The notes below the pieces were generated by a model, which saw only the letters and a program-made list of their open reading frames with translations, had not been told where the DNA came from and made no database searches. Positions 1-64,000 of a stretch of 64,000 nt of DNA are shown one piece after another. Within the stretch, counting starts at the first letter, position 1; each line of letters begins with the position of its first letter. The translations under genes and the position numbers were made by a program. The stretch comes from Thermodesulfobacterium sp. TA1 (GTDB lineage Bacteria; Desulfobacterota; Thermodesulfobacteria; Thermodesulfobacteriales; Thermodesulfobacteriaceae), in the NCBI RefSeq assembly GCF_008630935.1, contig NZ_CP043908.1, positions 248,001 to 312,000 of the forward strand. The letters are read 5' to 3'.

Positions 1-10
1 TTTAAAAAAG

Positions 11-817
11 ATGTCTGAGATCAATATAAGAAACATTCGGTTATTTATAGCTTATGATGGGACAAATTATTTAGGATGGCAGATTCAACCTAAAGGACCT
101 ACGGTCCAAGGAGTTATTCAAGAAATTTTATCTAAAATTCTTGGTCATAAGGTAACCTTAAAGGCTTCTGGTAGAACTGATGCTGGGGTACATGCTCTTT
201 GTCAGGTTGCTCATTTTTTAACTACTTCAAATAGACCTTTAGAGGTGATTTTCAGGGCTTTAAATAGTCTTTTACCTCAAGACATTTCGGTATGGAAAAT
301 AGAGGAGGTGGATTTTAAGTTTCATGCCCAAAAACATGCCCGGAAAAAAACCTATGTTTATCAGATATATAATTATCCTGTAAGAAATCCTCTTTTAAGG
401 CTTTATTCTTGGTGGGTGCCAGAGCCTTTAAATTTAGAAGATATGAAAGCCTGCTTGCCTTTTATCATCGGAGAAAAAGATTTTGCCAGCTTTAGAAAGG
501 CTGGGACAGACATTAAGACCACGGTAAGGACTATATATCAAGCTACTTTAGAAAGAGATTCTCAAAATCCTAATTTGATCCTTTTTACGATAGAAGGTCG
601 AGGGTTTATGCGGTATATGGTGAGGAACATCGTTGGAGCCTTGGTTGAAGTAGGAAAAGGGAGGCTTACGGTAGAGGATTTTGAAAACATCCTTAAGGCC
701 AGAGATCGAAAGATAGCCCCTCCTCCAGCACCTCCACAAGGTTTGTTTTTAAAAAAGGTTGAATATCTTGACATTCAAGTTTTAGAGAGTTATCCTCCTT
801 TTGAGGTGAAAATTTAA
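11..817 (+). CDS. truA: tRNA pseudouridine(38-40) synthase TruA
   Basis: TruA isomerises uridines 38-40 in the anticodon arm of many tRNAs to pseudouridine in the cytoplasm. The 268-residue product has the usual family length and opens with the hallmark RLFIAYDGTNYLGWQ stretch. The catalytic aspartate is D57 in GRTDAGVHA, and the second conserved block RGFMRYMVRNIVGAL lies near residue 200. The start is the first ATG in the window, preceded by an A-rich AAAAAG; its promoter and any upstream partner lie outside the window. hisB follows after 19 nt on the same strand, so the two are probably co-transcribed, although their functions are unrelated. Confidence 0.96.
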   Translation: MSEINIRNIRLFIAYDGTNYLGWQIQPKGPTVQGVIQEILSKILGHKVTLKASGRTDAGVHALCQVAHFLTTSNRPLEVIFRALNSLLPQDISVWKIEEVDFKFHAQKHARKKTYVYQIYNYPVRNPLLRLYSWWVPEPLNLEDMKACLPFIIGEKDFASFRKAGTDIKTTVRTIYQATLERDSQNPNLILFTIEGRGFMRYMVRNIVGALVEVGKGRLTVEDFENILKARDRKIAPPPAPPQGLFLKKVEYLDIQVLESYPPFEVKI

Positions 818-836
818 ACAGTTTAAGGGGTTAATC

Positions 837-1421
837 ATGAAAGCGGTCGAGAAAAGACGTTATACTTTAGAAACTGAAGTAGAAATAAAGTTAGATTTAA
901 ATGGAGAGTGGTTAGAGGAAAACATTATTAACACTGGGATAGGGTTTTTAGACCATATGCTTGAGCTTTTTGCCTATCATTCAGGTATTAAGCTCCAGAT
1001 AGAAGCAAGAGGAGACCTTGAGGTAGATTATCATCATACGGTAGAAGATATAGGTATTACCTTAGGTGAGGCTTTAGAAGAGGCTTTAGAAGATAGGAGA
1101 GGTATGGCGCGTTATGGAGAAGCTACCATTCCTATGGAAGAGGCTTTAACCCAAGTAGTGATAGACCTTGCTAAAAGACCTTGTTTTATTTTTTTGGTCT
1201 CTTTTCCCACTGAAAAAATCGGAGGTTTTGATACAGAACTTATCGAGGAGTTTTTAAGGGCTTTAGCGATGAACGGAAAGTTTACCCTTCATGTAAGAAA
1301 TTTTTATGGTAAAAACTCTCATCATATTGCCGAAAGTATATTTAAAGCTTTAGCCCACGCTTTTAAGAAGGCTTTAAGTCCTGTTTCTCAAGAAGTATTT
1401 TCCACTAAGGGTATCCTCTAA
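837..1421 (+). CDS. hisB: Imidazoleglycerol-phosphate dehydratase
   Basis: HisB dehydrates imidazole-glycerol phosphate to imidazole-acetol phosphate in histidine synthesis. This is the short monofunctional form (194 aa), without the N-terminal phosphatase domain of the enterobacterial enzyme. The two metal-binding histidine motifs are visible: HHTVEDIG in the first half and HHIAESIFKALAHA near the C-terminus, with FLDHML near residue 40. The ATG follows an AAGGGG ribosome binding site. The stop codon overlaps that of the convergent cvpA gene by 4 nt. hisA lies alone about 55 kb away in this window, so the his genes are dispersed. Confidence 0.97.
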   Translation: MKAVEKRRYTLETEVEIKLDLNGEWLEENIINTGIGFLDHMLELFAYHSGIKLQIEARGDLEVDYHHTVEDIGITLGEALEEALEDRRGMARYGEATIPMEEALTQVVIDLAKRPCFIFLVSFPTEKIGGFDTELIEEFLRALAMNGKFTLHVRNFYGKNSHHIAESIFKALAHAFKKALSPVSQEVFSTKGIL

Positions 1422-1924
1422 GTTAGAAGACCTCGTTCTTTAAGAAAGCTTTTCCAGCTTTTAGGAATTAAGGGAGAAGAAATATTTATAGTCTTTTCTA
1501 CGATAGGATAGGTTAGGGCAGTTCTTAAGGTATTTTTAGAGGCTGGATAGGGTATTATCAAAACAAGATAAAAGAAGGTTATAAAAAGAGAGGCCTTAAC
1601 AAGGCCTAACAAACCTCCTAAAATCCTGTCTGCTAATGTAAGATGCATTTTTCCCAAAAGAGTTACTAAAAGGAAGCCACCTAAAACAAAGCTAAAATAG
1701 ATCATAGCGAAGGCAAGGATAAAACTTAAGACAGGAAGGACCTTAGGGTTAGTAGTGGTTAGGCTGCCAACAAAAGGTGCAATCTTTATAGAAAACCATC
1801 CTGAGTAAAGAAAGGCAACCACCATACCTAAAAGGGAAGCTATGGTTCTTACAAATCCAGATAAAAAACCTCTTATCGTAAAATAACTTAAAATAGCTAA
1901 GGCAAAATAGTCAAACCATATCAT
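1418..1924 (-). CDS. cvpA: CvpA family inner-membrane protein
   Basis: A 168-residue hydrophobic protein with about four predicted membrane segments and the family opening DYFALAILSYFTIRGFLSGF. CvpA proteins are inner-membrane proteins first described in colicin V production and linked to envelope stress; the biochemical role is not established. It is the last gene of the minus-strand operon running from the J-domain gene through cysS, starting only 1 nt after the cysS stop, which suggests translational coupling. Its TAG stop shares the tetranucleotide CTAA with the hisB TAA stop on the other strand. Confidence 0.85.
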   Translation of the reverse strand: MIWFDYFALAILSYFTIRGFLSGFVRTIASLLGMVVAFLYSGWFSIKIAPFVGSLTTTNPKVLPVLSFILAFAMIYFSFVLGGFLLVTLLGKMHLTLADRILGGLLGLVKASLFITFFYLVLIIPYPASKNTLRTALTYPIVEKTINISSPLIPKSWKSFLKERGLLT

Positions 1925-1925
1925 T

Positions 1926-3395
1926 TTATTCTAACCACCAAAAGGTTTCAGTTTTAGTATCCTTTAGAAGGATACCTTTTTCTTGTAATTCTGTTCTTAT
2001 GCGGTCTGCTTTTTCAAAATTTTTCTCCTTTCTTGCTTGTTCTCTTTCTCTTATTAGTTTCTCAACCTCTTCTAAGGTTATTCCTACTGATTTAAGTTTC
2101 CTTTCCCTTTCGTTTTTCCAAAAAGAAAGAGGGTCTGTGTAAAAAAGGCCTAACAACTTAAAAGCTTCATCTCTTAGGTTTTTAGCTATAGTTTTAACTA
2201 AAAGTTCTTCTTCTGAGGTAAGCTGTGGGGTTTTACTGACAAAATTGTAAAGTTCTCTTTCTAACCCAAATAAATAACCTAAGGCCATGGCTGTATTTAG
2301 GTCGTCTAAGAGTGCGGAGAAAAATTTGTTTTTGAACTCTTGATAAGCTTTTTCTAAGCGTCTAGCTTTTTCTGAAAGAAGGCCTTCTTTTAAGCTTTGG
2401 GCTTTTTCAGCCCAGTATAAGGTTTCATAAAATCCATAGACTGCCTTTTCCATATTCTTAAGGCTTTCTTCAGAATAGTCTAAAGGACTTCGGTAATGCA
2501 TAGAAAGAAGGAAGGTTTTGATCACCTCAGGATGGAAACGTTCGAAAAGCCAATCCATCGTTACAAAATTCCCCAAACTTTTAGACATTTTTTCTCCGTT
2601 AATGGTTATCAACCCGTGATGGACGAAGTACCTAACAAAAGGTTTTCCGGTAGTTCCTTCGCTTTGTGCTATTTCGTTTTCATGATGAGGAAAGATAAGG
2701 TCAAGTCCACCTCCATGGAGGTCTATCGTTTCTCCTAAGTATTTTAGGGCCATTGCAGAACACTCTATATGCCATCCAGGACGTCCTAATCCCCAAGGAC
2801 TTTCCCAAAAAGGTTCTCCTGGTTTAGCTGCCTTCCATAAAGCAAAGTCTAAAGGATGTTCCTTTTTTTCTGAAACCTCAATCCTTACTCCGGCAAGCAG
2901 TTCGTCGATTTTCCTTCCTGAAAGTTTTCCATAATAAGGAAATTTTTCTACTCTAAAATAGACATCCCCATTGCTCTGATAAGCCAGACCTTTTTCTATC
3001 AATCTTTGGATAAGATAAATGATTTCTGGAATATGTTCTGAAGCTTTAGGGGTATAGGTGGGTTTTAATAGGTTTAAGCTTTCTATTGCTTTCTCATACT
3101 CTTTTACATATTTTTCTACTAAGTCTTTCCAGAAGATCCCTTCCCGATTAGAGCGGTTGATAATTTTATCATCTATATCGGTAATGTTTCTTACATAGAT
3201 TACCTCATAACCCAAGGCTTCTAATACTCGATAAAGAACATCAAAAACCACCGCAGACCTTATATGTCCTAAATGAGGTGAATCATAGGCGGTGATACCG
3301 CATACATACATCGTAACCTTAGGTGGGTTTAAGGGGACAAATTCTTCTAATTTTTTGGTAAGGGTGTTATAAAGTTTTAAAGTAGGTTTTTCCAT
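1926..3395 (-). CDS. cysS: Cysteine--tRNA ligase
   Basis: Class I aminoacyl-tRNA synthetase charging tRNA-Cys. Seen: the HIGH-type motif HLGH in CGITAYDSPHLGHIRS, whose cysteine is a zinc ligand; the other zinc-ligand regions WHIECSAMALKYLG and FPHHENEIAQSE; and the KMSKS loop in GEKMSKSLGN. The C-terminal helical anticodon-binding region is full length. An upstream in-frame start exists at 3434, but the ATG at 3395 (MEKPTLKLYNT, 489 aa) fits the family start and follows GGGAG. It sits 1 nt after the stop of the CooC-like gene. Confidence 0.97.
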   Translation of the reverse strand: MEKPTLKLYNTLTKKLEEFVPLNPPKVTMYVCGITAYDSPHLGHIRSAVVFDVLYRVLEALGYEVIYVRNITDIDDKIINRSNREGIFWKDLVEKYVKEYEKAIESLNLLKPTYTPKASEHIPEIIYLIQRLIEKGLAYQSNGDVYFRVEKFPYYGKLSGRKIDELLAGVRIEVSEKKEHPLDFALWKAAKPGEPFWESPWGLGRPGWHIECSAMALKYLGETIDLHGGGLDLIFPHHENEIAQSEGTTGKPFVRYFVHHGLITINGEKMSKSLGNFVTMDWLFERFHPEVIKTFLLSMHYRSPLDYSEESLKNMEKAVYGFYETLYWAEKAQSLKEGLLSEKARRLEKAYQEFKNKFFSALLDDLNTAMALGYLFGLERELYNFVSKTPQLTSEEELLVKTIAKNLRDEAFKLLGLFYTDPLSFWKNERERKLKSVGITLEEVEKLIREREQARKEKNFEKADRIRTELQEKGILLKDTKTETFWWLE

Positions 3396-3396
3396 C

Positions 3397-4155
3397 TCAA
3401 TTCTCCCAAAGTTTATCAAAGATTTGGTAGGCATAGGTTTTAAAATCAGAATCCCATTTAAAAACAGGAAAAGTTTTTAGTTCATACTCAAGCAGGTCTT
3501 GTTCTTCTGGTAAAAATCCCAAAAGGTTTAGATTTTTAGCTTTTGTGGTTTTTTTTACCAAATCTATAAACTTATCTTCTAAACTGGTTGGAGCTTTATT
3601 TACCAACAACCAAGATTTTTTCACCTCAACCTTTAAAGCTTTTACTAATTCCCAAATCCTTTCTGCGGTAACTATCCCTCGGGGATTAGGGTCAGATACG
3701 ATAATAAGATGGTCCATCTGAGTAAGATTTAATCGAGAAATATGTTCCATACCTGCTTCGTTATCGATAATCACATAAGGATAGTTTTGGAATAATCTAG
3801 TTAAAGCCTGAGAAAGAAAAGAATGGATAGGACAATAACAGCCTGCAGTTTCAGGATAACCCATCACCAATAAGTCAAAACCTTCTTTTTCTACTAAAAT
3901 TTCGTTTACTTTTATCTCTACAAATTCATATCGTGACATGAAATCAGGTACCTTTTGGGCAAGGACTTCTTCTCTTATTTCGCTTAAGGTTTTAACTTCT
4001 TTAATCCCTAAAAGTTCGTTAAGGTTATAGTTAGGGTCTGCGTCTACGGCTAAAATAGGTGTGTATTGTTTTTCTATCAAATAGTTTATTAACAAAGCAC
4101 TTACCGTAGTTTTCCCTGTTCCACCTTTACCTACTAAGGAAATTTTGACAGACAT
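3397..4155 (-). CDS. cooC: CooC-like nickel-insertion P-loop ATPase
   Basis: A 252-residue MinD/ParA-superfamily ATPase with a deviant Walker A box GKGGTGKTT near residue 10 and a DADPN segment near 38. The AGCYCPIHSFL segment carries the CxC metal-binding motif typical of CooC. CooC proteins help load nickel into carbon monoxide dehydrogenase, and related proteins serve other metalloenzymes. No CODH gene is in this window; the gene sits tightly between cimA (1 nt gap upstream) and cysS. Family assignment is good, but the metal client is unknown and the symbol is provisional. Confidence 0.8.
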   Translation of the reverse strand: MSVKISLVGKGGTGKTTVSALLINYLIEKQYTPILAVDADPNYNLNELLGIKEVKTLSEIREEVLAQKVPDFMSRYEFVEIKVNEILVEKEGFDLLVMGYPETAGCYCPIHSFLSQALTRLFQNYPYVIIDNEAGMEHISRLNLTQMDHLIIVSDPNPRGIVTAERIWELVKALKVEVKKSWLLVNKAPTSLEDKFIDLVKKTTKAKNLNLLGFLPEEQDLLEYELKTFPVFKWDSDFKTYAYQIFDKLWEN

Positions 4156-4156
4156 G

Positions 4157-5743
4157 TTATTTTTTTCTTTTATCTAAGAAAAGTTTATAGGTATAGGAAT
4201 CTATCAAAGCTTGGCAGCTTGCTTCTAAAATATCTGTTGACACTCCTACAGTGCCCCATTTTCTATCTTTGCTTTTAGAAAGGATAAAAACCCTTACTTT
4301 AGAAGAGGTACCTGGAAGCCCTGGCAATACCCTTACTTTATAGTCTTCGAGCTCCATTTCTTTGATTTGAGGATAAAATCTTTCTAAAGCCTTTCTCAAG
4401 GCATTGTCTAAGGCATTAACCGGACCATTACCTAAGGCTGCGGTGTGTTCTACTTCTCCAACTCCTGGAGGTACCCTTACAATAACCGTAGCTTCAGATT
4501 GAGCTCCTTCTTTGTTAGATTTAAAATCAAACACCTTGTAGCTTAAAAGCTCAAAATATTGTTTAGGTTCACCCATCAGACGATAGATTAAAAGTTCTAA
4601 GCTTGCCTCTGCAGCCTCAAACTCAAACCCTTCTGCTTCAAGCTTCTTGATTTCCTCAACTATCTTGCTTAAAAGTGGGCTATCTAATTCTAAATCGATG
4701 CCTAATTCTTTAGCTTTATATATGATGTTGCTTTTTCCTGAAAGTTCTGAAACTAAAACCCTTCTGGTATTACCTACTAAGACTGGGTCTATATGTTCAT
4801 AGGTAGACGGAGATTTTAGCACTGCAGAAACATGGACCCCTCCTTTATGAGCAAAGGCAGAGCGACCTACAAAAGGAAGCCTGGAAGGATGAGAAAGATT
4901 AGCCATTTCAAAAACATATTTTGAGACCTCGGTAAGTTTATAAAGCACCTCAGCAGAGCTACAGGTATAACCCATTTTAAGGACTAAGTTAGGTATGATA
5001 GAACAGAGATTAGCGTTGCCACACCTTTCTCCTATCCCGTTTATCGTGCCTTGAACCTGGGTAGCCCCTAATCTTACCGCTTCTAAACTGTTGGCTACGG
5101 CACATTCAGAATCATTATGGGCATGTATTCCAAAAACTAAATTTTCTCCCAGCTCTTCTTTTACTTTTTTAATGATTTCTGCAAGCTCATAAGGTAAGGT
5201 GCCACCGTTGGTGTCACAGAGGATCAAACAATCTGCCCCGGCTTCTTTGGCTTTTTTAAGGGTAGCTAAGGCATACTGAGGGTCTGCTTTAAACCCATCA
5301 AAGAAATGTTCTGCATCGTAAAAAACCTTTTCTACATGAGGCTTTAAATATCGGATAGAATTGGCAATAAGTTCTAAATTTTGTTCTAAAGAAATTTTAA
5401 GAGCCTCTTTTACGTGGATGGTCCAGGATTTACCAAAGATGGTAACCACAGGCACTTTAACCTGTAAAAGCTGTTTGAATATCTCATCTGTTTCAGGAGA
5501 TTTTTTAGGATGATAGGTGCTTCCAAAAGCAACTATTTTGGCATGTTTAAGATGGTAGTCTTTTATTTCCTTAAAAAATTGAAAATCTTTAGGGTTAGAA
5601 CCAGGCCATCCGCCTTCGATGTAATCTATTTTAAACTCATCCAGTTTAAGAACTATTCTTATTTTATCTTCTAAAGAAAAATTAATCTCTTCAGCTTGAC
5701 TACCATCTCTTAAGGTGGTATCGTATATTTCAATCCTTTTCAT
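4157..5743 (-). CDS. cimA: (R)-citramalate synthase
   Basis: CimA condenses pyruvate and acetyl-CoA to citramalate, the threonine-independent entry to isoleucine. The 528-residue protein has the HMGL-like TIM barrel: IYDTTLRDGSQ at the N-terminus, the EGGWPGSNPKD signature that distinguishes CimA from 2-isopropylmalate synthase, and the metal-binding GIHAHNDSECAVANS. A C-terminal LeuA-type allosteric domain spans roughly residues 390-525, suggesting feedback control. It lies between aspartate kinase (5 nt upstream) and the CooC-like gene, so the operon pairs the aspartate family with isoleucine synthesis. LeuA is the alternative, but the signature favours CimA. Confidence 0.93.
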   Translation of the reverse strand: MKRIEIYDTTLRDGSQAEEINFSLEDKIRIVLKLDEFKIDYIEGGWPGSNPKDFQFFKEIKDYHLKHAKIVAFGSTYHPKKSPETDEIFKQLLQVKVPVVTIFGKSWTIHVKEALKISLEQNLELIANSIRYLKPHVEKVFYDAEHFFDGFKADPQYALATLKKAKEAGADCLILCDTNGGTLPYELAEIIKKVKEELGENLVFGIHAHNDSECAVANSLEAVRLGATQVQGTINGIGERCGNANLCSIIPNLVLKMGYTCSSAEVLYKLTEVSKYVFEMANLSHPSRLPFVGRSAFAHKGGVHVSAVLKSPSTYEHIDPVLVGNTRRVLVSELSGKSNIIYKAKELGIDLELDSPLLSKIVEEIKKLEAEGFEFEAAEASLELLIYRLMGEPKQYFELLSYKVFDFKSNKEGAQSEATVIVRVPPGVGEVEHTAALGNGPVNALDNALRKALERFYPQIKEMELEDYKVRVLPGLPGTSSKVRVFILSKSKDRKWGTVGVSTDILEASCQALIDSYTYKLFLDKRKK

Positions 5744-5748
5744 AACTC

Positions 5749-7011
5749 TTAGTTAGCTTTTTTAGTCTTTTTTCGAGTAGTTTTTTCCTCTTTTATAACT
5801 TCTTGGTCTAAATTAAAAGCCTCGTGCAAAGCCCTTACAGCAAGTTCGGTATACTTTTCGTCTATTACACAGGAAATTTTGATTTCAGAGGTAGATATCA
5901 TCATAATGTTAATCCCATGTTTAGCCAAGGTTTCAAACATTTTGGTAGCCACCCCTGAATGAGTACGCATCCCAGCTCCTACGATCGATACCTTAGCAAT
6001 CTTATCGTCTCCTTCCACCCTTTCGGCCTTAAGTTTTTTGGCTACTTCTTTTATTATTTCCATAGCTTGAGTGTAATCTGTTCTGGGGACAGTGAAGGTT
6101 ATGTCTGCTTTATTATCAGGATGAACCGTTTGGATGATCATGTCCACTATAATGCCTTTTTCCCCTATAGGACCAAAAATTTGGGCAGCAATACCTGGTT
6201 TATCTGGAACCCCATAGATGCTAATACGAGCTTCATTTCTACTATAAGTTATACCTGAAACTACTACCTTTTCCATCTCTTCATCCTCCTCGGTTATTAA
6301 GGTTCCCTCTGTTTCGGTAAAACTTGATTTTACTACTAAATTTACTTTATAGATCATCGCTAATTCTACAGAACGCATCTCTAAAACCTTAGCCCCACTG
6401 CTTGCCATTTCAAGCATCTCTTCATAAGAAATCTTTTTAAGCTTTCGTGCGTTGCTTACGATCCTCGGGTCAGCGGTGTATACCCCTTCAACATCGGTAT
6501 AAATTTCACAGAGGTCAGCTTTAAGAGCAGCTGCTAAAGCTACCGCCGTAGTGTCAGAACCACCCCTTCCAAGGGTGGTAATGTCCCCGTCTTCTGTAAC
6601 CCCTTGAAAACCTGCTACCACTACTATTTTCCCTTGGTTAAGCTCTTTTTTTATTTTGTCTACTTTAATGTCTTTTATTTTAGCTTTAGTAAAAAGATTA
6701 GTAGTATAGATAGGTATTTGATATCCTAAAAAAGCCACCGCATCATAGCCCATGCTTTGAAGGGTTATGGCTAAAAGGGCAGAAGTAACTTGTTCTCCTG
6801 TGGAAACTAAAAGGTCTAATTCTCTTAAAGGAGGATTAGGAGTAATTTCTTTGGCCAAATTAATCAACCTGTCTGTTTCTCCTGCCATCGCTGAAACCAC
6901 TACAACTAAGTCGTGTCCTTCGTTCTTATACTTAATCACCCGTTCTGCTACCTTTCTAATTCTTTCTAAATTAGCTACTGAAGTTCCGCCATATTTTTGA
7001 ACTATTAACAT
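5749..7011 (-). CDS. lysC: Aspartate kinase
   Basis: Phosphorylates aspartate, the first step to lysine, threonine, methionine and diaminopimelate. The 420-residue monofunctional enzyme starts with the substrate-binding VQKYGGTSV. It contains the amino-acid-kinase core ([16 protein letters not shown]) and two C-terminal ACT domains (around [17 protein letters not shown] and [15 protein letters not shown]), which normally mediate feedback inhibition. The ATG at 7011 is chosen over the upstream in-frame start at 7050 because AGGAGG lies 7 nt before it and MLIVQKYGG is the family start. The J-domain gene ends 4 nt upstream. Confidence 0.96.
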
Positions 7012-7015
7012 TCTT

Positions 7016-7312
7016 TTACCTCCTTTTACCCCAGATAGGGTCATCTCCAAAATGGTTCAACCACCAATCCTCCGGATTAGTTATATTATCATTAGGTTCC
7101 AAATTTATCAAGTAATTATCACAATACTCCATCAGCAAGGCGTAAGCTTCGTTGATTTTTTTTATCGTTGCATCGTCTCCGCCTAAATCAGGATGGTGTT
7201 TTTTTGCCAATCTATGATAAGCTTCTTTAATCTCTTTTCTGGTGGTCCTTTTAGGTAAGTTTAAAACCTTTCTTGCCTCTTCAAGCCTTTCCCACTTTTT
7301 TCCCCAGTCCAT
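7016..7312 (-). CDS. Small J-domain protein
   Basis: A 98-residue protein that is little more than a J domain: helix [15 protein letters not shown], the HPD tripeptide in [10 protein letters not shown], and helix [21 protein letters not shown] domains stimulate Hsp70 ATPase activity; the client here is unknown. An in-frame TTG at 7351 would extend it, but the ATG at 7312 directly precedes the conserved part. There is no clear Shine-Dalgarno; a TTGCTT-16-TAATAT promoter-like pair ends a few nt before the ATG, so the message may be nearly leaderless. It is the first gene of the operon with aspartate kinase. Confidence 0.85.
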
Positions 7313-7360
7313 ACTAAATATTAATATTAAATAGATTTTGTTTTTAAGCAAGAGAAAAAA

Positions 7361-8563
7361 CTAAAATAAATTTAAAATTATTAATCCTGCCAAAATAGAT
7401 AACACAGTTAAAGGAAGTCCAATTTTTAGATATTCTAAAAACCCAATTTTTACCTTAGAAGAAGCTCCTTCTATAACAATAATATTGGCAATAGAACCAA
7501 GGATGGTTAAGTTTCCTGCAAAGGTAGAAGCCATCGCCAGATAAAGCCAAGCCTTTTCTGTGTTAAACCAATTAGTAATAAGAGGTTTAAAAATCAACAC
7601 TGCCGGAACATTGCTTACGATGTTTGATAATAAAACACAAGAAAACACCAATGATAAAGGTGTGGTGACCAATAGACGAAATCGATCTATAAGTTCATTA
7701 AAAAGTACCGACTTTTCGAATCCTTTTATCACGATAAAAAGTCCTATAAAAAGGATTAAAAGCCTAAAATCTATAAAGTTATATACCTTTTCAGGCTTTA
7801 TCCTTCTGGTAATAAGTAAGAACGAACCCATACCAATAGAAACTATTTCCATCGGGGCATTTAAAAAGAAAAGAACCATCGTTAGTATAGCTATCAAAGA
7901 AGATTTTATTACCAACGGCTTATTATATCTATATCTTATTTCCGGGATTTTATTTAAGGGAAAGTTTAAATCTTTTCTATAAAACCAGTGTAGTAAAAGG
8001 GCACAAATAAGAAGTCCTGTTAAGGCTACCGGAAATAGTTTGATAAAAAAAGTGCTATAAGGTATTTTTGAAGTAGCTCCGATAATGATGTTCTGCGGAT
8101 TACCTGTGATGGTAGCCACACTGCCAATGTTAGCTGACATACAAAGGGCTAAAAGATAGGGTTTAGGGTTTAGTTTTATCCTTCTGGTTAAATCTAAGAT
8201 AAAAGGGGTAAAGATTAAACAAACCGTATCGTTTATAAAAAAGGCAGATAAAATCCCAGAAACAAAGACAATAAGATAAAGAAGAACTAAAGGACTTTGT
8301 ATCCTTTGGACTAAAAATTTGAGGATAAGGTTAAAAAAGCCTGATAATCTTAAATTAGCGATTAAAATCATCATACCGAAAAGGATTAAGATGGTCTTAT
8401 AGTCTATGGCTTCATAAGCCTCGTAAACCGATAAAACATCAAAAATTACCATGCAGGAAGCACCGATGATGGCTGCACCTGTGCGGTCAATCCTAAACAA
8501 AGGGGGTTGCCCTATAGCCATAAGAAGATAGGTAAACACAAAGATTAAAAAAGCAACATCCAT
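7361..8563 (-). CDS. ArsB/CitMHS-type (ion transporter superfamily) permease
   Basis: A 400-residue polytopic membrane protein, about ten to twelve hydrophobic segments, of the ion-transporter superfamily (citrate/ArsB/NhaD/DASS-like). The motif SVATITGNPQNIIIGA near residue 150 and a second repeat-like FAGNLTILGSIANIIV near 355 are the paired hairpin-tip signatures of these elevator transporters. Substrate cannot be read from sequence: dicarboxylate, arsenite, sulfate or Na+/H+ exchange are all known in relatives. It has its own promoter (8601-8628) and a weak AGGA ribosome binding site, and is transcribed toward the J-domain gene. Confidence 0.8.
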   Translation of the reverse strand: MDVAFLIFVFTYLLMAIGQPPLFRIDRTGAAIIGASCMVIFDVLSVYEAYEAIDYKTILILFGMMILIANLRLSGFFNLILKFLVQRIQSPLVLLYLIVFVSGILSAFFINDTVCLIFTPFILDLTRRIKLNPKPYLLALCMSANIGSVATITGNPQNIIIGATSKIPYSTFFIKLFPVALTGLLICALLLHWFYRKDLNFPLNKIPEIRYRYNKPLVIKSSLIAILTMVLFFLNAPMEIVSIGMGSFLLITRRIKPEKVYNFIDFRLLILFIGLFIVIKGFEKSVLFNELIDRFRLLVTTPLSLVFSCVLLSNIVSNVPAVLIFKPLITNWFNTEKAWLYLAMASTFAGNLTILGSIANIIVIEGASSKVKIGFLEYLKIGLPLTVLSILAGLIILNLF

Positions 8564-8600
8564 AGGCTCATATCCTGAAAATTCTAAAAATAGATTTTTA

Positions 8601-8628
8601 ATTATATTTCTCCCTTATGTCTTTTCAA
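8601..8628 (-). promoter_or_regulatory. Promoter of the permease gene
   Basis: Reading the minus strand, TTGAAA (8628-8623) and TATAAT (8606-8601) are separated by 16 nt, a near-consensus sigma70 promoter about 40 nt upstream of the permease ATG at 8563. The spacer contains a purine-rich GGGAGAAA. The remaining sequence between here and 8780 is AT-rich with no further gene that I can see. Confidence 0.65.
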
Positions 8629-8779
8629 TAAATTGTTTAGATATTTAAACGTTTCTGATTTTTAAATCAACCTTGTCAAAATTAAGAAGTGATAAAACCT
8701 TTAGAATAAACCCCTTTTTAGAAACTATTTTTAAGTGAATTAATTTACAAAGGGTGATAAGTTGTTTCTATTTAAAAGG

Positions 8780-9334
8780 CTATTTTAAAAATTCACTTTC
8801 TCTAAAGACTTCAGCAGTAAAAAGATAGAACTCAACGTCCTTATCTTTATAACAATCCGGCTTAAGACCTGCTTTAAGGCAAACATGCTCTAAAAAGGTT
8901 TTTTTATCCCAGCCATACTCTACAGGCACTTGAGGAAGTAGAACTCCACGATGAAAATCTTTAACCAAATATATTCCGTGTTTACCCACCTCTATCTCTT
9001 CTATCGTCCCTTTTTTTAAAGGGGAAAGCACAGAAATTTCTATTTCTACTAAAGGAAGCTCGTCTTTAGACAAAGGAGGAAACCTTGGGTCTTTAAAAGC
9101 TGCAGAAATAGCCATTTCTTGAATCACTTGATAAAGAGGATACCAAGGTTCTATAATTCCTATACAGCCCCTAAGATGCCTGTCCTTAAGCAAGGTAACA
9201 AAAGCCCCACTCTTTTGTCTAAGAGCGGGGTACCCTTCTGGAGGTTCTATCAGCTCATGAATTCCTTCAAAATAGTTTTCTAAAGTCTTTCTTGCTAATT
9301 TTAGGCAATAAATTTTTTCTTGGACGGTAAGCAT
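8780..9334 (-). CDS. AMMECR1 family protein
   Basis: A 184-residue AMMECR1-domain protein. The family signature LRGCIGIIEP lies around residue 55, followed by AISAAFKDPRFPPLS and VEIEISVLSPL, and later GVLLPQVPVEYGWD. AMMECR1 proteins form part of the AmmeMemoRadiSam system with a Memo-like protein and a radical SAM enzyme; the reaction is not established. Neither partner is adjacent here. The gene follows the DsbC-like lipoprotein by 2 nt and ends the speE operon. Confidence 0.9.
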   Translation of the reverse strand: MLTVQEKIYCLKLARKTLENYFEGIHELIEPPEGYPALRQKSGAFVTLLKDRHLRGCIGIIEPWYPLYQVIQEMAISAAFKDPRFPPLSKDELPLVEIEISVLSPLKKGTIEEIEVGKHGIYLVKDFHRGVLLPQVPVEYGWDKKTFLEHVCLKAGLKPDCYKDKDVEFYLFTAEVFRESEFLK

Positions 9335-9336
9335 GA

Positions 9337-10095
9337 TTATTTTAGTTTAAACTTGTTAAGTATAAAATCTGGACCTATCAACCCTACTACTACTTCTCCA
9401 TCAGGAAAAATAAACGTAGGTGTTCCGGTTATTCCAAGCTTATTAAACATAAAATCGATGTTTTTTTCTATCTTTTCTTTTCCTGAAGCACAAAGGTTAG
9501 ATCCTTTATACCCTTGCATAAGTTCTTGAAAGCCTTTTTTATCGCAGATAAGAGCAATAGACTTGTTTTTTGCCTCTGAATGGAGAGATTCTAAAGGTAA
9601 AAGGATGGTTTTCACGGTGATTTTTCCTTCTTTAACTAGATTTTCCAACATAGGTTCAGCACGTTTACACACAGGGCAATCAGGGTCGGTGATAAAATAA
9701 ACTACATTAGGGGAATTGCCATAGGTAAAATCTGTAAGTTTTTCTATCTCCGATAAGGTGTTTTTATCAAGAACCCTTTTGTTAATCTTTTCCATTTCTT
9801 CCCTCACTATGTCTTTTTTTTGGGCTATATCTATGATGTTTCCGGTGATGATGTAATTGCCTTTATTGTCGGTATAGAAAACAGCCTTGTTAAACTCCGA
9901 AAGTTTAATTATTACCTTGCATAGCCCTTGAACAGGGGATTTTTCTATCTTTTCTATCTGGATCCCTGGTTGAAGGGTATCAAGCTTTTTTTGAAACTCT
10001 TCTACTTTGGGACAACTAACCGAGCCTCCTAACCCATTGCTACAACCTCCTAAAAGGAGCCCTAAACCTAAAATCCAAGAAAAACTTTTTTTCAT
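9337..10095 (-). CDS. DsbC/DsbG-like thiol:disulfide isomerase lipoprotein
   Basis: A 252-residue exported protein. The N-terminus MKKSFSWILGLGLLLGGC is a lipoprotein signal peptide with lipobox LGGC. The middle (about 30-110) resembles the DsbC dimerisation domain and residues 120-250 form a thioredoxin fold with active site CPVC in DPDCPVCKRAEP and the cis-proline region GTPTFIFPDG. It probably shuffles or reduces disulfides in the periplasm while anchored to a membrane. It would need a DsbD/CcdA-type reductant, not seen in the window. It is followed 2 nt later by the AMMECR1 gene. Confidence 0.85.
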   Translation of the reverse strand: MKKSFSWILGLGLLLGGCSNGLGGSVSCPKVEEFQKKLDTLQPGIQIEKIEKSPVQGLCKVIIKLSEFNKAVFYTDNKGNYIITGNIIDIAQKKDIVREEMEKINKRVLDKNTLSEIEKLTDFTYGNSPNVVYFITDPDCPVCKRAEPMLENLVKEGKITVKTILLPLESLHSEAKNKSIALICDKKGFQELMQGYKGSNLCASGKEKIEKNIDFMFNKLGITGTPTFIFPDGEVVVGLIGPDFILNKFKLK

Positions 10096-10109
10096 AAAAT
10101 CCCCCTTCT

Positions 10110-10637
10110 TTAAAGTTCTTTAAGTATAAAACTTTCCAACGGATGTCTTGAAGTTCTTTGACTCTGGTCATTAGGATAACCAAGAGCAATAAAGGCAGAC
10201 AACTCATACTTATCCTTAGGTAAAGAAAGCACTTCTTTAACTTTTTCTTCGTTTTTTAAGATTTCACCTAACCAGCAAGCTCCAAGTCCTGAGGCATGGG
10301 CTGCAAGTAAGATGTTTTGTATACAAGCCCCTGCTGATTGATGGTCCTTTATTTGATGGTACATTTTCTCTCTATCTAAGAAAACACCTATTAAAACCGG
10401 TGCTCTTTTAACGATTTCTTGATATCTGGTAAGTTCTGCCAATTTTTGTTTGATTTCGTCAGACCAAACGATCACAAACCTCCAAGGTTGGTTATTTAAC
10501 CCAGAGGGAGCCCAAATACCAGCCTCTAACAACCGATAAACCAACTGCTTATCAGGTTTTTCTTCTAAATATCTTCTTATACTTCTTCTCGATAAAATAG
10601 CTTCAAATACCGCTTTTTTTAACGATTCTTTTCCCAT
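10110..10637 (-). CDS. Nitroreductase family FMN oxidoreductase
   Basis: A 175-residue nitroreductase-fold flavoprotein: RRSIRRYLEEKPD at residues 17-29 is the FMN-phosphate binding start, APSGLNNQPWRFVI the central signature, and GLGACWLGEI and FIALGYPNDQ the C-terminal motifs. These are homodimeric NAD(P)H-dependent FMN enzymes acting on nitroaromatics, quinones or flavins; the physiological substrate is unknown. Its start overlaps the end of the flavodoxin-like gene by 35 nt, so the two are translationally linked and may act together. Confidence 0.9.
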   Translation of the reverse strand: MGKESLKKAVFEAILSRRSIRRYLEEKPDKQLVYRLLEAGIWAPSGLNNQPWRFVIVWSDEIKQKLAELTRYQEIVKRAPVLIGVFLDREKMYHQIKDHQSAGACIQNILLAAHASGLGACWLGEILKNEEKVKEVLSLPKDKYELSAFIALGYPNDQSQRTSRHPLESFILKEL

Positions 10638-11316
10638 AGTCTTCTCTGCCTGGAGTTATAAGGCCTAATTTTAGGATAACCTCTTTTCTGATGGTTTCAA
10701 GTAAGTCTATGTCATAAACAAAAGTTAGGTCTGCTGGTATTCCTTTTAGTCTGGCTATCATTCGTGCGGTTAAGATACCGATGTTTATCGCATCCATCAA
10801 GGCTTTATTATCGTAGATTGCTTTTTCAGCTTTATGAGAGTAAGCAATACCCCAAGGTGGTACTATAGCTCCCATAGAGGTCATAGTAGTAATGATGTAC
10901 CCACCAACCCAGGCTCCTCCTTCATCTGCTCCAACGGAAATCGCTCCTACTACCTTTCCTTCAAGATAGCTTGGCTCTCCATAGGCTACCATGTTTTCAA
11001 GAGAAGTCATACGGTCTATCAGGTTTTTTAACTGGCCAGAAGGAGCAAACCAATAAATCGGGGTAGAAAAAATAATCCCGTCTGCTTCGTAGATTTTTTC
11101 TAAGATGATTTTGCCATAGTCCTCAAAAATACAGGGAAACTTACATTGAGGCTCCTCATCATGGATACAACCTATGCAAGGTTTTACCTCCCCATCATAA
11201 ACGCTTACCAACTCTGTTTTAGCTCCTTCTCTTTCTGCCCCTTTTAAAGCAGCTAACAAGAGTTGAGCTGACCCTCCTGTTTTGTGAGGTGAACCTAACA
11301 CCCCTAAGACCTTCAT
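10603..11316 (-). CDS. Flavodoxin-like NAD(P)H-dependent FMN reductase
   Basis: A 237-residue flavodoxin-fold protein of the iron-sulfur flavoprotein/FMN reductase type. GVLGSPHKTGGSAQLLLAAL binds the FMN phosphate. VKPCIGCIHDEEPQCKFPC contains four cysteines in the spacing region where iron-sulfur flavoproteins bind a compact cluster, though the exact ligand set is not certain. ADGIIFSTPIYWFAPSGQLK is the isoalloxazine-side motif. The ATG at 11316 overlaps the speE stop in an ATGA. A longer in-frame start at 11337 lies inside speE and is less likely. It probably works with the overlapping nitroreductase gene in electron transfer or oxygen defence. Confidence 0.85.
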   Translation of the reverse strand: MKVLGVLGSPHKTGGSAQLLLAALKGAEREGAKTELVSVYDGEVKPCIGCIHDEEPQCKFPCIFEDYGKIILEKIYEADGIIFSTPIYWFAPSGQLKNLIDRMTSLENMVAYGEPSYLEGKVVGAISVGADEGGAWVGGYIITTMTSMGAIVPPWGIAYSHKAEKAIYDNKALMDAINIGILTARMIARLKGIPADLTFVYDIDLLETIRKEVILKLGLITPGREDYGKRIVKKSGI

Positions 11317-12221
11317 ACCGATAAAGCCTCCCTCCAAAATTTAGGAAGACCAAAAGCTGAACGATGTATTTCATGAGAATAGTAGTAAACATTAGGTAAT
11401 TCTTTCCATTTTGGATTTTCTGGATTAGGATAAGAACATCTCAGCATAAAAGCGTTATCACTACCAAAAGATGGGATGTTAGCTTTATAGCAGAATATTT
11501 CTTTTTCAGGATAGACCTGTTTAAAAGTTTTATAGGTTTCGGTAAGAATGTTTTTCATCGTAAAGGGGGTTCCACACTGTTGGACTATTACTCCTTGAGG
11601 ACAAAGCTTGTTAAGCATCTGATGAAACTTTACCCCAAAAAGCGCATGAGAAAGTTCTTGAGTTACCCCTTTATCGCTTATATCAGGGTCCGTAGAATCT
11701 ATGATAACAAAATCAAAGGTTTTGCCCTCCTCTAAATACCTTTGAACCATTACAAAGGCGTCTTCAATTATCAGCTTAAGCCTTGGGTCTTTTGGGTCTT
11801 CAGGTAAAAGTTCAGGAAAATATTCTTCTACCAATTTAGGGATTTTAGGGTCTATGTCTACGATAACTACTTCTTCTATATTAGGGTATTTTAAAAGTTC
11901 TCTTGCTGCTCCATAGTCTCCTCCGCCGCAGATTAAAACCTTTTTAACGCTTCCTTCAGGGGTCGATTGGACAGGTATATGTACTAAGGCTTCGTGGTAA
12001 ATAAATTCATCTCTTGTGGTAAACTGAAGGTTGTTGTTAATAAAAAGCATTTTTCCCCAAAATTTATTTTCCAAGATGAAAATGTTTTGCATCCCTGATT
12101 CAGCATATATAATAGTTCCTAAATAAGAATAAAGATAATCTGTATTAACAAATTCTCCAAAAAGCACCCTTACTCCTTTAGTTTCCGTAGGAAGAGCTTT
12201 TTCCATTATATCTTTGACCAT
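11313..12221 (-). CDS. speE: Spermidine synthase-like aminopropyltransferase
   Basis: A 302-residue SpeE-family protein: an N-terminal beta domain (LGTIIYAESGMQNIFILENK), then the Rossmann domain with the dcSAM-binding loop LICGGGDYGAARELLKY and the catalytic DSTDP. The binding loop reads GGGDYG rather than the usual GGGDGG, so acceptor or donor preference could differ (spermidine, thermospermine or other polyamines). The ATG at 12221 follows AAGGGG; the longer in-frame start at 12275 falls in the -10 region of the promoter at 12276-12303 and would precede the transcript. It is the first gene of a five-gene operon. Confidence 0.88.
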   Translation of the reverse strand: MVKDIMEKALPTETKGVRVLFGEFVNTDYLYSYLGTIIYAESGMQNIFILENKFWGKMLFINNNLQFTTRDEFIYHEALVHIPVQSTPEGSVKKVLICGGGDYGAARELLKYPNIEEVVIVDIDPKIPKLVEEYFPELLPEDPKDPRLKLIIEDAFVMVQRYLEEGKTFDFVIIDSTDPDISDKGVTQELSHALFGVKFHQMLNKLCPQGVIVQQCGTPFTMKNILTETYKTFKQVYPEKEIFCYKANIPSFGSDNAFMLRCSYPNPENPKWKELPNVYYYSHEIHRSAFGLPKFWREALSV

Positions 12222-12275
12222 AAGAAAACCCCTTTTAAAGGAATGTTTATAAGAAGATTTTTTTATTTTATTCAA

Positions 12276-12303
12276 ATTTTAAAACTTTTAAAGGGTTTGT
12301 CAA
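12276..12303 (-). promoter_or_regulatory. Promoter of the speE operon
   Basis: On the minus strand a perfect TTGACA (12303-12298) is followed after 16 nt by TAAAAT (12281-12276). Transcription would begin near 12269, upstream of the speE ATG at 12221 and just beyond the 3' end of the DnaJ-like gene. It argues for the shorter speE start. Confidence 0.7.
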
Positions 12304-12315
12304 CAAAAATAAGGA

Positions 12316-13233
12316 TTAAAGGCCTAAAGCTTTTAACTTTTCTATTAAATTTTTCTGCTCTTCTGTAAGTTTTTCAGGAATTTTGGGAAGTAAAACTACA
12401 TAAAGGTCACCTCTTTTTTCTCCACTTATTGGTAATCCTAATCCTCTAAGCCTCAGTTTAGCCCCTGGTTTAGTCAAAGGAGGAACTTTGGTCTTTACTC
12501 TTTTACCGTCAGGTATTTGTATTTCGATTTCATCACCTAAAAGAAGGCTGGTAAGAGGAAGTTCCTTTTCTATGATAAGATTACTTTCCTCAACCTTATA
12601 TCCTGAAGAAGGTATAATCCTTACAGTAAATAAATACTCCTTAGTGGTTTTTCCGGATTTCTTTTTTACCCTAAGAATTTGCCCGTCCTTTATGTTCTGA
12701 GGAATTTTTATTTTTATAGTTTCGTATGTTCCAGGAATGATGACCTCTTTTTCTCCACCTTTTATGATTTCTTCAGTAGTAAGGGGGAGGTCTACCTGGA
12801 TGGTTTCATAAACTTCTCCAAAAGGACTAAATTCTTCTTCAAAGTGGGTTCCAAAAAGGTTACTAAAAATGTCTCCTAAATCAAAAATAAAAGTCCTGCT
12901 TCTACCACTTCTTTTACCCTTTTTAAAAAAGCCACCTAAGTCAATTCCTATATCTTTAAAAATATTTTCAAAATCGAAATCTTTAAAGATGTCTTCCTGG
13001 GTATACCTTCTCTGAAATTCTGTTGAGCCATAGAGGTCATAGAGTTTCCTTTTTTCTGGGTCTGATAAGACTGCATAGGCTTCGTTTATTTCTTTAAACT
13101 TTTCTTCAGCCTCTTTGTTGCCTTTGTTTCTATCTGGATGATATTTCATCGCAAGCTTGCGATATGCCTTCTTGATTTCTTCCTGAGTAGCATTCCTTGG
13201 TACTCCAAGGATTTCATAATAATCCTTAGCCAT
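12316..13233 (-). CDS. DnaJ-like co-chaperone lacking the zinc finger (CbpA type)
   Basis: A 305-residue type II J protein. The N-terminal J domain contains KYHPDRNKG with the HPD triad. A short F/D-rich linker (about 75-115) replaces the Gly/Phe region, there is no CxxCxGxG zinc-finger domain, and two beta-sandwich client-binding domains fill the C-terminus ([29 protein letters not shown]). It presumably recruits an Hsp70 to unfolded substrates. The start at 13233 is preceded by GGAGGA; the longer in-frame start at 13296 coincides with the -35 box of the promoter. No dnaK or grpE is nearby. Confidence 0.9.
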
Positions 13234-13267
13234 AAAGGCTTTCCTCCATTTCCTGTTTTTAATACAA

Positions 13268-13296
13268 AAAATAATGTCTTTTAAAGAAAAATTCAA
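13268..13296 (-). promoter_or_regulatory. Promoter of the DnaJ-like gene
   Basis: On the minus strand TTGAAT (13296-13291) and TATTTT (13273-13268) are 17 nt apart, placing the start of transcription near 13261, about 28 nt before the ATG at 13233. I see no heat-shock CIRCE repeat. Confidence 0.55.
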
Positions 13297-13323
13297 CAGA
13301 AAATAAACGAAAAGAGTAGAGGT

Positions 13324-13875
13324 TTATTCTGTAGGGGGAAGTCTTCTTTGAGAGGTAGGATAAGGAAGAATATCTGAAAGGGATTTTAAGGTTTCTCCAG
13401 AGACAACGATTTGTTTAAAAACTTTTATCCCTGCCTCTTTGATGGCTTCTTTCCAAAAAAGGTCTCTTTCAAAATCTCTGCTTTCGTAATCATATTCATA
13501 GTATACCTCTTTGATCCCGGCAGAGGCGATCAGCTTAAGACAAACATAGCAAGGAGCCAAGGTACAGTAAAGACTGGCTCCTTCTACTGAAATGCCAAAC
13601 CTTGCTGCTTGAGCTATAGCGTTAGCCTCTGCATGGGTAGCCCTACAAAAATTATACTTATCTATATCTGGGATTCCTTTTTCTCTCCTAAAACAATAAG
13701 TAGGCCCTTTATCTGTGCAATGCCAAGCCCCTGGCATCGGCCCGTTATATCCAGTGGCTAAAATCCTTTTATCTTTAACGATAACCGCTCCTGTAGGCCT
13801 TGAATTACATCCAGACCTTAAGGCCACTATCTTAGCTATAAGCATAAAATATTCGTGCCAACTTGGGCGTTCCAT
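13324..13875 (-). CDS. dCMP deaminase-like zinc deaminase
   Basis: A 183-residue cytidine/deoxycytidylate deaminase-fold protein. The catalytic zinc site is HAEANAI (His and proton-shuttling Glu) plus CTLAPCYVCLKL, the PCxxC ligand pair. The N-terminal SGCNSRPTGAVIVKDKRIL and GYNGPMPGAWHC match the dCMP deaminase/ComEB family, which supplies dUMP for thymidylate synthesis. It follows glyA by 6 nt; GlyA makes the methylene-THF used by thymidylate synthase, so the pairing makes metabolic sense. Confidence 0.88.
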   Translation of the reverse strand: MERPSWHEYFMLIAKIVALRSGCNSRPTGAVIVKDKRILATGYNGPMPGAWHCTDKGPTYCFRREKGIPDIDKYNFCRATHAEANAIAQAARFGISVEGASLYCTLAPCYVCLKLIASAGIKEVYYEYDYESRDFERDLFWKEAIKEAGIKVFKQIVVSGETLKSLSDILPYPTSQRRLPPTE

Positions 13876-13881
13876 AAAAAG

Positions 13882-15120
13882 CTACCTCTTATAAAAAGGG
13901 AACCTTTCGCAAATTTCTTTTACCTTTTGCCTAATTTCTTTACGTAGACTTTCTTTATCTGGTTTTTTCAAAACAGCGCACATGTATTGAGCTACCTCTT
14001 CTACTTCTTTTTCTTTTAAACCTCTAGTAGTAATAGCGGGGGTTCCTATTCTAATCCCACTGGTAACTCTTGGAGGACGTGGGTCAAAGGGAATGGCGTT
14101 TTTGTTAACCGTAATACCTGCCTCTTCTAAAAGTTTTTCAGCCTCAGCCCCGGTAAGGCCGTTTACTGAAACATCTACCAAAACTAAATGATTGTCTGTT
14201 CCACCAGAGACAATCCTAAAACCTTCTGCTTTAAACACTTCAGCTATAGTTTTAGCGTTTTTTACCACCTGCTGTTGATAGGTTTTAAACTCAGGTTCTA
14301 AAGCCTGTTGAAAACAAACAGCCTTGGCGGCTATCACGTTCATATGAGGACCGCCTTGGATTCCAGGAAAAACGGTTTTGTCGATAATCTTAGCAAACTT
14401 TTCTTTACAGAGGATAAAACCTCCTCTTGGCCCCCTTAAGGTTTTATGAGTGGTTGAGGTTACAAAATCTGCATAAGGAAGAGGAGAAGGATGAATTCCT
14501 GCTGCTACTAATCCAGCTATATGGGCCATGTCTACCATCAAAAAAGCTCCTACCTCCTTAGCTATCTGATGAAAGGCTTCAAAGTCTATCGTCCGAGGAT
14601 AGGCACTAGCCCCTGCTACGATGATTTTAGGTTTATGTTCAAAGGCTAACCTTCTTACTTCTTCATAATCGATGGTTTCTGTTTCTCTTGATACCCCATA
14701 GTGAACTATTTTATAAAGCTTACCTGAAAAATTTACTGAGGCTCCGTGAGAAAGATGCCCTCCGTGAGAAAGATTCATCGAAAGGATGGTATCTCCAGGG
14801 TTTAAAACCGCAAAATACACCGCCATGTTTGCCTGGGTTCCAGAATGAGGTTGCACGTTAGCATGTTCAGCCCCAAAAAGCATTTTTACCCTTTCTATAG
14901 CAAGTTTTTCAACCTCGTCTACATAAGTACATCCACCATAATACCTTGCCTCTGGATAACCTTCAGCATACTTATTCATCAAATAAGAACCCTCTGCCTC
15001 CATGATAGCTTCATGAGCCATGTTTTCTGAAGCTATCATCTCTAACTGATATTCCTGTCTGTCCCTTTCTTTTTGTATTAAATCCCAAATTTCTGGGTCA
15101 ACCGTTTTTAAAAAGGACAT
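13882..15120 (-). CDS. glyA: Serine hydroxymethyltransferase
   Basis: PLP enzyme interconverting serine plus tetrahydrofolate with glycine plus 5,10-methylene-THF. Seen: [20 protein letters not shown] at the N-terminus, the PLP-lysine motif [14 protein letters not shown], and [12 protein letters not shown] in the small domain; about 412 residues, normal length. The ATG at 15120 ([12 protein letters not shown]) follows a GGGGG tract; an in-frame start at 15147 would add nine atypical residues. It is followed directly by the deaminase gene. Confidence 0.97.
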
Positions 15121-15172
15121 TTCTCTATACCCCCTAAATTTTTTCAATAGATAGATAAATTTTACCAGGTTT

Positions 15173-16075
15173 TTAAATTTCTTCTACTTGAAAAACCCCT
15201 TCTTTTTGAGCCCTGTTAAATCGGGCAAGATTTTTCCAGATTAAATAAGAAATACCACCATAACCTATACTTAAACCCTCTAATATCCAGAATTTAGGAG
15301 AAAAACTTAAGGCTAAAACTAAAAACAATCCTGTAAGTAAGATAGAACCCCAGAAATTAAGTTTAAAAAATTTTTCGTAAAAATACGAATTTCTAAGCAC
15401 AAAAGGAATGGTAAACAATTCTCTTATTACCTCAAAAGTGCGTTTAAGGTTATAATGGGATTTACCGTACATCCTTGGTCGGTCAACGATCGGAACCTCA
15501 CAAACTTCGTGATTTTTCACTCCAAAAAGGGCTGGTAAAAATCGGTGAAAACCGTGAGGGATTTGATATTTTTTGGGTATAGGGGATAGATAGGCTTTCA
15601 AAGAACAACCGTTATCTCTTACTTTAAGACCTGTAAAAAGACTGATTAACCAATTAGCTATTCGAGAAGGAAGAACCCTTAACCAGAAGTTTTCCTTTCT
15701 TTTCAACCTAAATCCAGTGGCAACTTTATATCCTTTTTCTAACTTGGCTATTAGATCTTTTATGTATTTGGGGTCGTTTTGTCCGTCTCCGTCCATAGAA
15801 ACGATTATATTACCCGTAGCTTTTTGGAAACCTGCAGTAAGGCCTGCAGCTTCTCCGCGATTGCGGTCCATGTTTAAAATTCTTAAGAGCGGGTCTTTTT
15901 GCTTTAGTTCTTTAAGTATCTCTAAAGTTTTATCAGTGCTTCCGTCGTTAATAAAGATGATTTCGTATTGATATCCTTTAGCCTTTAAATCTTCAAGCAC
16001 TGCCTTAGCTTCTTTATAAACGATGGGAACGTTTCCTTCTTCGTTATGAACTGGTATTATAAGAGAAATTTTCAT
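15173..16075 (-). CDS. GT2 family glycosyltransferase (DPM1/ArnC-like)
   Basis: A 300-residue polyprenyl-phosphate sugar transferase candidate. The N-terminal GT-A domain begins [15 protein letters not shown] and has the nucleotide-sugar/metal motif [13 protein letters not shown] near residue 95. Two hydrophobic helices near residues 235-280 anchor it in the membrane, as in ArnC and GtrB. By family it would move a sugar from UDP or GDP to undecaprenyl phosphate for use by a periplasmic transferase such as the ArnT-like protein at 19805. It follows the DegT aminotransferase by 5 nt. Confidence 0.88.
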
Positions 16076-16080
16076 AAAAC

Positions 16081-17199
16081 CTATCCTTTATTCTGATAGA
16101 AATCCCTTATACAGTTGATGATATAAGTTATCTCCTCTTCGGTAAGCTCAGGATACATGGGAATGGCTACAGATTCTTTAGCCAGCTTTTCTGCTACAGG
16201 AAGGTTTAAAGGGGTTGGATAGAAGGTTTGATAGCTCTTTTGTAAATGTAAGGGTATAGGATAATAATATCCTGTTTCTATTCCTCGTTCTTTTAAAAAG
16301 GTAACCAGTTCATCTCTGAAAGGGGTTCTAATTACATATCTATGATAAACACTTTGCTTGTATTCTGGGTCAAGGGGAGGTAGGGTTAAGTTTTTTAGGT
16401 CAGAAAGCCCTTCGTGGTATTTTTTAGCTATTTCTCTTCTTTTTTCGTTTTTTTGGTCTAAGGTTTTTAACCTTGCATTAAGGATTACTGCCTGAAGTTC
16501 ATCAAGCCTTGAATTAAACCCAAAAAAATGAGAATGGTTTTTTTCTACCTGCCCGTGTACTCTTAGAAATTTAAGCTTAAAAGCTAACTCATCATCATTA
16601 GTAACTATAACCCCTCCATCTCCTATACAGTTAAGGTTTTTAACCGGTCCACAGCTAAAACAGCCAACCTTTCCAAAGGTACCTACCTTTTTGCCTTTAT
16701 AGGTGGCTCCGTGGGCATGAGAACCATCTTCTATAAGGATAATTCCATATTTTTTACAAAACTCTAAGATTTCATCCATCTCAACAGGATGGCCGTACAT
16801 ATGGACTAATATCAAAGCTTTGGTCTTAGGACTTAGTTTTTTATACATGTCCTCTAAATCGGGACCAAAGGTGTTTGGGTCTACCTCTAATAAAACAGGG
16901 ATTGCTCCTGCTAAATGGATAGCCTCTAAATCTGCAATAAAAGCATTGGCTTGAAGTAAAACCTCATCTCCTTTACCTATCCCACAGGCTATGAGAGCCA
17001 TAAGTAAAGCGGTACTCCCACAACTACATCCAAAGGCATGTTTAACCCCTAAATATTCAGCCCAGTTTTTCTCAAATTCTTGTAGATATTTTCCGTTTAA
17101 AATCCGCATAGAGCTAAAAACTTCTTCCCATCCTTGATATACTTCTTGTTTTATCTCTTCCCAGGACCTTTTTAAGTCTAAAAGAGGTATTTTTTTCAT
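16081..17199 (-). CDS. DegT/DnrJ/EryC1/StrS sugar aminotransferase
   Basis: A 372-residue PLP-dependent sugar-nucleotide aminotransferase. The PLP-binding lysine is K187 in CGPVKNLNCIGDGG, and the cofactor-ring motif is LIEDGSHAHGATYKGKKVG around residue 155. Such enzymes aminate keto sugars (ArnB, WbpE/WlbC and GnnB are relatives). Paired with the Gfo/Idh dehydrogenase upstream, a 3-amino sugar is plausible. The ATG at 17199 has AGGAG 7 nt upstream; my boundary assignment puts part of this ribosome binding site inside the left end of the IS110 element, which separates the gene from its presumed promoter. Confidence 0.88.
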   Translation of the reverse strand: MKKIPLLDLKRSWEEIKQEVYQGWEEVFSSMRILNGKYLQEFEKNWAEYLGVKHAFGCSCGSTALLMALIACGIGKGDEVLLQANAFIADLEAIHLAGAIPVLLEVDPNTFGPDLEDMYKKLSPKTKALILVHMYGHPVEMDEILEFCKKYGIILIEDGSHAHGATYKGKKVGTFGKVGCFSCGPVKNLNCIGDGGVIVTNDDELAFKLKFLRVHGQVEKNHSHFFGFNSRLDELQAVILNARLKTLDQKNEKRREIAKKYHEGLSDLKNLTLPPLDPEYKQSVYHRYVIRTPFRDELVTFLKERGIETGYYYPIPLHLQKSYQTFYPTPLNLPVAEKLAKESVAIPMYPELTEEEITYIINCIRDFYQNKG

Positions 17200-17230
17200 T
17201 TTAAATCTCCTGCAATTTTTATGTTAAGGT

Positions 17231-17258
17231 TTGTTTAACACATTTTGTTTTGTATAAT
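17231..17258 (+). promoter_or_regulatory. IS110 left-end promoter within a 9-bp inverted repeat
   Basis: TTGTTT (17231-17236) and a perfect TATAAT (17253-17258) are 16 nt apart, predicting a start near 17265, just before the structured bridge-RNA region. The -10 box lies between perfect 9-bp arms TTTTGTTTT (17243-17251) and AAAACAAAA (17259-17267), which could be an operator or a cruciform. Confidence 0.6.
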
Positions 17259-17264
17259 AAAACA

Positions 17265-17410
17265 AAAGCTTATAAGTTAGAGAGGGACAGGGACTCCATT
17301 TTTGGTAGGCCTTTGAGCCTCTTAAGGAGTATGTCCCTCTGTCCCTCAACACCCGATAAGTTGGTTGGGCTACCAAAGCCCCAGCTACTCGGGAGGATGG
17401 TGTGAGGGAC
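17265..17410 (+). ncRNA. Candidate IS110 bridge RNA
   Basis: Two tandem modules, each an outer stem, an asymmetric internal loop and a terminal hairpin. Module 1: AGAGGGAC 17281-17288 pairs with GTCCCTCT 17333-17340, ACTCC 17293-17297 with GGAGT 17326-17330, and AGGC 17307-17310 with GCCT 17317-17320. Module 2: GTCCCTC 17341-17347 pairs with GAGGGAC 17404-17410, ACACC 17349-17353 with GGTGT 17399-17403, and GGGCT 17367-17371 with AGCCC 17377-17381. This is the target-loop then donor-loop layout of IS110 bridge RNAs, with similar length (about 146-175 nt) and position before the transposase. Exact 5' and 3' ends are not known. Confidence 0.8.
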
Positions 17411-17436
17411 AAAAATCTTAAAAAGGAGGTAGCATC

Positions 17437-18636
17437 ATGACCCATTACATCGGTGTTGACATTTCTAAAGATAACTTCCACTTCTGCATCCTTAACCATG
17501 AAGCTAAAACCCTCTCCTCCGGCAAACTCTCTATGTCTCTTCAAGGCTTCTCTGATTTCTTTAACCTTCTCAAAACCCTCTCTGACCCTATCGTTGTTAT
17601 GGAATCCTCTGGTAGGTTCCACATCCCCCTTTACTGCTTCCTCGTTGAAAAAGATATCCAAACCTTCATCCTTAACCCTAAAATCGTCCACAGATTCTTT
17701 GAATTTATCTCCGCTAACAACCCCTCTAAATACGACACAAAAGATGCCAAAATCCTTGCACTCTTCGCTCTTAATAACCCTGAATTCCTTAAATCCTATC
17801 CTGAAAACTCTGAACTCCGTAGTGCTTCTCGTCTTATCCAAAAACTTAAACATGAACTTGCTGAAGCTAAAACTCAAATCAAATACGCCCTCACTGTTCT
17901 TTTCCCAGAAGCTGAAAAGCACTTTAATATTTACTCCCACTCCTTCCTTAACATACTCCTTAAATTCCCCTCTGCTAAAACCCTTAAAAAAGCTAAACCA
18001 AATGAAATTTCCGAAATTATTAAATCCTCTGTTCCTAAAGGTAAAACCCCTTCCTTTTCTCCCGATGAAGTCATAAACCTTGCTAAAAACTCTATCGGGG
18101 TTGACAATCCTTATCTCTCTCAAACTCTTATCATCTACATCGAAAAACTCTTTTTCCTTGAGCCAAGAATAAAAAAGCTTGAAGAGATGCTTGTAGAGAA
18201 AATGGATGAAGACCAGCAAGAACAAATTAAGCTCATTTCCTCTATAAAAGGTATTTCCTCTAAACTTGCAAGTCTCTTTTTGGCTGAAATCAGAGACGTA
18301 AAAAGATTTTCTAATGCCAAAAAGCTCATAAAGTTTGCGGGCACAGACCCAGTAACAAAACAATCTGGTAAGTATAAAGCTAAGATGAGCATATCTAAGC
18401 AAGGGTCGAGCTTTCTCAGAAATGTTCTTTTCCAGATGGCGGTAGGTGTAGTAAAATGGAATTTTTACTTCAGATCCTATTTTATACGTAAGAAGAAAAA
18501 CTTTGGCAGTTATAAGAAAGCTATGATAGCAGTTGTAAACAAACTTATAAGAGTTATCTATGCAATTTGTAGAAAAAAAACTTTCTTTAATCCTGCTTTT
18601 TCTAAGTTCCCTGTTCTGGAGGTCTCTCATGTTTAA
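17437..18636 (+). CDS. IS110-family DEDD transposase (bridge-RNA recombinase)
   Basis: A 399-residue recombinase. The N-terminal RuvC-like domain shows the DEDD tetrad: D8 in YIGVDISKDNF, E56 in VVMESSGRF, and D100 and D103 in KYDTKDAKILALFA. A coiled-coil-rich middle is followed by the Transposase_20 domain (SSIKGISSKLASLFLAEI; KFAGTDPVTKQSGKYKAK; KQGSSFLRNVLFQ), which carries the catalytic serine; S310 or S324 are candidates. AGGAGG lies 7 nt before the ATG. The first half is C/T-rich and uses CTT, CTC, TCC and CCC codons unlike the neighbours, a sign of foreign origin. No frameshift is seen, so it is probably active or recently so. Confidence 0.95.
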   Translation: MTHYIGVDISKDNFHFCILNHEAKTLSSGKLSMSLQGFSDFFNLLKTLSDPIVVMESSGRFHIPLYCFLVEKDIQTFILNPKIVHRFFEFISANNPSKYDTKDAKILALFALNNPEFLKSYPENSELRSASRLIQKLKHELAEAKTQIKYALTVLFPEAEKHFNIYSHSFLNILLKFPSAKTLKKAKPNEISEIIKSSVPKGKTPSFSPDEVINLAKNSIGVDNPYLSQTLIIYIEKLFFLEPRIKKLEEMLVEKMDEDQQEQIKLISSIKGISSKLASLFLAEIRDVKRFSNAKKLIKFAGTDPVTKQSGKYKAKMSISKQGSSFLRNVLFQMAVGVVKWNFYFRSYFIRKKKNFGSYKKAMIAVVNKLIRVIYAICRKKTFFNPAFSKFPVLEVSHV

Positions 18637-18670
18637 TTCCTATTTTCTGATAGTTGACTCCTTTTGTTTT

Positions 18671-19735
18671 TTATCTTTTACCTAATTTGCAGGCTACAGG
18701 TTCAAAAGGAAACTTTATTTCTTTTCTTGTTTCTGCCGATTCGTAAAGGCCTATGATAGCCTCTAAAGAAGGAATAGCTTCTTCTCCTACCACTAACCAA
18801 GGGTCTTTTTCAGAGGTTTTAAAATACTTTATGGCTGACTTTAAGTAGGTAAAATGAGAAAAACCTAAAGGATGATCTGGGTTTTTTTCAAACCCTGAGA
18901 CAAATTCTTCTATTTTTTCAACCCCTTCTATGGCTAAATGGTCTAATCTGTTCATCGCAAAACCGCCAAGCACAGCCGAACCTTTTTCTGCCAACACCAC
19001 TAATTCAGCCTTTAAATCTTTTGGACGAGAACAGGTTGTCGCCTCTATCGTACCTAACGCCCCGCTTTTAAACTTTAAAATTCCAACCAAAAGGTCTTCT
19101 GCCTCTATGTTTACCAAATAGGTTCCCATTCTAGCAAACACGCTTTCTATAGGTCCGCCTAAGTAATAAAGCATGTCTACAAAATGGCATCCTTGTTGAG
19201 CTAAAGCCCCTCCGTCAAAAGCCCAGGTGCCTCGCCATCCGGCAGAATCGTAATATCTCTGGTCTCTACTCCAGTAAAATTTAGCTGAAATTAAGATAGG
19301 GGATCCTAAAAGGTTTTTTGATAAGACCTCTTTCAGTTTTTGTACCGGAAGATTAGCCCGGTTTTGAAAAATAGTAACCAGTTTAAGCTGGTTTTTTTGA
19401 GCAAGGTTTACCAAATTTTCTGCTTCTTTTAAAGTAAGAGCAAGAGGTTTTTCTACCAAAAGGTGTTTTTTAAACTTTTGAAGGATAACTTCACCTACTT
19501 CAGCATGCATGCCAGAAGGAAGACAAAGGTCTACCACCTCTACTTCTTCTTTAGTAAGCATTTCTTGATAATCTGTATATGGTTTAGCACAAAGGATTTC
19601 TGCAAATTTTTTAGCCCTTTCTGGTACTACGTCAGAAACCCCTACTACCTCTACTTCATCCTGTAAAGCTTGATAGATTTTTAAGTGCCTTTCTGCAGCT
19701 TTTCCACACCCAACTATAGCTAACTTAAGTTTCAT
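18671..19735 (-). CDS. Gfo/Idh/MocA family sugar-nucleotide dehydrogenase
   Basis: A 354-residue NAD(P)-dependent oxidoreductase: Rossmann GCGKAAERHLKIY at the N-terminus, the EKPLALT motif with its conserved lysine, and FYWSRDQRYYDSAGWRGTW followed by DGGALAQQGCHFVDMLYYLGG. The latter block resembles WlbA/WbpB and GnnA, which oxidise the 3-position of UDP-GlcNAc(A) for a DegT aminotransferase. With that aminotransferase just beyond the IS element, synthesis of a 3-amino sugar for lipid A or another envelope glycan is likely but unproven. A weak TTTACA-16-TATTTT promoter pair lies in the divergent region before 19805. Confidence 0.85.
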   Translation of the reverse strand: MKLKLAIVGCGKAAERHLKIYQALQDEVEVVGVSDVVPERAKKFAEILCAKPYTDYQEMLTKEEVEVVDLCLPSGMHAEVGEVILQKFKKHLLVEKPLALTLKEAENLVNLAQKNQLKLVTIFQNRANLPVQKLKEVLSKNLLGSPILISAKFYWSRDQRYYDSAGWRGTWAFDGGALAQQGCHFVDMLYYLGGPIESVFARMGTYLVNIEAEDLLVGILKFKSGALGTIEATTCSRPKDLKAELVVLAEKGSAVLGGFAMNRLDHLAIEGVEKIEEFVSGFEKNPDHPLGFSHFTYLKSAIKYFKTSEKDPWLVVGEEAIPSLEAIIGLYESAETRKEIKFPFEPVACKLGKR

Positions 19736-19804
19736 CTTTAGCCTCTCTTTAAAATGTTTAAACCTATACTAAAATATACCTAAAAATTTTCTTGTAAAGG
19801 TATT

Positions 19805-21178
19805 ATGAACGTTAAAACTCAAGTTTTTGTAGTATTAGGCTTAGCTATTTTAAGTTTTTTAGTGCTTTCTTTTTTTCAGCCGCCAACATCTTACCAAGAG
19901 TTAAGAAGGGCTATTTTGGTAAAAGAAAACATAAGGGATTTTAAGTTTTTTCAAACCTATAACGGAGAGCCTTACTTTACCAAGCCTCCTCTTTATACTT
20001 GGTTGGCTTCTGTTTGGAGCAAACCTTTTTCTTCAACCCCAGAAATGTTGGTTTTTGCTTTAAGAGCCTTTTCTATTTTTTGTTATGCTCTGTTGTTTTT
20101 TTTTATTGTGAAGTTTTATCAAAAGAACTGGGAAGCAATCTTTTGGGCTATACTTGCTTTGTTAGCTAACTTTCGGTTTTTTTCTTTTATTAATAGGATA
20201 GACTTAGAACCTTTATTTGTGCTTTTTTCTTTTTTGATGTTTTATTTTTCTTATCTTTATTTGTTTGTAGCCCCTAAAAGGATTTATCAACACCTTTTCT
20301 TTGTTTTTTTAACTGCAGGTTTTTTAACTAGAGGTCCTTTAAACCTGTTCTATATTCCAGGACTTTTAGTTTATGGGCTTTTAACTAAAGAAAAGAAGGT
20401 TTTAAGACTCTTTTTAGACCCTTTAGGTTGGTTAATTTCAATAACCTTGTGCTTGGGTTGGTATGCTTACGGATATTTGATGTTTGGAAAGGAGTTTTTT
20501 CAAGAATTTTTGGGAACTGACATTAAGACCCGCTTGGTTTCTCAAGGAAAAGACCCATGGTATTACTATTGGAAGCATTTTTTACTGAATTTTTGGTTTT
20601 GTTTCGTTTTTCTTTTTTACCTTTTTTGGAAAAATAAAGTTTATTTAAAAGAAAGGTTTTTTGCTGTTTGGGATAAACTTAAGAAAGATAAAGAACTTTT
20701 ATTTTTGTTGACAATTTCTTTAATCCCGGTTTTTTGTCTAAGCCTTACCGGAAAAAAGTTTAATAAGTACCTTCTATGGGTCTATCCTTTTTGGGCTTTG
20801 TTTTTTTCTAAGATTATCTTTAACAACTTAGGTATTTTTTCGATTTTAAGAAAGGTTTTTATCGTCCTTGTGGGATTAAACGTTGTAGTTCTTGGGGTGA
20901 TAACCTTTAAAACCTCATTTGAGTTATCTTACCAACTAAGAATCATTAAAGAAGAAATTATCCAAGGTCCTTTAGCGTTTTGGCAAAAGGAAAACCCGAT
21001 TATCATTTTTTATGGTCCTTCTCCTATTAAGGTTTTAACCAAAGAAGAAGAACTTTTAACCCTTTTAAACCAGGGATATAACATTCTTTCTGAAGAAAAA
21101 CTTCCTCAAGGTAGATTAAAAAAGAACTTTGTAGATCCCTATCAAAAAACAGTATGGTACATTTTTTCGCAGAATTAG
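19805..21178 (+). CDS. ArnT/PMT-like membrane glycosyltransferase
   Basis: A 457-residue polytopic protein with about ten hydrophobic helices. The first periplasmic loop has ELRRA followed by NGEPYFTKPPLYTWL, the lipid-linked-sugar-binding signature of the ArnT/PMT (GT39/GT83) superfamily; INRIDLEPLFVLF follows in the next loop. It should transfer a sugar from undecaprenyl phosphate to an outer-membrane or periplasmic acceptor such as lipid A or a protein. It is transcribed divergently from the Gfo/Idh-aminotransferase-GT2 genes, and together they resemble an arn- or gnn-like cassette. The acceptor cannot be told from sequence. Confidence 0.85.
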   Translation: MNVKTQVFVVLGLAILSFLVLSFFQPPTSYQELRRAILVKENIRDFKFFQTYNGEPYFTKPPLYTWLASVWSKPFSSTPEMLVFALRAFSIFCYALLFFFIVKFYQKNWEAIFWAILALLANFRFFSFINRIDLEPLFVLFSFLMFYFSYLYLFVAPKRIYQHLFFVFLTAGFLTRGPLNLFYIPGLLVYGLLTKEKKVLRLFLDPLGWLISITLCLGWYAYGYLMFGKEFFQEFLGTDIKTRLVSQGKDPWYYYWKHFLLNFWFCFVFLFYLFWKNKVYLKERFFAVWDKLKKDKELLFLLTISLIPVFCLSLTGKKFNKYLLWVYPFWALFFSKIIFNNLGIFSILRKVFIVLVGLNVVVLGVITFKTSFELSYQLRIIKEEIIQGPLAFWQKENPIIIFYGPSPIKVLTKEEELLTLLNQGYNILSEEKLPQGRLKKNFVDPYQKTVWYIFSQN

Positions 21179-21183
21179 CCGGG

Positions 21184-22482
21184 TTATTCAGGGTATTGTT
21201 TTAAGCCTTTCCAAAGAGATTTTAATCGATCTTTTATTTTTTTCTCTACACCGCGACCTGAAGGGAAATAAAACTGTTTGTTTTTGATGGCTTCAGGTAA
21301 ATAGAATTGAAAGACAAACCCTGATTCAAAATCGTGGGCATACTTATAGTCTTTTCCATACCCAAGTTTTTTTAGTAGATTGGTAACAGGGTTTCTTAAA
21401 TATAAAGGCACAGGAAGGTCTTTAGACCTTTCTATTTCTTCATAACTCTTTTTGAGGGCCTGATAGACCGAGTTGCTTTTAGGTGCACAAGCTACATAAA
21501 TAGCTGCTTCTGCTAAAGCTAACTCACCTTCAGGCTGTCCTAAAAATTCAAAAGCCTCCTTTGCAGCCACCGCAATGACCAAAGCCATAGGGTCGGCAGG
21601 TCCTACATCCTCAGCCGCACAGATTATGATTCTTCTTGCTATATAAAGGGGGTCTTCCCCAGATTTGAGCATCCTTGTAAGCCAATAGATAGTAGCATCA
21701 GGGTCGCTTCCACGCATGCTTTTATGAAAAGCAGAAATTAAATTGTAATGTTCTTCTCCGGTTTTGTCATATTTTATAGGTTTAAAAAGAAGGCCATCGG
21801 TTAAATCTTTTAAAGACAGAACTTTTTTACCAGAGGCTTTAATTAATTCTACAGAAAGTTCTAAAAGATTTAATCCTGCCCTTGCGTCTCCACCGCTTAC
21901 CTCCGCGATCTTTGCTAACACATCATCTTCTATGGTAATCCCTTGTTCCTCAATCCCTAAAAACCCTTTTTCTAACGCCCTTTTTAAGATTAAAAGGATT
22001 TCTTCTTTAGATAAGGGATTTAAGATAAAGATTTTTACTCGGGAAAGAAGAGGGGGTATTAACTCAAACGAAGGGTTTTCGGTAGTGGCTCCTATTAAAA
22101 ACAGGTCTCCCTTTTCTAAATAAGGTAAAAGAAAGGATTGTTGGGTTTTGTTAAACCGATGGATTTCATCTATAAAAAGTAGAGTAGGCTTGTTTAAAGA
22201 TTTCAGTTGTTTAGCTTTAGCTACTATGTCTTTTAAATCCTTGATAGAGGTGTCTACCGCACTTACCACGACAAACTCTGCTTTCAGGGTTTTCCCCACA
22301 AGAAAAGCCAAAGAAGTTTTGCCTACCCCAGGAGGACCCCACAGAATAAAAGAAAAAGGTTTTCCTGTAGAAACTAAGGTTTTTAATATCCCCCTTTCAC
22401 CTACTAAGTGAGGTTGCCCTACAAATTCTTCCCAAGTCTGAGGCTTTATTTTTTCAGCAAGAGGTGTATAATCAAAATTCAT
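21184..22482 (-). CDS. rarA: Replication-associated recombination protein A (RarA/MgsA)
   Basis: A 432-residue clamp-loader-like AAA+ ATPase that acts at stalled replication forks. It begins with PLAEKIKPQTWEEFVGQ; Walker A is [10 protein letters not shown], Walker B FIDEIHRF, and sensor 1 is in GATTENPSFELIPPLLSR. The C-terminal tetramerisation part contains HKSMRGSDPDATIYWL and YKYAHDFESG. Length and domain order are normal. It is divergent from rpsL and convergent with the ArnT-like gene, whose stop lies only 5 nt away. Confidence 0.95.
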   Translation of the reverse strand: MNFDYTPLAEKIKPQTWEEFVGQPHLVGERGILKTLVSTGKPFSFILWGPPGVGKTSLAFLVGKTLKAEFVVVSAVDTSIKDLKDIVAKAKQLKSLNKPTLLFIDEIHRFNKTQQSFLLPYLEKGDLFLIGATTENPSFELIPPLLSRVKIFILNPLSKEEILLILKRALEKGFLGIEEQGITIEDDVLAKIAEVSGGDARAGLNLLELSVELIKASGKKVLSLKDLTDGLLFKPIKYDKTGEEHYNLISAFHKSMRGSDPDATIYWLTRMLKSGEDPLYIARRIIICAAEDVGPADPMALVIAVAAKEAFEFLGQPEGELALAEAAIYVACAPKSNSVYQALKKSYEEIERSKDLPVPLYLRNPVTNLLKKLGYGKDYKYAHDFESGFVFQFYLPEAIKNKQFYFPSGRGVEKKIKDRLKSLWKGLKQYPE

Positions 22483-22523
22483 AAAAATAATATTAAAATA
22501 TCTTTAACTTTTTTCAAAAGGCC

Positions 22524-22551
22524 TTAACAAATTTTTAAAAGATGGTATAAT
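22524..22551 (+). promoter_or_regulatory. Upstream promoter P1 of the ribosomal operon
   Basis: TTAACA (22524-22529) and a perfect TATAAT (22546-22551), 16 nt apart. A transcript from here would include the palindrome CACTTATTAAGTG (about 22562-22574) and the T tract that follows it. Confidence 0.5.
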
Positions 22552-22601
22552 ATTTAATTGCCACTTATTAAGTGTGGTTTTTAGGTTTTGTTTTTTACCT
22601 C

Positions 22602-22630
22602 TTGACAAGAAAGAAAAAAGGTATTATATA
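22602..22630 (+). promoter_or_regulatory. Main promoter P2 of the str-S10-spc-alpha locus
   Basis: A perfect TTGACA (22602-22607), a 17-nt spacer and TATATA (22625-22630), predicting a start near 22637 and a leader of about 38 nt before rpsL. The ribosome binding site GGGAGGA precedes the rpsL ATG at 22675. I see no equally strong promoter downstream until the end of the cluster at rplQ. Confidence 0.75.
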
Positions 22631-22674
22631 AAGGGCTTGTTGCTTTAAACTTAATTTGTGTGTAGAGGGAGGAT

Positions 22675-23046
22675 ATGCCTACAATCAATCAATTAGTTAG
22701 GTTAGGCAGAGAAAAGAAGGTTAAAAGGTCTAAGTCTCCTGCTTTGCAGGGTTGCCCTCAAAAAAGAGGGGTATGTGTGAGGGTTTATACCGTTACCCCT
22801 AAAAAGCCGAATTCAGCTTTAAGAAAGGTGGCAAGGGTTCGTTTGACTAACGGAGTTGAAGTGACTGCTTATATTCCAGGTATAGGGCATAATCTGCAAG
22901 AGCACTCTGTGGTTCTGGTTAGAGGTGGACGTGTTAGGGACTTGCCTGGTGTTAGATATAAAATTATTAGAGGTGCTTTAGACGCCGCTGGGGTTCAAAA
23001 CAGGAAAAAATCTCGTTCTAAATATGGAACCCCCAGACCTAAATAA
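22675..23046 (+). CDS. rpsL: 30S ribosomal protein S12
   Basis: 123 residues, the standard short S12. It sits at the decoding centre and shows the conserved streptomycin-region loops [13 protein letters not shown] (with the lysine at which resistance commonly arises) and [18 protein letters not shown] (with the D88 region that can be methylthiolated). It heads the translation locus, directly downstream of promoter P2, and is followed by rpsG after 20 nt. Confidence 0.98.
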
Positions 23047-23051
23047 AGTGA

Positions 23052-23540
<489 letters not shown>

Positions 23541-23630
23541 TAGGTTTTTCTTTCTGTTTTTTTTGCTACTTTTTGTTAGTTTGATTGTTTTTTTATTTTT
23601 TTAGAAAAATTAAAGATAGGGTGAGAGAGG

Positions 23631-25715
23631 ATGACGCCTGAAGAGTTAAAGATATTAAAAACAACCAGAAACATTGGTTTTGTGGCCCATATAGACGCAG
23701 GGAAAACTACTACTACTGAAAGGGTGCTTTACTATACTGGTAAGACTTATAAAATAGGTGAGGTTCATGAAGGAACCGCTACGATGGACTTTATGGTCCA
23801 AGAGCAAGAAAGGGGTATTACGATTACTTCTGCTTGTACCACCACTTTTTGGAGAGGTCATAGGATAAACATAATAGACACTCCAGGTCATGTGGATTTT
23901 ACCATTGAGGTTGAAAGAAGTTTGAGAGTGCTTGATGGTGCGGTGGTTATTTTTTGTGCGGTAGGTGGAGTCCAGCCTCAATCTGAGACGGTTTGGAGGC
24001 AGGCTAACAAGTATAAAGTGCCTCGTATAGCGTTTATAAATAAAATGGACAGGCTTGGGGCCAATTTTGAAAATGTGGTTGATCAGATTAAGCAAAAATT
24101 GGGTGCAAATCCTTTGCCTTTACAAATACCTATCGGTGCTGAAGAAAATTTTGTAGGTGTGGTAGACCTTATAGATATGAAGGCTATTGTTTGGGAAGAA
24201 GAAACCTTGGGAGCAAAATATCATTATGAAGAAATACCTGCGTCTTTAAAGGATAAGGCTGAAGAATACAGGATTAAGATGCTCGAGGCTTTGGCTGATA
24301 TAAACGATGAGATCATGGAAAAATATTTAGAGGGTAAGGAGATAAGTCCTGAGGAGATTAAAAAGGCTGTAAGAGAGGCTACGATAAATTTTAAGGCAGT
24401 TCCGGTTTTGTGTGGTTCAGCTTTTAAAAATAAAGGTATTCAACCTTTGCTTGATGCAATTATAGACTATTTGCCTGCACCTATAGACATTCCTGCTGTT
24501 AAAGGGGTTAATCCAGATACTGGTGAGGTAGAAGATAGGCCTACAGACCCTGATGCACCTCTTTCTGCATTAGCGTTTAAGATTATGACAGACCCTTATA
24601 TAGGTACTCTTACTTTTATCAGAATTTATTCGGGAAGGCTTGATAGCGGTATGCCTGTTTATAATTCTACTAAGAGAAAAAAAGAAAGGATAGGTCGTTT
24701 GGTAAGAATGCATGCTAATCAGAGAGAAGAAATATCAGGTGCTTTTGCCGGAGATATTGTTGCAGCTATTGGGTTAAGAGTTACCACCACAGGAGATACT
24801 TTGTGTGATGAGGCTCATCCTATAGAGCTCGAAAAATTAGAAATTCCTGAACCAGTTATTTCGGTAGCTGTTGAACCTAAGACCAAGGCTGACCAAGAAA
24901 AACTTTCTATAGCCCTTCAGAAATTGGCAATAGAAGACCCATCTTTTAGAGTAACGGTGAACCACGAAACGGGTCAGACCCTTATTTGGGGTATGGGAGA
25001 ACTACATTTAGAGATTATTGTAGACAGATTGATAAGAGAGTTTAAGGTGGGAGTTAATGTTGGAAGGCCGGAGGTAGCCTATAAAGAGACCATTACTACT
25101 TCTTCTGAGGCAGAGGGTAAATATATAAGGCAAACCGGAGGTAGAGGGCAGTACGGGCACGTAAAGCTTATTGTTGAGCCAAATCCTGGAAAGGGAATTG
25201 AATTTGTGTCTGAAATAGTAGGTGGCGTTATACCTAAAGAGTTTATTCCCTCTGTGGAAAAGGGTGTTAGAGAAGCTACTAATGAAGGTGTTTTAGCAGG
25301 TTATCCGGTGATAGACGTTAAAGTAAGGTTGATTGATGGAAGTTATCACGAGGTAGACTCTTCAGACCTTGCTTTTGCTATAGCAGGCTCTATGGCTTTT
25401 AAGGATGCTTGTAAAAAAGCAAATCCTGTATTGCTTGAACCTATCATGAAGGTTGAGATAGTAGTGCCGGAAGAATATTTGGGAGAGGTGTTGGGGGATA
25501 TTTCTTCTCGTAGAGGAAGGGTAGAGGGTATGGACCTTAGAGGGAATGCACGCATTATAAATGCTTTTGTCCCTTTAGGAGAAATGTTTGGTTATGCTAC
25601 TACCTTAAGGTCTTTAACTCAGGGTAGAGGGACCTTTATTATGCAATTTTCTCATTATGAGAAGGTTCCAGCCCATTTAGCAGAACAGATTATTAAGAAA
25701 GCCAAAGGAAGTTAA
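23631..25715 (+). CDS. fusA: Elongation factor G
   Basis: A 694-residue translocase GTPase with all five domains. G motifs are seen: G1 [10 protein letters not shown], switch [11 protein letters not shown] and NKMDRLG; the domain IV region [15 protein letters not shown] is conserved, and the C-terminus ends at [11 protein letters not shown]. It catalyses mRNA-tRNA translocation and, with RRF, ribosome recycling. AT-rich codon use matches the operon, in contrast to tuf immediately downstream. It starts with ATG after GAGAGAGG. Confidence 0.98.
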
Positions 25716-25741
25716 AATTTTTAGGATAGGAGGAAGGTGAG

Positions 25742-26941
25742 ATGGCTAAGCAGAAGTTTGAGAGGAAGAAGCCTCATTTAAACGTGGGTACGATTGGGCA
25801 TATAGACCATGGGAAGACTACGTTGACCAGTGCTATAACCAAGGTTTTGTCTACGAAGGGTTATGCGCAGTGGATACCGTTTGATAGTATAGACAAGGCT
25901 CCTGAGGAGAAGGCGAGAGGTATTACGATTCAGCTTGCGCATGTTGAGTATGAGAGTGACAAGAGGCATTATGCGCATATAGATTGTCCTGGGCATGCTG
26001 ACTATATTAAGAACATGATAACTGGGGCAGCGCAGATGGATGGATCTATTTTGGTGGTTGCGGCAACGGATGGACCTATGCCTCAGACGAGGGAGCATGT
26101 GTTGCTTGCGAGGCAGGTTAACGTTCCTGCGATAGTGGTGTTTATGAACAAGGTTGACATGGTAGATGATGCGGAGTTATTGGATTTGGTGGAGTTAGAG
26201 GTTAGGGAGTTACTTAGCAAGTATGGATTTCCTGGGGATGAGGTACCTGTGGTGAGGGGGAGTGCGTTGAAGGCGCTTGAGTGTGGATGTGGTAAGGAGG
26301 AGTGTGAGTGGTGTGGTAGGATATGGGAGTTGATAAAGGCGATGGATGATTATATACCTGAGCCTGTGAGGGATGTGGAGAAGCCGTTTTTGATGCCTGT
26401 AGAGGATGTGTTTAGTATATCTGGTAGGGGTACGGTTGTTACAGGCAAGGTAGAGAGGGGGGTGCTTAAGCCTGGGGAGGAGATAGAGATAGTGGGGCTT
26501 AGGCCTACGGTGAAGACGGTGGCGACTAGTATTGAGATGTTTAGGAAGATATTGGATGAGGCGTTACCTGGGGACAATGTAGGTGTATTGTTGAGGGGGA
26601 TAGGCAAGGATGAGGTAGAGAGGGGTCAGGTATTGGCGAAGCCTGGGAGTATAAAGCCTCATACGAAGTTTAAGGCAGAGGTATATGTTTTGAAGAAGGA
26701 GGAGGGTGGTAGGCATACGCCGTTTTTTAACGGGTATAGGCCTCAGTTTTATTTTAGGACGACTGATGTGACTGGGGTGGTGAAGTTACCTGAGGGTGTG
26801 GAGATGGTGATACCTGGAGACAATGTGGAGTTAGAGGTTGAGTTGATCAAGCCTGTGGCGTTGGAAGAGGGGTTGAGGTTTGCGATTAGAGAAGGTGGAA
26901 GGACTGTTGGTGCTGGTGTAGTAACTAAAATAATAGAATAA
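25742..26941 (+). CDS. tuf: Elongation factor Tu with four-cysteine insertion
   Basis: A 399-residue EF-Tu delivering aminoacyl-tRNA. G motifs [18 protein letters not shown] and NKVDMVDD are intact, and the three domains are complete. Between the last G-domain strand and helix there is an insert with C181, C183, C188 and C191 ([14 protein letters not shown]), a plausible zinc knuckle. Codon use is unusual: AAG, GAG, GTG, GCG, AGG and GGG dominate from the start to about 26870, after which the A/T-ending habit of the neighbours returns. A recent gene-conversion or transfer tract is one explanation, codon selection another. rpsJ follows after 20 nt. Confidence 0.97.
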
Positions 26942-26961
26942 GGGAGTGTGAGGTTTAGAAG

Positions 26962-27273
26962 ATGATACCCACACAGAAGATAAGAATAAAATTAAAAAGT
27001 TTTGATTACAGAGTTTTAGACAGGTCTGTGGCTAACATAGTTTCTACAGCTAAAGAAACTGGGGCTAAGGTGGTAGGTCCTATACCTTTGCCTACTAAGA
27101 TAAGCAGATGGACTGTGTTAAGGTCTCCACACATCGATAAAAATTCAAGAGAACAGTTTGAGATGAGGGTTCATAAAAGGCTGATAGAGATTTTGGAACC
27201 TACACAGCAAACCATCGATGCTCTTATGCAGTTAGAGTTGCCTGCTGGTGTGGAAGTTGAAATAAAGGTGTAA
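26962..27273 (+). CDS. rpsJ: 30S ribosomal protein S10
   Basis: 103 residues. S10 of the 30S head also acts as NusE in antitermination. The conserved [17 protein letters not shown] and the loop region [19 protein letters not shown] are seen. It opens the S10 cluster, here directly continuous with the str cluster, so its transcription depends on the rpsL promoter or weak internal ones. Confidence 0.97.
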
Positions 27274-27287
27274 GAGGAGTGTTAGCC

Positions 27288-27923
27288 ATGAAGGTTGAGG
27301 GTTTGATAGGTAAAAAATTAGGAATGACTAGAATTTTTGATGCCGATGGTAATGTAGTACCTGTAACGGTATTACAGGTGGGGCCTTGTGCGGTAGTTCA
27401 GGTTAAAACAGTAGATAAAGACGGTTATAATGCCGTTCAATTAGGTTTTGACCCTAAAAAATTAAACAAATGTACTTTTCCGATGATAGGGCATTTTTTA
27501 AAAGCAGGGTTAGATACAGGCTTTTATTTTTTAAAAGAATTTAAGGTTGAAAACCCTCAAGATTTTGCTCCTGGACAGGTATTAACCTTGGCTGATTTAG
27601 GTTTAGAAAAGGGTATAAAGGTAGATGTAGTTGGTATTACTAAGGGAAGAGGTTTTACCGGAACGATTAAGAGGTGGAATTTTCAGCGTCAACCTATGAG
27701 TCATGGTGCTAAGAAGGTCCACCGTAAGAGAGGTTCAAGTGGTGCTAATACGTTTCCAGGAAGGATAATTAAAGGTCTAAAAATGGCAGGTCATTATGGA
27801 ACTGAGAGAGTCACGATAAAAAACCTTACAGTAGTGGATATGGACCCAGTAAAAAACCTTCTTTTGGTAAAAGGAGCTGTCCCTGGATGGAATAATGGAT
27901 ATGTAATGGTTTATTTTAAATAA
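27288..27923 (+). CDS. rplC: 50S ribosomal protein L3
   Basis: 211 residues; L3 organises the peptidyl-transferase side of the 50S. Seen: GLIGKKLGMTRIFDADGNVV at the N-terminus and the extended-loop sequence RGSSGANTFPGRIIKGLKMAGHYG in two conserved blocks, including the glutamine in RQPMSHG that is methylated in some bacteria. The ATG at 27288 is preferred to an in-frame GTG at 27279, which abuts the GAGGAG ribosome binding site. Confidence 0.97.
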   Translation: MKVEGLIGKKLGMTRIFDADGNVVPVTVLQVGPCAVVQVKTVDKDGYNAVQLGFDPKKLNKCTFPMIGHFLKAGLDTGFYFLKEFKVENPQDFAPGQVLTLADLGLEKGIKVDVVGITKGRGFTGTIKRWNFQRQPMSHGAKKVHRKRGSSGANTFPGRIIKGLKMAGHYGTERVTIKNLTVVDMDPVKNLLLVKGAVPGWNNGYVMVYFK

Positions 27924-27937
27924 AGGGGAGTTAGAAG

Positions 27938-28570
27938 ATGGAGGCTATAAAAGCTAAAGTAATCGATGCTAATGCCAAGGTAGTAGGAGAGTTGGAGCTG
28001 CCTCTTGATATTTATGGTGTTTATCCTAAAGAAGGTCTTTTACATGAGATAGTGAGATGGCAAATGGCCAGATGGAGAGCCGGAACAGCCTGCACTAAAA
28101 CAAGGGCTGAGGTTAGAGGTGGAGGAAGAAAGCCTTGGCCTCAAAAGCATACAGGAAGAGCTCGTCAAGGTTCTATCAGGGCTCCGCAATGGGTTGGTGG
28201 AGGTATAGTTCACGGTCCTAAGCCAAGAAGTTATGAGTTTAAGCTAAACAAAAAGGTTAGAAGATTAGGTTTAAAGATGGCCCTTTCTTCTAGGGCTTTA
28301 GCTAATAAACTGTTTGTGGCAGAATCTTTTCCATTAAGCGAGCATCCTAAAACCAAGATGCTTAAGTCATATTTAGAAGGGCTTGGGGTAAATGAGGCGC
28401 TTATCGTAGTTCCTGAGAGAAACTTAATTTTAGAAAAAAGTGCTTCTAATCTTCCTAAGGTTAAGGTGTTGGCAGTTGAAGGATTAAACGTTTATGATAT
28501 TTTAAATCACGAAAATTTAATAGTATCTAAGGAAGCCTTAAATAAAATAGAGGAACGTTTAAGGAGATAA
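27938..28570 (+). CDS. rplD: 50S ribosomal protein L4
   Basis: 210 residues. The long exit-tunnel loop is recognisable in KTRAEVRGGGRKPWPQKHTG and GRARQGSIRAPQWVGGG; erythromycin-resistance changes map to this region in other species. In E. coli L4 autoregulates the S10 operon; no such leader was recognised here. It follows rplC by 14 nt and precedes rplW by 3 nt. Confidence 0.97.
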   Translation: MEAIKAKVIDANAKVVGELELPLDIYGVYPKEGLLHEIVRWQMARWRAGTACTKTRAEVRGGGRKPWPQKHTGRARQGSIRAPQWVGGGIVHGPKPRSYEFKLNKKVRRLGLKMALSSRALANKLFVAESFPLSEHPKTKMLKSYLEGLGVNEALIVVPERNLILEKSASNLPKVKVLAVEGLNVYDILNHENLIVSKEALNKIEERLRR

Positions 28571-28573
28571 AAA

Positions 28574-28864
28574 ATGAAGGACCCAAGAAAAATCATTTTA
28601 GCTCCTATAATTACTGAAAAATCTATGCTTTTAAAAGAGAGGAATAATCAGGTTTCGTTTTGGGTTGATCCGGCAGCCAACAAAATAGAAATAAAGCAGG
28701 CAGTAGAAAAGTTGTTTGATGTAAAGGTGTTAGACGTACAAACGATAAGGGTAAAGGGAAAGCCCAAGGGAGGATATAGAAATCCTGGAAAAACTTCCTT
28801 AAGAAAGAAGGCTATAGTAAGGCTTCAGCCTGGGCAGACGATAGAATTTTTTGAAACCATATAA
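28574..28864 (+). CDS. rplW: 50S ribosomal protein L23
   Basis: 96 residues; L23 sits at the tunnel exit, docking trigger factor (encoded at 43738) and SRP. The family start IILAPIITEKSMLL, the central FWVDPAANKIEIKQAVE and the C-terminal GKPKGGYRNPGKTSLRKKA are seen. Normal length, tightly coupled to rplD with AGGAG overlapping the rplD stop region. Confidence 0.97.
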   Translation: MKDPRKIILAPIITEKSMLLKERNNQVSFWVDPAANKIEIKQAVEKLFDVKVLDVQTIRVKGKPKGGYRNPGKTSLRKKAIVRLQPGQTIEFFETI

Positions 28865-28877
28865 GGGGTGAAAAAAG

Positions 28878-29702
28878 ATGCCTATAAAGAAGTGTAAACC
28901 TACCTCACCAGGAAGAAGATTTCAGACCTATTTGATTAACCCTGAACTTTCTAAAAAAGAACCTGAAAAGTCTTTGGTCGAACCTTTAAAGAAATCTGGT
29001 GGTAGAAATAATTATGGAAGGGTTACTGTAAGGTTTAGAGGGGGAGGGCATAAAAGACTTTATCGTATAATAGATTTTAAGAGAGATAAGGATAATGTCC
29101 CTGCTAAAGTGGTAGCTTTAGAGTATGACCCTAACAGATCAGCTAATATTGCTTTATTACAGTATGCAGACGGAGAAAAAAGATACATCATTGCTCCTGT
29201 AGGGCTTAAAGTAGGTGATGTGGTGATGTCTGGGGAGAGTGTGGAAATAAGGGTTGGAAATGCTTTACCTTTGAAAAACATCCCTGTAGGTACGATGGTA
29301 CATAATATAGAGCTTAGGCCTAAAAAGGGTGGGCAATTAGCTAGAAGTGCTGGGGCTTTTGCTCAAGTACTTGGTAAAGAAGGAGATTATGTTATTTTAA
29401 GGTTACCCTCTGGTGAGATAAGAAAAGTGCATGGTAATTGTAAGGCTACCATCGGTCAGGTTGGTAATTTGGAATGGGAAAATGTAATGTTAGGTAAGGC
29501 TGGAAGGTCTAGATGGCTTGGAAGAAGGCCTCATGTACGTGGTATTGCTATGAACCCAGTAGACCATCCCCTTGGGGGTGGAGAAGGAAGGTCTCATGGT
29601 GGGAGACATCCTTGTTCTCCGTGGGGTTGGTTGTGTAAAGGTCGTAAGACCCGTAAGAAAAAAGCTTCTGACAAACTTATACTTAGAAGAAGAAAGGGCT
29701 AA
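28878..29702 (+). CDS. rplB: 50S ribosomal protein L2
   Basis: 274 residues; L2 contacts the peptidyl-transferase centre and the inter-subunit bridge. Seen: TPGRRF-like start, [17 protein letters not shown], and the C-terminal [19 protein letters not shown] with the conserved histidine, then [14 protein letters not shown]. The L2 N-terminal OB fold and C-terminal SH3-like domain are both complete. Confidence 0.98.
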
Positions 29703-29722
29703 TTAGTTAGGAGGTGTACTAG

Positions 29723-30013
29723 ATGCCAAGGTCTAAGAAAAAAGGTCCTTTTGTGGATGACCATTTGTTAAAGAAGGTTTTGGTAGCAAGGGAAACAGGC
29801 GATAAAAAACCGATAAAGACTTGGAGCAGAAGGTCGACCATCGTTCCTGAAATGGTAGGTTTAACCTTTGCCGTCCATAATGGGCATAAGTTTATTCCGG
29901 TTTATGTTACAGAAAATATGGTAGGGCACAAGCTGGGAGAGTTTGCGCCTACTAGGACATATAAAGGACATCCTGCAGATAAAGGTAAAGTAAAAGGAGT
30001 AAAGAAGAAATAA
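29723..30013 (+). CDS. rpsS: 30S ribosomal protein S19
   Basis: 96 residues. [39 protein letters not shown] and [18 protein letters not shown] are diagnostic. S19 with S13 binds the head of 16S rRNA near the A site. Strong AGGAGG-type ribosome binding site. Confidence 0.97.
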
Positions 30014-30027
30014 AAAGGAGATAGGAT

Positions 30028-30384
30028 ATGAAGGCTCGGGCTACAGCGAAATATGTATTGATTTCTCCCTACAAAGCAAGATTAGTAGTAGATTTAATTA
30101 GAGGTAAAAAAATAGATGAAGCTTTAAATATTTTAAATTTTACTCCTAAAAAAGCCGCGAGGATAGTAAAAAAGGTTTTAGAAAGTGCTATAGCTAATGC
30201 AGAAAACAACTACGGTATGGATGTGGATAATCTTTATGTAGTAGAGGCTTACGTAAATGAAGGTCCTAGGCTTAAAAGAATTTGGCCAAGGGCATGGGGA
30301 AGGGCAAGTAGGATTTTAAAAAGGATGAGCCACATCACCGTGGTAGTAGAAGAAAAGGAAGAAAAAAGTAAAAAGAGGAGGTAA
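30028..30384 (+). CDS. rplV: 50S ribosomal protein L22
   Basis: 118 residues. [20 protein letters not shown] at the N-terminus and the tunnel hairpin [18 protein letters not shown] are seen. L22 lines the nascent-chain tunnel with L4. The C-terminal tail is lysine/glutamate-rich ([14 protein letters not shown]). Confidence 0.97.
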
Positions 30385-30387
30385 GCC

Positions 30388-31050
30388 TTGGGGCAGAAAG
30401 TTAATCCTATTGGATTGAGAATTGGTATTACTAGGACATGGGATTCTCGTTGGGTAGCAAAACCTTCAGAGTTTCCTAAGTATCTATATGAAGACTATTT
30501 GATAAGGAAATTTTTAAAAGAAAAATATTTTCATGCAGGTATAGCTAAGATAGAGATAGAAAGGGCGGCTAATAAAGCAAGGGTAATCATTTATTCTGCG
30601 CGTCCTGGGATTGTGATAGGAAAGAAAGGTGCTGAGATAGAAAAGATAAAAAGTGAATTAGGAAAGCTGATTAAGGATAGGGAGTTTGAGGTTTTAGTTA
30701 ATGAAGTTAGAAGGCCTGAGCTTGAAGCACAGTTGGTGGCAGAAAACATTGCTAATCAAATAGAGAGAAGGGTTTCTTTCAGAAGGGCGATGAAAAGAGC
30801 TGTTTCTTTGGTTATGCGTTTTGGTGCGCAAGGAATTAAGGTTCAATGCTCTGGAAGGCTTGGTGGTGCTGAAATAGCTAGAAGTGAATGGTATAGGGTT
30901 GGAAGGGTTCCTCTTTCTACTTTAAGGGCTGATATAGACTATGGTTTTGCTACAGCAGTAACCAAATATGGGAGTATAGGAGTAAAGGTTTGGATTTTTA
31001 AGGGAGAGGTTTTACCTGAAAGAGAAGGACAAGAAAGGTTAGTTATTTAA
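30388..31050 (+). CDS. rpsC: 30S ribosomal protein S3
   Basis: 220 residues; S3 lines the mRNA entry channel and has helicase activity with S4 and S5. Seen: [21 protein letters not shown], the KH-domain [18 protein letters not shown], and [17 protein letters not shown]. Translation appears to start at TTG (30388), 3 nt after rplV, with AGAGGAGG upstream; no ATG fits the conserved N-terminus. Confidence 0.96.
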
Positions 31051-31074
31051 AAAAAAATATAGGGGTGAGAAGAG

Positions 31075-31491
31075 ATGCTGCTTCAACCTAAAAAAACGAA
31101 ATATAGAAAGCAACAAAAAGGGAGAGTTAGAGGAAAGGCTACTAGTGGTCATACGGTAGAGTTTGGCGAATATGGGTTGAAAGTGCTTGAAGGTGGTTGG
31201 TTAACTGCCCGGCAAATAGAAGCAGGACGTGTAGCTATCGTTAGGGTAGCTAAAAAGGGATCCAAGGTTTGGATAAGGGTTTTTCCAGATAAACCGATTA
31301 CTAAAAAACCTGCAGAGACCCGTATGGGTAAAGGTAAAGGGGCGGTTGAAGAGTGGGTCGCTGTGGTTAAGCCAGGGAAGGTTATTTATGAGATTGCAGG
31401 TGTTCCTGAGGAGGTAGCTAAAGAAGCGTTAAAAATGGCTGCTAGTAAGATGCCTTTTAAATGTAAAATAGTTAGTAGGGAGGAGTTTTAA
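31075..31491 (+). CDS. rplP: 50S ribosomal protein L16
   Basis: 138 residues. [17 protein letters not shown] at the N-terminus, [16 protein letters not shown] and [20 protein letters not shown] are family hallmarks. L16 contacts tRNA at the A site. The last base of its TAA stop is the first base of the rpmC ATG. Confidence 0.97.
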
Positions 31492-31688
31492 TGAAGGCTC
31501 ATGAGTTGAGGGAGCTGTCTATCCCTGAGTTAAAAGAAAAGTTGGCTAACTTAAGAGAAGAGCTTTTTAACCTTAGATTTCAGAAAACCATTCATAGATT
31601 AGAAAACCCTATGAGGATTAGGCAGGTTAAAAGGGATATTGCTAAAGTTTTGACGGTTATTAGAGAAAAAGAACTTAACATACGATAA
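31491..31688 (+). CDS. rpmC: 50S ribosomal protein L29
   Basis: 65 residues of two helices: [20 protein letters not shown] and [19 protein letters not shown]29 is near the tunnel exit beside L23. It overlaps rplP by 1 nt (TAATG), indicating translational coupling; GGGAGGAG lies inside the end of rplP. Confidence 0.96.
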
Positions 31689-31701
31689 GGTGGGGATGGT
31701 T

Positions 31702-31986
31702 ATGAGTGGAAAAAAGAAATTTATAGGAACGGTGGTTAGTGATAAGATGGATAAGACCGTGGTAGTTATGGTAGAGACTTTGGTAAAACATCCTCTTTAT
31801 GGCAAGTATATTAAAAGAAGAAAAAAATATATGGCTCATGATGAGAATAACGAGTGTAAGATAGGTGATAAGGTTTTGATCGAGGAGACAAGGCCCCTTT
31901 CTCGTAGGAAAAGATGGAGAGTAAGAGAAATTATAGAGAAGGCTAAAGTTTTAGAGGTTAAAGAGGATTTGGAAGGGGGTGAGTAA
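31702..31986 (+). CDS. rpsQ: 30S ribosomal protein S17
   Basis: 94 residues, an OB-fold primary 16S-binding protein. [20 protein letters not shown] and [14 protein letters not shown] are characteristic. In-frame GTG (31690) and ATG (31696) codons lie upstream, but the AAGGTGGGG ribosome binding site covers them and is spaced for the ATG at 31702. Confidence 0.95.
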
Positions 31987-31988
31987 GG

Positions 31989-32357
31989 ATGATTCAGCAA
32001 CAGACCTATTTAAACGTGGCTGATAATTCTGGTGCTAAGAAGATAATGTGTATAAGGGTTTTAGGTGGGTCTCATAGGAAATATGGAAGTGTGGGAGACA
32101 TAATAGTGGCTTCAGTCAAGGAGGCTATACCTAATTCTAAAGTAAAAGAAGGTGATGTGGTTAAAGCTGTGATTGTTAGGACGAAAAAAGAAGTTTCAAG
32201 GCCAGATGGGACTCATATAAGGTTTGATGAAAACGCAGCGGTTTTGATCAATCAATATAAAGAACCAGTTGGAACTCGTATTTTTGGACCTGTAGCAAGA
32301 GAGCTTAGGGCTAGAGGTTTTATGAAAATCATCTCTTTAGCCCCTGAAGTTATATAA
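31989..32357 (+). CDS. rplN: 50S ribosomal protein L14
   Basis: 122 residues. [18 protein letters not shown] at the start, [20 protein letters not shown] and the C-terminal [18 protein letters not shown] identify L14, which forms inter-subunit bridges. It opens the spc part of the locus with no promoter break after rpsQ (2 nt gap). Confidence 0.98.
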
Positions 32358-32371
32358 AAAGGAGTTTAACC

Positions 32372-32740
32372 ATGATAAAGCGCGGGGTTAATAAGAAAGC
32401 ACTAAAACCTCATGAAGTGAAGCTTCATGTAAGAAAAAATGATATGGTAGTAGTCATTGCAGGTAAAGATAAGGGTAAGATAGGTAAGGTTTTAAAAGTT
32501 TTTCCTCGTAAGGGAAGGGCTGTAGTTGAAGGAGTTAACATAGTTAAAAGACATATGAAGCCTACCCCTTACAGCAGCGGAGGTATAGTAGAAAAACCAG
32601 CACCTATACATATTTCTAACCTGATGGTTTATTGTCCTAAATGCAAAAAAGGGGTAAAGATAGGTAGGAAGTTTTTAGAAGACGGAACCAAGGTTAGGTT
32701 TTGCAAAAAATGCGGAGAAATTATCGAGGTGAAGGAGTAG
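32372..32740 (+). CDS. rplX: 50S ribosomal protein L24 with zinc-ribbon tail
   Basis: 122 residues. The KOW motif is in [19 protein letters not shown], followed by [16 protein letters not shown]. The C-terminus carries two CxxC pairs, YCPKCKKG and FCKKCGE, a small zinc ribbon present in many but not all bacterial L24 proteins. L24 initiates 50S assembly. Confidence 0.97.
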
Positions 32741-32743
32741 GAC

Positions 32744-33283
32744 ATGAGCTGGTTAAAAGATTATTACAAAAATGAAGTGGTACCCAAGTTAAAAGAAAGG
32801 TTTGGGTATAAAAACATAAACCAAATACCCAAATTAGAAAAGATAAGTGTTAATATGGGTTTAAACGAGGCAGTAGCCAATCCTAAGATTATAGACCAGG
32901 CTTTGGTTGAGTTAGCTCAACTTACTGGTCAAAAACCTAAGGTTTGTAAGGCTAGAAAGTCTATCGCAGGTTTCAAGTTGAGAAAAGGAATGCCTATTGG
33001 GGTCATGGTAACCTTGAGAGGACAGAGAATGTATGATTTTCTTACTAGGGTTATAAATATTGCCCTGCCTAGAACGAAGGATTTTAAGGGTCTTTCTAAG
33101 TCGGGTTTTGACGGGAGAGGAAACTATACTTTTGGGATCACCGACCATACTATCTTTCCCGAGATAGACAGTAGCAAGGTAGATAAAATAAAGGGTTTAA
33201 GCATAACCATCGTTACCACTGCTAAAAACGATGAAGAGGCTTATGCGTTATTAAAAGAATTAGGAATGCCATTTAGGGGGTAG
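32744..33283 (+). CDS. rplE: 50S ribosomal protein L5
   Basis: 179 residues. [38 protein letters not shown] and [19 protein letters not shown] are family signatures. L5 binds 5S rRNA. It follows rplX by 3 nt and precedes rpsN by 6 nt. Confidence 0.98.
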
Positions 33284-33289
33284 TTTTAT

Positions 33290-33475
33290 ATGCCAAGAAA
33301 AGCTCAAAGAGAAAAGGCAAAAAGAAAGCCTAAGTTTCAGGTACGCCACAGGAATAGATGTTCTGTTTGTGGTCGTGCTCGGGCTTACATAAGAAGGTTT
33401 GGACTCTGTAGGATGTGTTTTAGAAAATTAGCTTCAGAGGCTAAAATCCCTGGGGTTAGGAAAGCTAGTTGGTAA
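33290..33475 (+). CDS. rpsN: 30S ribosomal protein S14, type Z
   Basis: 61 residues, the short zinc-binding form. Two CxxC pairs are seen in [21 protein letters not shown], then [18 protein letters not shown]. The zinc form (rpsZ type) rather than the long zinc-free form is the only one seen here. Confidence 0.97.
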
Positions 33476-33488
33476 GGAGGAAATAGTT

Positions 33489-33884
33489 ATGATGACAGAC
33501 CCTATAGCAGACATGCTAACCAGAATAAAGAATGCTCTACAGAACAGGCATAAAAGGGTGGTAGTCCCCTCTTCTAAGATAAAGCTTGCCATTTTAAAGA
33601 TCCTTAAGGAAGAGGGTTATATAGAGGATTTTATCTATCATGATGAAAAACCTCAGGGTAAGATAGAAATAGTTTTGAAATATGATGAATTCAAAAGGCC
33701 GGTTATTTCTGGAATAAAAAGGGTAAGTAAACCAGGAAGAAGGATATATAGAAGGTATAAGGATTTAAGCAAAGTATTAGATGGGCTTGGGATTGCTATA
33801 GTTTCAACTTCTCAAGGTATTATGACTGACCATGAGGCAAAACGCCGTAAAGTAGGTGGTGAAGTTATTTGTGAAATTTGGTAA
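33489..33884 (+). CDS. rpsH: 30S ribosomal protein S8
   Basis: 131 residues. MTDPIADMLTRIKNALQNRH and the C-terminal GIAIVSTSQGIMTDHEAKRR with GGEVICEIW are diagnostic. S8 binds helix 21 of 16S rRNA and in E. coli represses the spc operon. Two adjacent ATGs (33489 and 33492) follow GGAGGA; either may serve. Confidence 0.97.
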   Translation: MMTDPIADMLTRIKNALQNRHKRVVVPSSKIKLAILKILKEEGYIEDFIYHDEKPQGKIEIVLKYDEFKRPVISGIKRVSKPGRRIYRRYKDLSKVLDGLGIAIVSTSQGIMTDHEAKRRKVGGEVICEIW

Positions 33885-33898
33885 AGGGGTGATTGGTT

Positions 33899-34486
33899 AT
33901 GGGAGAAGTTTCTCGTGTAGGAAGAAAACCAATAAAAGTGCCTAACGGTGTCAAAATTTCTTTGAAAGAAGATGGTATTATGATAGTTGAAGGTCCTAAG
34001 GGAAAGCTTGAAAAGAAATTACCTCCTCTGGTTAAAGTGCTGATGGAAGGTGATACTATAGTGGTTCAGCAAGATGAAGTAAGGAAAAAGCTTAAAAATA
34101 AAGCTAAGGCTTTTCAAGGTTTAGCTAGAGCTTTGATAAACAATATGGTTATAGGGGTTACTCAAGGCTTTCAAAAGGTCTTAGATATCGTGGGGTTAGG
34201 TTATAAGGCTGAAGTGAAGGGAGAAGAGATAATTTTTAGTTTGGGGTATTCTCATCCGATAAATTTTAAGCTTCCAAAAGGGATTACTGCTAAAGCAGAA
34301 AGAGGAACTGGAGAGGTACAGGTTCGTTTAACTTTAGAAGGTATAGACAAAGAGTTGTTGGGACAGGTGGCTGCTAATATTAGAAGGTTGAGACCGCCAG
34401 AGCCATATAAAGGAAAAGGTATTAGGTATGCTGATGAAGTTATTTACAGAAAGGCTGGTAAATCTGGTAAAGGTAGTAAAAAGTAA
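33899..34486 (+). CDS. rplF: 50S ribosomal protein L6
   Basis: 195 residues. SRVGRKPIKVPNGVKI at the N-terminus, the central VTQGFQKVLDIVGLGYKAEV and C-terminal RPPEPYKGKGIRYADE are seen. L6 has two similar RNA-binding domains near the sarcin-ricin loop. A GGGGTG ribosome binding site supports the ATG at 33899 over an in-frame TTG at 33893. The lysine/glycine-rich tail is slightly longer than usual. Confidence 0.96.
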   Translation: MGEVSRVGRKPIKVPNGVKISLKEDGIMIVEGPKGKLEKKLPPLVKVLMEGDTIVVQQDEVRKKLKNKAKAFQGLARALINNMVIGVTQGFQKVLDIVGLGYKAEVKGEEIIFSLGYSHPINFKLPKGITAKAERGTGEVQVRLTLEGIDKELLGQVAANIRRLRPPEPYKGKGIRYADEVIYRKAGKSGKGSKK

Positions 34487-34508
34487 AACCCTTAGAGAGA
34501 GGTAATCC

Positions 34509-34898
34509 ATGGCAGAGTTGAGAAAGAGAGAAAAAAAAGTTGAAGCAAGGTTAAAAAGAAAGAAGAGGGTAAGAAAAAAAGTTTTTGGTACTCCTGAAAG
34601 ACCAAGGCTTAGTGTATATAAAAGTTTGAAACATATTTATGCCCAGATTATAGATGATGTAACAGGGCATACCTTGGTGGCTGCTTCTTCTCTTTCTCCT
34701 GAAATAAGAGAGAAGCTTGCTGAGCTAAAATCTCAAGGGGGAAAAACAGAAGTAGCTAAGGCAGTAGGAGAGCTTATAGCTAAGAAGGCCTTAGAGAAGG
34801 GAATCACTAAGGTGGTTTTTGATAGAGGTGGATTTAAATATCATGGTAGAATTAAAGCCCTTGCTGATGCAGCCAGAGCTGCAGGCTTACAATTTTAA
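34509..34898 (+). CDS. rplR: 50S ribosomal protein L18
   Basis: 129 residues. [20 protein letters not shown], then [20 protein letters not shown] and [21 protein letters not shown] are L18 hallmarks. It binds 5S rRNA with L5. The N-terminus is a strongly basic tail of about 25 residues. Confidence 0.97.
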
Positions 34899-34912
34899 AA
34901 GGAGGGGAGGCT

Positions 34913-35416
34913 TTGGTTAGAGGCACTGAAGAATTTGTAGAAAAGATTATACAGATAAGCCGTGTTACTAAGGTAACTAAAGGTGGAAAAAAACTTAGAT
35001 TTTCTGCCTTGGTTATAGTTGGAGACGGAAAGGGTAGGGTTGGTTATGGTTTAGGAAAGGCTCCTGAAGTACCTGATGCTATCAGGAAGGCTATAGAAAA
35101 GGCTAAAAAAAGTTTAATAAATGTTCCTATAATAGGAGGAACGATACCCCATTCTATCGTAACCAAATTTGGGGCAAGTACCATTCTTTTAAAACCTGCT
35201 AAGCCTGGTACAGGAGTTATTGCAGGTGGTACAGTGCGTGCTATTATGGATGCAGTAGGTATTACCGATGTGGTTACCAAATGTATTGGAAGTAGTAATC
35301 CTCATAACTTAGTCAAGGCTACCTTTAGAGCCCTTTCACAGCTTCAAAGCCTTGATTATGTGGCAAAAAAAAGAGGAAAAACCTTTGAAGACCTAAAGAG
35401 GGAGATGAGGGTATGA
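34913..35416 (+). CDS. rpsE: 30S ribosomal protein S5
   Basis: 167 residues. [39 protein letters not shown] and [19 protein letters not shown] define S5, which affects decoding fidelity and is the spectinomycin-resistance locus. The start is a TTG (34913) after GGAGGGGAGG; no ATG fits. The stop overlaps the rpmD ATG in an ATGA. Confidence 0.96.
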
Positions 35417-35598
35417 AAAAGCTTAAGATTACATTAGTTAGAAGTAAGTACGGAAGAACGCCTAATCAAAGAGAAAATTTAAAAGGGTTGGGTTTAAAAA
35501 AGATCGGTCAGATAGTAATAAGAGAAGACAACCCTATGATAAGGGGTATGATAAATAAGGTAAGTCATTTAGTAAAGGTGGAGGAAGTCAATGAGTAA
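35413..35598 (+). CDS. rpmD: 50S ribosomal protein L30
   Basis: 61 residues. [20 protein letters not shown] and [20 protein letters not shown] match the short bacterial L30. It overlaps rpsE by 4 nt and rplO by 8 nt, so these three genes form a coupled translation unit. Confidence 0.96.
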
Positions 35599-36052
35599 GT
35601 TTATAACTTTAGACGAGTTAAAACCTTTTGCTGGTTCAAAGCATAAAGATAAAAGAGTTGGTAGAGGTCATGGTTCTGGTCATGGAAAAACCTCTTGTAA
35701 AGGGCATAAGGGACAAAAAGCCCGTAGAGGCTTAGATATCGCTCCTTGGTTTGAGGGTGGTCAGACCACCATCATCAGGAGGGTACCTAAGAGAGGTTTT
35801 ACCAATATCTTTAAAAAAGAATACGAATTGGTGAACATTAAGGATTTGGCAGAAAGATTTGAGTCTAACGATTTAGTAGACTTAGAAAGCTTACAGTTAA
35901 AAGGCTTGGTTAAGGGAAAAAACAAGTTGGTTAAACTTTTGGGGGATGGGGAAATAGATAAGCCTTTAGTGGTTAAAGTGCATGCGGTCTCTAAAGCTGC
36001 TAAAGAAAAGATTGAAAAAGCAGGCGGTAAGGTAGAGATAGTTAAGGTTTAA
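35591..36052 (+). CDS. rplO: 50S ribosomal protein L15
   Basis: 153 residues. [20 protein letters not shown] near residue 20 and GFEGGQ-like [20 protein letters not shown] are the signatures, followed by the compact C-terminal domain [20 protein letters not shown]. It starts inside rpmD with GGAGG upstream. Confidence 0.97.
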
Positions 36053-36071
36053 GGTCTGGAGTTAATCAATA

Positions 36072-37382
36072 GTGAACGGAAGAGAAAATCTTTTAAGTTT
36101 GGCTAATATTCCAGAATTAAAAAGGCGCCTTTTTTATCTTTTTTTAGGGCTTGCCTTTTACAGATTTTCTATCCATATACCTACTCCTGGGATTAATGGA
36201 GAGGCTTTTCTAAGTCTCTTTCAACAAGCAAGTGGGACGATTTTTGGGTTTATGGATATTTTTTCTGGTGGAGCTTTACGAAGGTTTTCTATCTGTGCCC
36301 TTGGGGTTATGCCTTATATTAGTGCTTCTATCATCTTGCAGCTTATGACAGTTGTTTATCCTACTATAAAGGAGCTTTATAAAGAAGGGCCTGAAGGTAA
36401 GAGAAAAATAGCCTACTATACTCGTTATTTGACAGTGCTTATCTGTTTAATACAGGGGTTTGGGATAGCCATCGGTCTTGAAAGGATGACAGCTCCTAAT
36501 GGAGAGCCTATAGTTTCTGATCCAGGTTGGACTTTTAGGATAGTGACTACTATTAGTTTGACTGCAGGAACGATGTTTTTAGTTTGGTTAGGCGAACAGA
36601 TGACTGAGCATGGAATCGGAAACGGGATTTCTATGATCATTTTTTCTGGTATTGTAGCCGGTATTTTTCCTGCCATTTCGAGGACGATAAAATTTGTTCA
36701 GACAGGTGAGTTTTCTATTTTTTATTTATTTTTAATTTTATTGTTATTGATAGGTATTTTAGCTTTTACTTGTTTTATGGAGATTTCTCAAAGAAGGATT
36801 CCGATCCATTATGCAAGAAGGCAGGTAGGTAGACAGGTAGTAGGTGGGCAGACGAGTTATTTACCTTTAAAAATAAACACTGCAGGAGTTATACCTCCTA
36901 TTTTTGCCTCAGCTATTTTGATGTTTCCTGCTACGTTGGCAAGCTTTATTCCTGTGGCAGCTTTCAAAACAGTGAGCGATTTTTTGAGACCTGGAGCTTT
37001 AATTTATGAAGCTATTTTTGCTGGTTTAATCATTTTTTTCTGCTATTTTTATACTGCTGTGGTTTTTAACCCCAAGGAGGTAGCTGATAACCTTAAAAAA
37101 TGGGGAGGTTTTATTCCGGGGATAAGACCAGGAAAGGCTACAGAGGAATTTTTAGACCGGGTGCTTTCAAGAATTACCTTTATAGGAGCTCTTTATGTAG
37201 CCTTTATTTGTGTTATTCCAAGTTTTTTTATCACTAAACTTAATTTACCTTTTTATTTTGGAGGCACTTCTTTACTTATCGTAGTTGGTGTAGCTTTAGA
37301 TATCATGGGACAGATAGAGGCTCATCTTATCTCAAGACAGTATGAAAGTTTTATCAAACAAAGCAAACTAAAAATTAAATAG
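36072..37382 (+). CDS. secY: Preprotein translocase subunit SecY
   Basis: 436 residues, ten membrane helices; the central channel of the Sec translocon. Seen: [20 protein letters not shown] in helix 1, [15 protein letters not shown] in helix 2, the [12 protein letters not shown] region, and the cytoplasmic loop [20 protein letters not shown] before helix 9, with RPG following. The start is GTG (36072) after GGAG. It is in its standard place between rplO and adk. Confidence 0.97.
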
Positions 37383-37393
37383 GGGGTGGGGTT

Positions 37394-38041
37394 ATGAATA
37401 TAGTGTTTTTAGGACCACCGGGAGCAGGTAAGGGAACTCAAGCTAAAATTTTGGTAGAAAAGTACGGTATCCCTCAGATTTCTACGGGAGATATGTTGAG
37501 AGAACATGTAGCAAAGGGAACAGAGTTAGGCTTGAAAGCTAAGGAATATATGGAAAAAGGACAGCTTGTGCCTGACGAAGTTATTCTTGGGATGGTTAAA
37601 GAACGTCTTAGCCAACCTGATGCTCAAAAGGGTTTTATTTTAGATGGTTTTCCAAGAACGGTAGCTCAGGCAGAGGCTTTAGATAAGATGTTAGAAGAAA
37701 TGGGTAGAAAGCTTGAGGTAGCATTAGCTTTGATAGTACCTGATGAAGAATTAGTATTAAGACTTACTGGAAGGAGAACTTGTAAAAATTGTGGTATGAT
37801 GTATCATATAAAATTTAAACCTCCTAAGGTAGAGGGTAAATGCGATGCTTGCGGGGGAGAGCTTTATCAAAGGGCCGATGATAATGAGGACACAGTAAGG
37901 AATAGGTTGAAAGTTTACCATGAATCTACTGCTCCTCTTATCGAATATTATAAGAAAAAGGGCATTTTGGCTGAGATTGATGGAAGTAAGAGTATAGAAG
38001 AAATAACTCAGCAAATTATTAATATTTTAGAAAAGAAGTAA
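37394..38041 (+). CDS. adk: Adenylate kinase with zinc-binding lid
   Basis: A 215-residue kinase catalysing AMP + ATP to 2 ADP. The P-loop is [13 protein letters not shown] and the AMP-binding motif [22 protein letters not shown] follows. The lid contains CKNCGMMYH and [11 protein letters not shown], four cysteines that bind structural zinc as in Gram-positive and many thermophile enzymes. Strong GGGGTGGGG ribosome binding site. Confidence 0.97.
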
Positions 38042-38043
38042 AA

Positions 38044-38817
38044 TTGTATAATTCTTATTTTAAAAAACGAGCAATACTTAAGACCCAGGCTGAGATAGAG
38101 CTTTTACGTAAGGCTAATGCTATAGTTATGGAGGTTCTTTTTAGACTTAAAGAAGAAGTAAGGCCTGGGGTTAGTACTTGGGAGTTTGAGGAGTTAGCTT
38201 TAATTCTTTGCGAAAAAAGAGGTGTTAAGCCAGCTTTTAAAGGGTATAGAGGTTATCCTTATGCCCTTTGTGTGTCTATAAACGAAGAAATAGTGCATGG
38301 AATGCCAAAGAAAGATAAGATTTTAAAAGAGGGTGATATTGTTAGTTTTGATTTTGGGGTAATTTATGAAGGTTATGTAGGTGATGCGGCGTTGACGGTG
38401 GGTGTGGGAAAGGTTTCTGAAAAGGCAGAAAGGTTGATGAGGGTTACTGAAGAAGCCCTTTATAAGGGTATTGAAAAAGCTCATTTTGGTAATAAAATAG
38501 GAGACATATCTTTTGCAATTCAATCCCATGTGGAAAAGTATGGCTTTAATGTGATAAGGGAATTTGTTGGACATGGGGTAGGCAGGAGTTTGCATGAGCC
38601 ACCAGAGGTTCCTAACTGGGGGAGGCCAGGAAGAGGACCTAAGATAGAGGTAGGGATGGTTTTAGCGATAGAGCCTATGGTATCTGCTGGAGATTATAGG
38701 GTAGAGATTTTATTAGATGGATGGACTGCTGTAACTAAGGACAGAAGTTTAGCAGCTCATTTTGAACATTCTGTAGCAATAACCCCTAATGGGCCAGAAA
38801 TTTTATCAAAGGTGTAG
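38044..38817 (+). CDS. map: Methionine aminopeptidase, type I
   Basis: A 257-residue dinuclear metalloprotease that removes N-terminal methionine. Metal ligands are seen in order: [19 protein letters not shown] (two Asp), [18 protein letters not shown] (His), AIEPMV (Glu) and FEHSVAIT (Glu). It begins just after adk, probably at the TTG at 38044; the first ten residues are unusual and the start is not certain. infA follows after 2 nt. Confidence 0.95.
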
Positions 38818-38819
38818 TT

Positions 38820-39059
38820 ATGGCAAAAGATGACGTAATCCTTTTAGAAGGAAAGGTTATAGAGCCTCTTCCTAATGCTATGTTTAGGGTTGAGCTTGAG
38901 ACAGGTAACAAAATTTTGGCACATATTTCGGGAAAAATGAGGATGCATTATATAAGGATTTTACCAGGGGATACTGTGGTGGTAGAGTTGTCTCCTTATG
39001 ATTTGACAAGAGGTAGGATCGTTTATAGAGGTAGTTTAAAAGATTATAAAGGAGGTTAA
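38820..39059 (+). CDS. infA: Translation initiation factor IF-1
   Basis: 79 residues, a single S1/OB fold: [20 protein letters not shown], then [20 protein letters not shown] and [20 protein letters not shown]. Slightly longer than the 72-residue E. coli protein at the C-terminus (GSLKDYKGG). It binds the ribosomal A site during initiation. Confidence 0.97.
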
Positions 39060-39064
39060 AGTTT

Positions 39065-39178
39065 ATGAAGGTTAGTCCTTCGGTAAAAAAAAGATGTAGA
39101 AAATGTAAGATTATAAAGAGAAAAGGTGTGGTAAGGATAATTTGTGAGATACCTAAGCACAAACAAAGGCAAGGTTAG
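39065..39178 (+). CDS. rpmJ: 50S ribosomal protein L36 (zinc form)
   Basis: A 37-residue protein read directly from the sequence, ATG at 39065 to TAG at 39178, six bases after infA, with GGAGG spanning the end of infA. Start [15 protein letters not shown], end [13 protein letters not shown]. The ligand set C-x2-C, C, H marks the zinc-binding C+ paralogue. Position between infA and rpsM is canonical. Confidence 0.96.
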
Positions 39179-39189
39179 GAGGAAGGATT

Positions 39190-39558
39190 ATGCCCAAAAT
39201 CGCTGGAGTTGACATTCCAGAAAACAAACCTGTAGAGGTTGCACTTACTTATATTTATGGCGTGGGAAGGACTTTAGCTCAAAAGGCTTGTACCAAGGCG
39301 GGGATAGACTGGTTTAGAAAAGTAAGGGACCTTACGGAGGAAGAGATTAATCGTTTAAGACAGATCATTGAAAAGGAATATGTGGTAGAAGGTGATTTGA
39401 GGAAAGAAGTTAGGCAAAACATTCAGAGGCTTATGTCTATAGGTTGTTATCGGGGATTGAGACATAAGATGGGTCTTCCTGTAAGAGGCCAAAAGACAAG
39501 GTCAAATGCTAGGACAAGAAAGGGTCCCAGACCCGGTTCATTAAGAAAGAAGAAATAA
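39190..39558 (+). CDS. rpsM: 30S ribosomal protein S13
   Basis: 122 residues. [20 protein letters not shown] at the start and the C-terminal [20 protein letters not shown] then [14 protein letters not shown] are diagnostic. S13 contacts S19 and the P-site tRNA through its basic tail. First gene of the alpha segment. Confidence 0.98.
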
Positions 39559-39571
39559 GGAGGGATAGACG

Positions 39572-39952
39572 GTGGCTAAACCTAAAAAGAAGAAAATTAA
39601 AAAGTCTGTAGCCGAGGGGATAATTCATATACACTCTACCTTTAACAATACCATCATTACCATTACAGACAAACAAGGCAATGTTCTTTCTTGGGCTAGT
39701 GGTGGAACTGAGGGGTTTAAAGGTACTAGAAAAGGGACGCCTTTTGCCGCTCAATTAGCCATGCAAGCAGCTTTAAAAAAGGCTCAACCTTATGGTTTAA
39801 AAGAGGTTTGGGTTTATGTGAAAGGTCCTGGGCCAGGTAGAGAAGCAGCTTTAAGGGCTTTGCAAGGTTCTGGTCTTAGGGTAACCCTTATAAAGGATGT
39901 AACTCCAATACCTCATGATGGATGTCGCCCACCTAAGAGGAGAAGGGTATAA
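39572..39952 (+). CDS. rpsK: 30S ribosomal protein S11
   Basis: 126 residues. [40 protein letters not shown] and the C-terminal [16 protein letters not shown] are seen. S11 forms part of the platform near the E-site codon. The start is GTG (39572) after AGGAGGGA. Confidence 0.98.
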
Positions 39953-39989
39953 ATATAGATAAAAAAGAAAAGTAAGGAGGTTGGGTAAG

Positions 39990-40622
39990 GTGGCTAGATA
40001 TACTGGAGCAAGATGTAGGCTTTGTAGAAGAGAAGGAATGAAGCTTTTTTTGAAAGGTGATAGGTGTTATACAGATAAATGTGCCTTTGAAAGAAGAAGT
40101 TATCCTCCTGGACAGCATGGTCCTCAGCAAGTAAGAGTAAAACTTTCAGACTATGGTGTTCGTTTGAGAGAAAAGCAGAAGGTAAAGAGGATTTATGGAA
40201 TTTCAGAAAAACAGATGAGGATGTATTATGAAAAGGCAACCAATATGCCTGGACAGGCAGGTCATAACCTTCTTCAATTTTTAGAAAGAAGGTTGGACAA
40301 TGTAGTTTATCGTTTAGGTTTTGCGGTTTCAAGAAACCAGGCAAGGCAATATATTAATCATGGATTTTTTAAGGTTAACGGAAAAAATGTAGATATTCCC
40401 TCTTATTTGGTGAAACCTGGGGATGTGATAGAGCTTAAAGAAAAATACAGAAATAATCCTCAGATTATAGAAAGTTTAGAAACTGTTATCAGAAGGGGTG
40501 TTCCTTCTTGGCTTGAGCTAGATACAGAGGGTTTTAAAGGAGTGGTTAAAGGATTGCCTACAAGAGACGAAATTACTATGCCGATACAAGAAAGCTATAT
40601 CATCGAGTTTTACGCCAGGTAA
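39990..40622 (+). CDS. rpsD: 30S ribosomal protein S4 (zinc form)
   Basis: About 210 residues. [15 protein letters not shown] with downstream DRCYTDKC gives a four-cysteine N-terminal zinc site; SYPPGQHG and the S4 RNA-binding domain [20 protein letters not shown] follow. An in-frame TTG at 39981 lies directly against AGGAGG and cannot be used; the GTG at 39990 has proper spacing and gives the usual M-ARYTG start. S4 nucleates 30S assembly and often autoregulates the alpha operon. Confidence 0.96.
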
Positions 40623-40676
40623 ACCTCAAGTTTATAAGGTGTTAAGAATATAAAAATAAAAGAGGGTAAAACACCG

Positions 40677-41642
40677 ATGAAGAAGGAAATAGAGCTTATT
40701 AAGCCTGAAGAAATTAGAGTACATAAGGATAGTCAGTTTCCTTATTATGGAAAGTTTATCATCGAGCCCTTAGAAAGGGGATATGGCATTACCTTGGGTA
40801 ATGCGTTAAGAAGAGTTCTTCTTTCTTCTATACCTGGTTATTCTATCACTGAGGTTAAGCTAGAGGGTGCTCCCCATGAGTTTACTAGTTTACCTGGAGT
40901 AGTTGAGGATGTGACAGAAATCATTCTTAATCTAAAAACAGTAAGGTTTAAGCTAAAAGAAGATGGTCCTTTCTATTTTAGGATAGAAAAGGTTGGAGAG
41001 GGAGAGGTTAAGGCTGGAGATATTCAGGTTGGAGATAAAGGGGAAATAGTAAATCCTGAGGCTCATATAGCTACTTTAACCAAAGATGGAAAGTTGTTTA
41101 TGGAAATCAAGGTGGAAAAAGGTAGAGGTTATGCGCCTGCTGAGTATAATAAAAATAATGAAATAGGTGTTATTTTGGTTGATGGTCTTTTTTCTCCTAT
41201 TACTAAAGTTAATTTTAATGTAACTCAGGCACGTGTTGGTAAAAGTAGTGATTACGATAGTTTAGTGTTAGAGATATATACTGATGGCACGATAGACCCT
41301 AAAGAAGCTTTGATAAGGTCTGCTAAGATTTTAGTAGAGCAGTTTATGGTCTTTTTGGGTGAGGAAAAGATAGGTTTAGAGCCTGCTCCTGTAGAGGCTA
41401 TTACTACCCAAAATGTGCTTAATCTGCCTATAGAGGAACTTGACCTTTCTGGTAGGGCATATAATTGTCTTAAAGCAGCTAACATAAACTATGTAGGACA
41501 GTTGGTACAAAAAACAGAGTCTGAGCTTTTAAAACTTAGAAGTTTTGGTAAAAAATCTTTAGACGAAATAGTAGAAAAGCTTAATAGGTTTAACCTAAAA
41601 CTTGGGATGACAGATGTTAAATGGAAATCTCCAAAAGATTAG
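40677..41642 (+). CDS. rpoA: RNA polymerase alpha subunit
   Basis: 321 residues. The N-terminal dimerisation domain shows PLERGYGITLGNALRRVLLS and SSIPGYSITEVKLEG; the C-terminal domain (about 245-315) has the helix-hairpin-helix LRSFGKKSLDEIVEKL used to bind UP elements and activators. Position between rpsD and rplQ is standard. Confidence 0.98.
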   Translation: MKKEIELIKPEEIRVHKDSQFPYYGKFIIEPLERGYGITLGNALRRVLLSSIPGYSITEVKLEGAPHEFTSLPGVVEDVTEIILNLKTVRFKLKEDGPFYFRIEKVGEGEVKAGDIQVGDKGEIVNPEAHIATLTKDGKLFMEIKVEKGRGYAPAEYNKNNEIGVILVDGLFSPITKVNFNVTQARVGKSSDYDSLVLEIYTDGTIDPKEALIRSAKILVEQFMVFLGEEKIGLEPAPVEAITTQNVLNLPIEELDLSGRAYNCLKAANINYVGQLVQKTESELLKLRSFGKKSLDEIVEKLNRFNLKLGMTDVKWKSPKD

Positions 41643-41661
41643 AAAGTAAGGAGAGGAGAAG

Positions 41662-42189
41662 ATGAGACATAGGAAGGTTAGCAGAAGATTAGGAAGAGAC
41701 ACAGAACATCATTGGGCTATTGTGAGGAATCAGGTGAGAGATCTTTTTAAACACGGTAGGATTGTTACCACCATAGCTAAGGCTAAAGAGCTAAGAAGGG
41801 TTGCTGAGCGGATGATAACTTTAGCTAAAAGAGGAGATCTTGCCTCTAGAAGAAGGGCTTTAGGTTTGATTAACGATAAAGAGGTGGTAAGAAAACTTTT
41901 TAAAGACTTAAGAGAAAAATTTTTGGATAGATCAGGGGGTTATACAAGGATTATTAAGGTTGGTCCAAGAAGAGGTGATGCCTCTATGATGGTGGTGGTG
42001 GAGCTGGTAGAAGAAAAGATTTCTTCTAAGCCTGGGAAAAAGAAAAACGAAAGACTTAAAAAGATATCAGAGTTTATAGAGAGAAAAAAGAAACAATACG
42101 GAATACTCTCTGAAGAAGGAAAGCCAGCGGTTGAGGAAAACACTCAAGAAGAAAAATCTATTGAGGAAGCACAAGAAGTTCAGGCTTAA
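41662..42189 (+). CDS. rplQ: 50S ribosomal protein L17 with C-terminal extension
   Basis: 175 residues against about 120-130 in most bacteria. The core is complete: MRHRKVSRRLGRDTEHHWAI and GGYTRIIKVGPRRGDASMM. The extra 50 residues (from about 125) are charged, KKNERLKKISEFIERKKK then a glutamate-rich tail ending EEAQEVQA, probably helical or disordered. It is the last gene of the locus and ends just before the terminator at 42207. Confidence 0.96.
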   Translation: MRHRKVSRRLGRDTEHHWAIVRNQVRDLFKHGRIVTTIAKAKELRRVAERMITLAKRGDLASRRRALGLINDKEVVRKLFKDLREKFLDRSGGYTRIIKVGPRRGDASMMVVVELVEEKISSKPGKKKNERLKKISEFIERKKKQYGILSEEGKPAVEENTQEEKSIEEAQEVQA

Positions 42190-42206
42190 CCATAAATTTC
42201 TCTTTT

Positions 42207-42228
42207 CCCCCTTCGGGGGGTCTTTTTT
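42207..42228 (+). terminator. Intrinsic terminator of the ribosomal operon
   Basis: CCCCC (42207-42211), a UUCG tetraloop (42212-42215) and GGGGG (42216-42220), then TCTTTTTT. A compact C(UUCG)G hairpin with a U tract ends the alpha operon 17 nt after rplQ. The next gene's ATG is at 42229, so the G-rich 3' arm is also the only Shine-Dalgarno-like sequence in front of it. Confidence 0.85.
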
Positions 42229-43683
42229 ATGAATGTTTTAATTTTAGGTCAACAAAGAATTGCAGATTTTTTAAACTTTCTTGCTTTTCCAGCAGAAGAT
42301 AAGGAGCATCTTATTTCATTTTTGAGAAAATTTCAGTATAGAGAAGATTTTTTTATAGTCGGAGGAGCAGTAAGAGATTTTTTTTTGGGTAAAAAGATCT
42401 TTGACCTGGATTTAGCTGTTGGGGAGGAGGTAGAGGACTTAGTCTTTTTTGCTAAGGATTTTCTCGGTTATCATTTAGTTCCTCTTGCCCCTGATTTGGG
42501 CATCTACAGATTGGCTAAGGGAGAAAATAGTTTAGATTTTACCGAATTTAGAGGTAAGACCATAGAAGAGGACCTTAAGGCTAGGGATTTTACTTTTAAC
42601 GCTATGGCTATTCCAGTAGGATCTCTTTTTTCTGATAATTTAAAGGTAGTAGACCCTTTTTATGGTTATCAACACCTGTTAGAAGGAAAAATTCAGCTTA
42701 TAGATGAAATAAACGTAATAGAAGACCCACTCAGGGTACTTAGAGGTTATAGATTTTTTGCTCAAGGATTAGGAGAGATAGAGAAAGAGACTAAAAGGAT
42801 CTTTCAAGTTCATAAGAACTTAGTCCTTTCTTGTGCTAAAGAAAGGGTGTTGCAAGAACTTATATATATTCTTCTTTCAGATAAAACCTATGATACCTTT
42901 AGACTGATGGATGAAGATGGTATTTTAGTAGAGCTTTTCCCATTTTTTGAGAAGACTAAAGGAATAAAACAACCGGGATTTCATCATTTAGATGTTTGGG
43001 GACATCTTTTGGAAAGTCTTAGGTGGGCTGAAGAAATCATTAAAGATCCTAAAAGATATATAGGATTAGAAAAAACTCAAGATTTTACTAAGGAAGATTT
43101 TATTATTTCTGTCAAGCTGGCCAGTCTTTTCCATGACTTAGGTAAGGCTTTTACTTTGGGAATGAACGAAGAAAGAATAACTTTTTATGGACATGAAAAG
43201 GTTTCAGCCGAAATCTTCAAAGAAAGTTTTGAAAAATATCGATTAAAAAGAGACCTTATTAACAAGACCTATGTTTTGATAAAAAATCACATGAGGCCCT
43301 TTCATTTGCTAAACGAAAAAGAAGTAGGTAGGCTTACGCTTAGGGCTAAAAGACATCTTTTAGCTGATGTGCCTTATTGGCTTGAGCTTTTTGTGGTGGC
43401 TATGGCTGATTCTCTGGCAAGTCAAGGTCCTGATAAAGAGCCAGATTATGAAGAAAGGTTAAAAGCCTTCTTTTTTGAGTTAAGGGAACTTAAAAATGAT
43501 ATGGAAAATATATCTCAAAAGAAAAGGTTTATTACAGGTAAGGACTTGATAGCTTTAGGTTTAAAACCAGGACCGATGTTTAAAGAAATTCTACAAGAGG
43601 CAGAGCTACTGTTTTTAGAAAAAAAAGTACAGACCAAAGAGGAAGCCTTAGCCTTGGTTAAGGCAAAGTATTTAAGCTTGTAA
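42229..43683 (+). CDS. CCA tRNA nucleotidyltransferase / poly(A) polymerase family protein
   Basis: A 484-residue class II nucleotidyltransferase. The head domain carries FFIVGGAVRDFFLGKKIFDLDLAV with the catalytic DxD, then ARDFTFNAMAI and the ERxxxE-type LRGYRFFAQG. A C-terminal HD domain (SLFHDLGKAFT; DxVHxP-like FHHLDVWGH) is present. It should add or repair CCA ends, or only part of CCA, or add poly(A); sequence alone does not separate these. The tRNA-Asn gene in this window lacks an encoded CCA, so a CCA-adding activity is needed. Its start abuts the upstream terminator. Confidence 0.88.
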   Translation: MNVLILGQQRIADFLNFLAFPAEDKEHLISFLRKFQYREDFFIVGGAVRDFFLGKKIFDLDLAVGEEVEDLVFFAKDFLGYHLVPLAPDLGIYRLAKGENSLDFTEFRGKTIEEDLKARDFTFNAMAIPVGSLFSDNLKVVDPFYGYQHLLEGKIQLIDEINVIEDPLRVLRGYRFFAQGLGEIEKETKRIFQVHKNLVLSCAKERVLQELIYILLSDKTYDTFRLMDEDGILVELFPFFEKTKGIKQPGFHHLDVWGHLLESLRWAEEIIKDPKRYIGLEKTQDFTKEDFIISVKLASLFHDLGKAFTLGMNEERITFYGHEKVSAEIFKESFEKYRLKRDLINKTYVLIKNHMRPFHLLNEKEVGRLTLRAKRHLLADVPYWLELFVVAMADSLASQGPDKEPDYEERLKAFFFELRELKNDMENISQKKRFITGKDLIALGLKPGPMFKEILQEAELLFLEKKVQTKEEALALVKAKYLSL

Positions 43684-43737
43684 AAATGAAAAATTAAGTT
43701 AAGGTAAAAATAAAACTCTTTATAAAGGGGTAGAAAG

Positions 43738-45024
43738 ATGAGGGTAGAAGTAGAGAATTTAAGCGAGGTTGAAAAGATTTTAAAAGTAGAGGTTCCTGAG
43801 GATGTGGTTCAATCAACCTTAAAGGAAGTTACCAACGAGCTCAAAAGGAAGGCTAAGGTTAAAGGATTTAGAGAAGGTAAAGTTCCTGATTATTTAGTAA
43901 AAAAACTATTTAAGGAAGAGATAGAAGGAAAAACGATTGATAAGTTGATAGAAAAAACACTTTATGAAGCCATAAAAGAAGCTAAATTAGAGCCTCTTTT
44001 AAGACCTAAGTTAGAAGACTTTGGAGAACTTAAAGAAGGAGAGAAATTTAAATATTCTGTATTGGTTGAGATAAGACCTGTTTTTGAGCTTAAAAAAGAA
44101 GATTATCTCGGAATTGAGGTAGAAAAAGAGAAAGACGAAGTAAAAGAAGAAGAAGTAGAAAGATTGGTAGATGAATTAAGATACTCCTTTTCCCAACTTA
44201 AAAAGATAGAAGATGAGGAGCCTATTGCTGAAAGATATGTAGCGGTTATCAGTTTTGAGGCGTATGATGAAAACGGGCTTATTCCAGGACATCAGGCAGA
44301 GGCTCTTTTTGTAGACGTAGGTACCGGAGAGTTTAACAGAGAAGTAGAAGAAGCTTTGATTGGGAAAAAGGTCGGAGACAAATTTTCTGTAGAGGTAGAG
44401 TATCCTCAAGAAGGTTTAAATCCACTACTTGCCGGCAAAAAGGTAAAATATGAGATAGAAGTAAAGGAGATTTATAAAAGAGAACTACAAGACCTTACCG
44501 ATGAGTTTATAAAAAATCTTAACATAGGGTTTGAAACGGTTGAGGCTTTAAAGGAATCGGTAAAAAAGAGACTTTTAGAGGAGAAAAAGAGAAAAAATGA
44601 AAACGCGGTTAAAGAGAAGGTTTTAGAAAAAATTCTTGAGAAGGTGGATATAAAAGTCCCTGCAAGGTATGTAGAGTTAAAGCTTTATCAGTTGATAGAA
44701 CAGGTTAAAGAAGGTTTGGAACGAGATGGGTTTAGTTTTGAGGCTTTAAACATTTCTATGGATAAGTTAAAGGAGAGGTTGCAACCTATAGCAGAAAGGC
44801 AAGCTAAGGAAGAACTTCTTCTTGAAAAGATTTCAGAGGTAGAAAACATAGAGATCCCACAGGAAGAAATAGATAAAACCATAGAGTCTATTGCTCAGGG
44901 ATTAAAGGTTCCTGTAGAACAAGCAAGAAACATCGTTTTTTTCAATATTTTACCTAAAAAGCTTGCAGAAAAGACGTTAAACTTTTTGATAGAAAACGCA
45001 AAAGTGGTGGAGAAGGAGAGTTAA
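43738..45024 (+). CDS. tig: Trigger factor
   Basis: A 428-residue ribosome-associated chaperone and peptidyl-prolyl isomerase. The N-terminal ribosome-binding motif is [11 protein letters not shown] (residues about 42-52), the FKBP domain spans about 150-240, and the helical C-terminal arms follow to residue 428. GGGG lies before the ATG. It starts the tig-clpP-clpX-lon cluster, the arrangement common in proteobacteria. Confidence 0.96.
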
Positions 45025-45026
45025 GA

Positions 45027-45617
45027 ATGAGTTATTATGTTCCTATAGTAGTTGAACAGACAGGAAGAGGAGAGAGGGCGTATGATATTTATTCTCGACT
45101 TCTCAAAGAAAGAATCATATTTTTAGGCACAGCGATAGATGAACAAGTAGCTAATTTAGTAATAGCCCAATTGCTTTTTTTAGAGGCTGAGGATCCTGAT
45201 AAAGACATTATGGTTTATATAAACTCTCCTGGCGGATTAGTTACTGCGGGCCTTGCTATTTATGATACTATGCAATACATAAAACCAGATGTTTGCACTA
45301 TCTGTGTAGGGCAGGCTGCTAGTATGGCTGCTGTGCTTTTAGCTGCAGGGGCTAAAGGTAAGCGTTATGCCCTTGCTCATTCAAGGATTATGCTTCATCA
45401 GCCTATAGGTGCTTTTCAAGGACAGGCAACGGATGTAGAGATACAGGCTAAAGAAATTCTTAGATTAAGAGAAGTACTTAACGAAATTTTAGCCTATCAT
45501 ACCGGACAATCTAAGGAAAAGATAAGTCAGGATACAGAACGGGATTTTTACATGTCCCCTCAAGAAGCCCTTGAATATGGAGTTATAGACAATATTTTAA
45601 TTAAAAGAAAAGGGTAG
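45027..45617 (+). CDS. clpP: ATP-dependent Clp protease proteolytic subunit
   Basis: A 196-residue serine protease forming a tetradecameric chamber. The catalytic serine is in [16 protein letters not shown], histidine in [14 protein letters not shown], and aspartate in the [17 protein letters not shown] region. [19 protein letters not shown] is the conserved strand-helix. It starts 2 nt after tig and precedes its unfoldase clpX by 8 nt. Confidence 0.98.
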
Positions 45618-45625
45618 GTGAGGTT

Positions 45626-46879
45626 ATGAGGTCAAAAGACCAAGATCTTAGATGTTCCTTTTGTGGGAAACCACAGTCTGAGGTGCTTAAGCTTATTGCT
45701 GGTTCTGCGGCTTATATCTGTAACGAATGTGTTGAGCTTTGTAACGAAATTTTAGAAGAGGAATACGAACGATTAAACCTTAGAGAGGAAAGTGAATTAC
45801 CTAAACCTTCTGAAATCAAGGCTTATTTAGACCAGTATGTGGTTGGGCAAGAAAGGGCCAAAAAAATTCTTTCAGTTGCGGTTTATAATCATTATAAAAG
45901 GATAGAATACGAAAAAAACTTGAAGCGCAAGCTAAAAGATGTAGAGATACAAAAAACTAACATCTTTTTGATAGGTCCTACTGGTTCAGGGAAAACCCTT
46001 ATGGCTCAGACTTTGGCTAAATTTTTGAGAGTCCCTTTTACAATAGCAGATGCTACTCCTTTGACTGAGGCAGGTTATGTAGGAGAAGATGTAGAAAACA
46101 TTTTGCTTTATCTTTTGCAAGCAGCCAACTATGACCTTGAGTTGGCTCAGAAGGGAATTGTTTATATAGACGAAATAGATAAAATTGCTAAAAAAAGCGA
46201 AGGACCTTCTATTACCCGAGATGTTTCTGGAGAAGGGGTGCAACAAGCCTTACTCAAGATTTTAGAAGGTACCTTAGCTAACATTCCACCTAAAGGTGGT
46301 AGGAAACATCCCCAACAAGAATATATTAGGATAGACACTACTAATATCCTTTTTATCTGTGGTGGGGCTTTTGTAGGCTTAGAAGACATCATTAAAAAGA
46401 GGATAGGCAAAGGGTCTATTGGTTTTGGGGCTGAAGTAAAGAGTGTTAAAGATTTAACTTTGGGAGAAATTCTTTCTCAGGTTCAACCAGAAGACTTGAT
46501 TAAGTTTGGTTTTATACCTGAGTTTGTGGGTAGGGTCCCGGTAGTGGCAACACTGGACGAGCTTTCTGTGGATGATTTGGTTAAGATTTTGGTAGAGCCT
46601 AAAAATTCTATCATTAAACAATACCAAAAGCTTTTTGAGATGGAAGGGGTTGAACTTAAGTTTACTGAGGGTGCTTTAAGGTTGGTAGCAGAAGAAGCTT
46701 ATAAGAGAAAAACCGGAGCTAGAGGTCTCAGGGCTATAATAGAAGAAGTAATGGTAGACGTAATGTATGAACTCCCCTCCTTAGTTGATGTAAAAGAATG
46801 TGTGGTGACAGAAGAAGTGGTCTTGAAAAAGGAAAGACCCATCTTAATTTTTAATAGAAAAAAGATAAAGGAGGGGTAG
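45626..46879 (+). CDS. clpX: Clp protease ATP-binding subunit ClpX
   Basis: A 417-residue AAA+ unfoldase. The N-terminal zinc domain uses CSFCGKPQ and CNECVELC; Walker A is GPTGSGKT, Walker [12 protein letters not shown], the pore loop is in the [14 protein letters not shown] region, and an IGF-type ClpP-docking loop (GSIGFGAEV) is present. It feeds ClpP, encoded immediately upstream. Confidence 0.98.
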
Positions 46880-46887
46880 ATAAACTT

Positions 46888-49308
46888 ATGGAAACACAAC
46901 TTAAAACTTTACCTTTACTCCCGTTAAGGGAGATAGTAGTTTTTCCGAATACAGCGGTGCCTTTATTTATAGGAAGGGCTAAAAGTATCCTAGCTATAGA
47001 AAAAGCCTATGCAGAGAACAAAATACTTTTCCTTTCTGCCCAAAAAGAGGCAAAAATAGATAATCCTACCGAAGAAGACATCTATAAAGTTGGGACTATC
47101 TGTCGTATTTTACAACTTCTTAAATTACCTGATGGTACCTTAAAAATTTTGGTAGAAGGTCTTAGCCGAGGAAGGATAGTCAGGTTTCTCAGTAATACAG
47201 ATTTTTTTGTGGTTGAGGTGGAGCCTAAGACCGAAATTTTAGAAAATGACGTTGAAACCGTTGCCCTTTTTAAACTTTGTAAAGAATCTTTAGAAGAATA
47301 TTCACATTATAACAAAAAGCTCAACTTAGACACAGTATCTAATCTTTTAGAAATAGAAGATATAGCAGAGTTTACAGACCGTTTGGCTGCTATATTAAAC
47401 CTTAAGTTAGACCAGAGACAAAAATTACTTGAGACAATAAGCGTTAAAAAACGTTTAGAGATTTTACTTAATTATCTGAGAGGCGAGATAGAGATTATAA
47501 AAACTGAAACTCGGATTAGGGAAAGGGTCAAAAAACAGATGGAGAAGACCCAGAGGGATTATTATTTGCAGGAACAGATGAAAGCTATTCAGAAAGAGCT
47601 TGGAGAGCGCGAGGATGGAAGAAGCGACCTTGCGGAGTTGGAAAAGCGTATTAAAAAGAAAAAACTGCCTAAAGAAGTAGCTGCAGTGGTAAAAAAGGAA
47701 TTCAGTAAACTTTCTATGATGTCTCCGATGTCTGCTGAGGCTACCGTAGTAAGAAACTATATAGATTGGTTGTTAAATCTTCCCTGGTATGAAAAGACTA
47801 AAGATAATATAGACTTAGAAAGGGTTGAATACTTACTTAACAAAAACCACTATGGTTTAGAAAAACCCAAACAGAGGATTATAGAGCATCTTGCCGTACA
47901 AAAACTTACTAAATCTATCAAAGGTCCTATCCTTTGTTTTGTAGGACCTCCAGGTGTGGGAAAAACTTCTTTAGCTAAGTCTATAGCAGAGGCTATAGGA
48001 AGAAGGTTTGTGAGATTGTCTCTTGGTGGGGTAAGAGATGAAGCTGAGATTAGAGGACACAGAAGGACTTACGTAGGGGCATTACCTGGTAAGATTATCC
48101 AAGGGATGAGGAAGGCAGGAACCATTAATCCTCTCTTCTGTTTGGACGAAGTGGATAAAATAGGTATGGACTTCAGAGGTGACCCTGCGGCTGCCTTGTT
48201 GGAGGTTTTAGATCCAGAACAAAATTTCGCCTTTCAGGACCATTACTTAGAGGTACCTTACGACCTTTCTAAAGTGCTTTTTATCACTACGGCTAATTCT
48301 CTTTATACTATTCCTGCCCCACTTATTGATAGAATGGAGATCATAGAACTTCCAGGTTATACTGAAGAAGAAAAACTTGAGATAGCTAAAAATTATCTTC
48401 TTCCAAGACAGATTAATGCCCATGGATTAAAACCTGAGATGGTACCTATTACTGAAAAGGCTTTGCTTGAAATTATAAGAAAGTATACCAGAGAGGCCGG
48501 AGTAAGAAACTTAGAGAGAGAAATTGCTACTATTTGTAGAAAAATAGCCAAAGATGTAGCTAAAAATCCTGATGAATTTAAGCCGATAAAAATAGGGGTT
48601 TCTAAAATAGAAAAGTTTTTAGGTGTACCTAAATATCGGTATGGTATGGCTGAGGAAAAACCTCAGGTAGGTATTGCTACAGGCCTTGCATGGACTGAAA
48701 CCGGTGGTGCATTGCTTCAGATAGAAGCGGTTATCATGCCTGGGAAAGGTAATCTCCAGATAACAGGTAAACTTGGAGAGGTGATGCAAGAGTCTGTTCA
48801 AGCAGCGATGAGTTATGTAAGGTCAAGGGCACTTCAACTTGGGCTACCTTTAGATTTTTATAAAAAAGTAGACATACATGTACATGTGCCTGAAGGAGCT
48901 ATTCCTAAGGATGGGCCAAGTGCAGGCATTACTATCGCGACTGCTATAGTTTCTGCACTTTTAAAAGTGCCTGTTAAAAATACTGTAGCTATGACAGGGG
49001 AAATTACCTTAAGAGGTAGGGTCCTTCCGATAGGTGGGCTTAAAGAAAAATTGCTGGCAGCTATAAGAGGTGGCATCAAGACCGTGATTATTCCCAAGGA
49101 AAATGAAAAGGACTTAAAGGAAATAAATCCTAAGATATTAAAAGATTTAGAAGTTATCATGTTAGAAAGTGTAGACGAAGTTTTAAAGCTTGCCTTAGAC
49201 TTGGAAGACAGTTCTAAACTGTTTAAAGAGGCTCCTACCTTAGATGTGTGGGAATTGGTTGACTTGCAGCAAAAACTTGCAGAAAAGGCTATAGCCTTAG
49301 AACACTAA
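46888..49308 (+). CDS. lon: ATP-dependent protease Lon (LonA)
   Basis: An 806-residue LonA with N-terminal substrate-binding domain ([20 protein letters not shown]), AAA+ domain (Walker [11 protein letters not shown]; Walker [10 protein letters not shown]) and protease domain. The catalytic serine is in [10 protein letters not shown] and the lysine in [10 protein letters not shown]. It is the last gene of the tig cluster, ending before a strong terminator. Confidence 0.98.
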
Positions 49309-49335
49309 AATATAATACTTTGATAGACATTTAGG

Positions 49336-49368
49336 GCCTTGACAGGGTAACCTGTCAAGGCTTTTTTT
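49336..49368 (+). terminator. Intrinsic terminator after lon
   Basis: An 11-bp perfect stem, GCCTTGACAGG (49336-49346) with CCTGTCAAGGC (49351-49361), a GTAA loop, and seven T. It closes the tig-clpP-clpX-lon unit. The T tract reaches into the 3' end of the convergent rho gene; no comparable U tract follows the hairpin in the rho direction. Confidence 0.92.
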
Positions 49369-50701
49369 ATTGGTTCATCTTGCTTAAAAAGTCTTGGTTG
49401 CTTGAGGTGTCTTTCATTTTTTCAATAAGAAACTCCATACATTCTACCGAAGAAAGAGGCGATAACACCTTTCTTAATAGCCAGACTTTATGTAAAATAT
49501 CAGGAGGTAGAAGTAGTTCTTCCTTTCTGGTACCACTAAGATGAATGTCTATAGCAGGCCAAATCCTTCTATCAGCCAAACGTCTGTCTAAAACTATCTC
49601 CATGTTGCCGGTTCCTTTAAACTCTTCAAAGATTACCTCATCCATACGGCTTCCGGTGTCTATCAGGCAGGTAGCGATGATGGTAAGGCTACCTCCTTCT
49701 TCTATGTTTCTTGCAGCGCCAAAAAATCTTTTAGGTTTGTGAAGGGCGTTTGCGTCTATACCTCCTGAAAGAAGTTTCCCACTTGAAGGCACTACCACGT
49801 TGTAAGCTCTGGTTAAACGGGTAAGACTGTCAAGGAGGATAACCACATCATACTTGCATTCAACCAGTCTTTTAGCCTTTTCTATTACGATTTCTGCTAC
49901 TTGGGTGTGTTTTTGAGGAGGTTCATCAAAGGTAGAGCTCACAATCTCAGCCTTAGGGACGATCCTTTGCATTTCTGTAACTTCTTCTGGTCTTTCATCT
50001 ATCAGAAGAATGATTAGATGTACGTCTGGATAGTTGGTTACAATGCCGTTTGCGATGTTTTGTAATAAAACTGTTTTTCCTGTCCTTGGAGGGGCAACAA
50101 TCAAACCCCTTTGTCCTTTTCCTATAGGTACAAACAAGTCTATAATTCTGGTTGAAAGATTTTCAGGAGAGGTTTCTAACTTAAGCCATTGGTTAGGATG
50201 AATAGGGGTTAGGTGGTCAAAAGGAGTTCTAGTTCTGACTACCTCTGGTGAGAGATAGTTGACCTTCTCGACCTTGGCTAAGGCAAAATATTTTTCTCCT
50301 TCCTTAGGTTGCCTGATATAACCGAATATGGTATCTCCGGTTTTAAGTCCGAACTTTCTGATTTGCGGAGGGGACACATAAATGTCTTCTGAGCTTGGAA
50401 GATAGTTGTAATCATTAAACCTCAAAAAACCAAAACCTTCTGGTAAAACCTCTAAGACTCCCTCTACGATGATTTCTGCCCCTTTATTAAGAAGGGTGCT
50501 TATGATGTTATAGATTACGTCAGATTTTTTGTAGTAGTTATAGATGTTTTCTATGTTTAACTGCTCTCCTATATAATAAAGCTCTGTTAGGTTTTTCCTT
50601 CTAAGTTCAGAAAGATAAATCGGGGTTCCTAATTCTTCAAGAATTTTTTGTAAGTTCTCTTCTGAAGAGAAACCATTTTTTTCTTTTTGAATTTCTTCCA
50701 T
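49367..50701 (-). CDS. rho: Transcription termination factor Rho
   Basis: A 444-residue hexameric RNA helicase. The N-terminal Rho-N helical part and cold-shock-like RNA-binding domain ([20 protein letters not shown]) precede the RecA-type motor: P-loop [16 protein letters not shown], Walker [17 protein letters not shown], and the Q/R-loop region [23 protein letters not shown] after AAAGGAG. tRNA-Asn lies about 118 nt upstream on the same strand and may share its transcript. Confidence 0.97.
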
Positions 50702-50819
50702 AAGTAAACTCCTTTAGGTTAATTTTTTTAGAGAATTAATCTTTTAGACATCTAAAGAAACCTACTGGTGAAAGTTTTTAGATTAATCCAAAGATAGGTT
50801 CTCACAAGCTTTAAATAAG

Positions 50820-50892
50820 CTCCCCGGGCAGGACTCGAACCTGCAGCCTATGGGTTAACAGCCCACCGCTCTGCCGATTGAGCTACCGGGGA
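50820..50892 (-). tRNA. tRNA-Asn (GTT)
   Basis: Reading the minus strand from 50892: acceptor TCCCCGG pairs with CCGGGGA, the D arm has AGCTCAATCGGCAGAGC, the anticodon loop CTGTTAA holds GTT, and the T arm has the GGTTCGAGTCC core. The discriminator base is G, as in other bacterial tRNA-Asn. Length is 73 nt with no encoded CCA (CTT follows). Promoter at 50915-50942. Confidence 0.96.
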
Positions 50893-50914
50893 ATATTCTA
50901 TCAGAGATAGATAA

Positions 50915-50942
50915 AAAATATATTAAAATCAGATTTTGTCAA
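50915..50942 (-). promoter_or_regulatory. Promoter of tRNA-Asn (and possibly rho)
   Basis: On the minus strand a perfect TTGACA (50942-50937) is followed after 16 nt by TATTTT (50920-50915), about 23 nt before the mature tRNA 5' end at 50892. No separate strong promoter is visible in the 118 nt between the tRNA and rho, so read-through into rho is possible. Confidence 0.65.
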
Positions 50943-51027
50943 GCCCTATCAGGGGGTGTTTATAAAAAAATTTGGTAAAAAGTTTTTTTTTATAAGGATA
51001 AGTTTTGCTGTAAGCAAAAAGTTATAC

Positions 51028-51060
51028 ACCCTTGCCTTGATGGATAGAAATAGCAAGGGT
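51028..51060 (-). terminator. Inverted repeat downstream of the SIMPL-like gene
   Basis: An 8-bp perfect stem ACCCTTGC (51028-51035) / GCAAGGGT (51053-51060) with a 17-nt loop, lying 59 nt after the stop of the minus-strand gene; on that strand it is followed by GTATAACTTTTT. A weak terminator or an mRNA 3'-end structure. A smaller hairpin TTTTGC/GCAAAA lies at 51003-51019. The rest of 50943-51118 is AT-rich without a gene. Confidence 0.35.
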
Positions 51061-51118
51061 AACTCTTAATTTTCAAAGAAATAAAAACTAAAGTCTTAAA
51101 TTTAAGATCGTTTTTTGT

Positions 51119-51862
51119 TTAAAAACAAGATAAGACTACATAGGCAGAAACTTCTATGGTTTGTTCTCGTTTTGGACTGGGAGCTTCTATCTTTTCTTTT
51201 TCTTCAGGAAAACTTTTGAGAGAAAAGGCTTTTTGTATGATAATCCCTTCGTTACGTTGGTCGAGGTTTAAAGTAGTAATATAACAAGTTTTGTTTAAGG
51301 TATTAGAAACCTTCTCCGCAAATTTCATGGCCTTAGTAATTAGGTTAAGTTTTAACCCTTCTATAACAGCTTCCAGATCTTTTTCTGCTATACTCCAATA
51401 ACTGTTGGTTACAGAAAACTCAAAGGTGTTTCCATAATCTTTTTTTACTTCATTAAGTAAAGAGTAAACCTTGGTTTGATCATTAAGGTCTTTCAATTCA
51501 AATAAATAAGAAAGATTACCCTTATATCCATCACATATCTGTTGGTTTTCTATCCACTGACAATGTTTGTAGAGGTTATACCGTCCTCCTTGATAGTTTA
51601 GTCCTAAACCCTTTATCTTTTTATCGATTGCTCCTAACAGGTTTATCACGTCTACTTCTTTAGGAAGGGGTTGAGTAGAGATTTCGATCGCGAGCTTTAA
51701 TAGGTTGGGGACTACCTCTTTTTTTTCTTTAAGAGAGGTTGAAACCGTGGTTATTTTAGGCTGAGGCTTTTTGGTTTCAGCGTTAGCTAAATCTTTAATT
51801 AAACCAAAAAATAACCCGGTTATACCTAAAAAAATTAAGACTCTATAAAGATGTCTATACAT
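51119..51862 (-). CDS. Exported SIMPL (DUF541)-like protein
   Basis: 247 residues with an N-terminal hydrophobic segment ([15 protein letters not shown], about 8-22) that is a signal peptide or membrane anchor, so the rest is periplasmic. The pattern [29 protein letters not shown], then a helix [13 protein letters not shown] followed by a C-terminal beta strand VSAYVVLSC resembles SIMPL/YggE-type domains, whose role is unclear (oxidative stress in E. coli). Similarity is by pattern only. AGGAGG precedes the ATG. It is divergent from the IMPase-Nudix gene. Confidence 0.6.
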
Positions 51863-52046
51863 AAAGGGTAACCTCCTAACAGGGCTTTTGAGGTATTTTG
51901 AGACTAAAATCTCTTTTTGTCAACTCGATTTTTTATTTTTGTTTTTATGGCAAAGTTCCTTTTCCTATTCTTTTCAAGATTATATTTTCACCCTTATAGA
52001 GAAAAAAACGCTTGTTTTTTTGAGATATTATTATATTCTAATTATA

Positions 52047-53264
52047 ATGGACTGGATAAAATTGATAGATCCTCTTAAAGAACTGGTTTTAGAAGTTGGT
52101 AGTTTTCAAAGGGAAGCATATTTTTCTTCTAACGAGGTTTTTTATAAAGGTAAGATAGACCTTGTAACTTCTGTGGACTTAAAGTCTGAAGAAAAACTTA
52201 AGCAAGGGCTAACAAAAATCCTTCCTTTTGTTCCTGTTTTGGCAGAGGAGAGCTATCATCCTCAAAAGGATTTACCTGAGGTTTTTTGGTTGGTGGACCC
52301 TTTAGATGGCACTACCAACTTTGCCCATCGTCTTCCTTGGTTTGCCATTTCTGTGGCGTTAATGCAAGGGAAAACTCCGGTTTTAGGGATGGTTTATAAT
52401 CCGATGACAGCAGAGCTATTTTACGCGGTTAGAGGACAAGGGGCCTACTTAAACGATCAACCTATTAAGGTTTCTTCTGTAGATAGTCTATTAGGTTCGT
52501 TGTTATGCACCGGTTTCCCTGTGTCTAAGATTATGGACAATCCTGACATATTTATCCCGTTGTTTAAAGAATTTATGACCAAATGTCAAGGGGTTAGAAG
52601 GTTTGGGTCTGCGGCTTTAGATTTAGCATATGTTGCCTGCGGAAGATATGAAGGCTTTTGGGAGCCCTATCTTAAACCTTGGGATACCGCAGCAGGTGTG
52701 CTTCTTGTAGAAGAGGCTGGAGGTAAAGTAACCGACTATCGGGGCAACTCTTATAATCCTTTTTTAAACACCATCGTTGCCTCAAACGGTTTCATCCATC
52801 AGGCTATGATAGAGATTACCGCAAAATATCATCCAGACACCTTTAAACCTTATAGGAACCCATTTCCTACGGTAGATATAATCATCAAGTTTGCAGAAGG
52901 GATTGTGCTGATTTCCAGGAAAAATCCGCCTCAAGGCTGGGCTTTACCAGGGGGTTTTGTAGACTATGGAGAAACCCTTGAACAAGCAGCCATAAGAGAG
53001 GCCAAAGAGGAGACAAACTTAGACGTGGAAATTCAATACCTTCTTGGATGTTACTCAGATCCTAAAAGAGACCCAAGGTTTCATACCGTCTCAACTGTTT
53101 TTGTAGCTAAGGGTAAAGGAGAACTAAAAGGGATGGATGATGCCAAAGAGGCTAAAGTTTTTAAATTAGAAGAAATTCCTTGGGATTTTTTAGCCTTTGA
53201 TCATGCGCAGATTCTTAAAGATTTTTTAGAAAAGGAAAAGAAAATCAGCGATGAAGTTAAATAA
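52047..53264 (+). CDS. Inositol monophosphatase-Nudix hydrolase fusion
   Basis: A 405-residue two-domain protein. Residues 1-265 form an IMPase/SuhB-like phosphatase with metal ligands E67-E68, D84 and D87 in [12 protein letters not shown], and D213 in WDTAAG. Residues 272-400 form a Nudix hydrolase with box [20 protein letters not shown] at 302-321, continuing EET; the usual glycine near the end is asparagine. The phosphatase may act on inositol phosphates, fructose bisphosphate or NADP; the Nudix part on ADP-ribose or a dinucleotide. A longer in-frame start at 51888 gives an implausible hydrophobic N-terminus; the ATG at 52047 has no clear ribosome binding site. It overlaps the GGDEF gene by 14 nt. 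Confidence 0.88.
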
Positions 53265-54144
53265 TTGGATAACCCTTATAAGAGAAGAGCTTAAAGAACC
53301 CCTTAGGGTTATAGTCTATGACCAGAGTAAGGTAGTAACCTTTTTCTTAGAGGAGGTTTTAGAGACTTATCAAATAGAGTTGATATCTGTTGAAAAGTTT
53401 TCTTTTGCAGAGGATAGCCTTTTTCAGATAGCGGTGTTGGTGGTTCAAGGAGGAGAAGATTTTTCTTTTCTTTTAAAAAAGATAAAAGAAACCTATGAAG
53501 AGGCTAAAGTTTGTGTGATTTTAAACTTTTTAAAAGAAGAGGATATAGGGCGTTATTTTGATTTAGGGGTAGATGAGGTTGTGTTTAAGCCTTTTAGCCT
53601 AAACGAGCTTAAAGCCAGACTGTCTAAGCTTTTTAAAGAATATTACTTAGATAAAAAGATAAAACGCTTCTTGATAGAAGACCCTCTTACCGGAGTTTAT
53701 AATCGAAGATTTTTTGAGGAAAAAATAAGGGAAGAAGCCTATAAAGCCCTTAGACAAAAATATCCTCTTAGTTTGATGATGATAGACCTTGACAACTTTA
53801 AGTGGTATAACGACTATCTTGGTCATAAAGAAGGTGATGCTCTGTTAAAGCTGGTGGGAGAAACCTTGTTGCATAGTGTAAGATTAGGGGTAGACCTAGT
53901 GTTTAGGTATGGGGGAGACGAGTTTGTTGTTCTTTTACCTTATACTACAAAAGAACAAGCTGAGCAGGTAGCAGAAAGGATTAAAAAAAATTGGGAAGTC
54001 TATAACATTCCTAACGTTAAACTTTCTATAGGAATAGCTCAACTGCAAGATAAAAAGAACTTAGAAAAGTCTATAGAAGAAGTAATTACTAAGGCAGACG
54101 CTTTGATGTATGCCGAGAAAAAAGCTAATAAAGTATCGGTCTAA
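53251..54144 (+). CDS. Diguanylate cyclase with degenerate receiver domain
   Basis: 297 residues. The N-terminal 125 resemble a response-regulator receiver (D24, and K113 in VFKPFS), but the phospho-acceptor position in [10 protein letters not shown] is glutamine, so phosphorylation is unlikely. Residues 140-297 form a GGDEF domain with an intact GGDEF at 221-225, [12 protein letters not shown] at its start, and the metal-binding [12 protein letters not shown]. The RxxD inhibitory site is not in register (LGVD at 212-215). It probably makes c-di-GMP in response to protein partners rather than phosphorylation. It overlaps the upstream gene and, at its stop, the convergent RNase gene. Confidence 0.88.
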
Positions 54145-56129
54145 ACAAGTTTTAATCTTAAACTTTCTAATCTGGGGTTTACCTTCTCTATCTTAACGGT
54201 GATTTCTTGTCCAGGGGTAAGGTTTTCTTTGCAACCTACTAATTCTCCTGTAAGGTTAAAATCGATTAAATAGACCTTAGCTCGTTTATTTTGAACCTGC
54301 AAAACCAAGCCTGGTAAAGGTTGTTCCTTGGCTTGAGTTTGCAGGTATTTAAGAAGAAAGTATTTTTCTCTTTTGTTTTGAAGAAACATAGCTCTTTGGA
54401 GATTGGTTTGTAGCTCTGGTAAGAGTTCCTTAAGATCTTTTTCGGAAAGAGGGTTTCCTCCGGTAAGAAAGGCCTTTAACTGATGCTGGTTTATTAAGTC
54501 AACAAAACGTCTTATAGGAGAACTCAAAGTGGCGTAGGCCTCAAGCCCTAATCCAGAGTGGTACTCTGGATAAAGAGAAAGCTCTGATTTAGCCAAATAT
54601 CTTAGCTGAAGGAGTTTAAGATAGAGACTTTCTTCAGGGTTTTCTATTATCTCTGAAGGTTTAGGCTGAGAACGAAAGATGGCAGGAAGTTGGTTTTGGT
54701 GTAAAAATTTGGCCCCTAAATAGTTGGTAAGAACCATCGCTTCAGCCACCAACAGTCTGGCAGGGGTCATCTCTATTTTAAACACAGAAATCGTCCCGTC
54801 TTTTGCTACTTTAACTTCAACCTCAGGCAAAAAGATAGCCAAGGCACCTCTTTCTTCTCTTTGTCTTTTGAAATTCATAAAAATTTGATAAAGTCTTTGC
54901 CAGAAAGGGTCTCCTGAGATTAAATAAGAGTCTACCTCGTTATAGGTGAGTCTTTTTTTTACTTTTATAAGAGAAAGTACTACTTGAAAGTCTTTCAGCT
55001 CACCCTCTTTCCCCAAGTAAATTTTAAAGGTCATAGCAGGTCGAATCTCTCCTTGTTTTAAGCTAAACCGCTCATGGGAGAGAGAAAAAGGAAGCATAGG
55101 AATGATTTTTTCTGGAAGATAAAGAGTTAAAGCCCTTTCTAAAGCAGCGTTCCAGAGAGGAGTACCAGGGTTAATAAACTCAGCAACCTCTGCGATATGC
55201 ACATAGATTAAACATCCGTCTTCTTTTTCTTCAAAACTTAAAGCATCGTCAAAATCTTCTGTATCTTCTGCGTCTATCGTAAAGGTCTCTAAATGGGTTA
55301 AATCTTCTCTTGGTAAATCATCTAAAGGTGACAAACAGATGTTTTCTGCTTGATTTAATTCTTCTGGTGTAAACTCTAAAGGAAATTTAGTTTTTAAGAG
55401 GTCTACGTTTTCGTCCTCATCAAACTGGTTTAGTTTAACCAAAAGGTCAAAAATTTGGGTTTGGTCTGTAATTTCTGCCTTTTCTAATACTTCTTTTATC
55501 AGCTTATTAGAAGAACTTTGATCTTCCCATAAAAAGTAGTCTTTTAGACTAGATATCCAGAAGTCTACGATGTCCTTTTCAAACCTTTCTGTGTGCCCTG
55601 ATTTTAAGGCCTTTAAAACTTCTACTCCTTGGTTTATTTTTTTTATTTTTTCAAGCTCCTTTTCTCTTCTGTGAAGTTCCTTTTCTACCTCTTCCCGAGA
55701 GGTTATCTCAACTAAGTTTGGTTCCTTTAGTTTAAAGTAAAGTTTTTCCTCACAAACCTTCCTTAAAAAACCTGCTATCTCGTCCTCATTTGGCAAAGTT
55801 CCTAAGAATAGTTCTACCAACTCTTTGGCTGAAAAGACCTCTCCTTCTTCAACCACTACTTCCCATAGGTCTTTAAGGTTAAATTTGTCTTTTAGTTTTT
55901 CTCTGTTTGCGTTTTTTTCTTTGAGAAATTGTAATATTTGGTTTAAGTCTTTAAAAGAAACAGGTTTTTCTTCAAAGGATATCAAGGCTTGGTGGTTTAT
56001 AAGTTCCTCTTTTCCTGAGGATAAAACTACGTGCAGGCGTTTTCCTTTTATGTCTTTTACATAGACGGTGGTTATTTTTTCTCGATAAAAGAGATCAACT
56101 ATTCGGTTTTTAAGAAGGTTAAGGTCCAT
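54141..56129 (-). CDS. RNase II/R family exoribonuclease (RNB domain)
   Basis: About 662 residues. The RNB catalytic core carries FTIDAEDTEDFDDALS with the clustered aspartates that bind magnesium, then YVHIAEVAEFINPGTPL, and the RNA-clamping YHSGLGLEAYATLSSPIRRF. About 270 N-terminal residues precede it without clear cold-shock domains, and a short S1-like tail (GLVLQVQNKRAKVYLI) ends the protein. Expected to degrade RNA 3' to 5' in the cytoplasm. The start is the ATG at 56129, overlapping the hisA stop as TGATG; a GTG at 56132 is also possible. Closest by style to small RNase II-like proteins rather than full RNase R. Confidence 0.88.
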   Translation of the reverse strand: MDLNLLKNRIVDLFYREKITTVYVKDIKGKRLHVVLSSGKEELINHQALISFEEKPVSFKDLNQILQFLKEKNANREKLKDKFNLKDLWEVVVEEGEVFSAKELVELFLGTLPNEDEIAGFLRKVCEEKLYFKLKEPNLVEITSREEVEKELHRREKELEKIKKINQGVEVLKALKSGHTERFEKDIVDFWISSLKDYFLWEDQSSSNKLIKEVLEKAEITDQTQIFDLLVKLNQFDEDENVDLLKTKFPLEFTPEELNQAENICLSPLDDLPREDLTHLETFTIDAEDTEDFDDALSFEEKEDGCLIYVHIAEVAEFINPGTPLWNAALERALTLYLPEKIIPMLPFSLSHERFSLKQGEIRPAMTFKIYLGKEGELKDFQVVLSLIKVKKRLTYNEVDSYLISGDPFWQRLYQIFMNFKRQREERGALAIFLPEVEVKVAKDGTISVFKIEMTPARLLVAEAMVLTNYLGAKFLHQNQLPAIFRSQPKPSEIIENPEESLYLKLLQLRYLAKSELSLYPEYHSGLGLEAYATLSSPIRRFVDLINQHQLKAFLTGGNPLSEKDLKELLPELQTNLQRAMFLQNKREKYFLLKYLQTQAKEQPLPGLVLQVQNKRAKVYLIDFNLTGELVGCKENLTPGQEITVKIEKVNPRLESLRLKLV

Positions 56130-56851
56130 CACTGGGCAATTTGTAGGGCTTCTTTAAGGTTTAAGGTACCTTCATAAAGGGCTCTTCCGGTTATGACTCC
56201 TATCAAACCTTCTTTTTCGTAAGCTTTAAGTTTTTTGATGTCCTCTAAGGTTGAGACCCCTCCTGCTAAGATGATAGGATGGGCAGAGACTTGAAGAGCC
56301 TTTTCTAACCTTTCTGTCTCTACTCCTTTTTGGGTTCCGTCTCTTTCTATAAGGGTTAAGATAATAGCAAAAAGGTCAAGCCCGTTTAAACTTTGGATAA
56401 ATTCTAAATAATCAATATCCGAAGTTTTTATCCATCCTGCAATAGCAACTTTATCCCCTCTTACGTCTACGCTTACGATTATTTTTTTAGGATGTTTACT
56501 ACATAAACTTTTTAACCAATCAAGTGAGGATACCGCCTTGGTTCCTAAGATAACTTGAGAGACTCCCTTTTTAAGATAGGTTTCTACGTGTTCTTCTGTT
56601 CTTATTCCACCTCCTACTTGCACAGGGATATCAAGGTTTTGAGTTATTTTGATGATCAAGTCTTGATGGACCGGGTAGCCTTCTTTAGCTCCGTCAAGGT
56701 CAACTATATGGAGTCTTTTTGCTCCTTCTTGTTTAAAAAAACGGGCATATTCTTCGGGATCTTCCCCATAAACCTTGGTTTTTTCATAGTCTCCTTGAAA
56801 AAGTCTTACTACTTTGTGATTTCTTAAGTCTATAGCAGGAATTACCAACAT
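56129..56851 (-). CDS. hisA: Phosphoribosylformimino-5-aminoimidazole carboxamide ribotide isomerase
   Basis: A 240-residue TIM-barrel isomerase in histidine synthesis. The catalytic aspartates are in PAIDLRNHKVVRL (D8) and VSVDVRGDKVAIAGW (about D127). The half-barrel phosphate motifs VQVGGGIRTEEHV and LAGGVSTLEDIK are seen. HisA rather than HisF by these motifs. It lies between a lipoprotein gene (3 nt upstream) and the RNB gene, away from other his genes. Confidence 0.96.
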   Translation of the reverse strand: MLVIPAIDLRNHKVVRLFQGDYEKTKVYGEDPEEYARFFKQEGAKRLHIVDLDGAKEGYPVHQDLIIKITQNLDIPVQVGGGIRTEEHVETYLKKGVSQVILGTKAVSSLDWLKSLCSKHPKKIIVSVDVRGDKVAIAGWIKTSDIDYLEFIQSLNGLDLFAIILTLIERDGTQKGVETERLEKALQVSAHPIILAGGVSTLEDIKKLKAYEKEGLIGVITGRALYEGTLNLKEALQIAQ

Positions 56852-56854
56852 GTT

Positions 56855-57499
56855 TTACCTCTTTTCTGCTGGAAATTTTTGAACAAGGATTTCTATCCCG
56901 TTTGCAGCCAATTCTTTAGCGGTAAGCCATTTAATTTTTTTGTAGATTTTGAAGTTTAACAAGTTTTCGCTCAAAGGTTTCTGGGTTTCGTCAAACAGTT
57001 CAGACCAAATAATCCTACCTGAAGCCCCGTCATAAAGCACTAAGGTAAAGGCTACGCTTGCCGGTTCATTAACAGAAAAACCGCTTCCTTCTCTCTCTTT
57101 ATAACGATAAACTTTTCCATAAAGGATAGCATCTGCGCTGGTTTTTAAGGATAAATTTTTAATAAACTCAGGGAAACTACGAGTTTCTGAAAGACTTTCT
57201 GAGATAAGGACTTCTGCTTCATGTTTAGAAAGAAATTTAAACTGATAAGGCAGGTTGGCAGCTTGCAATCTTTCTTTCAGTATCTGGGTAAGGGTTTCTG
57301 TAGCTGAAAACATGATAGGACCAGAAATTATACCTTTAAAAGGCACATAGAAAACTTCCTTTTGCTCTGGACTGTAAACCTCAAAAGGAAGGACTAAGAT
57401 GGTTTTCAAAGAAGTAGGAGTATAAGTAGGTTGGGAAGGAGAAGAGGCGCATCCACCAAAAACTAAACATAAACTTATAAGAAAAAACAGTTTTTTCAT
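56855..57499 (-). CDS. Lipoprotein of unknown function
   Basis: 214 residues. MKKLFFLISLCLVFGGC is a lipoprotein signal with the lipidated cysteine at 17. The mature part begins TILVLPFEVYSPEQ and contains TSADAILYGKVYRYKER and SVAFTLVLYDGASGRIIWSE, alternating strands of the kind seen in CsgG/LpoB-like and DUF4136-like lipoproteins; I cannot assign a family firmly. Probably anchored to the outer membrane facing the periplasm. An extended -10 promoter (TGTTATAAT, 57536-57528) lies upstream. Confidence 0.75.
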   Translation of the reverse strand: MKKLFFLISLCLVFGGCASSPSQPTYTPTSLKTILVLPFEVYSPEQKEVFYVPFKGIISGPIMFSATETLTQILKERLQAANLPYQFKFLSKHEAEVLISESLSETRSFPEFIKNLSLKTSADAILYGKVYRYKEREGSGFSVNEPASVAFTLVLYDGASGRIIWSELFDETQKPLSENLLNFKIYKKIKWLTAKELAANGIEILVQKFPAEKR

Positions 57500-57527
57500 A
57501 AAAAACCTCTCTAAGGCTTTTTGTAGT

Positions 57528-57536
57528 ATTATAACA
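57528..57536 (-). promoter_or_regulatory. Extended -10 promoter of the lipoprotein-hisA-RNB operon
   Basis: On the minus strand TGTTATAAT matches an extended -10 element about 30 nt before the lipoprotein ATG at 57499. No good -35 box is visible at the expected distance. Confidence 0.5.
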
Positions 57537-57572
57537 CATTAACCGGGTTTATGCACTAAATCCAAAAATAAA

Positions 57573-57587
57573 GGTCTAACTTAGACC
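57573..57587. promoter_or_regulatory. Palindrome upstream of the purine permease promoter
   Basis: A perfect palindrome GGTCTA-ACT-TAGACC between the divergent lipoprotein and permease promoters, 24 nt before the permease -35 box, followed by AGTTTTTT on the plus strand. It could be an operator or, less likely because nothing known is transcribed into it, a small terminator. Confidence 0.4.
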
Positions 57588-57610
57588 AGTTTTTTAGTTG
57601 GTGGCTTAAG

Positions 57611-57639
57611 TTGACGAAAAGGTTTTTTAACACTATATT
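57611..57639 (+). promoter_or_regulatory. Promoter of the purine permease gene
   Basis: TTGACG (57611-57616), a 17-nt spacer and TATATT (57634-57639), predicting a start near 57646 and a 24-nt leader, too short to hold a purine riboswitch. Confidence 0.65.
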
Positions 57640-57669
57640 TGCAGTATATTACCATAGGATTTAGAGAGA

Positions 57670-58980
57670 ATGTGGCAAAACTTGGTCAGACGGATTTTTA
57701 ATCTGGATAAAAAAAATACCAACGTTAAGACAGAGTTTATAGCAGGTTTTACAACCTTTATGACGATGGCTTATGTGCTTGCGGTGGTTCCTTCCCTTCT
57801 TTCTAAGACAGGTATGCCTAAAGAACCACTTTTTACCTCTGTTGCGTTGATGTGTATGTTTTCAACTTTTTTAATGGGGGTCTATGCTAATCTACCCTTT
57901 GCCTTAGCCCCTGGAATAGGACTATGTGCTTTTTTTACCTATACCGTAGTTTTAGGTATGGGATATTCCTGGCAAACCGCCCTTACTGCTGTTTTTTTAG
58001 AAGGGATAATTTTTATCTTTCTTACCGTTACTAACCTTAGGACCGCTATTGCCAAAGCTATTCCCGAAAATTTAAAAAAGGCGGTTTCTGTAGGTATAGG
58101 GCTTTTTATAGCTTTTATCGGACTCCAGAACGCCCACATTGTAGTCAAAAACCCTAATGTACTTGTACAATTAGGGGATTTAACTCAGGCAGAGGCTATT
58201 TTAGGTCTGATAGGGATAATCCTTACGGGGGTATTGCTTTTTTTTAGGATAAAAGGGGCCTTACTTTTAGGAATACTTATTACTGCAGCCTTGGGAATAC
58301 CTTTAGGAATAACCCGTTTAGATGGTTTTCAATTGATATCTTTTCCCTCTTCTTTGTCTTCGGTCTTTTTTAAATTTGATTTTAGTCAGTTTTTTTCAGG
58401 AAATTTCTTAATCATCGTGCTTACCTTTCTTTCTATAGACCTTTTTGATACCATAGGAACCCTTATTGGAGTTTCTACTAAGGCAAAGCTTGAAGAAAGG
58501 TTTGGAGAAGGTATAAGCTTTAAGCGAGGGCTTTTGGTAGATGCCATAGGTACAACCTTAGGGGCTATGTTTGGTGTTTCTACGGTTACGGCTTACATAG
58601 AAAGTGCCTCTGGGGTTGCAGAAGGGGGCAGGACAGGTCTTACCTCGGTTTTTACTGCTTTCTTTTTTCTTTTAGCCTTGTTTTTTTCTTCCCTTTTTTT
58701 ATCTATCCCCCTTTGTGCTATAACCCCTGCTTTGGTTTTGGTGGGACTTTTTATGTTAACCACCATCAAGGAGATAGATTTTGAAGATTTAACCGAAGGG
58801 CTTCCCGCCTTTTTAACCATCATGTTTATGCCTTTAACCTTTAGCATAGTAAATGGTATTATCATAGGGGTATTAAGCTATGTAGGTTTAAAACTTTTAT
58901 CTGGAAGGATAAAAGAGGTACCATTTCCTACCCTTTTGATAGCTTTATTTTTTATAGCTAAATTATGGGTAGGCTTTTAA
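57670..58980 (+). CDS. NCS2 family purine permease (AzgA/PbuG-like)
   Basis: A 436-residue inner-membrane transporter with about twelve to fourteen hydrophobic segments. KTEFIAGFTTFMTMAYVLAV is the AzgA-subfamily opening. The substrate-binding region is seen in FALAPGIGLCAFFTYTVV and the later FGVSTVTAYIESASGVAEGG, with DLFDTIGTLIGV between them. The subfamily imports adenine, guanine or hypoxanthine by proton symport; the precise purine is not readable. It has its own promoter and no purine-gene neighbours. Confidence 0.9.
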   Translation: MWQNLVRRIFNLDKKNTNVKTEFIAGFTTFMTMAYVLAVVPSLLSKTGMPKEPLFTSVALMCMFSTFLMGVYANLPFALAPGIGLCAFFTYTVVLGMGYSWQTALTAVFLEGIIFIFLTVTNLRTAIAKAIPENLKKAVSVGIGLFIAFIGLQNAHIVVKNPNVLVQLGDLTQAEAILGLIGIILTGVLLFFRIKGALLLGILITAALGIPLGITRLDGFQLISFPSSLSSVFFKFDFSQFFSGNFLIIVLTFLSIDLFDTIGTLIGVSTKAKLEERFGEGISFKRGLLVDAIGTTLGAMFGVSTVTAYIESASGVAEGGRTGLTSVFTAFFFLLALFFSSLFLSIPLCAITPALVLVGLFMLTTIKEIDFEDLTEGLPAFLTIMFMPLTFSIVNGIIIGVLSYVGLKLLSGRIKEVPFPTLLIALFFIAKLWVGF

Positions 58981-59046
58981 CTCTTTAATGAAGTTGGTTT
59001 ACAACGGGTTAGGTTAGGGTTATAATTATTTTTAGGTTTGTTTGGT

Positions 59047-59583
59047 ATGGATCCTTTAAAACTACTCGAAAAGTATGGCAAAGAGAACCCTGAGTTTTTA
59101 AAAATTATAATCGCTCATTCTCAGGCTGTTGCGGAAAAGGCGTTAGAAATAGCCAAAAAGTTTAAGCAGATAGACTTAGAGTTGGTTTATCAAGGGGCTA
59201 TGCTCCATGATATAGGTTGTTTTTTTACTTATTTTCCTAAGCTTAACGAAAGCACCAAAGAACCTTATATAAAACATGGAGTGATAGGTAGGATCATTTT
59301 AGAAAAGGAAGGGTATCCAGGGCTTGGATTAATTTGCGAAAGGCATATAGGAGTAGGGATAACTAAAGAAGAAATCATAAAACACAATCTACCTCTTCCT
59401 CCAAGGAATATGGTTCCCCAGACTTTAGAAGAAAAAATCATAGCCTTTGCAGATAAGTTTTTTTCTAAACTTCCTGAAAGGCTTAATAAAGAAAAATCTA
59501 TAGAGGAAATAAAAAGAGAGCTTGGAAATCATGGAGAGGAAAAGGTAAGAATTTTTGAAACCTGGTTAAAAGAATTTTCTTAA
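59047..59583 (+). CDS. HD domain phosphohydrolase-like protein
   Basis: 178 residues with an HD metal site: H in IIAHSQAVAEKALEIAK, the HD pair in GAMLHDIGCFFTYFP, H in YIKHGVIG, and a later aspartate in IIAFADKFFSK. It resembles the stand-alone HDIG proteins of bacteria and archaea; substrate unknown, nucleotides or phosphate esters being likely. An in-frame TTG at 59038 is available but the ATG at 59047 is preferred. It precedes malate dehydrogenase by 13 nt. Confidence 0.85.
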   Translation: MDPLKLLEKYGKENPEFLKIIIAHSQAVAEKALEIAKKFKQIDLELVYQGAMLHDIGCFFTYFPKLNESTKEPYIKHGVIGRIILEKEGYPGLGLICERHIGVGITKEEIIKHNLPLPPRNMVPQTLEEKIIAFADKFFSKLPERLNKEKSIEEIKRELGNHGEEKVRIFETWLKEFS

Positions 59584-59596
59584 CAAGGGGGAAAGG

Positions 59597-60526
59597 ATGA
59601 GTAAATTAGCTATCATCGGGGCAGGTGCAGTAGGAACAAGTTGTGCCCATTGGGCTATGGTAAAAAATACCGCCCAAGAAATCGTGTTGGTTGACATCAT
59701 TCCAGATTTAGCCAAAGGTAAAGCCTTAGATTTAGCTCAAAGCTCACCGCTTTATGGTTTTTCAGGAAAAATTGTAGGAACCGAAGATTTTTCAGCCATA
59801 GAGGGTGCAGATGTAGTGGTAATTACAGCCGGTAAACCCAGGCAACCAGGAATGTCAAGAGAGGACTTGATAAACATCAACGAAAAAATCGTAAGCTCTT
59901 GCGCAGAAAACGTTAAAAAATATGCTCCTCAGTCTATATTGATCGTAGTTTCTAATCCGCTTGATGCTATGGTTTATGTAGCTTTTAAGGTAACAGGGTT
60001 TCCTAAGGAAAGGGTGATAGGGATGGCTGGGGTGCTTGATTCAGCCCGTTATCGTTATTTTTTGGCAGAAGCTTTAGGTGTAAGTCCTAAAGATGTGCAG
60101 GCCTTGGTAATGGGAATCCATGGAGACCTCATGCTTCCTCTGGTGCGCTTGGCTAACATCTCAGGTATACCTGTTACCGAACTTCTTCCCCAAGAGAAAA
60201 TAGAGGAGGTAGTGCACAGGACAAAGTTTGGCGGTGGAGAAATCGTATCTTATCTTAAAACAGGTAGCGCCTTTACTACCCCAGGGCTTTCCGTAATAGA
60301 AATGGTAGAAAGTATCTTAAAAGACGAAAAACGGGTGCTTACCTGTTCGGTATATTTAGAAGGTGAATATGGAATAAAAGGAGTTTTCCTTGGGGTTCCT
60401 GTAGTTTTAGGGAGAAAAGGGGTAGAAAGGGTGATTGAAATTAAGTTATTACCCGAAGAGGAAGAAGGTTTAAAAAAATGTGCAGAATATTGTCAGGAAC
60501 TTCTTTCTTTTTTGACCATTAAATAA
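59597..60526 (+). CDS. mdh: Malate dehydrogenase (LDH-like type)
   Basis: A 309-residue NAD-dependent 2-hydroxyacid dehydrogenase. The Rossmann motif is IIGAGAVGTSCAHW; the mobile loop GKPRQPGMSREDL has arginine where lactate dehydrogenases have glutamine, favouring malate/oxaloacetate. The catalytic pair is in GVLDSARYRYF (Asp, Arg) and MGIHGDLMLP (His), the latter with isoleucine where GGHGD or GEHGD is usual. It would serve the TCA or reductive TCA reactions. A GGGGGAAAGG ribosome binding site precedes the ATG. Confidence 0.92.
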   Translation: MSKLAIIGAGAVGTSCAHWAMVKNTAQEIVLVDIIPDLAKGKALDLAQSSPLYGFSGKIVGTEDFSAIEGADVVVITAGKPRQPGMSREDLININEKIVSSCAENVKKYAPQSILIVVSNPLDAMVYVAFKVTGFPKERVIGMAGVLDSARYRYFLAEALGVSPKDVQALVMGIHGDLMLPLVRLANISGIPVTELLPQEKIEEVVHRTKFGGGEIVSYLKTGSAFTTPGLSVIEMVESILKDEKRVLTCSVYLEGEYGIKGVFLGVPVVLGRKGVERVIEIKLLPEEEEGLKKCAEYCQELLSFLTIK

Positions 60527-60537
60527 TAGGAGGTGAA

Positions 60538-61617
60538 ATGCTTGGCAGTAAGCATTTTTTCCAGTTTTTGTTTATATTAGTTTGTACGGTTTTTGGGGGA
60601 GGCATTTTGTTTTATTTTTATCCTGATAAAGGTTATTTTTTCCCAGCTTTAGGAGGTGCAGCCGGTTTGTTTTTGGGGTTGTTGGTAGTCTTTATCGAAA
60701 AAAAAATAAAGGACCTTCCTTTTTTGCAGCTTTTGGGTAGTTCTATCGGTTTGTTGGTAGGGTTGGGGGTTGCAAGGCTTATTTCTTCTGTTTTTAATCA
60801 AGTGTTAGGCAATACTGTTTGGGAAATCTTTCTTTACATCATGAGTATGTTAGGGTTAGGATATTTAGGTCTCGTTCTTGGGGGAAAAAAGTTTCAAGAA
60901 TTAAAAGTCTCAGATATGATAGAGAAAACTTTAGATAAACTACTTGCCAAGGCTCTTACTCCGATTTCTACGGTTTCTAAAAAACTTTCTAAAAAAGACG
61001 CATTCAAAGATTTTTCTAAAGAAAACCTTAAGGTGCTTGATACTAGTGCCATTATAGACGGAAGGATAGTAGATATTGCTAAGGTAGGTTGGATTGAAGG
61101 AACGGTGGTAATTCCTAAGTTTATTTTAGAGGAGATCCAGTTTTTAGCAGATAGCACAGAACCTATAAAAAGAGAAAGAGGACAAAGGGCTTTAGACCTA
61201 TTAAATGAATTAAAAAAACTATCTAAGGTAGACCTTAAGATTGTGGAAACTAATTATCCTAAAGGACCTACCGACGAAAAGCTTATCAAGTTTTGTAAAG
61301 AAACAGGGGCAAAGTTGATTACTACTGACTATAATTTGAATAAGGTTTGTCAGTTAGAAAAAGTAGAAGTCCTTAACATAAACGACTTGTTTTTGGCTCT
61401 TAAACTGCCGGTTCATCCAGGAGAGATACTTAAGGTTCAAGTAGTAAAAGAAGGTAAAGAGAAAGGGCAAGGTGTAGGTTATCTTGAAGACGGAAGTATG
61501 GTGGTGATAGAAAACGGAAGGCCTTTTATAGGAAAGGAAGTAGAAGTAGTAGTAACCCATCTTTTACATTCTTCAAGTGGAAGAATAATCTTTGCTCAAA
61601 TCAAAAGATATGCCTAA
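60538..61617 (+). CDS. Membrane-anchored PIN-TRAM domain protein (YacL-like)
   Basis: 359 residues. About four N-terminal membrane helices (residues 8-120) precede a PIN-like nuclease domain with acidic residues in LDTSAIIDGRIVDIAK, FILEEIQFLAD and ITTDYNLNKVC, then a C-terminal TRAM domain (about 300-359; GQGVGYLEDGSMVVIENG). This is the YacL/PilT-N family; an RNase role at the membrane is inferred from the fold. AGGAGG lies 6 nt before the ATG. Its end overlaps mutL by 8 nt. Confidence 0.9.
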   Translation: MLGSKHFFQFLFILVCTVFGGGILFYFYPDKGYFFPALGGAAGLFLGLLVVFIEKKIKDLPFLQLLGSSIGLLVGLGVARLISSVFNQVLGNTVWEIFLYIMSMLGLGYLGLVLGGKKFQELKVSDMIEKTLDKLLAKALTPISTVSKKLSKKDAFKDFSKENLKVLDTSAIIDGRIVDIAKVGWIEGTVVIPKFILEEIQFLADSTEPIKRERGQRALDLLNELKKLSKVDLKIVETNYPKGPTDEKLIKFCKETGAKLITTDYNLNKVCQLEKVEVLNINDLFLALKLPVHPGEILKVQVVKEGKEKGQGVGYLEDGSMVVIENGRPFIGKEVEVVVTHLLHSSSGRIIFAQIKRYA

Positions 61618-63298
61618 GATCTCAATTTTGCCAGAAGAAATAAGGGGAAAGATTGCAGCCGGAGAAGTGGTAGAAAGACCGGCTTCTGTAGTAAAAGAGT
61701 TGGTAGAAAACTCCTTTGATGCCCAAGCTTCTTACATCCGAGTAGTGCTTAAAGAAGGTGGTTTAAGAGAGATTGCGGTTTATGACGACGGAGAAGGGAT
61801 GGATTTAGAAGACCTAAAGGTTTGTTACCATCACTTTGCTACCAGTAAAATAAAAAACCTGGCTGATATTTTTAGGGTAGTAACCTATGGATTTAGAGGT
61901 GAGGCCCTTGCTAGCATTGCTCAAGTTTCAAGAATGAATATTGCAAGCCTAAGAGAAGGGCAGGAGATAGCTTACCAAATAGAAATAGAGGCTGGAAAAG
62001 AGGTAGGAATTAAACCGGTTCCTTTAAAAAAGGGGACCTTGGTGGTGGTAAAAGACCTCTTCTTTAATCTACCTGCCAGAAAAGCTTTTTTAAAGTCTCC
62101 TCGCACAGAAACCCTTAAGGTATTAGAGGTATTTAAAGGCCTTTGTCTTTCTCATCCAGAACTTAAGTTTGAACTTAAAATCCAAGATGAAAAAGAAAAG
62201 GTGCTTTTTTCTTGGGAAGGAGGTTCATTAATAGGTCTTTTGCAAAAAATTACAGGAATTGAGCAAAAACATTTTCAAGAGATTAGGTTAGAAAACCCAC
62301 CTTATGTGGTAGAACTAACTCTTACCGATACCTCCTATACCCTTCCTCATACGAGATACCTTTGGGTTTTTGTTAACCAAAGATGGATAAAGGATGAAAA
62401 GTTGGTTAAGATGCTTATCAATGCCTTCAAACCTTTTTATGGTAATCTTGGTTTCCCGGCAGGGGTGGTTTCGATAAAGGTTCCTTATCATTTGGTGGAT
62501 GTAAACGTCCACCCTGCTAAATGGGAAGTAAGGTTTAAGGATGAAAGAGCCTTGCACCATCTTTTAGCTTTAGCTTTAGAAAAAATTTTTGCGGAAAAAA
62601 AGACCTTTTACCGCCCTACTTTTTCGGAAGAGGGTTTAAAAGTAAAAGAGGACCTCCCTTTAGATTATACAGAATGCTCAAAAACAATCTTCTATCCAAG
62701 AAAAGAAGGTTCTACTTTTCGGGAGCTCAACTTATCTACCTTTAGATCCAGGGATTTTAAATACTTAGGTACCTTTCAGCAGACCTATTTTTTGGTAGAA
62801 AAGGAAGATAAACTTTACTTGATAGACCAGCATGCCCTCTCAGAAAGATTGATTTTTGAAGAACTAAGGGAAAAATATAAAAAAGGGGGTTCACAGAGCT
62901 GCCTTTTCTCCTTACCTTTAAGGTTAAGTCCCGATGGGTTTGTTAACTTTCAAAACCAGCGTAAGGTATTAGAAGAAATAGGGTTTGGTTTTGAGGTTTC
63001 AGAAGAGAAGGTTTTTTTAACAAAAGTGCCTACAGTTTTTAAGGAGGATGTAAGGGAGCTTTTAGAAGAACTCTTAGAGGGAGGTTTTTTAGACCCTAAG
63101 GTTTTACTTAAGGAGGTTTTAGCAGGTTATGCCTGTAGGCTTGCCAGAAAAAAAGGGGATTTTCTTTCTGAAAACGAAGTCTATGAGTTATTAGAAGTTT
63201 TTTTTGAAAAAAAGGTTCAGACATGCCCTCATGGGCGACCGCTTTACTGGGTAATCGAAGCTTATGAAATAGAAAAAAGGTTAAGACGTAAGGTATGA
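61610..63298 (+). CDS. mutL: DNA mismatch repair protein MutL
   Basis: A 562-residue GHKL ATPase. N-terminal motifs: IAAGEVVERPASVVKELVEN, DDGEGM, and TYGFRGEALASIAQ. The C-terminal endonuclease motif DQHALSERLIFE fits DQHA-x2-E-x4-E, with ACRLARKKGD and CPHGRP also present, so this is a nicking MutL of the kind found in organisms without MutH. The ATG at 61610 (MPKISILPEEI) is chosen over an in-frame TTG at 61592. The stop overlaps the miaA ATG in an ATGA. Confidence 0.96.
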   Translation: MPKISILPEEIRGKIAAGEVVERPASVVKELVENSFDAQASYIRVVLKEGGLREIAVYDDGEGMDLEDLKVCYHHFATSKIKNLADIFRVVTYGFRGEALASIAQVSRMNIASLREGQEIAYQIEIEAGKEVGIKPVPLKKGTLVVVKDLFFNLPARKAFLKSPRTETLKVLEVFKGLCLSHPELKFELKIQDEKEKVLFSWEGGSLIGLLQKITGIEQKHFQEIRLENPPYVVELTLTDTSYTLPHTRYLWVFVNQRWIKDEKLVKMLINAFKPFYGNLGFPAGVVSIKVPYHLVDVNVHPAKWEVRFKDERALHHLLALALEKIFAEKKTFYRPTFSEEGLKVKEDLPLDYTECSKTIFYPRKEGSTFRELNLSTFRSRDFKYLGTFQQTYFLVEKEDKLYLIDQHALSERLIFEELREKYKKGGSQSCLFSLPLRLSPDGFVNFQNQRKVLEEIGFGFEVSEEKVFLTKVPTVFKEDVRELLEELLEGGFLDPKVLLKEVLAGYACRLARKKGDFLSENEVYELLEVFFEKKVQTCPHGRPLYWVIEAYEIEKRLRRKV

Positions 63299-64000
63299 AG
63301 CCTCAAGGTTTGGTAATTTTAGGTCCCACTGGGGTAGGTAAGTCTGAGGTGGCTTTGTTTTTAGCTAAGCATTTAGAAGGGGAAATTATAAACTTTGACT
63401 CCCTTCAATTTTATAAAGATTTAAACATAGGTACAGCAAAACCTACTGAACAGGAAAAGAAAGAGGTCCCTCATCATCTTTACGATATTTTAAACTTAGA
63501 AGAGGAATTTAACGCTGCTAAGTTTGTAGAGTTAGCCGACCAAACCATCGCCGAGGTTTTAGGAAGAAATAAACTTCCTATTTTAGTTGGAGGCACGGGG
63601 CTTTATCTTAGGGCTTTAGAATATGGTTTGTTTCCTTTAGAGATACCAGAAGAGATAAGAGCAAAGGTAATGAAAAGAGCAGAAAAAGATTTAGAGGGAT
63701 TATATCAAGAGCTAAAGAACCTTGACCCAGAATATGCAGACAAGATTTCTTGTAGAGATAAAGTAAGGATTACAAGAGCAATGGAGGTTATCTATACTAC
63801 CGGAAAACCTTTTTCTTTTTTTCATAAAGAACACCCTTTTTTCAAAAAAAAACGATATAATTTTTTTAAAATCGGTTTGATTTTATCAAGAAAAGAACTT
63901 TATCAAAGGATAAATCAACGGGTTCTTAAGATGATAGAGGTAGGTTGGATAGAGGAGGTAAAGAGGCTTTTATCAAAAGGTTTTGGACCTTATTTAAAGG
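63295..64000 (+). CDS. miaA: tRNA dimethylallyltransferase MiaA (partial, runs off the window)
   Basis: At least 235 residues read directly; no stop before the window ends. The P-loop is LVILGPTGVGKSEVAL, followed by the substrate motifs INFDSLQFYKDLNIGTAKPT and VGGTGLYLRALEYG, and RDKVRITRAMEV. MiaA adds a dimethylallyl group to A37 of tRNAs reading UNN codons. The ATG overlaps the mutL TGA by 4 nt, the common mutL-miaA arrangement. Confidence 0.95.
   Translation, partial: MKPQGLVILGPTGVGKSEVALFLAKHLEGEIINFDSLQFYKDLNIGTAKPTEQEKKEVPHHLYDILNLEEEFNAAKFVELADQTIAEVLGRNKLPILVGGTGLYLRALEYGLFPLEIPEEIRAKVMKRAEKDLEGLYQELKNLDPEYADKISCRDKVRITRAMEVIYTTGKPFSFFHKEHPFFKKKRYNFFKIGLILSRKELYQRINQRVLKMIEVGWIEEVKRLLSKGFGPYLK

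Follow-up and report, generated by a model that had tools for sequence, protein, structure and literature searches.

The ribosomal operon in the stretch of Thermodesulfobacterium sp. TA1 DNA analysed here (64,000 nucleotides; the window) ends in a hairpin and U-tract that run directly into the start codon of a nucleotidyltransferase gene. We consider it probable, at roughly 60%, that this hairpin is a partial terminator within an operon, setting ribosomal-protein output against a low dose of the enzyme, with the nucleotidyltransferase gene fed by read-through RNA. The most fitting reading of the hairpin and U-tract is a compact instance of an already known intra-operon terminator arrangement, and the junction illustrates how closely an operon terminator can be packed against the start codon that follows it. 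The window genome is a single contig of 1.83 Mb. Its host is probably heat-loving, and growth near 65 to 75°C was assumed from the family placement.

Anatomy of the rplQ junction

The ribosomal operon has the order adk, map, infA, rpsM, rpsK, rpsD, rpoA, rplQ; the first seven genes were named from their translations and the last by Pfam (Ribosomal_L17, E 1.4e-37). All features of the junction lie on the plus strand. The final gene, rplQ (ribosomal protein L17; 41662 to 42189), ends in a TAA stop codon at 42187 to 42189 and is followed by a pyrimidine-rich spacer of 17 nt (42190 to 42206). Next comes a hairpin, C5-UUCG-G5 (42207 to 42220), made of a C arm at 42207 to 42211, a UUCG loop at 42212 to 42215, and a G arm at 42216 to 42220. 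The U-tract UCUUUUUU (42221 to 42228), where a terminated transcript would be expected to end, follows without a break, and the ATG of the nucleotidyltransferase gene (42229 to 43683; 484 amino acids [aa]), which is close to rplQ and in the same direction, directly abuts it. The combination of a G/C-rich hairpin with an immediate U-tract is that of an intrinsic terminator. The original prediction had described the operon as ending in CCCCC-UUCG-GGGGG-UCUUUUUU with the ATG at the next base, and had called the G arm the only purine-rich sequence before that ATG. The sequence confirms the layout, and inspection by eye of the 39-nt gap from the rplQ stop to the ATG confirms the G-run as its sole purine-rich stretch. 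Together with the last base of the loop, the G arm forms GGGGGG (42215 to 42220), the sole Shine-Dalgarno (SD)-like sequence 5' of the ATG, at a spacing of 8 nt. The placement of the downstream gene in the CCA/poly(A)-polymerase family also stands, with matches to Pfam PolyA_pol, PolyA_pol_RNAbd, HD, and tRNA_NucTran2_2 in the 484-aa frame.

Under a strict definition (five consecutive G/C pairs, a loop of 3 to 5, and at least six T in eight within 0 to 1 nt of the stem, on both strands), the window holds one hairpin with a U-tract, the rplQ junction. Fifty dinucleotide shuffles of the window gave a mean of 0.12 strict sites, with at least one site in 5 of the 50, and no site was present in another 400 kb of this genome, sampled as 20 stretches; the chance expectation of about 0.12 per 64 kb counts against the partial-terminator reading. 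Two other measures, taken alone, prove little: the fold z-score of 42190 to 42240 is -1.26, and 19 of 200 shuffles fold just as stably, and a loose terminator scan of the window found 11 sites against 7.6 (standard deviation, 2.9) in shuffles. The junction terminator is instead taken as real because of its position directly after the ribosomal operon and its recurrence in three relatives (G001, G007, and G013).

The pattern CCCCTTCGGGGN{0,5}TYTTT has a single copy in the window genome, and on this basis we rejected a repeated mobile hairpin. The pattern is present in 4 of 14 genus genomes; in G009 it lies in a different place, not at the rplQ junction, and it misses G013 because the tail there is UCUUCUU. 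Leaving aside those within long open reading frames (ORFs) of the same strand, 464 kb (the window plus the 400-kb sample) contain 16 terminator-like sites. A long ORF starts 4 to 16 nt after the stem in two of these, the rplQ junction and one site in L055, and the L055 overlap has its own GGGGGA before the ATG.

Recurrence among relatives

Thirteen junctions were read within the genus (the window genome being G000), along with 16 rplQ ends outside it; among the latter, the nucleotidyltransferase gene comes next in G014 and G027. G012 gave no match to either rplQ or the nucleotidyltransferase gene. The exact overlap of hairpin, U-tract, and ATG, which the original prediction proposed seeking in related genomes, was found in G001, G007, and G013 in addition to the window genome, making 4 of 15 junctions. 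These three relatives have 77 to 78% protein identity to the window genome. Their stop-to-stem spacers are 17, 17, and 16 nt, their C-runs 6, 6, and 6, and their G-runs 9, 6, and 6, respectively, and the tails before the ATG read UCUUUUU, UCUUUUU, and UCUUCUU, the last being a weak U-tract that speaks against the partial-terminator reading. Across the four species, 38 to 42 nt separate rplQ from the nucleotidyltransferase gene. These species form a single clade with full support (100/100) in a tree of 20 proteins. Terminator labels on that tree need 3 changes, with three labels assigned by eye, 6 rows unlabelled, and 4 forks open.

The layout is common to the four species even though four-fold sites of rplQ, the nucleotidyltransferase gene, and tig are only 47 to 60% identical between the window genome and the other three, which supports a partial terminator. 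Conservation of the gap itself does not single out the terminator: the gap is identical to that of the window genome at 35/43, 35/40, and 33/40 positions in a hand alignment (67 to 85% in a MAFFT alignment), and the gap before tig, used as a control, is no less conserved, with 49/55 identical positions in each comparison.

Elsewhere the junction takes several forms. The gap is only 8 to 21 nt in G004, G005, G009, G010, and G011, a closeness that fits a single operon and favors the partial-terminator reading. Seven of the 13 genus members have no G/C-rich terminator at the junction by eye (G003 has an A/U-rich hairpin), so a terminator is not required for the nucleotidyltransferase gene. At this junction G002 and G008 carry other terminator-like hairpins, separate from the start, and G014 and G027, outside the genus, each carry one as well; these, too, support the partial-terminator reading. 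G014, from a second genus, has its terminator 15 nt before an assumed TTG start (SD energy, -4.7), with an out-of-frame ATG 7 nt after the stem. In G027, from a third genus, the terminator is a different one, its stem ending 10 nt short of the ATG; this junction (L161) reads GGCCCGGAGA...TCTCCGGGCC then UUUUGCUUGU, right before the nucleotidyltransferase ATG, and its SD energy is weak (-2.5).

Start codon and route of translation initiation

The ATG at 42229 is the only ATG, GTG, or TTG common to all four clade species within codons 1 to 60, and upstream none occurs in any of them before the preceding in-frame stop is reached. This excludes a common alternative start with any of these three codons; rare upstream ATT, ATC, or ATA starts fall outside the exclusion. 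A downstream start codon had been named as a finding that would refute the original prediction, and codons 2 to 60 hold no shared candidate: the only ATG, GTG, or TTG codons there in the four species are the TTGs at codons 32 and 53 of the window genome. We rejected codon 32, which lies behind AAGGAG (42301 to 42306), and codon 53, as each is TTA in the three relatives. We also rejected a rare ATT start at codon 29, which is ATT in G013 and CTT in G001 and G007 and therefore not common to all. The case for the ATG at 42229 is made by the shared codon and the open frame and not by counts at synonymous sites, which are weak evidence that the first codons are translated: the window genome and G001 differ by 5 synonymous and 13 non-synonymous codon changes in codons 2 to 35, compared with 135 and 95 in codons 36 to 484.

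The start reads ATGAATG in the window genome (42229 to 42235), G001, and G007, and ATGAACG in G013. ATGAATG is also present in G005, G009, and G011; the overlap clade uses the first ATG, whereas these three use the second, in another frame. From the aligned sequences, the start codon seems to have been shifted by a small indel between the two groups.

Ribosomes may reach this ATG without an SD, either by loading through ribosomal protein S1 on the A/U-rich region around it or by reinitiating after termination at rplQ, in which case the hairpin would be a terminator only and the G-run would have no part in translation. We give this route somewhat less than even odds; it is compatible with the intra-operon terminator explanation and fits alongside it. 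In its favor, nine of the 13 genus members whose junction could be read, all those outside the overlap clade, lack an SD ahead of the nucleotidyltransferase gene, with energies of +2.4 to -2.7 at starts that we picked ourselves (the start of G008 being an assumed TTG); two of the nine, G002 and G008, sit behind a separate terminator. The sequence directly before the ATG is A/U-rich with or without the hairpin, as in TTTTTATGAATG, which is found in G000, G001, G007, and G005. The window genome also has a 578-aa ORF with five S1-domain matches, and stop-start gaps are short in five relatives. However, a gap of 38 to 42 nt with a stable hairpin should hinder both scanning and loading, and about half of the clean starts in the window genome carry an SD: among 142 such starts, a core SD motif is present in 53%, with a median energy of -6.8 versus -3.3 in shuffles. 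Likewise, ribosome binding site use is reported to be exclusive in Thermotoga maritima, also a thermophile, with leaderless transcripts not detected (PMC3636130).

The same T. maritima report and the genome-wide enrichment of SD motifs favor the opposite idea, in which the G arm is a working SD, the hairpin when folded shuts out ribosomes and bound ribosomes prevent folding, and the dual-purpose overlap was selected and ties the enzyme to read-through. We regard this full version as unlikely. In energetic terms it is possible: the G-run pairs with a typed standard anti-SD sequence at a modelled -10.6 kcal/mol at 37°C, compared with -11.6 for GGAGG, and the modelled pairing spans -10.6 to -11.4 kcal/mol across the four clade species. 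The spacing is suitable as well: in the window genome 8 nt lie between the run of six G's and the ATG, and in G001, G007, and G013 the distance is 7 nt. Other genes of the same stretch, at 37394 and 43738, have G-rich SDs. Against it, the nine SD-less genus members (one with an assumed start, G008) do without such a site, and the hairpin equally demands the G-run, so the hairpin alone explains its presence. At 70°C the modelled hairpin (-4.5 kcal/mol in the window genome and -5.5 to -7.6 in the relatives) is roughly as strong as the SD pairing (-4.7) or stronger, and its three to four central G's have an unpaired fraction of no more than 3% in every one of the four species. The original prediction was therefore right that the folded hairpin hides the G-run. 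Its view that the hairpin doubles as the ribosome binding site is supported as far as SD-like energy and spacing go; a need for the hairpin in that role is not supported, since 9 of the 13 genus members lack an SD at this gene. Judged from sequence and models, the G-run may be just a by-product of the hairpin; it may help translation start, but it does not look necessary for the nucleotidyltransferase gene.

Source of the nucleotidyltransferase message

A transcript ending in the U-tract lacks the start codon, as the original prediction had recognized, so the gene's message has to come from read-through or from a separate promoter. Read-through would be the simplest source of RNA, and regulation of the nucleotidyltransferase by read-through is plausible. 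Under the partial-terminator reading, for which the canonical hairpin and U-tract right after rplQ speak, most polymerases would stop in the U-tract at 42221 to 42228 and leave a ribosomal-protein mRNA without the next start codon. A minority would read through and produce the nucleotidyltransferase message, starting at the ATG at 42229. Ribosomal mRNA is presumably in excess of the need for a tRNA-end enzyme, and a partial terminator would keep the gene in the operon at a low dose. With 16 to 17 nt from the L17 stop to the stem, a ribosome finishing L17 would partly hinder the hairpin, and read-through would rise with close ribosome-polymerase coupling, which is assumed for this host. Initiation on read-through RNA would have to open the stable hairpin, keeping translation low too, and could proceed with the G-run as SD or through the A/U-rich start region as in the SD-less relatives. 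Partial termination, transcription-translation coupling, and low translation of the gene are what we infer for this junction.

Termination could also be near complete, with an unrecognised promoter serving the gene. We found no sigma70-like match on the plus strand from 40229 to 43259 at the scan threshold, in a scan limited to one consensus. That limit leaves some room for a promoter at the 3' end of rplQ that drives the gene independently behind a complete terminator, and CATAAA at 42191 to 42196 is, by eye, loosely like a -10 box. This hexamer is CATAGA or CATATA in the relatives, however, and the resulting RNA would still hold the terminator in its leader; by eye, a leaderless start at 42229 would need its -10 box inside GGGGUC. 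We find such a promoter improbable, slightly more so than the working SD.

The stop-to-stem distance bears on how read-through might be controlled. In E. coli tR2 constructs, termination efficiency is reported to be about 0.12 at a distance of 17 bp and about 0.8 at 18 bp, and to peak near 0.9 once the distance exceeds 30 bp (PMC4824070). By analogy, the 16 to 17 nt of the overlap clade falls in the range where E. coli ribosomes partly suppress termination, as does the 16 nt of G014; the spacing is not general, which counts against the partial-terminator reading, and the distances in G008 (22 nt), G002 (23 nt), and G027 (28 nt) are nearer the upper end. The junction resembles the tR2 constructs and the pyrBI attenuator, as cited in that report, in this spacing, but the constructs were engineered in E. 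coli and coupling in the window host is assumed (PMC4824070). Given coupling, the spacing suggests that read-through would depend on L17 translation, and a very short element would then link ribosome production to tRNA 3'-end maturation. A double gate, in which the ribosome finishing L17 17 nt upstream both suppresses the terminator and helps expose the G-run and ATG, making the tRNA 3'-end enzyme proportional to coupled L17 translation, is very unlikely. When the junction alone was folded at 37°C, CAUAAA after the stop paired with UUUAUG, which includes the start codon (six pairs in three of four species; absent from G013). We rejected this outer helix as a stable element because it is too weak in the folds: it is lost in G007 with more downstream sequence and gone in all four species at 60°C and above.

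Comparable arrangements are known. In the E. coli rpsU-dnaG-rpoD and rplL-rpoBC operons, a terminator or attenuator lies between ribosomal-protein genes and primase or polymerase genes, and read-through supplies the latter; unlike at the rplQ junction, the U-tract there is not known to run straight into the start of the following gene. In riboswitch expression platforms, a terminator or sequestering hairpin can take in the SD, so that one hairpin acts on transcription or on SD access. The rplQ junction differs in that no aptamer or alternative antiterminator was recognised, and Rfam gave no matches at gathering scores between 41600 and 43900, arguing against membership in a riboswitch or T-box family. 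A functional parallel may be drawn with the archaeon Methanococcus maripaludis, where internal terminators are reported to set ribosomal-protein versus RNA polymerase subunit levels and their mutation to slow growth (PMC10450193). As proposed for our junction, such a terminator (ioTTS) follows ribosomal-protein genes and lowers a downstream RNA-enzyme gene; termination there is archaeal and the effect was measured, whereas the junction here is read from sequence (PMC10450193). The main text of that report contains neither "start codon" nor "ribosome binding." In Bacillus subtilis, operons with RNA-binding proteins are reported to have predicted attenuators more often (14% versus about 5%), although these are leader attenuators, unlike the intra-operon junction here (PMC2965389). 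Among the titles and abstract openings surveyed, we noticed no terminator whose U-tract abuts the next ATG, which is not proof of its absence in print.

Downstream, the element TTGTAA-N16-TAAGGT (43678 to 43705, plus strand) lies over the nucleotidyltransferase stop codon, before tig. The form TTGTAA-N16 or N17-TAA[GT][GC]T is present in all 13 genus members examined, over the stop codon in five and starting 4 to 18 nt from it in seven; in G008 it lies 905 nt downstream, ahead of tig. A longer version of the pattern has one exact match in the window genome and five with one mismatch. We infer that this element may act as promoter or operator for the tig unit. Because tig has its own conserved element, perhaps only the nucleotidyltransferase gene depends on read-through; if the element serves in either role, that gene would be the only one affected by the terminator, with tig, clpP, clpX, and lon spared (the names clpP, clpX, and lon come from translations).

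The best solved relative of the window nucleotidyltransferase is 3wfo (E 1.2e-46), listed as a poly A polymerase, which we take to be the Aquifex CC-adding enzyme. In Aquifex aeolicus, CC and A addition is reported to be split between two enzymes (PMC3925840). The window genome has a second superfamily member (L164:331-1410, minus strand), whose closest chain is 3aqm, listed as a poly(A) polymerase. As the window gene is closest to 3wfo and the L164 gene to 3aqm, tRNA CCA addition may likewise be split between enzymes in this genome.
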